NCBI GenBank assembly: GCA_024720975.1 | Contig: JANJXX010000010.1 | Coordinates: 1 to 34,819 of the forward strand | From: Candidatus Panguiarchaeum symbiosum | GTDB taxonomy: Archaea; Asgardarchaeota; Njordarchaeia; Njordarchaeales; Panguiarchaeaceae | Direction of reading: 5' to 3' | Length of the DNA stretch: 34,819 nucleotides | Part shown: positions 1 to 34,819 of the stretch, piece by piece | How positions within the stretch are numbered: the first letter of the stretch is position 1 | Layout: each line of letters starts with the position of its first letter | Made by a program: the position numbers and the translations under genes | Notes under the pieces: generated by a model | The model's input: only the letters and a program-made list of their open reading frames with translations | The model's database searches: none | Told to the model about the DNA's origin: nothing

Positions 1-1
1 A

Positions 2-1105
2 ACAGCATATGCAGAGGCGAATCTGCTCGTCTGCAATGTGCTTATTGTTTACGATGAAGCACATGATTATTACTTCACTGCCAGCTATCTGTCAAAATTC
101 GTAGCCCTACTAGAGAAGTATGGTGGAGTATACGTAAATAGAAGACCCTTCGATAAAAACTTACTCGGAAATGCAAGCCTACTAGTAATGATGCATCCGC
201 AAGCGCCACTTTCCAGTGAAGAGATTACATTAGTAAAGAATTATCTAAACAATGGTGGTAAAATAATTATTGCTGCTACTTGGTACAAATACTTCCAACC
301 ATATGTTAACAACATTACGGCAGACTATGGAATATACTTCGTAGACTCAGAAATAATGGATGACACCTACAATATCGGAGGGAAGCCCTATTACCCAATA
401 CTGTACAACTTAGCTAGACATCCAATGTGCCTTGGTGTTCAATATGTTGCTGCTCCATCCTCAGCATACATGCTCATAACACCTGATGTTACTGCTATTG
501 TGCGAGGAAATCCAACGAGTTATGGAGTATCTGACGAAGGTCCTACGGGGGTTAATGGTTCGAATTTGATTGCTGTGGCGACCAAAAGATTAAGTGGTGG
601 GGGTATTATTGTAGCCCTTGGTGGTGCAAGCATTGTATCTGACTGGATCTTCGAGAATAATTCTGTATTCATCGAAAATATGATAAGATGGATCTTCGAT
701 ACCGAGAATCCGAATGTAACCATAAGTGTTGAGTATACCTACAATGACACTTATCCCATTCGCGCTAAGATAACAGTAAGTGCTAGTGATAACATGGCAC
801 TCAAGAGAATTCTAATCACAATAAATGGTACAGTGATTCATAAGAATGAAACATTGCTCGTACCTGAATACACTTACCTATTTGAGATAGCAGACAATGG
901 CACATACGTTATACGAGTGGTAGTAATGGACTGGAGCGATCTCACAAGCGAGGCCGAAGAAACAGTGACGATAATACTTCCACCAGCGCCGTCTCCTCCA
1001 CCGCCTCCTCCACCATCTCTAATGCCTATTGTTGCAATAGTAGTTGTCTGTGCTATATTAGTTGTCGCTGCAATCGCCTTCCTTAGATTTAAAATTAGGA
1101 AGTAA
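2..1105 (+). CDS. Membrane-anchored surface protein with GATase1-like domain (5' partial)
   Basis: The reading frame is open to the left edge, so the true start lies outside the window. The internal GTG at 38 falls inside a conserved-looking strand and is unlikely to be the start. The first ~220 residues look like the Rossmann-type fold of DUF4350/GATase1-like proteins: a hydrophobic strand then YDEAHDYYF, LLVMMHPQAPLSSEE, and a YLNNGGKIIIAA motif. A ~90-residue Ig/FN3-like beta domain follows, then a linker of nearly consecutive prolines (roughly residues 313-327 counted from the GTG). It ends with one transmembrane helix and a short basic tail (FLRFKIRK). Expected topology is outside the cell with a C-terminal anchor. 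The ligand is unknown. The next gene is 150 nt away, with its own structured leader. Confidence 0.7.
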   Translation, partial: TAYAEANLLVCNVLIVYDEAHDYYFTASYLSKFVALLEKYGGVYVNRRPFDKNLLGNASLLVMMHPQAPLSSEEITLVKNYLNNGGKIIIAATWYKYFQPYVNNITADYGIYFVDSEIMDDTYNIGGKPYYPILYNLARHPMCLGVQYVAAPSSAYMLITPDVTAIVRGNPTSYGVSDEGPTGVNGSNLIAVATKRLSGGGIIVALGGASIVSDWIFENNSVFIENMIRWIFDTENPNVTISVEYTYNDTYPIRAKITVSASDNMALKRILITINGTVIHKNETLLVPEYTYLFEIADNGTYVIRVVVMDWSDLTSEAEETVTIILPPAPSPPPPPPPSLMPIVAIVVVCAILVVAAIAFLRFKIRK

Positions 1106-1252
1106 ATCAACTTCAGCATTTTTCATTGCATAAAATCGTTAATGCTTTCAAATTTATTTTTTATGAAGGATAAGTCTTTAGATTTAGTCTAGTTGATCCA
1201 AAGGCCCGAGAGCCTTGCAATTGCCTACTGTTAGCTTATCCTGGTGATTCAT

Positions 1253-2605
1253 GTGAAAAAGTTTGACGCGTCTGATCTTATAAGAAAACCTGATTTAAAG
1301 GCTGTTCTTGCACTTTTGGTGATCTTTGCCTTTGCTATGACATTCACCGTGTATAACTTATATGCTCAGAGTATCCAAGAAGAGGTGCCTATAAATTATC
1401 GTATAACAGCGCCCTATAATCCACCCCCCAGACCGCATAAGGATGGTGAAGTTATCGTCGGCAGAAGGTACTTTACAGTCAGGCTCTACGTGATTCTTAG
1501 CAAGAATATTACAAGTATGGAAGCATACTTGGACGTGACCGGTGAATGTATATATCCTGAGGGAGCCAACGCCACTTTTGAGCCATATCTTTCTGGTGGT
1601 GTTCCTAGGGTTTCAGCTTATAAAGTTTCATTGGATGGCAAGTCGGAGGAGGTAAATGTCTCAGCATCTTTGATAACTTTAGAGGGAAGAAAGTATATCT
1701 ATATTACTTTGCCAGGGAGACTCGCTGGAGAGGCTTATGACCTATACTGGCAATTAGTTCCCCCGAGTGAGATACCTGAAGGCATTGATAAATATATGAT
1801 CGGATTAGAAGTGAAGTTCACCCTGTACTACCCCGATGGCACTTCCGAGTGGCTAGAGATTCCACCAAAGATTATTAACATCATCCGCCCTCCAGTTATG
1901 AATTATATAATAGTAGCTACTTTGGCAGCCGCTGGATTTGGTCTGATAATTCTAGCCGGATTCATGGGATTCTTTAGGTTGTTTTCAACACTGGATCTGA
2001 TCATAATAGCGATAATATCAGCTATGCAGGTAATATGGGTACATGTTATAGGAAGGCTCTTGGTTTTCCCTGTTCTCAATAGAATACCACTGACTTACAA
2101 CTTTGCAGTTGGAGACTTTCCATACATCCTGCTATTAATATTGGCCGTAATGTTAATCAGAAAGCCTGGAACTGTGAGCCTAACGCTATTCGTATATAAC
2201 CTAGCCAGTCAAATAATGGGGTTCTATTCGTTCGATCCAGTATGGTGGGCATACCCAATAGCCGAGGGAATAGTCCCCGATGTATGGATCCTCCTGAGAG
2301 GCGAAGCTGTCCTTACAGATAAAGTTGTCTTTCTGAAGAGACATGTTTCAGCGGAGAAGCTTGAACTTGCTCCTAAGTTCGGTCCACTTAAATACATCGA
2401 CGGATTCATAATTGGATTTGCCCGAGGCTTCACAATGCAATATACACTATATGTTGTTTTCTTCCCATACCTTTATAGGTTAAGCTATAGTATGGGTTAT
2501 GTCTTCTGGTGGTTGGTTATACCTTGGTCCATTGGGAATGCCATAGAAGCAGTAATCTCGGTCCCAATGTGTGAGAATATTCGCAAGTCTGCGGCTACGA
2601 TATAA
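1253..2605 (+). CDS. Polytopic membrane protein, YkoE-like ECF substrate-binding subunit candidate with external domain
   Basis: About 450 residues. One N-terminal transmembrane helix (about residues 18-40) is followed by a ~180-residue extracytosolic beta-rich domain. A C-terminal block of about six helices includes DFPYILLLILAVMLIRKPG and a downstream EGIVPDVW segment. The 'lhRKPG..(x)n..G..P/E' pattern resembles YkoE-type S components of energy-coupling factor transporters, which import thiamine or its pyrimidine precursor; this is recalled family knowledge, not a search. No ECF ATPase or T component is in the window, so it would have to share one. Start: GTG at 1253 is preceded by GGTG at ideal spacing. 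The in-frame GTG at 1244 is itself part of that ribosome site, so I prefer 1253. Could instead be an unrelated membrane protein. Confidence 0.6.
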   Translation: MKKFDASDLIRKPDLKAVLALLVIFAFAMTFTVYNLYAQSIQEEVPINYRITAPYNPPPRPHKDGEVIVGRRYFTVRLYVILSKNITSMEAYLDVTGECIYPEGANATFEPYLSGGVPRVSAYKVSLDGKSEEVNVSASLITLEGRKYIYITLPGRLAGEAYDLYWQLVPPSEIPEGIDKYMIGLEVKFTLYYPDGTSEWLEIPPKIINIIRPPVMNYIIVATLAAAGFGLIILAGFMGFFRLFSTLDLIIIAIISAMQVIWVHVIGRLLVFPVLNRIPLTYNFAVGDFPYILLLILAVMLIRKPGTVSLTLFVYNLASQIMGFYSFDPVWWAYPIAEGIVPDVWILLRGEAVLTDKVVFLKRHVSAEKLELAPKFGPLKYIDGFIIGFARGFTMQYTLYVVFFPYLYRLSYSMGYVFWWLVIPWSIGNAIEAVISVPMCENIRKSAATI

Positions 2606-2648
2606 GCCTTCTTAACTTTTATTTTTGATGGTTTCCTAATCTCAGGAG

Positions 2649-3227
2649 TCAAGAAGGACACATGGATAAGAATTCAAGTGCCAACTTTACGGCCGTAAAG
2701 AGATTATCTATTTTGCGGTTACTGATGGTTGAGCCCAGTATTATTGATCTTATTCCTACGGCTTCTGAAGCCTTATGATCGTTCTCTGTATCACCTATAA
2801 ACACCACTTTATTTTTGTCCACTCCAGCCTGCTCTAAGACGTACATCAGTTGGTCAGTCCTGTTTAATGAGTACTCTCTTGTCACAATTATTGAGAATTT
2901 ATCCTTAAGTCCTAGAACCTCTAAAACTTTACTTGCCGGTTTTAAACCTTGCAATGTGACAAGTGCTTTGGTTACACCCTCTATGATTCTAAAGCTCTCA
3001 TTTAATTTTGGATCTATGTACATGTTTTGTATAGATTCTAGTTCGAATTCATCGATAATCTCGAATGCTTTTACTCTTTCATCATCTGTAAGTGAGAGAA
3101 GAAAACTATAAATTGATGTGAAGACTTTTTCGTCGCCAAATTCTTTGTAAAGTCTCCTCCTGAGCTCGTCATAATTTATGGGAAGCTTAACTAAAGTCCC
3201 ATCAAGATCAAAAATTAATAGACTCAC
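2649..3227 (-). CDS. HAD-superfamily hydrolase (phosphatase-like)
   Basis: 192 residues, usual size for a small HAD phosphatase with an alpha-helical cap. Motif I is FDLDGT (nucleophile D7, acid D9). Motif II is the VTREYS region near residue 115. A Lys lies in the VDKNK stretch near 137, and motif IV is VVFIGDTEND (D146, D150). Cap helices occupy about residues 17-80. The GTG start overlaps the stop of the upstream ATP-grasp gene by 4 nt (GTGA), and GGAG sits 6 nt before it, so the two are translationally coupled. The coupling suggests the phosphatase acts on the ATP-grasp product or on a side product. Substrate cannot be read from sequence. Confidence 0.85.
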   Translation of the reverse strand: MSLLIFDLDGTLVKLPINYDELRRRLYKEFGDEKVFTSIYSFLLSLTDDERVKAFEIIDEFELESIQNMYIDPKLNESFRIIEGVTKALVTLQGLKPASKVLEVLGLKDKFSIIVTREYSLNRTDQLMYVLEQAGVDKNKVVFIGDTENDHKASEAVGIRSIILGSTISNRKIDNLFTAVKLALEFLSMCPS

Positions 3228-4306
3228 AGTATTCTCCTCTTTTTGCCGTCGGGGAGCAGTAGTACTGCACCACTGTCTATGTGGCGTATAAGTGTTACTC
3301 CGTCAGGAAACATGTCTGGTCCTACAAATTCTACGTCATCAGCTTCCTCAAGTCCAAGTTTTATGTATACATATGGCAAGTTATAGTTTGCATTGTATCC
3401 TAAGGCCTTGATGCCAGCATAACACCACAATCCAAGCGTCGTGTGTGGTCTGGGATTTATCTCAGTTATATATGGCTTGTTGTCTTTGTATTTGATGTCG
3501 AAGCAGTAGAATCCAGAGGCTGTTGGGTCTAGAGTCCTTATAGCCTCCATGCAGACTTTTGTAAGTTTATCATCAATAAATACTCTGGCTACCGCCGGAG
3601 TTCCCGTTAAGCCAGATGGGGATAAATGTGGATATATGTACTCAAGCCTCTCTCTGGAGAATGAGGCTACGAGTTTGCCATTATACCATAAACTGTCCCA
3701 TGCAGCATCTTTTCCAGGTATATATTCCTGTACAATAATATCATCAGTGGTTACTGCACCTCGTAGAACCCACAGTCTGACCCAATGTTCTGCTTCCTCA
3801 ACACTATTCACTGGTAAACTCAGGCGCGCGCCTGCACCCTTTCTTGCTCGTATCCATACGGGCCATCCAAATTCCTCTGCAATCTCTTTTAGAGCTTCTG
3901 GATCATACTTTCTAGTCTCTGGGACTGGAATTCCCCTTTCCTTAAAGAATTTATATGTGAGATATTTGTCGCATAGAATGTCAATTATACTTTCCTTTGG
4001 CAAGAGTGTCTTAACACTAAGCTTATTTAGATTTTTGACAATGACCTCAACCTCAACGTCTGGTTGTGGGTGTAGGAGGTCTATTTTTTCTTGTTGAATT
4101 ATACGCTTAAGCTCAGGTATGTAGTCTGGCAACTTTGCTTTTGGAACTTTATAGATTTTCTCAATGGGAGTCAGGTGGATAAGCCACTCCCCAGCATCAG
4201 TTCCTATGATGTGGAATTTTTCTGGAGCCTCTAGGAGGGCTCTGATGAAATTAATAGCAGCTGGACCTCCGCATCCGGTAACAAGTATTCTTCTTTCATC
4301 CATCAT
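3224..4306 (-). CDS. ATP-grasp ligase, carbamoyl-phosphate-synthase-large-like short form
   Basis: 360 residues. Pre-ATP-grasp Rossmann domain at about 1-115 (ILVTGCGGPAAINFIRAL, GTDAGEW, HPQPDVEVE). The ATP-grasp domain at about 115-310 shows the P-loop-like stretch RARKGAGARLSLP, the nucleotide-binding IIVQEYIPGKD and the metal-binding FYCFDIKYKD plus ITEINPRP. Enzymes of this architecture join a carboxylate (through an acyl phosphate) to an amine; the substrates are not known. The C-terminal ~45 residues form a small beta extension. It is the first gene of a two-gene unit with a HAD hydrolase, with 4-nt overlap. Two tandem ATGs start the frame. A weak ribosome site suggests a short or absent leader. 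Too short to be CarB, and no CarA is nearby. Confidence 0.8.
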   Translation of the reverse strand: MMDERRILVTGCGGPAAINFIRALLEAPEKFHIIGTDAGEWLIHLTPIEKIYKVPKAKLPDYIPELKRIIQQEKIDLLHPQPDVEVEVIVKNLNKLSVKTLLPKESIIDILCDKYLTYKFFKERGIPVPETRKYDPEALKEIAEEFGWPVWIRARKGAGARLSLPVNSVEEAEHWVRLWVLRGAVTTDDIIVQEYIPGKDAAWDSLWYNGKLVASFSRERLEYIYPHLSPSGLTGTPAVARVFIDDKLTKVCMEAIRTLDPTASGFYCFDIKYKDNKPYITEINPRPHTTLGLWCYAGIKALGYNANYNLPYVYIKLGLEEADDVEFVGPDMFPDGVTLIRHIDSGAVLLLPDGKKRRIL

Positions 4307-4362
4307 ATTTCTACACTCTCGTAATTTCTCTGATATTTCGAATTACTCCCATTAAAAACCGT

Positions 4363-5730
4363 TTATATGGCTGCTAATGCTTTGATGGCTCTTACTTTAT
4401 TTATCGTTTCTCTAATCATCTTTTTTGCAACTGCAAGATGAGGCTCTGGCTCGAATAGTTGCTTTAACTCTTCTTCTTTGAAATGTTGTCTAAAGATGTG
4501 GTTACTTAAGACGAGATCAATGAATGTTTCTTTCGTTTCGTGGGCCTTCATTGCCAGTTCTCTTACGAGCATGTAAGCCCTCGCTCTGCCGTAGCCTTTG
4601 AGTGCTAGAGCGTTTGCTAGTATTTCTGAGAATATGAGACCCTTTGTCATGTTGAGGTTCTCTCTTACTTTATCCGTATCTACCTTTAATCTTGATAAAA
4701 TTCTAATCATCTTGTCTAATTGCTCATCCAGGATTAAGAATGCCTCTGGGATTAATATCCTCTCGGCACCACTATTTGTGAGATCTCTTTCATGCCAAGT
4801 AATTATGTTCTCCAGGGCTGCTATTGTTAAACTACGTAATATTTTGGCTAGTGATGATACATTCTCCGCTGCAATTGGATTTCTTTTGTGGGGCATTGCT
4901 GTTGATCCTATCTGGGTTTCGATGAATTCTTCTTCAACTTCTGCAATTTCCGTCCTCTGTAAGTTTCTTATTTCAGTAGCTAGCTTATCTAGACTCGATG
5001 ATATATTAGCAAATAGTAGAAAAAGTTCAGCTAGAATATCCCGCGATATTATTTGCACCGCACTTCTGTCCGGCTTTAAACCAAGTTCACTTAAGACTTC
5101 AGCCTCTATTTCCTCGCCTAGTTCTCCAAGTCCTGTGTGTATTCCAACGGCGCCGCTAATCTTTCCGACATATAATCTTTTCTCTAGATCTTGTATCCTC
5201 TCCCAGTGTCTTAGAAATTCCTCAGCGAATACTGCAAATTTTCGACCAAAGAGATAGACATTTGCATGAATACCATGTGTTCTAGCAACGCAAGGAAGGT
5301 TCATATACTTTTCGGCCAAATCTGCTAACTTTTCTAGGAGGTTGAGTAGCTTCCTCTTTATGATCTTCATGGAATCCTTTATAACTACCATCTTGGCAGT
5401 GTCACGCAAGTCTTCGGAGGTAAGTCCTATATGAAGCCACTCCCCCAGTTCACCCATTTTTCTCGCAAGCACATTAATTAGAGCCATAATGTCATGTCTT
5501 GTTATTCTTTCCTCCTCGAAAACAGCATCAATAGAGAATTCATCCAAAGACCTTCTAAGAGCCTCACTGGTACCCTTTGGAACGAGCCCCCTTTTTTCTT
5601 GAGCACAAACGACTAGATACTCTATCCATGCCATGGTTTTATAGAGATTTTGAACGGACAGAATTCTCCTTAATTCTTCACATCCATATCTGTATTCAAT
5701 TGGGTGTACTCTCTCACCAACACCGCTCAA
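4363..5730 (-). CDS. purB: Adenylosuccinate lyase
   Basis: 455 residues, full length for the fumarase/aspartase superfamily. It cleaves adenylosuccinate to AMP plus fumarate and also SAICAR to AICAR. Visible motifs: TRHDIMALI near 77, GLTSEDLRDTA near 102, the catalytic-His region ARTHGIHAN near 149-156, and the superfamily signature GSTAMPHKRNP at 275-285 with the catalytic Ser loop. The start is TTG at 5730, overlapping the purA stop by 4 nt (TTGA), with AGGCG upstream. No other start lies before residue 33, and the first residues (VHPIEYRYG) match the usual PurB N-terminus. Cotranscribed with purA, giving the two steps from IMP to AMP. Confidence 0.96.
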   Translation of the reverse strand: MSGVGERVHPIEYRYGCEELRRILSVQNLYKTMAWIEYLVVCAQEKRGLVPKGTSEALRRSLDEFSIDAVFEEERITRHDIMALINVLARKMGELGEWLHIGLTSEDLRDTAKMVVIKDSMKIIKRKLLNLLEKLADLAEKYMNLPCVARTHGIHANVYLFGRKFAVFAEEFLRHWERIQDLEKRLYVGKISGAVGIHTGLGELGEEIEAEVLSELGLKPDRSAVQIISRDILAELFLLFANISSSLDKLATEIRNLQRTEIAEVEEEFIETQIGSTAMPHKRNPIAAENVSSLAKILRSLTIAALENIITWHERDLTNSGAERILIPEAFLILDEQLDKMIRILSRLKVDTDKVRENLNMTKGLIFSEILANALALKGYGRARAYMLVRELAMKAHETKETFIDLVLSNHIFRQHFKEEELKQLFEPEPHLAVAKKMIRETINKVRAIKALAAI

Positions 5731-6737
5731 GGTTTTCGCCTATCAATAGCCTCGTGAATCTCCAATCCAGTTCTGATAATTGTTACAGGAACACCTAGAT
5801 TTCTCTCAAGCTCCAGGATGTGCTCCTTTGCCTCAGGACTTAACTCATCCCAAGATCTCTTCCCCCGATCTTTGGGAAACAAAGCATCAAGTTTTGTGAT
5901 GGCTATCTGGGTTGCACTGTTAAGGCGTATGGCTCTCTTAGCGAGCTCATAATTGAAAGGAGCAGCCCTCCGTAATCGTCCAGTGACAGTCCCGTATTCC
6001 TCCCATCCTCGTCTTTTCACTTCATCTGCGGGAAGTTCTCCAGGAAGCGGACCTGCCCCAACCCGTGTGACGAAAGCTTTGAAGACCAAGACTACCTCAT
6101 CAACATCCTTGGGTCCTATCCCAATATCTCCACAGAGAGTTCCCGCGGTAGTATCTTTAGATGTTACATACGGGTAGAAGCCATGGTACAACGAGAGAAA
6201 TGTGCCTTGCGTGCCCTCAACGAGTACCCTCTTGTTACTATCTATAGCCTCCCAGATTTCATCGGGAACACTTGTAATTAATTGGCGAAGTGTATCAACA
6301 TCTCTCGCTAATTTGAGAATTCTCAGCGCTCTATCAGCATTGGCCTGACCGCATCCTGTAAGCGTACTACCAATTTCACCCTTGAGGTGGGCCGACTCCT
6401 TCTCTCTCTGAATGTGTATTTCCTCTATTATCCCTGCATTTTTATCAACACCAACTCTTTTTATATCGATCTCATACATCCGAATTTCATTGAGGAGTAC
6501 TTCGGGATTTACCAAAACCCCAGGACCTATGAGCAGCCTGCTTTTTTCATACACAAAGCCAGAAGGTACCTGCCTTAGCCTGTAAGTCCTTCCATTGTAG
6601 ATTACAGTGTGACCGGCGTTTGGTCCTACGCCCCCTCTAGCACATATGTCAACCTTGTCTTTCAGTGCTAAAAATCCGACAACACTACCCTTGCCTTCGT
6701 CCCCGAAGAAACCGCCGATGACTAGATATACAGGCAT
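5727..6737 (-). CDS. purA: Adenylosuccinate synthetase, archaeal short form
   Basis: About 336 residues from the ATG at 6737, which fits the short archaeal PurA (bacterial enzymes are ~430). It makes adenylosuccinate from IMP, aspartate and GTP. The N-terminal P-loop GGFFGDEGKGS carries the catalytic Asp (D13), and GGVGPNAGHTV carries the catalytic His (H43). VEGTQGTFL and GIGPKDVDEV match the IMP-binding region. I chose 6737 because GGTG precedes it and the protein then begins exactly at the first beta strand. The frame runs 19 codons further upstream without conserved sequence. First gene of a purA-purB unit. Confidence 0.95.
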   Translation of the reverse strand: MPVYLVIGGFFGDEGKGSVVGFLALKDKVDICARGGVGPNAGHTVIYNGRTYRLRQVPSGFVYEKSRLLIGPGVLVNPEVLLNEIRMYEIDIKRVGVDKNAGIIEEIHIQREKESAHLKGEIGSTLTGCGQANADRALRILKLARDVDTLRQLITSVPDEIWEAIDSNKRVLVEGTQGTFLSLYHGFYPYVTSKDTTAGTLCGDIGIGPKDVDEVVLVFKAFVTRVGAGPLPGELPADEVKRRGWEEYGTVTGRLRRAAPFNYELAKRAIRLNSATQIAITKLDALFPKDRGKRSWDELSPEAKEHILELERNLGVPVTIIRTGLEIHEAIDRRKP

Positions 6738-6804
6738 GAATTTCACCAATAGTACAAAAGCGAACATAATAATATTAAAGTATTTACAAACCAAATGAGA
6801 GAAC

Positions 6805-7470
6805 TTAGGAGCTTTTAACCATAACTACGCATGCAAACTTCATCGGAATTACTTGCTTCTGTGATTTTACTTGGACTACTAAAACCCTATTGATCTTGTC
6901 GATTTTAAGTATCTCTATGTCAGCGCCAGGTTTAATATTAGTGTGTATCACAAGTGCCAATACCTCCGGTGCCTCAAATGCTATTCTTGAGACGATAAAT
7001 TTCCCTAAGCCAGCTTCCAGAAGCGGGATGTCGTCGGGCTCTGCAATGCGTAGGTTCCTATCAGGTATAGGATTTCCATGAGGACAGAACTTAGGATAAT
7101 CTAGGAATACTTCCAACCTGTTAATAGTATCCTCAGATAGTACGTGTTCCGTCCTGCAAGCTTCATTATGTGCTGCTATAAGATCATGCCCTAATTTATC
7201 GTGGAAGAAAACTTCGCACATCCGGTGGGCCCTAAGAATCCTTGCCACCCTAATAATACCTCTCTCAGTTAGCCTAACACCTTGATATCTCAAGTACTCC
7301 AAATACCCCTTCTTCGCAAGTCGCTGAAGAGTTATAGTTACAGTACTAGGGGCGTATGCCATAAACTCGGCTAAGAGCTTAGGTTTTACGTAGCCTTTCC
7401 CGCCAGGCATCAACCGATATATAGTCTTCAGATAATTCTCAGCGCTTTCTGATAGTTCATCCATAGACAT
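6805..7470 (-). CDS. DtxR/MntR-family metal-dependent transcriptional regulator
   Basis: 221 residues from the ATG at 7470 (AGAGGGAG upstream; a TTG at 7491 is also in frame). The N-terminal winged helix-turn-helix covers about 5-65 (LKTIYRLM, PSTVTITLQRLAKKGYLEY). The dimerisation and metal domain contains RAHRMCEVFFH and ACRTEH. The Cys-x2-Glu-His trio (C105, E108, H109) corresponds to the primary metal ligands of DtxR/IdeR. CPHGNPIP is a family hallmark. The C-terminal ~75 residues form an SH3/FeoA-like domain. It likely senses Fe(II) or Mn(II) and represses metal uptake genes, none of which lie here. A GGGAT/ATCCC inverted repeat (7518-7537) in the divergent intergenic region could be an operator. 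Confidence 0.9.
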   Translation of the reverse strand: MSMDELSESAENYLKTIYRLMPGGKGYVKPKLLAEFMAYAPSTVTITLQRLAKKGYLEYLRYQGVRLTERGIIRVARILRAHRMCEVFFHDKLGHDLIAAHNEACRTEHVLSEDTINRLEVFLDYPKFCPHGNPIPDRNLRIAEPDDIPLLEAGLGKFIVSRIAFEAPEVLALVIHTNIKPGADIEILKIDKINRVLVVQVKSQKQVIPMKFACVVMVKSS

Positions 7471-7577
7471 ATCAGGCAGACTCCCTCTCAAAGATCTTAA
7501 GTACCTAAATTATGCTGGGGATCAGTAGTTTAATCCCAATCTCATAATACCGCAAAAGCATTTTTATAAAGTGTAAA

Positions 7578-7585
7578 TTTATAAG
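7578..7585 (+). promoter_or_regulatory. TATA box for the 7617 gene
   Basis: TTTATAAG lies about 32 nt before the GTG start at 7617, so transcription would begin roughly 5-15 nt before the start codon. A second A/T-rich element (TTTTTATAAA, 7561-7570) lies just upstream. Confidence 0.5.
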
Positions 7586-7616
7586 ATAGAATGCTGTAGA
7601 CGGCCGGTGTTAATGC

Positions 7617-7991
7617 GTGCCAGAGATACCCATTAGGCGAGTATTAATCTTTGATTATGGCGGATTGCAAGTTGTCGTTAAATTTCCCAAGGGAAATTAC
7701 AAGGTTGTATTAGAGTGGTCAGAGGAACTTAGCTTGAGGGGTGCGAGCTTTGTAGCTCGTATCCTCGAAAAGAAAACCAAGAATATTGACTTTCTGGAAT
7801 TACGGCCAGGTCTATCAGCATACATCGGATCTAAATACATAACTGTTATAGAGCATAAGAAACTATCTCCAACTCGCGTCAGGGAACTCGCAAGGAAAAT
7901 TGATGCGTTACTATCGTCGATAAGTGCCATTACTCCAAAGGACATGGGTGAGGCAGTGGCTAGGGCAGTAAAGGTGGAGTTTGGAGTTTGA
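7617..7991 (+). CDS. Conserved hypothetical protein, 124 aa
   Basis: I do not recognise a named family. The protein has an N-terminal beta-rich half (RRVLIFDYGGLQVVVKFP, then a strand-rich LELRPGLSAYIGSKYITV) and a C-terminal helical half (SPTRVRELARKIDALL, DMGEAVARAVKVEF). No signal peptide, membrane helix or Cys pair is present. The GTG start directly follows an in-frame stop, so it is the first possible start; GGTG is nearby. The gene is divergent from the DtxR regulator, with its own TATA box. Codon use and composition look like the neighbours, so it is probably real. Confidence 0.65.
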   Translation: MPEIPIRRVLIFDYGGLQVVVKFPKGNYKVVLEWSEELSLRGASFVARILEKKTKNIDFLELRPGLSAYIGSKYITVIEHKKLSPTRVRELARKIDALLSSISAITPKDMGEAVARAVKVEFGV

Positions 7992-8001
7992 GTGAGGTAT
8001 A

Positions 8002-8051
8002 TCCGATGTCGGGTTTCTCATCACACTTCAGTAGCATCAGGCTATCGTCAT
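8002..8051 (-). ncRNA. Possible degenerate C/D box sRNA
   Basis: Read on the minus strand: ATGACGA (box C-like, 8045-8051), 13 nt, CTGA (D', 8028-8031), 3 nt, GTGATGA (C', 8018-8024), 12 nt, CGGA (D-like, 8002-8005). Internal D'/C' boxes and spacings are perfect for an archaeal C/D guide RNA, but the outer boxes each deviate by one base. Outer boxes are normally the better conserved pair, so this may be chance. Confidence 0.25.
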
Positions 8052-8221
8052 TTAAAATAATTTGGACTTCTTGTAACCTTTAAGTAAGAAATTGTGTGAA
8101 TAAAAGAGAGAAGAAATTTCTGAGAAAGCATAGATAGTTGAATTCGTGTGATTTTTCTATGTTCTTGAATTTTTGCATGATGGTCTTTCTTTATTCCTAC
8201 GTTGGACTTTATTATTAACAA

Positions 8222-8644
8222 TTATGGACTGATAAACTTAAACAGTGTTTCAAAGTCCTCAGGTGGAATCTTTATCATCGCTCTCCTTAGTCTGACAGAC
8301 CAATACCTAACCCCACTTAGGAAACTCAGCTTCTTGGCAACTTCTTCAAAGGGTAGTAATTCCTTTGGAACAACCACTGGCTCTATCTTAACACGATACG
8401 GAAAGATCTCATCCTTTTTAAGTCTGGGGCTGATAAAAATTTTTTCGCGGCTCTCAAACGGTTCGGAAATGACCTTGAAAATTCCACCAACTTTTTTAGG
8501 AGCAACGTAAAATATAAGAAAGTCACCGGGCTTGATGTCGCTAATAAAACGCTTGCCACTCTTCTCGGGAAGCCCCCAGATGTGCTTCTCCTTGATAATA
8601 TTCCAGTTTTCCTCATTAGTAACACAGAGCCAGTAATTAGTCAA
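8222..8644 (-). CDS. EVE-domain protein (UPF0310 family)
   Basis: About 140 residues, a single EVE (PUA-like) domain. Hallmarks: YWLCVTNEENWNII at the N-terminus, HIWGLPE, IKPGDFLIFYVAPKKVGGIF and FPYRVKIEPV. EVE domains are thought to bind modified bases or RNA; no partner gene is adjacent. Start: the frame extends to an ATG at 8692, but TTG at 8644 is preceded by GGGGG at 6-nt spacing. It gives the N-terminus (M)TNYWLCVTNEENW that EVE proteins normally have, so I choose TTG. Monocistronic, flanked by intergenic DNA on both sides. Confidence 0.88.
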   Translation of the reverse strand: MTNYWLCVTNEENWNIIKEKHIWGLPEKSGKRFISDIKPGDFLIFYVAPKKVGGIFKVISEPFESREKIFISPRLKKDEIFPYRVKIEPVVVPKELLPFEEVAKKLSFLSGVRYWSVRLRRAMIKIPPEDFETLFKFISP

Positions 8645-8856
8645 TATTGACCCCCAAACATAAAGTGATTTCAACCTACGTAAAGCGTTCAAATTTCATT
8701 TAAAAAACATAGGTACTGCTATAGCAGATATAGCCTTCATTCTTACTATGAAAGACAAGTTTTCGGTTTTTTTAATGAATATAAAGTTAAGTCTCAATTA
8801 TCACAAATTCTATGCTTTAACCACAGCGCTTGGCAACCTTAGGATCCTAACAGATG

Positions 8857-8873
8857 TTTCGCCTGCGGCGAAA
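8857..8873. repeat. Perfect hairpin with 3-nt loop
   Basis: TTTCGCC / TGC / GGCGAAA pairs perfectly over 7 bp. Allowing one bulged G (8856) it extends by GAT/ATC on each side. It is G/C-rich compared with its surroundings and stands 7 nt after another perfect palindrome. Function unknown: RNA structure or protein site. Confidence 0.5.
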
Positions 8874-8963
8874 ATCTTATCTAAGGTACTATCTCAAAGT
8901 CATATCGCCATTTTTCAAGAGCAAAGTAATTGTGAGATAATTCGTAAGTTTTTTATTTAACCC

Positions 8964-9009
8964 ACTAATTCCACTTTTTCAACCTCCTTTAAAAAATTGA
9001 AAAATTAGT
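8964..9009. promoter_or_regulatory. Two-part inverted repeat, candidate Lrp autoregulatory operator
   Basis: TTTTTCAA (8975-8982) pairs with TTGAAAAA (8997-9004). Outside it ACTAATT (8964-8970) pairs with AATTAGT (9003-9009), the arms overlapping slightly on the right. The repeat ends 4 bp before the TATA box of the Lrp-family gene. A/T-rich dyads just upstream of the TATA box are typical for archaeal Lrp autoregulation or activation; binding is inferred. Confidence 0.45.
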
Positions 9010-9013
9010 TGAA

Positions 9014-9022
9014 ATTATATAA
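9014..9022 (+). promoter_or_regulatory. TATA box of the Lrp-family gene
   Basis: ATTATATAA lies about 45 nt before the ATG at 9062, giving a predicted transcript start near 9045 and a short leader that carries the GAGGGA ribosome site. Confidence 0.55.
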
Positions 9023-9061
9023 GCCATTATGTATTTATTTCAATTATTTGAGGGACGATAT

Positions 9062-9508
9062 ATGAAGAAGTTAGACGAACTAGATTTTAAGATACTTAGT
9101 ATCCTTCAGAAAGATTGTAGAGCCAACTTTGTCACAATTTCTAAAGAGTTGGGAAAGTCCGTCACAACGGTAGCTTACAGACTTAATAGATTATTCAAAA
9201 TGGGGATAATAAAAAAGTGTACTGCAATTGCTGATGCAAAAAAGCTTAATCTTAATTATAGTGCCATCATAATGGGGCGAATTAAACCCGGAAAGTTTGC
9301 GGAGTTATCTAAATTCTTTGAAGATCATGAGGAAGTTCAGCTCGCTTTTGCCATTACTGGTCAGTATGATTTCTGTCTTTATGCAGCATTTAAGGACGAA
9401 AGTGCATACTTCAAATTCATTGAGGATCTCCATAAAACTGAATGCGTTACGGAAACGACGACGTTCTATATTGTCAAGAAGATGAAGGAAGACATCAGAG
9501 TTTTGTAG
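9062..9508 (+). CDS. Lrp/AsnC-family transcriptional regulator
   Basis: 148 residues, typical size. The N-terminal helix-turn-helix covers about 1-60 (LDFKILSILQKDCRANFVTI, then SVTTVAYRLNRLFKMGII). The C-terminal RAM/ACT-like ligand domain covers about 65-148 and contains the ITGQYDFCLYAAFKD segment that matches the family's 'G.YD' effector loop. ATG 9062 is preceded by GAGGGA; an upstream in-frame ATG at 9029 lies close to the TATA box and is rejected. The gene converges on an aldehyde oxidoreductase, which could belong to the same amino-acid fermentation regulon. Effector unknown. Confidence 0.92.
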   Translation: MKKLDELDFKILSILQKDCRANFVTISKELGKSVTTVAYRLNRLFKMGIIKKCTAIADAKKLNLNYSAIIMGRIKPGKFAELSKFFEDHEEVQLAFAITGQYDFCLYAAFKDESAYFKFIEDLHKTECVTETTTFYIVKKMKEDIRVL

Positions 9509-9538
9509 TGAAGTATTAAAAAATTATGTAAAATGCTT

Positions 9539-11383
9539 CTACTTCCAGAGAACATCTGCCACTTCTGGAAGACCTAGTTTCTCGAGGGTTTCTTTGGTAG
9601 GGATGCCGTTTTCGTTCCAACCGCGTAGTTCATAGTACCAGCTCAGCATTTTGTTGTAGTTGTCGTAGTCAAGTTTTGCACCTTTTTCAGGGCCCTTTGT
9701 AAGTGGTTCTTTAAACCATCTCGCCGGTGGGATGTCGTAGCCTCTTAGCCACTTTTTGCCCTCAGCTTTGTATTCTCTTACCCAGAAGGCTCTAATCAGT
9801 GAATATATTCTGTTTGTTAGTTCCTGGATAAATTCATAGCTTATTTTCATGCCAGTTGCAAAGTAGAATAGATCATAGTACTCCTCATATGGATAGCCAA
9901 CCTCGATCCATGGTAGTCTGCATGTTGTTAAGGTTTCGAAGAGTCCTCCCCTTAGGTTTTGTAGCCAAACTAATGTCTCAACTTTTTCCTTGTTGTATGC
10001 ATGGCGCTCGTATTGTTTAATTTCGCGCATTATTATCCATGCATCCTTGTGATGAGCACCTATAGGCGAAGTTCCATACGCTAGTGCCATTCCGGGGGCT
10101 GCATGACAATCATATGCACTTATTGGCAAGCCTTTTACGTGCATTGCAAAGCTTTCTGACCCCTTGCCTAATTTCTTTGCCGTGAATTCTATTCCTTCGG
10201 CTAACATTTTGCCCAGCTTTGTCTTCTTGTAAGTTATGTCTTTAATAAGTTCAGCTGCTTTCTTATAGTCCCCCCACTCGATCTTATCTTTGATTATTCC
10301 TCTCTCAGACAACTCCATGGCAAAACCTATAGCACTGCCAACACTTATCGTATCAACACCAAACTTATCAGCTAAGAGATTTAAGTAAGATACTTTGTTA
10401 AGGTCGCCAATTCCTATGTTTGAGCCTAGCATTGCAACATTCTCATAGTCTAGTTCTGTTATGAATTCGCCCTCGTCAACCTTAAATCTCACGTTATGAC
10501 CACAAATCATATTGCAATTTGGACAACCCTTGGTAAATTGCTTGAGTTTCTCTAGAACCTCTCCAGTAATTCCCTCGTATTCATCGAAAACGCCCTCCCT
10601 GAAGTTGTATGTCGGAAGAACACTTGCTTCCTGGCACCACCGAAGTACACCAGTTGTTCCTTGTCTCATCCAGAAATCATACGCATCGCTTTGCTTAATT
10701 TTTGAATAGCCCTCAGCTCCCTTCTTTACAAGCGATTCCTTATCAAACAAGGGGATTTCCCTATCTCCATGAGCGACGATTGCCTTAAGGTTCTTGGATC
10801 CCATAACGGCGCCCATTCCGGGTCTTCCGCCGGCTCTGCCCTTCTCGGACATAACAACGGCATACTTGACTAGATTCTCCCCGGCTGGACCTATTTCAAC
10901 AATGCCAAAACCTTTGCCTGTCTCACTCTCTAATTTATCCTCGGTTTCGAAAGTATCAAGACCCCACAGGTGCTCGGCACTTTTTATCTCGACTTTTTCA
11001 TTTTCTATGAATATATACACAGGCTTCTTTGCTTTTCCCTCGATCACTATTCCATCATAACCTGCTTTGCGAAGGCTCACTGAGAATTTAGTTCCAACAT
11101 TTCCGTCGCCATATCCATGGGTTAGGGGAGATTTTGATGCAACAACGATCTTGCCGGAGCTCGGTAATGGAAGTCCAGTCAAGGGCCCTGCCATGAATAC
11201 GAGCTTATTATCTGGTGATAAAGGGTCCGTACCGGGCTTTATCTCGTTCCATAGAATCCAAGCAGCAAGTCCTCTGCCACCCACAAATTTTGCTAATACG
11301 TCTCTATCTACTTCTTGGATTTTAACACTTTTTTTCGTGAGGTTTATTCTGAGAATTTTTCCATTCCAGCCATAGAGTGGCAT
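9539..11383 (-). CDS. Tungsten-dependent aldehyde:ferredoxin oxidoreductase family enzyme
   Basis: 614 residues, full length. Oxidises an aldehyde to the acid and reduces ferredoxin using bis-pterin tungsten and one [4Fe-4S] cluster. Cluster ligands are visible as CPNCNMIC (C287, C290, C294) plus C488 in LTTCRLPW, nearly the positions known in Pyrococcus AOR. Pterin-binding regions: GGRGLAAWILW, AGGRPGMGAVMGSKNLKAI and the AYGTSPIGAHH segment. In the last one, His stands where many AORs have Cys. The ATG at 11383 has AGGGG 6 nt upstream; the TTG two codons earlier is rejected. No subunit or MoaD gene is adjacent. Which aldehyde (AOR, FOR, GOR or WOR type) cannot be decided. Confidence 0.92.
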   Translation of the reverse strand: MPLYGWNGKILRINLTKKSVKIQEVDRDVLAKFVGGRGLAAWILWNEIKPGTDPLSPDNKLVFMAGPLTGLPLPSSGKIVVASKSPLTHGYGDGNVGTKFSVSLRKAGYDGIVIEGKAKKPVYIFIENEKVEIKSAEHLWGLDTFETEDKLESETGKGFGIVEIGPAGENLVKYAVVMSEKGRAGGRPGMGAVMGSKNLKAIVAHGDREIPLFDKESLVKKGAEGYSKIKQSDAYDFWMRQGTTGVLRWCQEASVLPTYNFREGVFDEYEGITGEVLEKLKQFTKGCPNCNMICGHNVRFKVDEGEFITELDYENVAMLGSNIGIGDLNKVSYLNLLADKFGVDTISVGSAIGFAMELSERGIIKDKIEWGDYKKAAELIKDITYKKTKLGKMLAEGIEFTAKKLGKGSESFAMHVKGLPISAYDCHAAPGMALAYGTSPIGAHHKDAWIIMREIKQYERHAYNKEKVETLVWLQNLRGGLFETLTTCRLPWIEVGYPYEEYYDLFYFATGMKISYEFIQELTNRIYSLIRAFWVREYKAEGKKWLRGYDIPPARWFKEPLTKGPEKGAKLDYDNYNKMLSWYYELRGWNENGIPTKETLEKLGLPEVADVLWK

Positions 11384-11588
11384 AAGCAACCCCTAAGGCT
11401 TTTCAAAGATAGCTAATGAAAATAGCTTATATTACTTGGTATATGTGTTTGGCATAGAATCGTCAGCTTATCTTTAAATAGAGTTTCGTGATTTAGAAGT
11501 TGCGTAGATTAGTTCTACTTAGATTTATGATCCAGCAACCCCTGCAAATAACCCTAAAAATGCAAAATGAGTTTTAGTAGGTCTCATA

Positions 11589-12089
11589 TTAGAGAACTTT
11601 TTCTGTCTCTGTCTTGCGAGCATGTTGGTACTCTAGGCTGTATTTTTCCAGCTCCTTAAGGATTTCAGGATTCTTACTTATCAGTTTATCGACAAGACTT
11701 AGATATCTCGAAATGCGTACCGCATCTGGAGAGATTTTAACCAGGTTTTCTCCATTAACCAAGACGTAGTGCTCCTTCTCTACTTTTTCTCCAACGATGT
11801 AAATAGCTTCATTAACAGCGGCCTGAAGTGTCAAACAGTGGGGTGAGCCCTCAATTGTCACAACGGTAATTTTATTCGGTTTATTTGACCTTATCATTGA
11901 TGCTATCTTGCCATAAACTAGCTGGCCATTTTCTTCTGGGCAAAATTCTAGTACTACTTTTCCTTCAGCTAGTTTGGAGTATAAGTTCGGGTTCACATGT
12001 TTGAGACACTTACTGCATATGAGCCAATGTGATCCACGCAGGATCTTTGCTTTCACCCAAAGGCTCAGGATCTCTGGCATCTCACTCAC
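11589..12089 (-). CDS. Cys-containing protein coupled to thiC, possibly Fe-S related
   Basis: 166 residues. N-terminal CSKC pair (C25, C28), then C50 in LEFCPEENGQ, and KITVVTIEGSPHCLTLQAAV with C85. The CP...(x)n...ITVV.(M/I)E..xxC pattern resembles the C-terminal half of small [4Fe-4S] ferredoxin-like proteins that carry a 'VVRMEVPCC.GL' motif. Here the paired Cys-Cys has become His-Cys; this is recalled similarity and not certain. The C-terminal ~50 residues are helical. The GTG start lies inside the 3' end of thiC (8-nt overlap; ATG at 12080 is an alternative), so the two are cotranslated. It might supply electrons or a cluster for ThiC. About 200 nt separate it from the downstream oxidoreductase gene. 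Confidence 0.6.
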   Translation of the reverse strand: MSEMPEILSLWVKAKILRGSHWLICSKCLKHVNPNLYSKLAEGKVVLEFCPEENGQLVYGKIASMIRSNKPNKITVVTIEGSPHCLTLQAAVNEAIYIVGEKVEKEHYVLVNGENLVKISPDAVRISRYLSLVDKLISKNPEILKELEKYSLEYQHARKTETEKVL

Positions 12090-13386
12090 TTCCCTTTGAT
12101 TCTTTCAGTAGTTCTTCTAGGAGTATGTAGACGCATAGGGGTCCACACATTGTGCAACCCTTATCAGGTTGTGGGCCAAATTGTTCATGTATTGCTTTGG
12201 CAAGTTTGGGTTCTATAGCTAATTCTATAATTTTATTCCAATCTTGGCGTGCTCTAGCGATAGCTACTTCAAGATCATTTTTCTTTGCTTTCCAACCGTA
12301 TTTGACAATGTCCCCTGCATGAGCTGCAATTCTAGTTGCAATAACGCCAAGTTTTACCTGTTCTTCATTTGGTAAGCTCAAATGTTCGCTTGGAGTGAGA
12401 TAGCATAGGAAATCTGCACCAGCAGCTGCTGCTAATGCTGCGCCTATAGCAGCAGAAATGTGATCATAGGGCGTTGATATGTCTGTTACTATAGGACCGA
12501 GGACGTAGTAAGGTGCACCTTTTGTAATTCGCTTTTGGAGTTTTATATCCATGATAACTTCATTCAATGGAACGTGACCTGGTCCTTCGACCATTGTTTG
12601 TACATTGGCTTTTCTGGACCTATGAACAAGCTCAGCTATTGTTACAAGCTCTGCTACCTGGAAATAGTCGTGTGCGTCAACAATAGCGCCAGGTCTTAAC
12701 GCATCACCCAGACTTATGACGGCATCATACTCTTGGAACATCTCTAGGATGTAGTCGTAATTCTTGTATAGGGGATTTTCGGCTTTGTTATAATACATCC
12801 ATGCAGCTAATATCGCTCCGCCTCTACTAACTATTCCGGCAATTCTTTGGATGTACTTAAGCTTCATTATATGCTCATATCTTATACCAGCATGTATTGT
12901 CATGAAGTCTACTCCATCCTTCAAATGCTTCTCAATAACGCTTAGAATATCGTCTTCAGTCATGAATATTGGAGATTTCTTCTTTTCAGCAGCCTCGATA
13001 TAAGCTTGGTAGATGGGAACAGTACCAAACGGAACTGTCGAAAGGCTTATCAGCTCCCTTCTTATCGCATCAATATCCCCACCAGTACTCAGATCCATAA
13101 CAGTATCAGTCTCATTTTGAATAGCTACCTCTAACTTCCTCTTCTCCATATCGAGGTCATTGACAAGCATTGAGGTACCTATATTTGCATTAACTTTAGT
13201 TCTTAAACCATAACCTATCCCCACAAGCTTTATTTTGGACAGGTCCTTTCTGGCTACGTTTCTAGCGACAACTATACGGCCGTCAGCAATCCTCCTTAGA
13301 ATCTTTTTGTATGAAGTTTCCTCAATCTTTGCGAGTTCTTTTACTTCATCTACAACTAGTCCATCCTTGGCATATTTCATAATCAT
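12082..13386 (-). CDS. thiC: Phosphomethylpyrimidine synthase
   Basis: 434 residues, the archaeal length without the long bacterial N-terminal extension. A radical-SAM enzyme that rearranges aminoimidazole ribotide to hydroxymethylpyrimidine phosphate for thiamine. Seen: NANIGTS, DLSTGGDID, ITIHAGI-like DFMTIHAGIRYEH, VEGPGHVPLN and the C-terminal cluster motif CTMCGPLC (C411, C414, C418). That spacing is Cx2Cx3C, one residue shorter than the Cx2Cx4C of characterised bacterial and plant enzymes; I believe some archaeal homologs share this. ATG 13386 has GGGGA upstream. No TPP riboswitch is visible in the 124-nt leader. First gene of a unit with the overlapping Cys protein. Confidence 0.95.
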   Translation of the reverse strand: MIMKYAKDGLVVDEVKELAKIEETSYKKILRRIADGRIVVARNVARKDLSKIKLVGIGYGLRTKVNANIGTSMLVNDLDMEKRKLEVAIQNETDTVMDLSTGGDIDAIRRELISLSTVPFGTVPIYQAYIEAAEKKKSPIFMTEDDILSVIEKHLKDGVDFMTIHAGIRYEHIMKLKYIQRIAGIVSRGGAILAAWMYYNKAENPLYKNYDYILEMFQEYDAVISLGDALRPGAIVDAHDYFQVAELVTIAELVHRSRKANVQTMVEGPGHVPLNEVIMDIKLQKRITKGAPYYVLGPIVTDISTPYDHISAAIGAALAAAAGADFLCYLTPSEHLSLPNEEQVKLGVIATRIAAHAGDIVKYGWKAKKNDLEVAIARARQDWNKIIELAIEPKLAKAIHEQFGPQPDKGCTMCGPLCVYILLEELLKESKGSE

Positions 13387-13510
13387 CTAGTATCCCCAAA
13401 AGTAACTTTCCAACCTGTTGTGGATTATTAATTTGAAGTTATTTACATTAGTTACTAGGCACTTTTGGATATAGAACAGAATCTTCTTGATCGCAATTAC
13501 GGTGTCACAT

Positions 13511-14899
13511 ATGGCTGAAATTTGTTATAAATATGCCAAGCTTCCTGAAGATATCCTGAGACTTGAAGCCATGGGGAACTTCTCCGCTGCTGAGGAACGG
13601 ATTCGCTGGCTACTAGCAAAAAATATCGATCAAGACCTAAGAGCGCGATTAGAATATGAGTTAGAAAGGATTAGAAGAATACCAAAAGATTTTGATGTGC
13701 CCGAAGAGGAGGCTATAAAAAAGCTTCGAGAGGAATTTGGAAATTATGCGATAACGAAGTTTGAGGAATGGATCTCTAGGGGCTATGTGGATTATATATT
13801 GATTAATGGAAAGAGGTATTTCTTCCGAGCTTTCATCGACAACTTACTGTTTCTTTGTGATGAAGAGATCTGCAAAGAGCTCAAACGGCTCAGAGAGAAA
13901 AGAGCCAGAAGCGCACGGGAGACCTTGATCAAGCATGTAGAGGAAATTGTTCAAGGCAATGAAGAAGGCTTTATAAAGCCAAGGAAAGTTGGGGTTCGAA
14001 TGACTCTCCGAGTGCTTCCTAACACATTAGAACCCGGTGAAATTGTTCGCTGTTGGCTTCCATATCCGGTAGAAAATGAGCAACAAGGAGACGTCAAACT
14101 ACTTGGAACCTCCCACAGCCAGTATCAGATAGCGCCATCTCAATATTATCAGCGAACCATATATTTCGAGGATAAGGCTAAAGAAGATGGATCAGCCGAG
14201 TTTTGGGTTGAGTATGAATACACAATAAAAGCCTTCTACAGGAGAATAAACCCAAATGATGTTAAGCCATTCGATGAAGAAAGTGAACTTTATCAAAGGT
14301 ACACCTCAGAGCAACCCCCTCATGTCATTTTCACTAGGCGATATAAGCAACTGGCCTCTGAGATCGTTGGCGATACTGAAAATCCCTACTTAAAGGCAGA
14401 GAAAATATATCGATGGGTTGCTGAGAATATGACATACACCTATGTGGCTGAATACTCAACATACGAGAATATAGGAGAATACGTCGCAGAGAACCTCAGA
14501 GGCGACTGCGGGTTCCATGCAATATTGTTTATTACACTAATGAGAATCTCAGGAATTCCAGCAAGGTGGCAAAGCGGTTGGTATGCAAACCCTGCTTTAG
14601 AAGGACCATCACCACACGACTGGGCACAGTTCTACATTGAACCATACGGCTGGTTGTTTGCTGATCTATCGTTCGGTAGGTATTGGAGAACACGCAATAA
14701 GATACTATATGAATTTTATTTTGGAAATATTGACAGCTTTAGAACAGTGTTCAATCTTGATATGATGGGAAATTTCTACCCGCCTAAGAAGTACCTAAGG
14801 TCAGATCCTGTTGACAATCAGAGGGGAGAGATAGAAACAGAGCATAGGAATATATACTATGACAGGATCACATACGAGCTAAAATATAAGCAAGCATGA
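13511..14899 (+). CDS. Cytosolic transglutaminase-like (papain-fold) protein
   Basis: 462 residues from the ATG at 13511 (GGTG upstream; a TTG eight codons earlier is less likely). The N-terminal ~150 residues are charged and helical (tetratricopeptide-like feel: MGNFSAAEERIRWLLAKN). A beta domain covers about 160-245, and the transglutaminase-like core about 290-400. The Cys-His-Asp triad is intact: RGDCGFHA (C333), SPHDWAQ (H369), FADLSFG (D385). There is no signal peptide or membrane helix, unlike many archaeal members that are secreted. The reaction could be peptide or amide hydrolysis or transfer; substrate unknown. Convergent with the ABC operon, so not obviously linked to it. Confidence 0.85.
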   Translation: MAEICYKYAKLPEDILRLEAMGNFSAAEERIRWLLAKNIDQDLRARLEYELERIRRIPKDFDVPEEEAIKKLREEFGNYAITKFEEWISRGYVDYILINGKRYFFRAFIDNLLFLCDEEICKELKRLREKRARSARETLIKHVEEIVQGNEEGFIKPRKVGVRMTLRVLPNTLEPGEIVRCWLPYPVENEQQGDVKLLGTSHSQYQIAPSQYYQRTIYFEDKAKEDGSAEFWVEYEYTIKAFYRRINPNDVKPFDEESELYQRYTSEQPPHVIFTRRYKQLASEIVGDTENPYLKAEKIYRWVAENMTYTYVAEYSTYENIGEYVAENLRGDCGFHAILFITLMRISGIPARWQSGWYANPALEGPSPHDWAQFYIEPYGWLFADLSFGRYWRTRNKILYEFYFGNIDSFRTVFNLDMMGNFYPPKKYLRSDPVDNQRGEIETEHRNIYYDRITYELKYKQA

Positions 14900-14974
14900 A
14901 ATCTGGGTCTTAAATTAGATTTGTTTTTTCACATATTCTCCAAATCTTGCTAGGAGCGGTTAAACCTTTGCTTA

Positions 14975-16150
14975 TTACTCATGTCTTAATGCTACTACAG
15001 GATCTAGTTTAGATGCCCTCCACGCTGGATATAGACCAGCTGCTATGCTTAGCCCTATTGCCATTGCTATAGATTTTAAAAAGGCTTCGATTGTGAAAAA
15101 TGGTTTTACTGGAAAACCTATTCTAGAGAAGAAAACGTCGATTATAGCATAAGATAGACCTATTCCACCGAAAACACCAAAGATGCTCCCAAATACGCCT
15201 ATAAGTATGGCTTCGTATAGGAATAGCATTAGCACATGTCTATCCTTGAAGCCTATAGCTTTCAGGACGCCTATTTCACGTATTCTTTCTAGCATTGATG
15301 TATACAAAGTCGTTATTATGCCTATACCAGCCACTAATAAAGCTACAACAGATATCGCTCCTATGTACATGTCAATTGCTTTTAATACATTATCTATGGT
15401 ATTCTTTATTTCCTCTGCTGTCGTAGCGCGTATGTTATATTTGCTTTGTATATATTTAACGGTTTCATTCAAGTATGTTTCGCTAGTTACTAAAACATAA
15501 ACAGTGTCATATCCTCGTGAATTAAAGATACGCATAGCATTTTCAAGTGGAATCCATGCGCATATATCTATAGGTATGGCAAAACTTCCAAAATAATCAA
15601 AGATGCCTCTGACAATAAAGCTTTTACGGATAGTATCTATGCGTGATCCCGCATACATAACAACTTGTACTTGAACTGGGCTGTTCACTTCGGCAAATGC
15701 TGATCCATCTGGTTCAAAGGCTACCTGATAGCCGAGGGCTATTCCCATAGTGTCATATTCTGATGGGTAATCTCCACTTAAAAGCTTCAGCTTCGGAACA
15801 AGCATAGGTAAATAGTTAAAGTCAATGCCAATGATCATACAATCCTTTGTAATGCCTCTAGCCGTTATTGTCGCTGGCCGACTCACTACCGGAATCACTG
15901 CCTTGACTTGGGGCAGTAATTTCATATCATCCACGAATGCTTGAGGAATGGGTTCGCCTCCAGAGGCTGTAACAATTATTATATTGGTTCCAAATTTTTC
16001 AAATTCACCAGCTATGAATTTTCTAGCCCCTAAACTCACGCTTTCAACGCCCACAATGAGAGTAACTCCTATAATAACCATGAATATAGTAAATATTGAC
16101 CTAACCTTGCGCTCTTTTAGAGCCTCAAATGCTAATATTACGAATTCCAT
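14975..16150 (-). CDS. ABC transporter permease, MacB/FtsX type
   Basis: 391 residues. One N-terminal helix (about 20-40, VRSIFTIFMVIIGVTLIVGV) is followed by a ~210-residue external MacB-PCD domain (FEKFGTNIIIVTASGG, VIPVVSRPATI). Three C-terminal helices follow (about 260-385, with IREIGVLKAIGF and AGLYPAWRASKLDPVVALR). These proteins couple ATP hydrolysis to mechanical work or export across the membrane and do not form a classical channel. Start ATG 16150; a TTG at 16165 is in frame. Third gene of the unit ATPase - surface protein - permease, 34 nt after the surface protein. Confidence 0.92.
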   Translation of the reverse strand: MEFVILAFEALKERKVRSIFTIFMVIIGVTLIVGVESVSLGARKFIAGEFEKFGTNIIIVTASGGEPIPQAFVDDMKLLPQVKAVIPVVSRPATITARGITKDCMIIGIDFNYLPMLVPKLKLLSGDYPSEYDTMGIALGYQVAFEPDGSAFAEVNSPVQVQVVMYAGSRIDTIRKSFIVRGIFDYFGSFAIPIDICAWIPLENAMRIFNSRGYDTVYVLVTSETYLNETVKYIQSKYNIRATTAEEIKNTIDNVLKAIDMYIGAISVVALLVAGIGIITTLYTSMLERIREIGVLKAIGFKDRHVLMLFLYEAILIGVFGSIFGVFGGIGLSYAIIDVFFSRIGFPVKPFFTIEAFLKSIAMAIGLSIAAGLYPAWRASKLDPVVALRHE

Positions 16151-16184
16151 AGAGGTCCCAACCAAGAAAAAATGAAAGATAAAA

Positions 16185-18071
16185 CTACACTCCTCCTGTG
16201 ATGGTCTGAAGTTTTCTCCTTCTTAAAATTAAGAATAAAGCTATGAAAGCGGCAATAATAGCTCCGATGTATATCACTGTTAGATATTCCTCTATAGTAG
16301 GCCCTGACGGTCCCGGACTTGGAGTCTCTTTAGGAGTTACTTGAATTGTGAAGTTTACTAGCAGGTAATTTTCATTATAAATATCATCAAAGTAGCAGAT
16401 CTTCGCGACGATATCATATGTTCCGGGTGGGACATCATCCTTTATCCTAAACTTCAGCAATACTGGAATTGGTGAGCCAGGCTCGATGGCACCAATATAA
16501 ACAAAACTCTCTGCAAGAAGTTCTATAAAATCTGCTGGGAGAATAGAGGCATTTGCGTATTGGGCTGATGAAACACCTACATTAAGCACTGTTACTGATG
16601 TTGTGACTGTATCCCCTGGCGTGATTTTTTCGGGCTTAACATACTTGCTAAATAACCTAAGATTTATTTCTCCTCTAATTATGAACTCAGCCGTATGGGA
16701 CTCCCGGTAAGAGCGCCCATACTTATCAACGAAGCTAACTTCAACAGTTAAAGTTAAGGTTTGTCCAATGAGTGAAACCTCTCCGAATGATGTTAACACC
16801 TTGGCTGGAGCATATAACCACAGCTCTATTGTGATTGTATCATTGGGTTTGACGTTGCGAAATGTCCAATGAGTATTGCTGAACATAGCTATATACTCAG
16901 GGTAGCTGATGTCTACCTCAACAGTTCCCTGCCAAACATTATTCCAGATTAGTATTGTCACGTTGTACTTCCTACCAGAATATACATACTCAGGAATCGA
17001 CTTAACCTCGGTAATACTTGTTACATCAACATTTATTGTCCAAGTTATGCTTGATGAGCTACCGTAAGTATCTATAGCTGTCACTGTTAGTGTATGTGAA
17101 CCGACATCGTCTTCAGTGGCAGAGTAGTTATAGCTTGTTGCATTAGAACCGGAGAGTATCTTTCTACCATCTAAGTACCATGTGTATGTAATATTATCTC
17201 CATCGGGATCTTCGGCATAAACGCTGAATGTTCTGTTGTCTCCAACATATATTGAAACTTGGCGGTCGCTGGGTGTATATTCTCTTATTTCAGGAGCTCT
17301 GTTAGGAACATTGATTGTCCATGACGTCTCATTCTTATCTGTCCCATCCAAAACTTCAGCCTTGAGATTATATCTTCCTCTTCCATGCAAGCTTGCATTG
17401 AATGTATATTCATTAGAGCCGACGAGAACCTCGGTACCATCAAGGAGCCACCTATATGTGATGCTATCACCATCAGGGTCATATGCATTTATTTTGAAGG
17501 TCCTTGTTTCGTTGAGGTAAACAGTTACTGTGCTTGAATCAGGATCCCTTTCTTTGATTATTGGCGCTCTATTCGGAATTATTACCTTGATCGTTAAATC
17601 TGTGGGGATTATTTCATAGTAGCCTGTATTGTTGTAAGCATAGCCCGTTATCCTGAGGTTTAGTTGATACTCTCCCTTAGATGCCGCATCGCTTATATCC
17701 AAATAAAAGGTCATGTAGAATGAACCATAGGGTATTATATCTCTAGCTTCGTTATCCGTCTCTATGGCGATCCCATCCGCTGTGGCAACATTGTCCTTGT
17801 CTTTTGAATCTTTAAAGTATTCGGTTAGGTTCAAGTATCCAATAACTCCTCGTAAATATAGGCTGGATCTTTGCTGCACAATGATAGTTAAGGGCACATT
17901 TTTACTGCCAGGTTGTGGGGTAACGTCGGTTTGATATGTTCCCCACTTGATGGTCTTTACCATGAACTCCACCGAAACCTGAGGGGCTGAAGCTGTATTT
18001 CCAACAATCATAAAGACTATGAGTATTAGGAATGCTGCTGCACTAACCTGCCTCTCTCTCACTTTTTTCAC
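16185..18071 (-). CDS. Secreted, membrane-anchored protein with PKD/Ig-like and CARDB-like domains, ABC partner
   Basis: 628 residues. Signal peptide at about 1-29 (hydrophobic core AAAFLILIVFMIVG, ASA at its end). Domain order: a ~140-residue beta domain, then two PKD-like repeats, each starting NRAPxI(K/R)E and containing a YDPDGD or EDPDGD turn followed by ITY(R/T)W. Two S-layer/CARDB-like beta domains follow, then a C-terminal transmembrane helix and a basic RRRK tail. GTG 18071 or GTG 18062 can start it; it overlaps the ATPase gene by about 30 nt. Sandwiched between ATPase and permease, it probably takes the place of the MacA-type adaptor, or delivers or senses cargo outside the cell. 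Confidence 0.85.
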   Translation of the reverse strand: MKKVRERQVSAAAFLILIVFMIVGNTASAPQVSVEFMVKTIKWGTYQTDVTPQPGSKNVPLTIIVQQRSSLYLRGVIGYLNLTEYFKDSKDKDNVATADGIAIETDNEARDIIPYGSFYMTFYLDISDAASKGEYQLNLRITGYAYNNTGYYEIIPTDLTIKVIIPNRAPIIKERDPDSSTVTVYLNETRTFKINAYDPDGDSITYRWLLDGTEVLVGSNEYTFNASLHGRGRYNLKAEVLDGTDKNETSWTINVPNRAPEIREYTPSDRQVSIYVGDNRTFSVYAEDPDGDNITYTWYLDGRKILSGSNATSYNYSATEDDVGSHTLTVTAIDTYGSSSSITWTINVDVTSITEVKSIPEYVYSGRKYNVTILIWNNVWQGTVEVDISYPEYIAMFSNTHWTFRNVKPNDTITIELWLYAPAKVLTSFGEVSLIGQTLTLTVEVSFVDKYGRSYRESHTAEFIIRGEINLRLFSKYVKPEKITPGDTVTTSVTVLNVGVSSAQYANASILPADFIELLAESFVYIGAIEPGSPIPVLLKFRIKDDVPPGTYDIVAKICYFDDIYNENYLLVNFTIQVTPKETPSPGPSGPTIEEYLTVIYIGAIIAAFIALFLILRRRKLQTITGGV

Positions 18072-19140
18072 CTACATTTAGCATTTCCTCCCGGATAATC
18101 ATTCCATCCCTTATATGGAGTATCCGGTCGGCTTTTTCAGCAACTGATCTATCGTGAGTTACTACAATCACAGTAATACCCAATTCCTTATTTAACTTTC
18201 TTAAATATCCTATAACCTCAGCACCCGTCTTAGAGTCGAGGTTTCCTGTGGGTTCATCGGCAAGAATTATAGCAGGCATATTCATTAAGGCTCGGGCTAT
18301 AGCAACCCTCTGTTGTTGACCGCCACTCAGGTAAACTGGTCGCCTTTTTAGAGCTGTTTCATCTAGTCCCATTATTTCTAAAAGGCGTCTTGCATTCTCA
18401 ACTCGTTTTTTCTTCGGTACTCCTGCAACCAGTGCTGGCATTTCGATATTTCGTAAAACGGTCGTTCTATTTATTAGATTGTACGCCTGGAAGATGAAGC
18501 CAATTTTTCTGTTTCTCAGCTCAGCTAGTCCATCAGAATCTAGCTTAGATACATCAACGCCATCAATGTAGACTTTTCCACTTGTTGGTCTATCTAGGGC
18601 TCCAATGATGTTTAATAGAGTAGATTTTCCAGAGCCCGAAGGACCCATTATAGCAACGAACTCTCCATTTCTAATCCTTAAAGATATGCCCCTAAGCGCA
18701 TGAACACTAACTGTTCCAGTGTAATAGTGTTTATGCACATTCTCAAGAACGACGGCAAACTCTGGATCAGTAACTTGCAGAGGACTACGCCTAGTGACCT
18801 CTTCGAGTTCTAAAGCGAGTATCACACCGGATATTCCAAGTAGTATTGCGGTGACGCCGCTGAGAAGAATCAATAATTGAGAGTATATTATAACAAAGAG
18901 TGCTGTTTGTAAGATGCCGTTAAGAATTTCAGCAATTGAAGCTATTGCTAAAATTACTATCAGTATTCTCTTTAATCGCGCTAGAAGTGGAACTAGCATA
19001 AGTGCCAAAACTATGCCAATGCTGCTCCAAAAAATTATTCCGCGGGGTAGAAATAGGAGCATTAAAGCTCTATCGATGAGAATTGCACTAAAAATAGCAA
19101 AAGCAAGAGTGCTGGGCTTTAAAAGCATCTTCGCACCCAT
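18043..19140 (-). CDS. ABC ATPase (MacB/LolD class) with fused N-terminal 4-helix membrane domain
   Basis: 365 residues; typical LolD/MacB ATPases are ~225-250. The C-terminal ~235 residues are a complete nucleotide-binding domain: Walker A GPSGSGKSTLL, Q-loop FIFQAYNLI, signature LSGGQQQRVAIA, Walker B IILADEPTGNLD, H-loop VVTHD. The N-terminal ~110 residues form about four hydrophobic helices with short loops (LIDRALMLLF, SSIGIVLALMLVPLLA, and so on), an unusual addition for this class. ATG 19140, or ATG 19128 which has a better GGGTG site. First gene of the export operon, transcribed away from the glutamine amidotransferase gene. Confidence 0.9.
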   Translation of the reverse strand: MGAKMLLKPSTLAFAIFSAILIDRALMLLFLPRGIIFWSSIGIVLALMLVPLLARLKRILIVILAIASIAEILNGILQTALFVIIYSQLLILLSGVTAILLGISGVILALELEEVTRRSPLQVTDPEFAVVLENVHKHYYTGTVSVHALRGISLRIRNGEFVAIMGPSGSGKSTLLNIIGALDRPTSGKVYIDGVDVSKLDSDGLAELRNRKIGFIFQAYNLINRTTVLRNIEMPALVAGVPKKKRVENARRLLEIMGLDETALKRRPVYLSGGQQQRVAIARALMNMPAIILADEPTGNLDSKTGAEVIGYLRKLNKELGITVIVVTHDRSVAEKADRILHIRDGMIIREEMLNVGEKSEREAG

Positions 19141-19346
19141 GAATGACTTTTTGATTTCATATCAAATGTCTAAAAAGGTCAACCAATAATTGCTCTTTTT
19201 TGACAGTTAAAGCCTTAAAAATAAACTTAAAATCAAGTGAATAGTAAGCCTGATATATATTTCTTTCTAAGAGCGCGGCTTTTCAATTACTTATATATAA
19301 GATATCTCTAAGAAAACAATGACTTAAGTTTACAGCAGCAAAATAA

Positions 19347-19380
19347 AAGACTTTTTGATTAGATTTTAATCATAAGTCTT
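19347..19380 (+). promoter_or_regulatory. Imperfect inverted repeat in the leader of the amidotransferase gene
   Basis: AAGACT (19347-19352) and GATTA (19357-19361) pair with TAATC (19367-19371) and AGTCTT (19375-19380). Loop and inner bulge are A/T-rich. The repeat ends just before the AGGGAG ribosome site, so it could be an operator or a leader hairpin that gates translation. A TATA-like TTATATATAAG lies about 60 nt further upstream. Confidence 0.4.
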
Positions 19381-19395
19381 TAGGGAGTGTCGTCA

Positions 19396-20289
19396 ATGTG
19401 CAAAATGTTAGGGTTAGTCAGTAACCTAGAGACATATATTGGTCCCTCCTATGAGATACTAGTCAGAATACTTCGCCAGCTCTGCGAAGGAGGAGATTGC
19501 CACGGAGATGGCTCGGGCTTTGCATGGTATGGAGCTAATGGCTGGGATGTAAAAAAGACCGAAAAGCCATTGTGGGAATCTAAAGAATTAGGTAGCTTCA
19601 TAGCGTATACGCGAAGTGTTGCGATGATAATCCATGCTCGGAGGTCATCATATCCAGCGATTTCCCTTCAAGGACCTAGAGTTGATAATTCGCATCCATT
19701 TCTGGCGGAGCTTTTTGGCTTTAAATGGGTATTTGCTCACAATGGAGCCGTCGATTTCAGAGATGATTTATACAGACTTAGCGTTAAGGATAAAGTGTTA
19801 GAATACAGGGGAAGAGTTTATAAGCTTGAAAGCTATGGAATAGACAGTGAAATTTTCTTTAGAATATTATTGCATACAATAGAAGAATTAGGAGAGGAAG
19901 AACCCAAGAGCGTCCCGGCGGCACTAAGGAGAATGCTAACTAGCGATATGTTCAGAAGAATTCACGCACTCAACTTTATTATGGGAAGTAACAAGTACCT
20001 CTATGCGTTCCGCTTCTGCGATGAGAGATACGCTGAGGCTGGTAAGTACTCGCTCTACTACCTAAAGCGTACAGGACTTAGTGAAGCTGGTAGGATCCTC
20101 TTGAGGAGGCCGAATGAGGCCAACCTCATAATAAGCTCCGAACCGTTCACGTCAGACAAATGGATTGGCGTTGCTAGAGAAATTAAGAAAGATCTCCCAA
20201 CAGAGGAATGGATACCGCTAGAAAATGGCGAAATTCTGATAGTTCCAATAGGTAAACCGGATAAAGCTACAAAGGAGGCAGTTCTATAA
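19396..20289 (+). CDS. Class II glutamine amidotransferase (Ntn-hydrolase, YafJ-like)
   Basis: 297 residues. The start is set by function: from ATG 19396 the protein reads Met-Cys-Lys, so removal of Met exposes the N-terminal Cys nucleophile that this fold requires. Good GGAG site upstream; the frame opens three codons earlier. Other family marks: CHGDGSGFAWYG, HARRSSYPAIS, NSHPF, and the oxyanion FAHNGAV. It hydrolyses glutamine or a related amide; the YafJ group has no synthase domain and its acceptor is unknown. Followed after 32 nt by a BtpA-family gene in the same direction, which makes an operon likely. Confidence 0.87.
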   Translation: MCKMLGLVSNLETYIGPSYEILVRILRQLCEGGDCHGDGSGFAWYGANGWDVKKTEKPLWESKELGSFIAYTRSVAMIIHARRSSYPAISLQGPRVDNSHPFLAELFGFKWVFAHNGAVDFRDDLYRLSVKDKVLEYRGRVYKLESYGIDSEIFFRILLHTIEELGEEEPKSVPAALRRMLTSDMFRRIHALNFIMGSNKYLYAFRFCDERYAEAGKYSLYYLKRTGLSEAGRILLRRPNEANLIISSEPFTSDKWIGVAREIKKDLPTEEWIPLENGEILIVPIGKPDKATKEAVL

Positions 20290-20321
20290 ATCATAAAGCT
20301 TTCCTTAGGTCCGCGGGATAA

Positions 20322-21134
20322 ATGCAAGTATTGAGACTCAATGAAATATTCGGCGATTTAAGAAAGGTAATAATTGGTGTAGTGCACCTCAAACCCCTTC
20401 CTGGAGCTCCATTATGGAACGGAGATTTGAATGACATAATTGAGTCAGCCCTAAGGGATGCGAGGTCACTGGAAGATGGTGGAGTTCACGGGATCTTGGT
20501 GGAGAACTTTGGTGACTTTCCCTATAAAATCCGTGTTAGGGATCCAGAGACGCTGGCCGCCTTTACTTTGGTATCGCGAGAAGTTGTAAGGGAGGTCTCT
20601 ATTCCTGTGGGTCTAAATCTGCTCAGAAATTCTGCGATTGAGGCTGCATCAATAGCATACGTAGTAGGAGCAAAATTCATAAGAGTTAATGTATTCTCTG
20701 AACCAATGATAACAGACTCTGGAATAATTCAGCCTGCTGCTCCTGTTCTATTAAGACACATTAGTAAGTTGAATGCAAGATTAGGAATACTCGCAGATGT
20801 GAATGTGAAGCATGCTTATCCAATAACCCGCAGACCCATAGAGGATGTAGTTATTGATGCATTCAGGAGAGGAAATGCCTCATGCGTAGTCCTCACTGGA
20901 AGAAGGACCGGAGTTCCCCCTAGTAAGAATGTTCTCGAAAGGATCAGCAAGCTCGAGGAGGGACCTGTTCTCATTGGAAGTGGACTTGCGATTAGCAACA
21001 TTGATTTGCTCAAATTGGCAAATGGTGCTATTGTTGGGACATTTTTTAAGGAGCATGGAGATATAAGAAACCCCATTGACAAAGAAAGAGTTAGTAGGTT
21101 TATGGAAGCTGTTAGGAGTGTATCGTTGCCTTAG
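20322..21134 (+). CDS. BtpA/SgcQ-family TIM-barrel protein
   Basis: 270 residues, full length for the BtpA family (COG0434), a TIM barrel related to phosphate-binding enzymes. Seen: GVVHLKPLPGAP at the N-terminus, GGVHGILVENFGDFPY, VGLNLLRNSA, KFIRVNVFSEPM, ADVNVKHA, VVLTGRRTG, and the phosphate-loop-like VLIGSGL plus GAIVGTFFK at the C-terminal end. The family name comes from cyanobacterial photosystem I biogenesis; in archaea the role is unknown, and the annotation 'photosystem assembly' should not be carried over. Same direction as the class II amidotransferase, 32 nt apart. Confidence 0.88.
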   Translation: MQVLRLNEIFGDLRKVIIGVVHLKPLPGAPLWNGDLNDIIESALRDARSLEDGGVHGILVENFGDFPYKIRVRDPETLAAFTLVSREVVREVSIPVGLNLLRNSAIEAASIAYVVGAKFIRVNVFSEPMITDSGIIQPAAPVLLRHISKLNARLGILADVNVKHAYPITRRPIEDVVIDAFRRGNASCVVLTGRRTGVPPSKNVLERISKLEEGPVLIGSGLAISNIDLLKLANGAIVGTFFKEHGDIRNPIDKERVSRFMEAVRSVSLP

Positions 21135-21162
21135 GTTTGAATGCCTAGCACCTTAAACTTTA

Positions 21163-21178
21163 AAGATTTCAAAATCTT
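21163..21178. terminator. Short palindrome after the BtpA gene
   Basis: AAGATTT-CA-AAATCTT, a 7-bp dyad about 30 nt after the stop. It may mark the transcript end or bind a regulator of the next promoter at 21230; archaeal terminators need no hairpin, so the role is uncertain. Confidence 0.25.
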
Positions 21179-21229
21179 CAAGACTACTATAGCATTAAAA
21201 ACCATTTTCTGAATTATACTTTGAGCGAA

Positions 21230-21239
21230 GATATATAAA
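21230..21239 (+). promoter_or_regulatory. TATA box of the NurA-domain gene
   Basis: GATATATAAA sits about 40 nt before the preferred ATG at 21279. A transcript start near 21262 would exclude the alternative TTG start at 21243. Confidence 0.5.
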
Positions 21240-21278
21240 GTCTTGACTCTCACAACAGGCGGAGTAGGTCATATCAGT

Positions 21279-22397
21279 ATGAAGCAGGAGAAAACTCAGA
21301 AGACGTCTACTTGGATAGATGAAAACAAAATTTTGAATCTGATCAAAGCAGTAAATGAAGGTCTCGATGAAATCCTAATACAAATGCGAGAGGACAAAGT
21401 CTCGAAGGTCATTCCAGTGTACGAGTCAATACAGCCTCCGCAGAGTCATCTTCAAGTGACGTGTGATTCTGTATTAATACCAATTGAGCCCATTAAAAAC
21501 TACTATCCAAGATTGCCTGCCGACATTCTCGCAAAAACTGAGGAAGTTTTAAAGATTCTTGAAGATGAGGATGTAACAATAGTTGCTATTGACACTGGCA
21601 GATTCACATATGGTCCGCACGCGATCATAAACTTTGTTGTTATAAATGTTGGCTACTGGTACTATAGGTATAAGACCAAATTTGGAAAGTGTGCCAACGT
21701 ATCTAGGCTTCTTTCCGACATTACGAGGGACGTAGACGCACAAATACGTGCTAAGGAATTTGAGAAAGAAGTCATTGATAGCCTCTTAGATGAAGTTCAA
21801 GGAGAGAAAGTATTTGTCCTACTTGATGAGTGTCTATCTTTAGGCTATACACTATCTTTCGCTGAGGATGCGCGCTCTGAGATGATCAATAGGGTTGTTG
21901 AATTTATAGATGCAGTTATGAGAAAGGATGCTATTCCAGTCGGTATCTTCTACACAGGAGCAAGCAACATCTACGGAGGGATACTCATGCTAAATCCAAG
22001 TGTTGATATCCCTAGAGTTTCGGATGTGGCTCTTATGAATCGGGTCCTAGATCAGTTTAGTCGTTCGCCACTATTTGCAGCTTATAATAGAGCCATATGC
22101 GATAAAAGCCTTAAGATTTTGGCCTTCTATATCAAAGTTAAAGAGGGAAATATCCTAAGAATAGAGTTTCCAGAGCAATTGAGGGATCGAGTAGATGATA
22201 TACACTTGATTGTGGCATTTCAGTCTATACTAGGAGGTGGATATCCACTGGCTCTCCAAAGGGCACATGACAAAGCGGTGCTCGATGCTGAATATAGGCG
22301 CCTCATACTAGAGGAAGTTTGTAGAAGATTAGGTTTGCCGATTACTGATCTGATTCTTACTAAGAAGCAGATTAGAAAAGCCTGGCCAGTAGAATAA
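21279..22397 (+). CDS. nurA: NurA-domain nuclease
   Basis: About 372 residues from ATG 21279, which has AGGT upstream and lies after the predicted transcript start. NurA is the 5'-3' nuclease of archaeal end resection, driven by HerA. Signature elements: IVAIDTGRF (metal Asp, D105), VFVLLDECLSLGY (D183, E184), the IFYTGAS strand, SPLFAA, RIEFPE, and the C-terminal GGGYPLALQRAHDKAV with H330. In many NurA proteins the middle motif carries a Lys, which I do not see here. HerA usually sits next to nurA with mre11-rad50; here the only HerA-like gene is 8 kb away on the other strand. A metallophosphoesterase follows 30 nt downstream. Confidence 0.75.
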   Translation: MKQEKTQKTSTWIDENKILNLIKAVNEGLDEILIQMREDKVSKVIPVYESIQPPQSHLQVTCDSVLIPIEPIKNYYPRLPADILAKTEEVLKILEDEDVTIVAIDTGRFTYGPHAIINFVVINVGYWYYRYKTKFGKCANVSRLLSDITRDVDAQIRAKEFEKEVIDSLLDEVQGEKVFVLLDECLSLGYTLSFAEDARSEMINRVVEFIDAVMRKDAIPVGIFYTGASNIYGGILMLNPSVDIPRVSDVALMNRVLDQFSRSPLFAAYNRAICDKSLKILAFYIKVKEGNILRIEFPEQLRDRVDDIHLIVAFQSILGGGYPLALQRAHDKAVLDAEYRRLILEEVCRRLGLPITDLILTKKQIRKAWPVE

Positions 22398-22426
22398 GCT
22401 CCCAAAGCTCGGTTGAGGTCTCAAAT

Positions 22427-23176
22427 ATGATTATGCTCGCAATCTTATCAACAATACTGATAATTCTGGTGGTATATCTACTATGGAATTTTCCGTGGTT
22501 GACTGGATATTTTGAACCTATAATCTACACACGGAAGCTTTCAGGAAGCAAAGTAGCTGTTTTCTCTGATACGCATATAGAGAGAGGAAGCCTCCCAACA
22601 AGTCTGACAGAATTTATTTTGAAGGAGAAATTTGATCTCTTGGTAGCAGCTGGAGATTTAATTGAGTATGGACACAAGAGAATAAGAGCCAACGACTTAG
22701 AGCGCAAGTTAGCAGAGATATTCAGCCAAGTTATACAATGTCCTTCTATCAGGGAAATCTTCTATATAACAAGTACGAGCTCTCACGATCCAAAGATAGA
22801 TAAAATACTAGAGCTAATGATCAACGGAAAAAAGGTTACAGTCGTGCCAGGGGTTCTCATACTCGATGATTCTGTCAAATACTACATCACACATGGGGAT
22901 TACGCATCAAGAAATGGCAGCATTGCCCGCATACTTAATAGAATTTTTGATCTCTGGACAGAGAAAAGGCTGAGAAAAGCTCTGAAGATGTCTAGCGAAG
23001 CATGGCTAATATGTGGACACACTCACATATCACGAGTAAGTACCGAATTAAGAATTGTAAATACAGGAAGCTGGCACAGAAAGGCTCTAGCCAAGCCAGA
23101 GTTCACGCTAGCAGTTATCGATACTGGAAAAAATATAGTAGCCCTAGAGAAGTTAGCGATTACTCCAGCCCGTTAG
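22427..23176 (+). CDS. Membrane-anchored metallophosphoesterase-like protein with degenerate motif III
   Basis: 249 residues. N-terminal hydrophobic anchor (about 2-25), then a calcineurin-like fold: FSDTH (D48, H50), AAGDLIE (D77), THGDYAS (H156) and CGHTH (H198, H200). The usual GNHD motif is replaced by TSSHD at 117-121: the Asn that normally bridges metal and substrate is Ser, while the His is kept. Activity may therefore be altered. With GAGGT upstream, ATG 22427 is a good start. It lies 30 nt after the NurA gene and is probably cotranscribed. It is not Mre11: too short, and the membrane anchor argues against it. Confidence 0.78.
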   Translation: MIMLAILSTILIILVVYLLWNFPWLTGYFEPIIYTRKLSGSKVAVFSDTHIERGSLPTSLTEFILKEKFDLLVAAGDLIEYGHKRIRANDLERKLAEIFSQVIQCPSIREIFYITSTSSHDPKIDKILELMINGKKVTVVPGVLILDDSVKYYITHGDYASRNGSIARILNRIFDLWTEKRLRKALKMSSEAWLICGHTHISRVSTELRIVNTGSWHRKALAKPEFTLAVIDTGKNIVALEKLAITPAR

Positions 23177-23189
23177 CTACCACGCTAGG

Positions 23190-23300
23190 CATCTGATTGC
23201 TCCATTCAGTTCCCCTAAAACATGGGCTTCTTGTGTTCTCATCTAGTAGCGAGACCGCCGAGAGACGTATAAGCTGGCACTACTTAGCCTACCTTAGGGA
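23190..23300 (-). mobile_element. Decayed right end of an IS200/IS605-type element (TnpB 3' end and guide-RNA-like scaffold)
   Basis: Read on the minus strand, GATGAGAACACAAGAAGCCC (23224-23243) is followed by ATGTTTTA and GGGG. This closely resembles the conserved 3' end of archaeal IS605-family elements, where the tnpB stop region leads into a 'GAAGCCC..TTTA..GGG' terminal hairpin that also forms the omega RNA scaffold. Here the 3' arm of the hairpin is shortened. A short open stretch before it (about 16 codons, ending RRSRY-stop) could be the last piece of TnpB. The tract is more G/C-rich than the neighbouring intergenic DNA. No transposase domain or left end is seen. Based on recalled resemblance. 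Confidence 0.45.
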
Positions 23301-23315
23301 ATGATCATTCCTTAA
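23294..23315. repeat. 22-bp near-perfect palindrome between convergent genes
   Basis: GGAATGATCATTCC (23298-23311) is perfect and extends to TTA...TAA with one mismatch on each side. It lies at the edge of the IS605-like relic, between two convergent genes: a bidirectional terminator or a trace of the element. Confidence 0.4.
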
Positions 23316-23327
23316 TCCTAGTAACTA

Positions 23328-23843
23328 TTAAGCTAGTCCAAAAGCCTCGCTCCAAGTTTTGTAGTCAGAGGTATCTACTGATAAAGTCCATTCATTGAGC
23401 TTATCTTTGATTCTTGATACTAATTTCTTAATCTCATTTTTGTCCTTTAGATTAGCATCCATTGCGAATAGAACTACATTTTTATCCTCTTTAAAATTCC
23501 CCCATAACTCTATATGAAGTGGAATACCAGCAGTTTCGAGAGCTCTCTTTAGAATGTACAGATTATTCAAATGATTTCTATAATCATTTGGCAGAATAAG
23601 TGCTATTCCACTTTCCGGGTGCAGACCAGCTTTTCGATTCTGCAAGTGTCTCACAAGCTCGTTTAGGATAGCATCACTTGAATTTCTCTCAGTGTTATCT
23701 AGGACCGTAAGGTTCAAAAGCAGGGCTGCTAATATCTGTGCAAAGATTGCAGTTTCGTTGTCTTCAGGGTAGTAGTGAATTGGGAAACTTAAGTCGCTCG
23801 GAAATGCGATGATTAAAGATTTATTGCGATTAGTATCTTGCAT
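23328..23843 (-). CDS. Hypothetical protein, 171 aa
   Basis: Not recognised. It has alternating strands and helices suggesting an alpha/beta fold (SLIIAFPSDLSFPIHYY, GIALILPNDY, ALETAGIPLHIELWGNF, NVVLFAMDAN) and a charged helical C-terminus (KNEIKKLVSRIKDKL). One segment at about 30-45 is hydrophobic but too short to be a clear membrane helix. No Cys motif. The ATG has AGGGGT 5 nt upstream and a TATA box about 30 nt upstream, so it is very likely expressed, as a single gene. Confidence 0.65.
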   Translation of the reverse strand: MQDTNRNKSLIIAFPSDLSFPIHYYPEDNETAIFAQILAALLLNLTVLDNTERNSSDAILNELVRHLQNRKAGLHPESGIALILPNDYRNHLNNLYILKRALETAGIPLHIELWGNFKEDKNVVLFAMDANLKDKNEIKKLVSRIKDKLNEWTLSVDTSDYKTWSEAFGLA

Positions 23844-23870
23844 GTACGACCCCTAATTGGTGTTTTGTAT

Positions 23871-23885
23871 CTATATATATTAAGG
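23871..23885 (-). promoter_or_regulatory. TATA box of the 171-aa gene
   Basis: On the minus strand the sequence reads CCTTAATATATATAG, a BRE-like CC followed by a long TATA element, about 30 nt before the ATG at 23843. Confidence 0.5.
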
Positions 23886-23965
23886 TTAAGTGGTGCATTT
23901 AAAATTTTATTTGTTAATATTTCCAGCATATAAAATATGCTTGAATAAAAATTCACTCTTTAGAG

Positions 23966-23972
23966 TTTAAAA
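23966..23972 (+). promoter_or_regulatory. TATA box of the C/D box sRNA
   Basis: TTTAAAA preceded by GAG, about 28 nt before the expected RNA 5' end near 23996. Confidence 0.45.
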
Positions 23973-23995
23973 CAGTAAAAATAAGGATATGGCAC

Positions 23996-24054
23996 ACCAA
24001 TGATGAGCCAGCTGAGAACTGATCTTAATGATGATTGTTAAAAGCTCTGACTTT
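23996..24054 (+). ncRNA. C/D box sRNA (2'-O-methylation guide)
   Basis: All four boxes are canonical and spaced as in archaeal dual-guide sRNAs: box C ATGATGA (24000-24006), 12-nt guide, D' CTGA (24019-24022), 5-nt spacer, C' ATGATGA (24028-24034), 12-nt guide, D CTGA (24047-24050). The guides are GCCAGCTGAGAA and TTGTTAAAAGCT. By the 'fifth base from D' rule the first targets a C in ...CUCAGCUGGC and the second a U in AGCUUUUAACAA. The first target resembles a tRNA D-arm (GCUCAGCUGG), but that is speculation. A TATA-like box lies at the right distance upstream. The RNA would work with L7Ae, Nop5 and fibrillarin. Confidence 0.85.
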
Positions 24055-24111
24055 AGTACTTTTATATCCTGTTTTGATTTACGAGTAATTGCTTTTCTTG
24101 GTGCTTTAATA

Positions 24112-24705
24112 ATGCGCCTGCTGGTAATTTCCGACACGCATGAAAATGTGAGAGTCCTTGATGCATTGCAGGATGTTATTGGTAAGCTTAAGCCTGAAGT
24201 TGTTATACACTGTGGAGATTTTATCTCACCAATAATCATTAGGAGATTGCTGAGGCTAGATGTAGATATTCAAGGGGTGTTTGGGAATAATGATGGAGAT
24301 GTAGATACAATATCTAGACTAGTAAAGGGTTCAAGAATACTCATAGAGAGTCAGCCCAAAGAGATTGAAATAAATGGTGAGAGAGCACTCGTTTTACATG
24401 GGTGGAAAAGCGTTGAACTGACACGAAGAATGGTGAAATCTCTGGCTCTAGGTGGTGATTATAGGTATATTTTCTACGGACACACGCATAACGTCGAACT
24501 AAGTATAATCAAGAATAGGAATTACCAAGTTCTTCAGGATGGATACAGTGAGGACACATCCTATAAGTTTAAAGTCGATGAATTTGACTCATTGGTACTT
24601 AATCCTGGAGAAGCATCAGGGATTCTAACTGGTATATCTACGTATGCATCGTTAGAGGTTACTAGGGATTATGTTCTAGTTGAAATAAAAAGATTAGAGG
24701 TTTGA
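24112..24705 (+). CDS. MJ0936/YfcE-family phosphodiesterase
   Basis: 197 residues from ATG 24112, preceded by GGTG. The frame is open 28 codons further, but that part overlaps the C/D sRNA and has no conserved residues. Complete metallophosphoesterase motifs: ISDTH (D8, H10), CGD (D36), GNND (59-61 region), LHGW (H96), YGHTH (H124, H126). The GNND variant with short length is typical of archaeal MJ0936-like phosphodiesterases that use Mn or Ni. Physiological substrate unknown (cyclic nucleotide or phosphodiester). TTTTATAT at 24058-24066 probably serves as its promoter. Confidence 0.9.
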   Translation: MRLLVISDTHENVRVLDALQDVIGKLKPEVVIHCGDFISPIIIRRLLRLDVDIQGVFGNNDGDVDTISRLVKGSRILIESQPKEIEINGERALVLHGWKSVELTRRMVKSLALGGDYRYIFYGHTHNVELSIIKNRNYQVLQDGYSEDTSYKFKVDEFDSLVLNPGEASGILTGISTYASLEVTRDYVLVEIKRLEV

Positions 24706-24714
24706 TATTCTAGA

Positions 24715-25107
24715 TCAGAATTTTAGCTCAGTTTCTGAACTCCAAAGGCCGTGAATATTGCAGTATGAAAAAGCAATAAGCTTTCCAGGTTTTTCGGTTC
24801 TAAATGAAAACACAGCAATCGGCTCCGTATAAACCCCACTCGTGTTAGGTCCCTTTACGGATTCTCCATGGGCATTAAACTCAACAAAGCCTAGATCATA
24901 TGGAAAATTGGAGTCTTCGGGCCAGAATAATAGTCTGATCCATCTTATATGATGTTCAGTAGTATTTGGATGCGGAATTTCTTTACCAACGGATACGCGA
25001 ACCGTTATGAGTTTTTTTGCTTCGGCTTTCTCTAGGATCTCAATGACTGGAACGTGCTTTTCGGTTTTCCAATCAGCGGTTTTGAATATGTATGACAATT
25101 TTATCAC
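24715..25107 (-). CDS. sorA: Superoxide reductase (1Fe type, neelaredoxin-like)
   Basis: 130 residues, the usual size for single-domain superoxide reductase, with no desulforedoxin domain. It reduces superoxide to hydrogen peroxide without making oxygen, fed by rubredoxin in anaerobes. Iron ligands are all visible: EKHVP (E16, K17, H18), IPHPNTTEHHIRWI (H46 and H52), and SYCNIHGLW (C116, H119). FNAHGESVKGPNTSGVYTEP matches the Pyrococcus enzyme closely. GTG start without a clear ribosome site; CCTTAAAAAA upstream on the minus strand may be the promoter. No rubredoxin or rubrerythrin gene is nearby. Suggests an anaerobe exposed to oxygen at times. Confidence 0.96.
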   Translation of the reverse strand: MIKLSYIFKTADWKTEKHVPVIEILEKAEAKKLITVRVSVGKEIPHPNTTEHHIRWIRLLFWPEDSNFPYDLGFVEFNAHGESVKGPNTSGVYTEPIAVFSFRTEKPGKLIAFSYCNIHGLWSSETELKF

Positions 25108-25316
25108 GCGAGATACTAGTTATTCAATTGCTTAATACATTTTTTAAGGTTTAAAAGATATTTATCAATATAGATAACTTATTGCTGAGAAATAAAGTAT
25201 CGTCTTTTATATTTTCTAATTATTGACGTTAATGTCTCAAAATTGATCTTGTCTAGGTTTATTAATTAAGTCGACTAATATTATTATAGTATATGCGATT
25301 CTTGCGGTGGCAACCA

Positions 25317-25832
25317 GTGGCATGCTATGACGTCTTGCAAGCAATAACCGAGAGAAGATCTATTAGGAAATATAGACCGGATAAAGTAGACTGCAACTTG
25401 ATATTGAAGCTTTTAGAAGCGGCTAGATGGACGCCCTCAGCCAAAAATGCGCAACCGTGGGAATTTATAATTGTTGATGACAAAGCAAAAATAGAAGCGA
25501 TCGCAAAAATTAAAGGCAGTAGTTGGATTGCAAGTGCTCCGATTCTAATAGTCGCTGTATCTGATCCAAGTGTAAGTCCTGTATATCACATGTCCGATAC
25601 TGCTATGGCTCTACATAACATCTCCCTTGCTGCCTTGAAATACGGTCTTGGAACTTGTTGGATTGGTATGCATGAGTGGAAAGAGGTAAAGGAGCTTCTT
25701 AAGATTCCACCGAACAAGACCCTAGTTGGAGCGTTAGCGGTTGGATACCCAGACGAAAAACCGCCCGCGAAAGAAAGAAAACCCATATCAGCAATAGCTT
25801 ACTATAATGAGTATGGATGTAGTATAAAATAA
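25317..25832 (+). CDS. Nitroreductase-family FMN oxidoreductase
   Basis: About 171 residues, typical for a minimal archaeal nitroreductase-fold protein (FMN-bound homodimer using NAD(P)H). Markers: AITERRSIRKYRPD (phosphate and FMN contact), LLEAARWTPSAKNAQPWEFI, the SDTAMALHNISLAALKYGLGTCWIG helix region (C in GTCW) and ALAVGYPDEKPPAK near the end. Start: GTG 25317 has GGTGG 6 nt upstream and puts the start right before the first helix. An ATG at 25293 directly behind a TATA-like stretch could serve as a leaderless start, adding 8 residues. Natural substrate unknown. Confidence 0.9.
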   Translation: MACYDVLQAITERRSIRKYRPDKVDCNLILKLLEAARWTPSAKNAQPWEFIIVDDKAKIEAIAKIKGSSWIASAPILIVAVSDPSVSPVYHMSDTAMALHNISLAALKYGLGTCWIGMHEWKEVKELLKIPPNKTLVGALAVGYPDEKPPAKERKPISAIAYYNEYGCSIK

Positions 25833-25932
25833 GATTCTACCTTTGAAACGCTTTTCGCTGTATGAATTGGCTTTTGAATAACAATTGAAAACTTTTGGAA
25901 CTCCTTGCTAAAGGTTTGGTTCTAGAGAAAAA

Positions 25933-27024
25933 ATGGCAGCATCCTACGTGGAAAGATTACTATGGAAGTACTTTAAAGATAATGTGTTTGGCGGATTCAG
26001 TAGCTTTATAGACAGGAGTGCGCTTCCATGGACACTACTAATCTCATCAATGCTAGCATGTGAGTACTTATACAAAATAAGACCTGGATCAACAGTGCTC
26101 GTCGCCTTATCTCTAATGTTGATTGGAATTATTCTATGGAAACGTCCAATGAATTTCAGAGCGGCAATAATAAGCGCTATACTACTCAGCGCTCTATGGG
26201 CATATCCCGCAAAATTTGGATCAGGGTTTATTGATTTTCTAAATAACATAAGCATGCTTTATGGAACTCTATTCGCGTGGTATCTATTTAATGCCTCCAT
26301 GTTTATAATTCAGACAGCCAACTTTTTTGCATCTACAGCAGGAATAGTAATTCTATATGGTAGTGATAAAGAGAGGATTTTCCTATCACCACTGGAGCAG
26401 TTAATTTCTGCATCAGTGCTAGGATTGGCTGTCTGGAAACTCGAAACGAGACTTCTAGATCTAATAATAGTATCTGCCCCAATCCTGATAACATTATTAT
26501 TTGCACACGTTATCATGAGAGGTAAAGGAAGAATTTTAAAAAGTGCATATGGACTATTCACGTTTGTTGTTGTGCCATCAACAATAGGATTTGTGATGGG
26601 ACTAGGAAGGACCGTAAATGCAACTATCTGGTTTATAATAGCGGTATTCTCACTGCTATTTGCAATTCAAAACTACACAAGAACCCTAGTTAGAGAGAAG
26701 AGAGTTGGTTTAAAATTTGGCTTCCTAGCATTTCTGGGATTAATCCTGCTGATTCTTCATCTCATTATCACCCCAGAATATTCATTAGCTATATCAATAA
26801 GAGATGTATGGCTTCTATCGATATTAGCTGCAGCACTCGCTCCAATCGTATCTGCAATATACTTTTATGCAACAGGGAAGATTGAATACTATGTTAGAAG
26901 AAATATGTTTACATGGAAAACGATAGTACGAGAAATATCAACCGTGCTAGGGATGAAAGCTTTGGAAGGAATCAGAGGTATCATCTGGGGGGAAGTAATG
27001 AAGCTATTCGGAGGAAGGAAGTAG
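25933..27024 (+). CDS. Polytopic membrane protein of unknown function, 363 aa
   Basis: About ten hydrophobic helices spread over the whole length, for example LPWTLLISSMLACEYLY near 30, TVLVALSLMLIGIILW near 55, LIIVSAPILITLLFAHVIM near 180, and FGFLAFLGLILLILHLII near 265. There are Arg/Lys-rich connecting loops and a C-terminal amphipathic cytosolic tail of about 60 residues. No transporter signature that I recognise. The ATG lacks a good ribosome site (GAGAAAAA), and codon use matches its surroundings. Probably transcribed on its own; convergent with rimI. Confidence 0.75.
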   Translation: MAASYVERLLWKYFKDNVFGGFSSFIDRSALPWTLLISSMLACEYLYKIRPGSTVLVALSLMLIGIILWKRPMNFRAAIISAILLSALWAYPAKFGSGFIDFLNNISMLYGTLFAWYLFNASMFIIQTANFFASTAGIVILYGSDKERIFLSPLEQLISASVLGLAVWKLETRLLDLIIVSAPILITLLFAHVIMRGKGRILKSAYGLFTFVVVPSTIGFVMGLGRTVNATIWFIIAVFSLLFAIQNYTRTLVREKRVGLKFGFLAFLGLILLILHLIITPEYSLAISIRDVWLLSILAAALAPIVSAIYFYATGKIEYYVRRNMFTWKTIVREISTVLGMKALEGIRGIIWGEVMKLFGGRK

Positions 27025-27052
27025 TACAATTATACGGCTCAGGCTATTAAAC

Positions 27053-27520
27053 TCAAAGCGTTAACACAAATACATAGGCATCTTCACCATCCTCATAATA
27101 TTTTTTCATTGTAGATACAATTCTAAAGCCCAGCTTCTCATAAAGCCTAATCGCATCAGTATTAGACACACGGCATTCAAGACGAATAGTTCGCGCTCCT
27201 AACCTTTTGAATTCTTCTATTGTTTTTTGCATTAGTAGTGTCCCCAAACCCATCCTCCTATATTCTGGATGTACCGCCACACTGTAGACATGACCAAATA
27301 GATCACCTTTATAGTTTTCGAGCATACTGCAAGAGTATCCAACGATTCTATTTCCAAGCTGAGCTACAATGAATACATCCGCATTAGCCAGCAGAAATAT
27401 AAGATACTGCCGCGAGTAAGGTGCCTTAAAACTCAGCTTCTCTATTGTATAAATATCAGGGAGATCCTGAAGCATAGCCTTTCTAATGATTATTCCTGAG
27501 TAATTGTCCTCAGGGAGCAT
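27053..27520 (-). CDS. rimI: GNAT N-acetyltransferase, RimI/Ard1-like
   Basis: 155 residues, one GNAT domain. Transfers acetyl from acetyl-CoA, in archaea mostly to protein N-termini. Visible: IIIRKAMLQDLPDIYTIEKL (motif C), HVYSVAVHPEYRRMGLGTLL (motif A, with the CoA pyrophosphate loop R-R-M-G-L-G), TIRLECRVSNTDAIRLYEKLGF (motif B), all characteristic of RimI. Slightly shorter than the ~165-aa Sulfolobus Ard1. Start ATG 27520 with only a weak ribosome site. Other GNAT substrates cannot be excluded. Confidence 0.87.
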   Translation of the reverse strand: MLPEDNYSGIIIRKAMLQDLPDIYTIEKLSFKAPYSRQYLIFLLANADVFIVAQLGNRIVGYSCSMLENYKGDLFGHVYSVAVHPEYRRMGLGTLLMQKTIEEFKRLGARTIRLECRVSNTDAIRLYEKLGFRIVSTMKKYYEDGEDAYVFVLTL

Positions 27521-27576
27521 GTGATCACTTAATAACTTTCAGTGATTTCCCTATGTAGAAAAATTAGAAAAAAGAT

Positions 27577-28422
27577 TTATGGACCGAATATTCTTTGGGC
27601 CCAATTTGGCCATACAAGACCTGAGTATAGGAGTATCGCAGATGTAGCAAGGGATAACAACTTTGCATATGTAACGATAATCATGGCGATTTTTGCCCAT
27701 TCAACTTGTGTAGCCAGGGCTGCGAGTATACCATGGGGCATCATCAGAAACACTAGTAATAATAACAAGACAAGGGCTATGGTTACAAGTTTTATCCTCT
27801 TTGCTCCAGCTGGCAATTTCTCTAGCTCTGGACCTAGCTTTGCTTTAAGAGAAACATAAAACTTATGTACACTCATGATCCCCACAATTAATAGAAATAT
27901 TCCAGTTATCGGTTTAGTGTCGAATGCTCCTTCAGGTCTAATCATGTGCCACCAGTTATATGGGTTTAAACCAAGTGCTATACCCACAATACTGAGTGTA
28001 TAGAAAATGTAGTCAATGGGTTTTATTTCTCCAAGCTTATGGACACTATATGCATAAATCAACGAGAATGCTATAAAGACCCCCGTAACTGACAAGCTCG
28101 TGGCAGTTGGGTATAGGTAAAATGCTACATCAGCACCCAGTTGTATCAGCACTCTAGAATCATTCGTTAAGTAGAACAGTATATCTCCAAGTACATGGAT
28201 AGAATCAAAGAATGCTACTGTTAATATTGCAATTCCAAAATATTTGTATTCAACCCTCTGAGGAAACGTTCGATAAGTTCTCAAGAATAGAAGCCCCGCT
28301 ATCCACATTATAGTAAGGTAGACTATACCAATAATGAGCATTGCTAGAAATCCCCAGGTACCGTAGGGGTATGGTCGAGGCTGGGCATTAGCCCACATAG
28401 GCCAAGGGAGAGTTAGAGTCAT
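27577..28422 (-). CDS. Seven-helix membrane protein of unknown function, 281 aa
   Basis: Seven predicted transmembrane helices of even length, with the N-terminus (about 20 residues, WPMWANAQPRPYPYG) outside. Polar, potentially functional residues sit inside helices: FDSIHVLGD in the second, a GLNPYNWWHM loop after the fourth, and MMPHGILAALATQVEW around the sixth. The evenly spaced His and Trp residues could bind heme or metal, but this is only a guess. ATG with GGTGG upstream. Transcribed divergently from the zinc-ribbon pair, with a shared regulatory repeat between them. Confidence 0.75.
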   Translation of the reverse strand: MTLTLPWPMWANAQPRPYPYGTWGFLAMLIIGIVYLTIMWIAGLLFLRTYRTFPQRVEYKYFGIAILTVAFFDSIHVLGDILFYLTNDSRVLIQLGADVAFYLYPTATSLSVTGVFIAFSLIYAYSVHKLGEIKPIDYIFYTLSIVGIALGLNPYNWWHMIRPEGAFDTKPITGIFLLIVGIMSVHKFYVSLKAKLGPELEKLPAGAKRIKLVTIALVLLLLLVFLMMPHGILAALATQVEWAKIAMIIVTYAKLLSLATSAILLYSGLVWPNWAQRIFGP

Positions 28423-28449
28423 ATTACACCACCAGTCGTGTTTTAAACT

Positions 28450-28515
28450 ATCCTAACTGCAGTATTATAAAGTATTATTTAAAAATATGGCAGAGAACTC
28501 TTATAATGTTAGGAT
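28450..28515. promoter_or_regulatory. Inverted repeat framing two divergent promoters
   Basis: ATCCTAAC (28450-28457) and its exact complement GTTAGGAT (28508-28515) flank about 50 bp that contain TATA-like elements in both directions (TATTATAAAG and TATTTAAAAATA). One regulator bound to both arms could control the 7-helix protein and the zinc-ribbon gene together. Confidence 0.4.
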
Positions 28516-28565
28516 TATGAGGTAAAAATGAAAACGGTAGAGCTTGCATCGGGCTAATTTTTGGG

Positions 28566-29321
28566 ATGTATATGCTTAGCTCGCAAGCTCTCGTGATCAA
28601 GATTAAGTGCACAATTTGTTCAGCGGAGAATGAAATTTGCATTGACAGGGTAGAGCTAGAAAGTGAACCATCTGGCGTTGTTAGGATTCCAATCGAGCAT
28701 TTCATTCCTCAACCGCATTTACTTGTCATTGACATTGATGCACATGGGACTATTAGAGGAGCATACATCATAAAGGATTACCCACTGCTGGAAGGAGTTC
28801 TAATGGGTGAAATTTTAGATACTATAGGTATTAGCAACTTGTCTAAGCTACTAGCTTGGCTCTTAGTGTATGATGAAGTAGATCTATATGGACGAAATCC
28901 AGATGTCACCAAACTAATTTCTACTTTTCTAAGTCACGTGTTTGGAAACGCTAGAAAGATTTCCTTGGGAAAAGAGAAAGCTAGGGTTAGACTCGACGTT
29001 TCTAATATACCAGAGCCAGAATTTAGTCTGAGCGTAATTAATCGCAGGTTGCAATCAGCCGTCAAAAATATCAAGAGTTCTAGCTCATTAATTGCATTTC
29101 TAAAGAATGAGTTTGAGAGATATGTGACTTATATTAATGTATTTGAAGAGGCTCTTAAAAGCACAAAGCGTCGCTTGACTATGGATGATTTTATTAGAAT
29201 ATCCGAAGGCAAATTACAGAGGGATGAAATCAAGCTGATACTAGCAGTGCTCAAGGCAAGGGGCATCGATGTGAGTAGAAAAGTCGAAATTCCCGAGTTC
29301 AAGATAGCGGAATTATTTTAG
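28566..29321 (+). CDS. Zinc-ribbon protein of unknown function, first of a paralogous pair
   Basis: 251 residues. N-terminal CTIC (C15, C18, with C25 nearby) followed by a small beta domain ending HLLVIDIDAHGTIRG (H51, D56, D58). The next gene has the same order: a C-x2-C ribbon, then a His-anchored hydrophobic strand and a xRG turn. The middle part (about 70-125) is mixed, and the last ~100 residues are charged helices (IRISEGKLQRDEIKLILAVLKARGID) that could form a winged-helix-like end. ATG 28566 or 28572; no clear ribosome site. The next gene starts 10 nt downstream, so they form an operon. Family not recognised. Confidence 0.65.
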   Translation: MYMLSSQALVIKIKCTICSAENEICIDRVELESEPSGVVRIPIEHFIPQPHLLVIDIDAHGTIRGAYIIKDYPLLEGVLMGEILDTIGISNLSKLLAWLLVYDEVDLYGRNPDVTKLISTFLSHVFGNARKISLGKEKARVRLDVSNIPEPEFSLSVINRRLQSAVKNIKSSSSLIAFLKNEFERYVTYINVFEEALKSTKRRLTMDDFIRISEGKLQRDEIKLILAVLKARGIDVSRKVEIPEFKIAELF

Positions 29322-29331
29322 GCGTCTCTAC

Positions 29332-30336
29332 TTGCCTATAATAACTGGGCAAGTTGTTGTTTTTAAATGCCCTCAATGCGGGAGACGAGAGTTCTATACA
29401 GTCAGGAGGGAGGATATTGATGAAGCGCTTTCTCATGAGGTATCTAGAGTAGGATTTTTCCATGGTGACCATATACTTCTTTGTGGGTTAAACAGATTAG
29501 GCGAGCCCGTAACGAGGGGTATAGACTCACCAAACAAAAGAGATTTGTACTCTAGCAATAGGATCTACGCAGAAGGCTTCTTACTAGTGTGTACTGAAAA
29601 CCCACTGGGTAATTTTCAAATAGCTTTAGTTGACACAGACCAAAAAGTACTCGACTTACGCTGCTTTGCTGGAGATCTTAGTTCAATCCTGTTAATATTT
29701 TGGGGAGAAATCGACTCAATACTTAGAGAGTGTAGTTCGCGGGGGTATTTCATAATACCTATGGGTGCTAATCTTATCAAAATGAAAATTAACCACCTGG
29801 TTGCGTTTATCAAGATTATTGAGGGAAGGAATTTAGATAAGAGCATTGAATTCCTATCCAGCATACTTGAGAGGGATGTAGATGCAATAATTTCAGCAGT
29901 TAATAGTATTGATAAGAGTTTAAGGGATTCTTACAAATCGCTTCCTGAGCTTATTTGGTACATCCTTCTCCTTAAAAACGTTTTTCCAATGAATCCACCA
30001 GTGGTGACTTTGAGCAGGGTCATGCACTACATTGAAAATAGGCGCACCAACGTTCCTAATAAGGCTGATGTGGAAAACATTGAGTTGATATTAAGAGCAG
30101 ACGGGACTCTAGTAAGTATCTGTAGCAAATCAGAACTAATACAGCTATCAAAACCTGTAGCAGTCCTACTTGGACACGTCGAGTTTGTGGATTTAATCTA
30201 TGACAATAGAGGCGAAAAGATAAGCTTAGAAACACTTCTGAGGAACATTAAGTGTGAGCATGTGGGGCCTTTTCTAGACTTCCTAAGAGAGTTAGAAAAG
30301 CGTAAATTAGTTGGGATAAGTCCAAAGAAATTGTGA
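29332..30336 (+). CDS. Zinc-ribbon protein of unknown function, second of the pair
   Basis: 334 residues. The N-terminus has CPQC (C13, C16), then FFHGDHILLCGLNRLGEPVTRG (H44, H47), which lines up with the H...LLVIDIDAHGTIRG stretch of the upstream gene. This suggests that the pair arose by duplication and diverged strongly afterwards. Residues 75-170 are strand-rich and 170-334 mostly helical, with a C-terminal segment (FLDFLRELEKRKLVGISP) typical of a winged-helix wing. TTG start, the first after the upstream stop. Its stop lies 24 nt from the stop of the HerA-like gene on the other strand. Function unknown; possibly a nucleic-acid-binding regulator. Confidence 0.65.
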   Translation: MPIITGQVVVFKCPQCGRREFYTVRREDIDEALSHEVSRVGFFHGDHILLCGLNRLGEPVTRGIDSPNKRDLYSSNRIYAEGFLLVCTENPLGNFQIALVDTDQKVLDLRCFAGDLSSILLIFWGEIDSILRECSSRGYFIIPMGANLIKMKINHLVAFIKIIEGRNLDKSIEFLSSILERDVDAIISAVNSIDKSLRDSYKSLPELIWYILLLKNVFPMNPPVVTLSRVMHYIENRRTNVPNKADVENIELILRADGTLVSICSKSELIQLSKPVAVLLGHVEFVDLIYDNRGEKISLETLLRNIKCEHVGPFLDFLRELEKRKLVGISPKKL

Positions 30337-30360
30337 TTGTATATTTAAAAGTGTGGAGAA

Positions 30361-32130
30361 TTAGCCCTGCTCCATTATCTGTCTGACGAGATCAAGTTTT
30401 CTTCTCTTGTGTTCTTTAAATATTTCTGCTGCTTTTTTGTAGTTCAGTACTTTAACTACCACTGGGAAATTAACTGCTTCTCCATGTATTAGTACCTCCT
30501 GTCTCTCAAGTACTGGTACTACCTTACGAAGTAAACTTGCACGAGGTGTCCCCATTAATGCTGCTCCTATATCTCGCTCATCAGTTAGTGTGAATACAAA
30601 GCTTGTCCACAGCATACTTATTACATCATCGTCTAGCTCACTCGGCTTTTGATCTATCACACAAAGTGTCACGCCTTTCTTTCTCATTTCCCTCGCAATT
30701 TCTCCAAATGGTGACATGCGATAAGTCTCCCTTCCCAAAAAGTTATGCGCCTCCTCTAAGAATATAACTATTTTCGTTTTCAGCTCCTCTCCCCTCACAA
30801 TCATACTCAATATCCTTTCTCTGAGGCGTCTGGCTATAAGGTTTGCCATTATCATGTACAATGGTGTCTCCTTTTCGTACTTACCCATGCTTATTACTAC
30901 ACTCCGACCGTTCTCGCTTACCAAATTGTCAACAATAGCGTCTATTGAACTCTTCTTCGTCTGCTTCTCCTCCTCCGTTATGTATGTGTATGGATAGTTG
31001 AGTAGTTGTTTAAGCTTTGCTGTTTGTGATCTGAAAGACGAACATGCAGACGGTCCAAGCCTATCTTTTATTACTTTTAGAATCATTCTCCTCAGTTTAT
31101 CCGCGTCCTCAACATTAGTTCTTTTCTTTATCTCATCCAAGATTTTTCTTCCTTCAATATCTTTCATCATCTTATCTTCAGAATCCTTATCGAGTATGAG
31201 ACCCCATATCCATAAGTCACCAAGTTTGCATCGTTTGTCTCGTTTTAGGATTGATGCGAACTCTCCCAAATGTTCAAGGAAGCCTTCGCTCACTCCAAAA
31301 ATTGGTGCTATGAGCCTCAAGTCATCTACTGTTAGGTCACTATAGTCTATCCTCAGTTCTTCCAGACCAGCTTCTTTTGCGAGTTCTAGGTCTGGTGTGT
31401 AGCGTAAGAATTTGTTTGAGAACAGGTTCATGCTCGCAATACCATCTGCTATCACATTTCCCTTATTGTCCCTCAGCTTGAGGCTATATTCAGAGTGCAT
31501 ATCAAATATCAGAAGTCTCAATCTCTTACTTTCTTTATCTACTGAACTTTTCTGATCATCGTACAGTATCATGTAACCGGCTAGAATATTGCCTAAGAAT
31601 GTCTTTCCCGTACCTGATTTGCCAAATATACCAAAGCTTAATTCGATCAGCTTCTCTATATCTACCGGTATGTATACTGTTGATTCGCCTGGTACTTTCG
31701 GAGTACCTATATTCCATAAATTCTTCTGATTCTCCTCACCAAAGAATACCTTAATATCCTCTTGGCGCACCTCAACGACGTCTGAATAGAAGTTAGGTAT
31801 TGTATCAGCGCTCCTCGGCATTTCGCCAGAGGATTGACCTAGGAGAGCTATTTCGATAAACCGAGTGTTTACATAGTCCTTGATAGCGTCCATTGCTATG
31901 TCCTTCAATTCATTGCCAATTCTAGATCCATAGAAGCTCTTAACAGTCTCTCCTGCCGATTCTATACCAATGTCAGTTATTACTCCGAGGTAGTGGTGTT
32001 TAGTACCTTTAATTACTACTAGGGCACCAACAGGATAATTCTCGATATTCTCATCCCTAACTAATACTTTCAAACCCCTGCTTAAGCTTCCCTCAATGAC
32101 TTTTCCAAGGGGACCAGCCAACTTATTCAC
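30361..32130 (-). CDS. HerA-like hexameric DNA translocase ATPase
   Basis: 589 residues. N-terminal HAS-barrel at about 1-90 (GPLGKVIEGSLS, YPVGALVVI, HHYLGVITDIGI), a linker region at 90-145, then an FtsK/HerA RecA core: Walker A GKSGTGKT at 170-177, IFDMHSEY after the first strand, a ~150-residue helical insertion, Walker B IVIFLEEAHNF at 454-464, and the sensor segment VIDQKPSELDDDVISMLW. Such ATPases thread DNA and partner with NurA or other nucleases. The GTG start overlaps the upstream gene's stop by 4 nt. Whether it serves the NurA protein 8 kb away or acts with the upstream 206-aa protein is open. Standard HerA is ~500 residues; the extra length is the insertion. Confidence 0.87.
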   Translation of the reverse strand: MNKLAGPLGKVIEGSLSRGLKVLVRDENIENYPVGALVVIKGTKHHYLGVITDIGIESAGETVKSFYGSRIGNELKDIAMDAIKDYVNTRFIEIALLGQSSGEMPRSADTIPNFYSDVVEVRQEDIKVFFGEENQKNLWNIGTPKVPGESTVYIPVDIEKLIELSFGIFGKSGTGKTFLGNILAGYMILYDDQKSSVDKESKRLRLLIFDMHSEYSLKLRDNKGNVIADGIASMNLFSNKFLRYTPDLELAKEAGLEELRIDYSDLTVDDLRLIAPIFGVSEGFLEHLGEFASILKRDKRCKLGDLWIWGLILDKDSEDKMMKDIEGRKILDEIKKRTNVEDADKLRRMILKVIKDRLGPSACSSFRSQTAKLKQLLNYPYTYITEEEKQTKKSSIDAIVDNLVSENGRSVVISMGKYEKETPLYMIMANLIARRLRERILSMIVRGEELKTKIVIFLEEAHNFLGRETYRMSPFGEIAREMRKKGVTLCVIDQKPSELDDDVISMLWTSFVFTLTDERDIGAALMGTPRASLLRKVVPVLERQEVLIHGEAVNFPVVVKVLNYKKAAEIFKEHKRRKLDLVRQIMEQG

Positions 32131-32747
32131 CTAAGAGCCTCGAGAATACATTCGAGATATCTACCAACATTCTTTGGATCAGCCATGTATAGTGGTCTTG
32201 CTAGCGCGCGTACTAAACTTTGGCAGTTGGGATCCTTACTTAGAAAATAGTCCCTGTGTGTAAAGAAAAGCCCACGGAGCGTAAGTGGCTGAGCGCCAGC
32301 CTCTATCACATACCTTAAAAAGTCAAAATTCCATTCTCCATTAGGTCTAAAGAAAGCGTCTAGGAGATCATTAGAGTTCACTAGAAATGCGAGATCATGA
32401 AGTCTCGGCATCGATGCAGGGACATGATATAGTGTATTCCCTTTTACATGACTGGAGTAAACAACTGTTAATACTAGCCTGTGTTGGTAATCAATATCAG
32501 GATACTCCCTTAAAATCTCCTCTCGCCCCTTCCTGAGCGGATGTATTGATCCGTGTCTTGGTTCATGAGCAATGTTGACTGCTAACCCCACGGGTTTGAC
32601 TTGATCTGAGTTTATCGCTATTATCGACCCTACACGAATCTCGGAATAATGTTCTGGGTATACAAAAATGTCTATCTCCCCCGCGCGAACGCAGGCCACT
32701 TCACCTATAGCATTCTCTTTTACAGCAAAGAGGCTCGCCCAAACCAT
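32127..32747 (-). CDS. HAS-barrel protein resembling a HerA N-terminus without ATPase
   Basis: 206 residues. Residues about 10-60 look like a HAS barrel (IGEVACVRAGEIDIFV, IRVGSIIAINS, PVGLAVNIA). Residues 111-143 (MPRLHDLAFLVNSNDLLDAFF, then W-N) match residues 110-142 of the downstream ATPase (IPNFYSDVVEVRQEDIKVFF, then LWNIG) in position and pattern. So it appears to be a copy of the HerA N-terminal half that lacks the motor. The C-terminal ~60 residues are helical and specific to it. In HerA the barrel contacts NurA, so this protein may cap, dock to, or compete in the hexamer. 4-nt GTGA overlap with the ATPase; TATA-like sequence at about 32806-32818. Confidence 0.7.
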   Translation of the reverse strand: MVWASLFAVKENAIGEVACVRAGEIDIFVYPEHYSEIRVGSIIAINSDQVKPVGLAVNIAHEPRHGSIHPLRKGREEILREYPDIDYQHRLVLTVVYSSHVKGNTLYHVPASMPRLHDLAFLVNSNDLLDAFFRPNGEWNFDFLRYVIEAGAQPLTLRGLFFTHRDYFLSKDPNCQSLVRALARPLYMADPKNVGRYLECILEALR

Positions 32748-32971
32748 ATGTGCATCAACCTAAGCAAGTTCAGAACTAAGCCGCTTTAATGCTGCCCTCG
32801 TTGTCTCTCAATAATATATAGTATAAGATACAGCGTATTAAATTGGAAGAGTGGAATGAATTAGTTTATCTCAATATAACACAGCTAACCATGAAACTGA
32901 ATACCCTAATGAAACCAAGAAAAAAAGTGGGGAGGAATTAGAATTAGCGTTCAACTAGTCAGGTTAATTAA

Positions 32972-33532
32972 CTAAGCTCCGTGTTTGACTAATATTAGTT
33001 CCGCTAGCGGTATTGCTAGTATCACAATAAAGTATACTATGAGCAAGTCCAGGATAAACGACAGTGGTATAGCCATAGCTAAAAGCACCGATACAATTGC
33101 GTGCAGCGGTCTATCATTGTAAAACGCGTAAATACCAAGGGATAGATAGCTCAAGAAGGCGAATATTGAGATTGAGAGTAGACCACCACCAACTATCAAT
33201 AATGCAAATAGAATTGCCTCTATAGGCGTTTTGAGTACAATTTTTAGTCCCAATGCTGTGGTCGCACCGAAAGATGTTACCGATAAGCTATACATAAGCG
33301 AGAGGATGCAGACTGCCCTAATTTTTTCGCCGTATTTGGGCCAATTCATTAGTATTTTTAAGACACCCAGGAAAGTCAGTAAGCCACTAACTATCAGAAG
33401 AATTAAGACTGGAACAAGATCGCTAGAGATACTCCCAATAACTCCAATAATAACAGCAATTGGTAGATTTATAGCACTGCTGACGCCAAGATAACGTCTT
33501 TCATCTCCCTCTTTCAGCAAACGTAAGATCAT
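32972..33532 (-). CDS. Small polytopic membrane protein of unknown function
   Basis: About 186 residues from ATG 33532, which has AGGTG at 6-nt spacing; the frame also opens at a GTG three codons earlier. About six closely packed hydrophobic helices (LPIAVIIGVIGSI, PVLILLIVSGLLTFLGVL, and the last two running together at the C-terminus) with few charged residues. No motif that identifies a transporter or enzyme. A short leader with little regulatory signal. It stands alone between two intergenic regions of 150-220 nt. Confidence 0.65.
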   Translation of the reverse strand: MILRLLKEGDERRYLGVSSAINLPIAVIIGVIGSISSDLVPVLILLIVSGLLTFLGVLKILMNWPKYGEKIRAVCILSLMYSLSVTSFGATTALGLKIVLKTPIEAILFALLIVGGGLLSISIFAFLSYLSLGIYAFYNDRPLHAIVSVLLAMAIPLSFILDLLIVYFIVILAIPLAELILVKHGA

Positions 33533-33687
33533 CCAAAACACCTGGGATAGTGCTTTTTATTATCATTTAAAGTATCAAAGCTAAACACTTGTATTATGAA
33601 CTAGTTATGCATAATATTAATTCAGTGTACATGAGTTGACTTCTTAGAGTATATTTCGGTTAACGCTTGGAGAAGTAACCGTTATCA

Positions 33688-34116
33688 TTACCTGAGAAAG
33701 TCTCCCATTTCGTTAAACCACTTTGGCTCCTTGAATTTCATTGAGCATGCTAAGCATATCCTACCTTTAGGTGTTTCGCCCTTCAGAATCTTTCTAATAC
33801 AGCAAAGTACTCTGAGAAGAAGAATTGCGTCGAGCGTTATATAATGCTTCTTATCCTTATGTGAGCAGTAGCTTAGAACTCCTCTAGGCTTTCCGCGTAT
33901 CACATCCTTTAAGATACCTCTTATCGCTTTTTCTTTCGGGTAAGAGGCAAGTTTAAACATGAATTGAGGCATTTTTCCTTCAATTCTTGCTAATCCAATC
34001 TTCGCAAAACCTCCAATCTCTGAAGCATAATTAAGTCTCAACTTTAATTTTCCAACAATCTCCTTATTCCCTATCTCATTTATCAGGTAATCGATCACCT
34101 GATCAAAACATCCCAT
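33688..34116 (-). CDS. Hypothetical Cys-rich protein, 142 aa, second of an overlapping pair
   Basis: Not recognised. Mostly helical and basic. Cys and His are grouped: C84-x-H86 in SYCSHKDKKHY, C105-C106, and C121-x2-C124 in ICLACSMKF, which could build a metal site. Starts within the last codons of the 204-aa gene (22-nt overlap), so translation is coupled. Basic charge plus a possible zinc site hint at nucleic acid binding, but nothing more can be said. Confidence 0.6.
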   Translation of the reverse strand: MGCFDQVIDYLINEIGNKEIVGKLKLRLNYASEIGGFAKIGLARIEGKMPQFMFKLASYPKEKAIRGILKDVIRGKPRGVLSYCSHKDKKHYITLDAILLLRVLCCIRKILKGETPKGRICLACSMKFKEPKWFNEMGDFLR

Positions 34117-34709
34117 ACAGAAGCTAAAATCTTTAACCGGAATACTTTTCCCCTCTCTAATTCACAGAAGTAGGTTTCTTCTTTACCGCCCTGCTGGATT
34201 TCTCTGGTGATAAACATGCTCTTTCTGCATAGATCCTGAGGAAGGGTTATCTTATTTGTGAGCTTCTCAGTCAAGTCCAGTATATCCCTTATACTTAAAT
34301 AAAACATGATCCAATTAGACCACTTTTCAGGCCCTATCTGGCGGGTGGATGTTCTCTCAATATGATATTTTTCTGGCCTAATGATTAAACGCACTTCTTT
34401 CTTAGTTTCATCTAATTCAACCTCAAGTGTGCACCTTTCCTCTGGGATAATGTAGGCTTCCCTTCCATCCTTAATCGTCCTCTCCCATCCCAAGTCTAGG
34501 GGGCTTTTACCGTATCTGGATGGATGAATAAGCCTTTCGATTGTTATTGGAGGCTTCCCGGAAACCCAACCTCGAAAATTGGCATATATTATTGGAAGCG
34601 GAGTTGGCTTTGGAACCCTAAAGCCAGCGCTGATGAGCTCTTCCTGAAGCTCAAGCGATGCTGGAAAATAAATTTGAAGCGACTCTATATCATAGGTTCC
34701 AACATGCAT
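34095..34709 (-). CDS. Hypothetical protein, 204 aa, first of an overlapping pair
   Basis: Not recognised. Alpha/beta composition: SLQIYFPASLELQEELISAGF at the N-terminus, a proline-rich turn (PKPTPLPIIY), an Arg- and Trp-containing middle, a helical WSNWIMFYLSIRDILDLTEKL stretch near 130-150, and a strand-rich end. Two Cys (C93 and one near 160) are not in a motif. ATG with GGAAGAG 6 nt upstream, and a good TATA box about 35-40 nt before it. It forms a two-gene unit with the Cys-rich 142-aa protein. Confidence 0.65.
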   Translation of the reverse strand: MHVGTYDIESLQIYFPASLELQEELISAGFRVPKPTPLPIIYANFRGWVSGKPPITIERLIHPSRYGKSPLDLGWERTIKDGREAYIIPEERCTLEVELDETKKEVRLIIRPEKYHIERTSTRQIGPEKWSNWIMFYLSIRDILDLTEKLTNKITLPQDLCRKSMFITREIQQGGKEETYFCELERGKVFRLKILASVWDVLIR

Positions 34710-34742
34710 GCTTTACTCTTCCTTTTTCATACGATTTAAGGG

Positions 34743-34750
34743 TTTTTATA
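34743..34750 (-). promoter_or_regulatory. TATA box of the terminal gene pair
   Basis: On the minus strand TATAAAAA followed by CCC, about 35-40 nt before the ATG at 34709. Further right, the last ~65 nt of the window show nothing I can assign. Confidence 0.55.
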
Positions 34751-34819
34751 CCTTCTTGTTGTTGCAACACTCTTTTGCATTTTAACTCTTTCCTGGAGGA
34801 ATGTTCTAAGCTTTTTAGC

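Follow-up and report, generated by a model that had tools for sequence, protein, structure and literature searches.

Judged by its sequence, an intergenic stretch of 51 bases in the genome of an uncultured Njordarchaeal archaeon is a standard archaeal C/D box sRNA gene. The type of RNA is well known; what is unusual is the combination of its predicted targets. When compared with the genome's own 16S and 23S rRNA and with the 45 tRNAs predicted by ARAGORN, both of its guides find their best match in one and the same molecule, tRNA-Lys(UUU), and we consider it quite probable that the sRNA directs 2'-O-methylation of this tRNA at the wobble base U34 and at C13. The features involved are collected in Table 1; the window is the whole stretch of DNA analysed, with a length of 34.8 kb (34,819 nucleotides).

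Table 1. Coordinates of the sRNA gene, of its surroundings and of two further tRNA-directed sRNAs (positions in the window unless a locus is named; G000 is the genome under study and G001 its same-genus relative)
Feature	Position	Strand	Remarks
TATA-like TTTAAAA, candidate promoter	23966-23972	+	about 27 bases upstream of the likely RNA start
sRNA core, box C to box D	24000-24050	+	perfect boxes; single match in the window; conserved in the same-genus genome
Box C, ATGATGA	24000-24006	+	identical in the same-genus relative
Guide 1 (D' guide), GCCAGCTGAGAA	24007-24018	+	9 Watson-Crick pairs to the tRNA-Lys(UUU) D-arm, CUCAGCUGG
Box D', CTGA	24019-24022	+	identical in the same-genus relative
D'-C' spacer, TCTTA	24023-24027	+	diverged; the relative keeps 1 of the 5 bases
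Box C', ATGATGA	24028-24034	+	holds the ATG opening the false phosphoesterase extension; identical in the relative
Guide 2 (D guide), TTGTTAAAAGCT	24035-24046	+	10 pairs to the tRNA-Lys(UUU) anticodon loop, GGCUUUUAAC
Box D, CTGA	24047-24050	+	identical in the same-genus relative
Calcineurin-like phosphoesterase (Metallophos_2), neighbour outside the sRNA	24112-24705	+	Pfam domain start at ATG 24112
tRNA-Ser sRNA	L152 1500-1551 (G000:C11:89421 region); L272 88-139 (G001)		conserved in both genomes
tRNA-Leu sRNA	L158 1500-1548 (G000:C11:291378 region); L273 78-125 (G001)		

Anatomy, conservation and surroundings of the sRNA gene

The original prediction had described a C/D guide RNA with four perfect boxes in a 12-5-12 spacing, and both boxes and layout were found exactly so: C (RUGAUGA), D' and D (CUGA) and C' (RUGAUGA-like) stand in the proper order, each guide is about 12 nt long, and D' and C' are separated by a few bases only. 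The RNA probably ends a few bases beyond C and D, at about 23996-24054. For the C-D'-C' part, searched as TGATGA-N10-14-CTGA-N2-10-TGATGA, the window has a single match, and 100 dinucleotide shuffles gave none. Moreover, a similar C/D pattern gives ten matches in the whole genome, compared with none for a reversed-pattern control, so that such matches are nearly always real sRNAs in this genome. Fibrillarin, in turn, is encoded in the genome (PF01269, E 8.6e-96), and was found in all three of the genomes on which most of the comparison is based (G000, G001 and, representing a different family of the order, G003).

At gathering score, no Rfam family matches the sRNA. The best match at relaxed threshold is the archaeal C/D family sR3 (RF01133; E 3.3e-5), which has the same box layout but other guides, and of which the sRNA is not a member, its 26.9 bits lying below the gathering score of 41. 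This result is the one point in favour of boxes arranged by chance at the start of a phosphoesterase gene with no RNA gene behind them, an explanation that can be regarded as excluded for practical purposes in view of the shuffles, the double match to a tRNA described below and the block-wise conservation in the related genome.

The sole same-genus genome compared is that of Candidatus Njordarchaeota archaeon B13_G17 (G001, record JAHKKZ010000029.1), the Njordarchaeota being an Asgard group of the kingdom Promethearchaeati. The two sRNAs are identical in 44 of 51 bases, and their alignment runs exactly from the first base of box C to the last of box D, with the same 12-5-12 layout. The boxes, whose loss in close relatives the original prediction had named as evidence against an RNA, are all four unchanged (22/22 bases); 21 of the 24 guide bases are kept, the single change among the 12 bases of guide 1 lying outside the stretch paired with the tRNA, whereas only one of the five spacer bases is retained. 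The 40-base flanks on either side cannot be aligned, their 10-11 identities out of 40 being the chance level. As for the neighbouring genes, those on the left are of the same kind in G000 and G001, namely a phosphoesterase and a reverse-strand gene of 171-180 aa, while the right neighbour is a second phosphoesterase in G000 and an unrelated membrane-type protein in G001. Since boxes and guides are kept and spacer and flanks have diverged, the conserved unit is, by this comparison of sequences, the RNA and not the adjacent gene; what selection preserves is an RNA, not a protein or the DNA context.

All the genomes used are incomplete metagenome assemblies (the three key ones are 73-81% complete), and the 23S rRNA is absent from the G001 assembly. 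In other relatives, loose blastn matches look like chance or shared C' boxes, and a relaxed guide search in the loci L005-L032 gave no match.

RNAs like this one can be hidden by gene callers inside false 5' extensions, as had been claimed for this site. The longest phosphoesterase frame indeed opens at ATG 24028, inside box C'. Both Pfam models, Metallophos_2 and Metallophos, have their profile position 1 at residue 29 of this long frame, i.e. at ATG 24112, which makes the 5' extension false; on this alignment the true start is 24112, and ATG 24028 is merely part of the C' box. In G001, the corresponding ATG runs into a stop within about ten codons. The phosphoesterase gene is adjoined by a reverse-strand gene (24715-25107) for desulfoferrodoxin (PF01880), an ordinary oxygen-defence protein of anaerobes.

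The claim of a TATA-like element fared less well. The motif TTTAAAA is present at a plausible distance, and the A+T content upstream of 25 sRNAs has a weak peak near -30 to -27, but the position is not conserved: nothing like it was found at the corresponding spot in G001, and for this reason its reading as the sRNA promoter is suggestive only.

tRNA-Lys(UUU) as predicted target of both guides

The proposed comparison of both guides with the 16S, 23S and tRNAs of the genome yielded complementary tRNA sites, the best being those of tRNA-Lys(UUU). Guide 1 pairs with C11-G19 of the D-arm (-18.1 kcal/mol; positions are counted along the tRNA sequence), which places C13 at N+5. It had been described as complementary over 10 nt to a tRNA D-arm; the D-arm stands, being that of tRNA-Lys(UUU), and the length is 9 nt, not 10. 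Guide 2 pairs with G30-C39 of the anticodon loop, including one G-U pair, with the wobble base U34 at N+5; the fit of this second guide to the same tRNA is an addition to what had been noted before. Each match by itself is only moderately unusual, with shuffle P values of 0.036 for guide 1 and 0.014 for guide 2. Among 20,000 shuffles, however, none reached an equally good joint match on one tRNA, nor did any of 3,000 judged by summed score. In G001, the guides and the genome's own tRNA-Lys(UUU) give a P of about 0.006 (summed-score shuffle), and the wobble duplex keeps the same target with one A-C mismatch. The sRNA is thus probably a double guide for one tRNA, with Um34 and Cm13 as the predicted products.

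Archaeal C/D sRNAs act on ribosomal RNA more often than on any other class of target (PMC7994747), and the targets might accordingly be split, the D guide acting on U34 of tRNA-Lys(UUU) and the D' guide on the 23S rRNA near position 35 (CUCGGCUGG), instead of or besides the D-arm. Guide 1 forms nine pairs with 23S 31-42, one of them G-U, at -17.5 kcal/mol. We consider this arrangement unlikely, since the tRNA site is wholly Watson-Crick and slightly more stable, sits on the tRNA already chosen by the other guide, and has as its competitor a 23S match that is equalled in 13% of shuffles. Other rRNA sites were rejected: the best 16S or 23S score for guide 2 (14.8) is reached by 92% of shuffles, and for guide 1 a 16S target is not present in this genome.

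The predicted target U34 is also the part of the double-guide reading that can be followed beyond the genus. A pattern composed of a C'-like box, the Lys anticodon guide and a D-type box was searched in 228 genomes of the phylum and matched in five, three of which have the full C/D architecture and belong to this order (G000, G001 and G003). In G003, the guide is the D' guide of a C/D sRNA (AGGTTAAAAGCG), whose positions 2-11 form ten perfect pairs with the genome's own tRNA-Lys(UUU); here, too, N+5 falls on U34. This sRNA is without the D-arm guide, and the D-arm of the G003 tRNA-Lys differs, so that only the Lys-U34 guide is kept; on these alignments the wobble target is the more widely conserved and better supported of the two, while support for the D-arm target comes from a single genus. 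In the order's remaining seven genomes (G002 and G004-G009, 73-90% complete), the strict Lys-guide pattern had no match. The sRNA gene of G003 has a second, divergently oriented C/D sRNA gene at a distance of less than 80 bases, and the two share an A+T-rich upstream region (L276, G003:C46:14150-14420).

In the mechanism that we propose, the sRNA would be transcribed and bound by L7Ae, Nop5 and fibrillarin, and 2'-O-methylation would fall on the target nucleotide opposite the guide base that precedes D or D' by five positions; at both sites this nucleotide lies inside the guide-tRNA duplex. The D guide on the anticodon loop would lead to methylation of the wobble U34, and the D' guide on the D-arm to that of C13. 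Um34 would stiffen the wobble base, with a presumed effect on decoding, and the D-arm site, through pairing or through its methylation, would aid folding or stability of tRNA-Lys(UUU).

The tRNA-Lys(UUU) genes themselves carry an insert in all three genomes (L274 54-147 in G000, L275 59-158 in G001 and L257 50-167 in G003). In G000 and G001 it directly follows the anticodon stem and is apparently a non-canonical intron; in G003 it lies within the anticodon loop. With such an insert after or within the anticodon arm, with guides that pair to the D-arm and the anticodon arm, and with position 2 of guide 1 left unpaired (it is mismatched against G10), the guides could be imagined to act as chaperones rather than in methylation, holding the pre-tRNA open for folding or splicing. 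In three genomes, however, the N+5 geometry points to the wobble base, where methylation is known to occur; we therefore hold a role of this kind alone to be highly improbable and retain guided methylation of U34 and C13 as the preferred reading.

Other sRNAs directed at tRNAs

The ten sRNAs that match the strict pattern in the genome fall into two groups as regards joint complementarity to the same tRNA: in three of them P is 0.0007 or less, and in the other seven it ranges from 0.098 to 0.97, several of the latter matching rRNA strongly. The three comprise the sRNA described above, one on tRNA-Ser and one on tRNA-Leu. The D' guide of the tRNA-Ser sRNA pairs with the D-loop, with G18 at N+5, and its D guide with the junction of variable and T-arm of several Ser tRNAs, so that by complementarity it, too, seems to direct both guides to a single tRNA. 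The D guide of the tRNA-Leu sRNA forms ten perfect pairs with the anticodon loop of Leu(CAA) in both genomes, with C34 at N+5, as known for the guidance of C34 of Leu(CAA) in Pyrococcus; the fit of its D' guide to Leu(UAA) is less clear. Taken together, these cases allow the tentative proposal, to which we give somewhat less than even chances, of a Njordarchaeal class of free-standing C/D sRNAs with both guides on one tRNA (U34 and C13 of Lys, G18 and the T-arm side of Ser, possibly Leu), that is, of a coordinated RNA-guided maturation of individual tRNAs.

Some sRNA genes lie from a few to about 30 bases 3' of a tRNA gene in both genomes (L173 and L170 in G000, L148 and L172 in G001), and these pairs are likely tRNA-sRNA dicistrons.

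Furthermore, 84,980 genomes were scanned for a C box followed by the D-arm guide and a D' box, and this D-arm guide turned up again in C/D sRNAs from archaea of the Thermoproteota type. Two of these, from a Methanomethylicota genome (L119, minus strand, about 2020) and from Culexmicrobium (L130, minus strand, about 2089), have CCAGCTGAG as their D-arm guide and also bear a guide directed at tRNA-Val(UAC) U34; this second guide forms ten pairs with the tRNA-Val of genome G228. The D-arm guide of Culexmicrobium forms ten pairs with tRNA-Arg(CCG). An action of these D-arm guides on the same tRNA as the Val(UAC) guides is not supported, the best sites being on Arg(CCG) in genome G231 and an Ile or Arg site in G228; likewise discarded as support for a shared tRNA were the pattern matches at L182 and L183, which are the sRNAs themselves on the opposite strand. 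A wobble guide and a D-arm guide are thus combined in one sRNA in distant Thermoproteota-type archaea as well, but apparently on two different tRNAs. Finally, two Ignisphaera genomes (L127, minus strand, about 5708; L133, plus strand, 7092) have a common C/D sRNA with the same D-arm guide core CAGCTGAG, the second guides of which are alike in sequence (ACCCGGTTCT).

Comparison with known systems

In the literature examined, no earlier description was found of the wobble U34 of tRNA-Lys as a C/D target, nor of its double use with a second site. C/D guides for position 34 are known from Pyrococcus, where they act on tRNA-Leu(CAA), Leu(UAA), Met and Trp (PMC7994747). The present sRNA shares with them the C/D architecture, the guides of about 12 nt and the location of N+5 at position 34 of one tRNA, but its target, tRNA-Lys(UUU), is absent from those examples. 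It adds a concrete candidate target, in an Asgard lineage, to the few RNA-guided wobble methylations.

The closest parallels concern a pair of sites on a single tRNA. In Sulfolobus acidocaldarius, modification of both U34 and G18 was observed in tRNA-Gln(UUG) and assigned to C/D guides, and Um34 and s2Um34 were argued to make the wobble base more rigid in Sulfolobus tRNAs (PMC7668247). The likeness lies in the combination of the wobble U34 with a D-arm site on one UUN-anticodon tRNA, and the difference in the tRNA and in the D-arm position (predicted C13 here, G18 there). The C/D RNA of the tRNA-Trp intron (sR50) guides Cm34 and Um39 of its own tRNA (PMC4090602); there too, two guides address one tRNA, one of them at the wobble base. 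Unlike sR50, the present sRNA has a free-standing gene and would act in trans and on tRNA-Lys, and the second nucleotide that it is predicted to address belongs to the D-arm, not to the anticodon stem.

In the Pyrobaculum survey quoted in PMC7994747, by contrast, tRNA-targeting sRNAs use only one of their guides, the second being without target, whereas both guides fit the same tRNA here. Should such double guides prove real, the view of singly working tRNA guides based on Pyrobaculum is not valid for all archaea; and if the reading of a whole class of such sRNAs is true, Njordarchaeal genomes have a coordinated maturation of single tRNAs that had been taken for an exception anywhere but in the tRNA-Trp intron.
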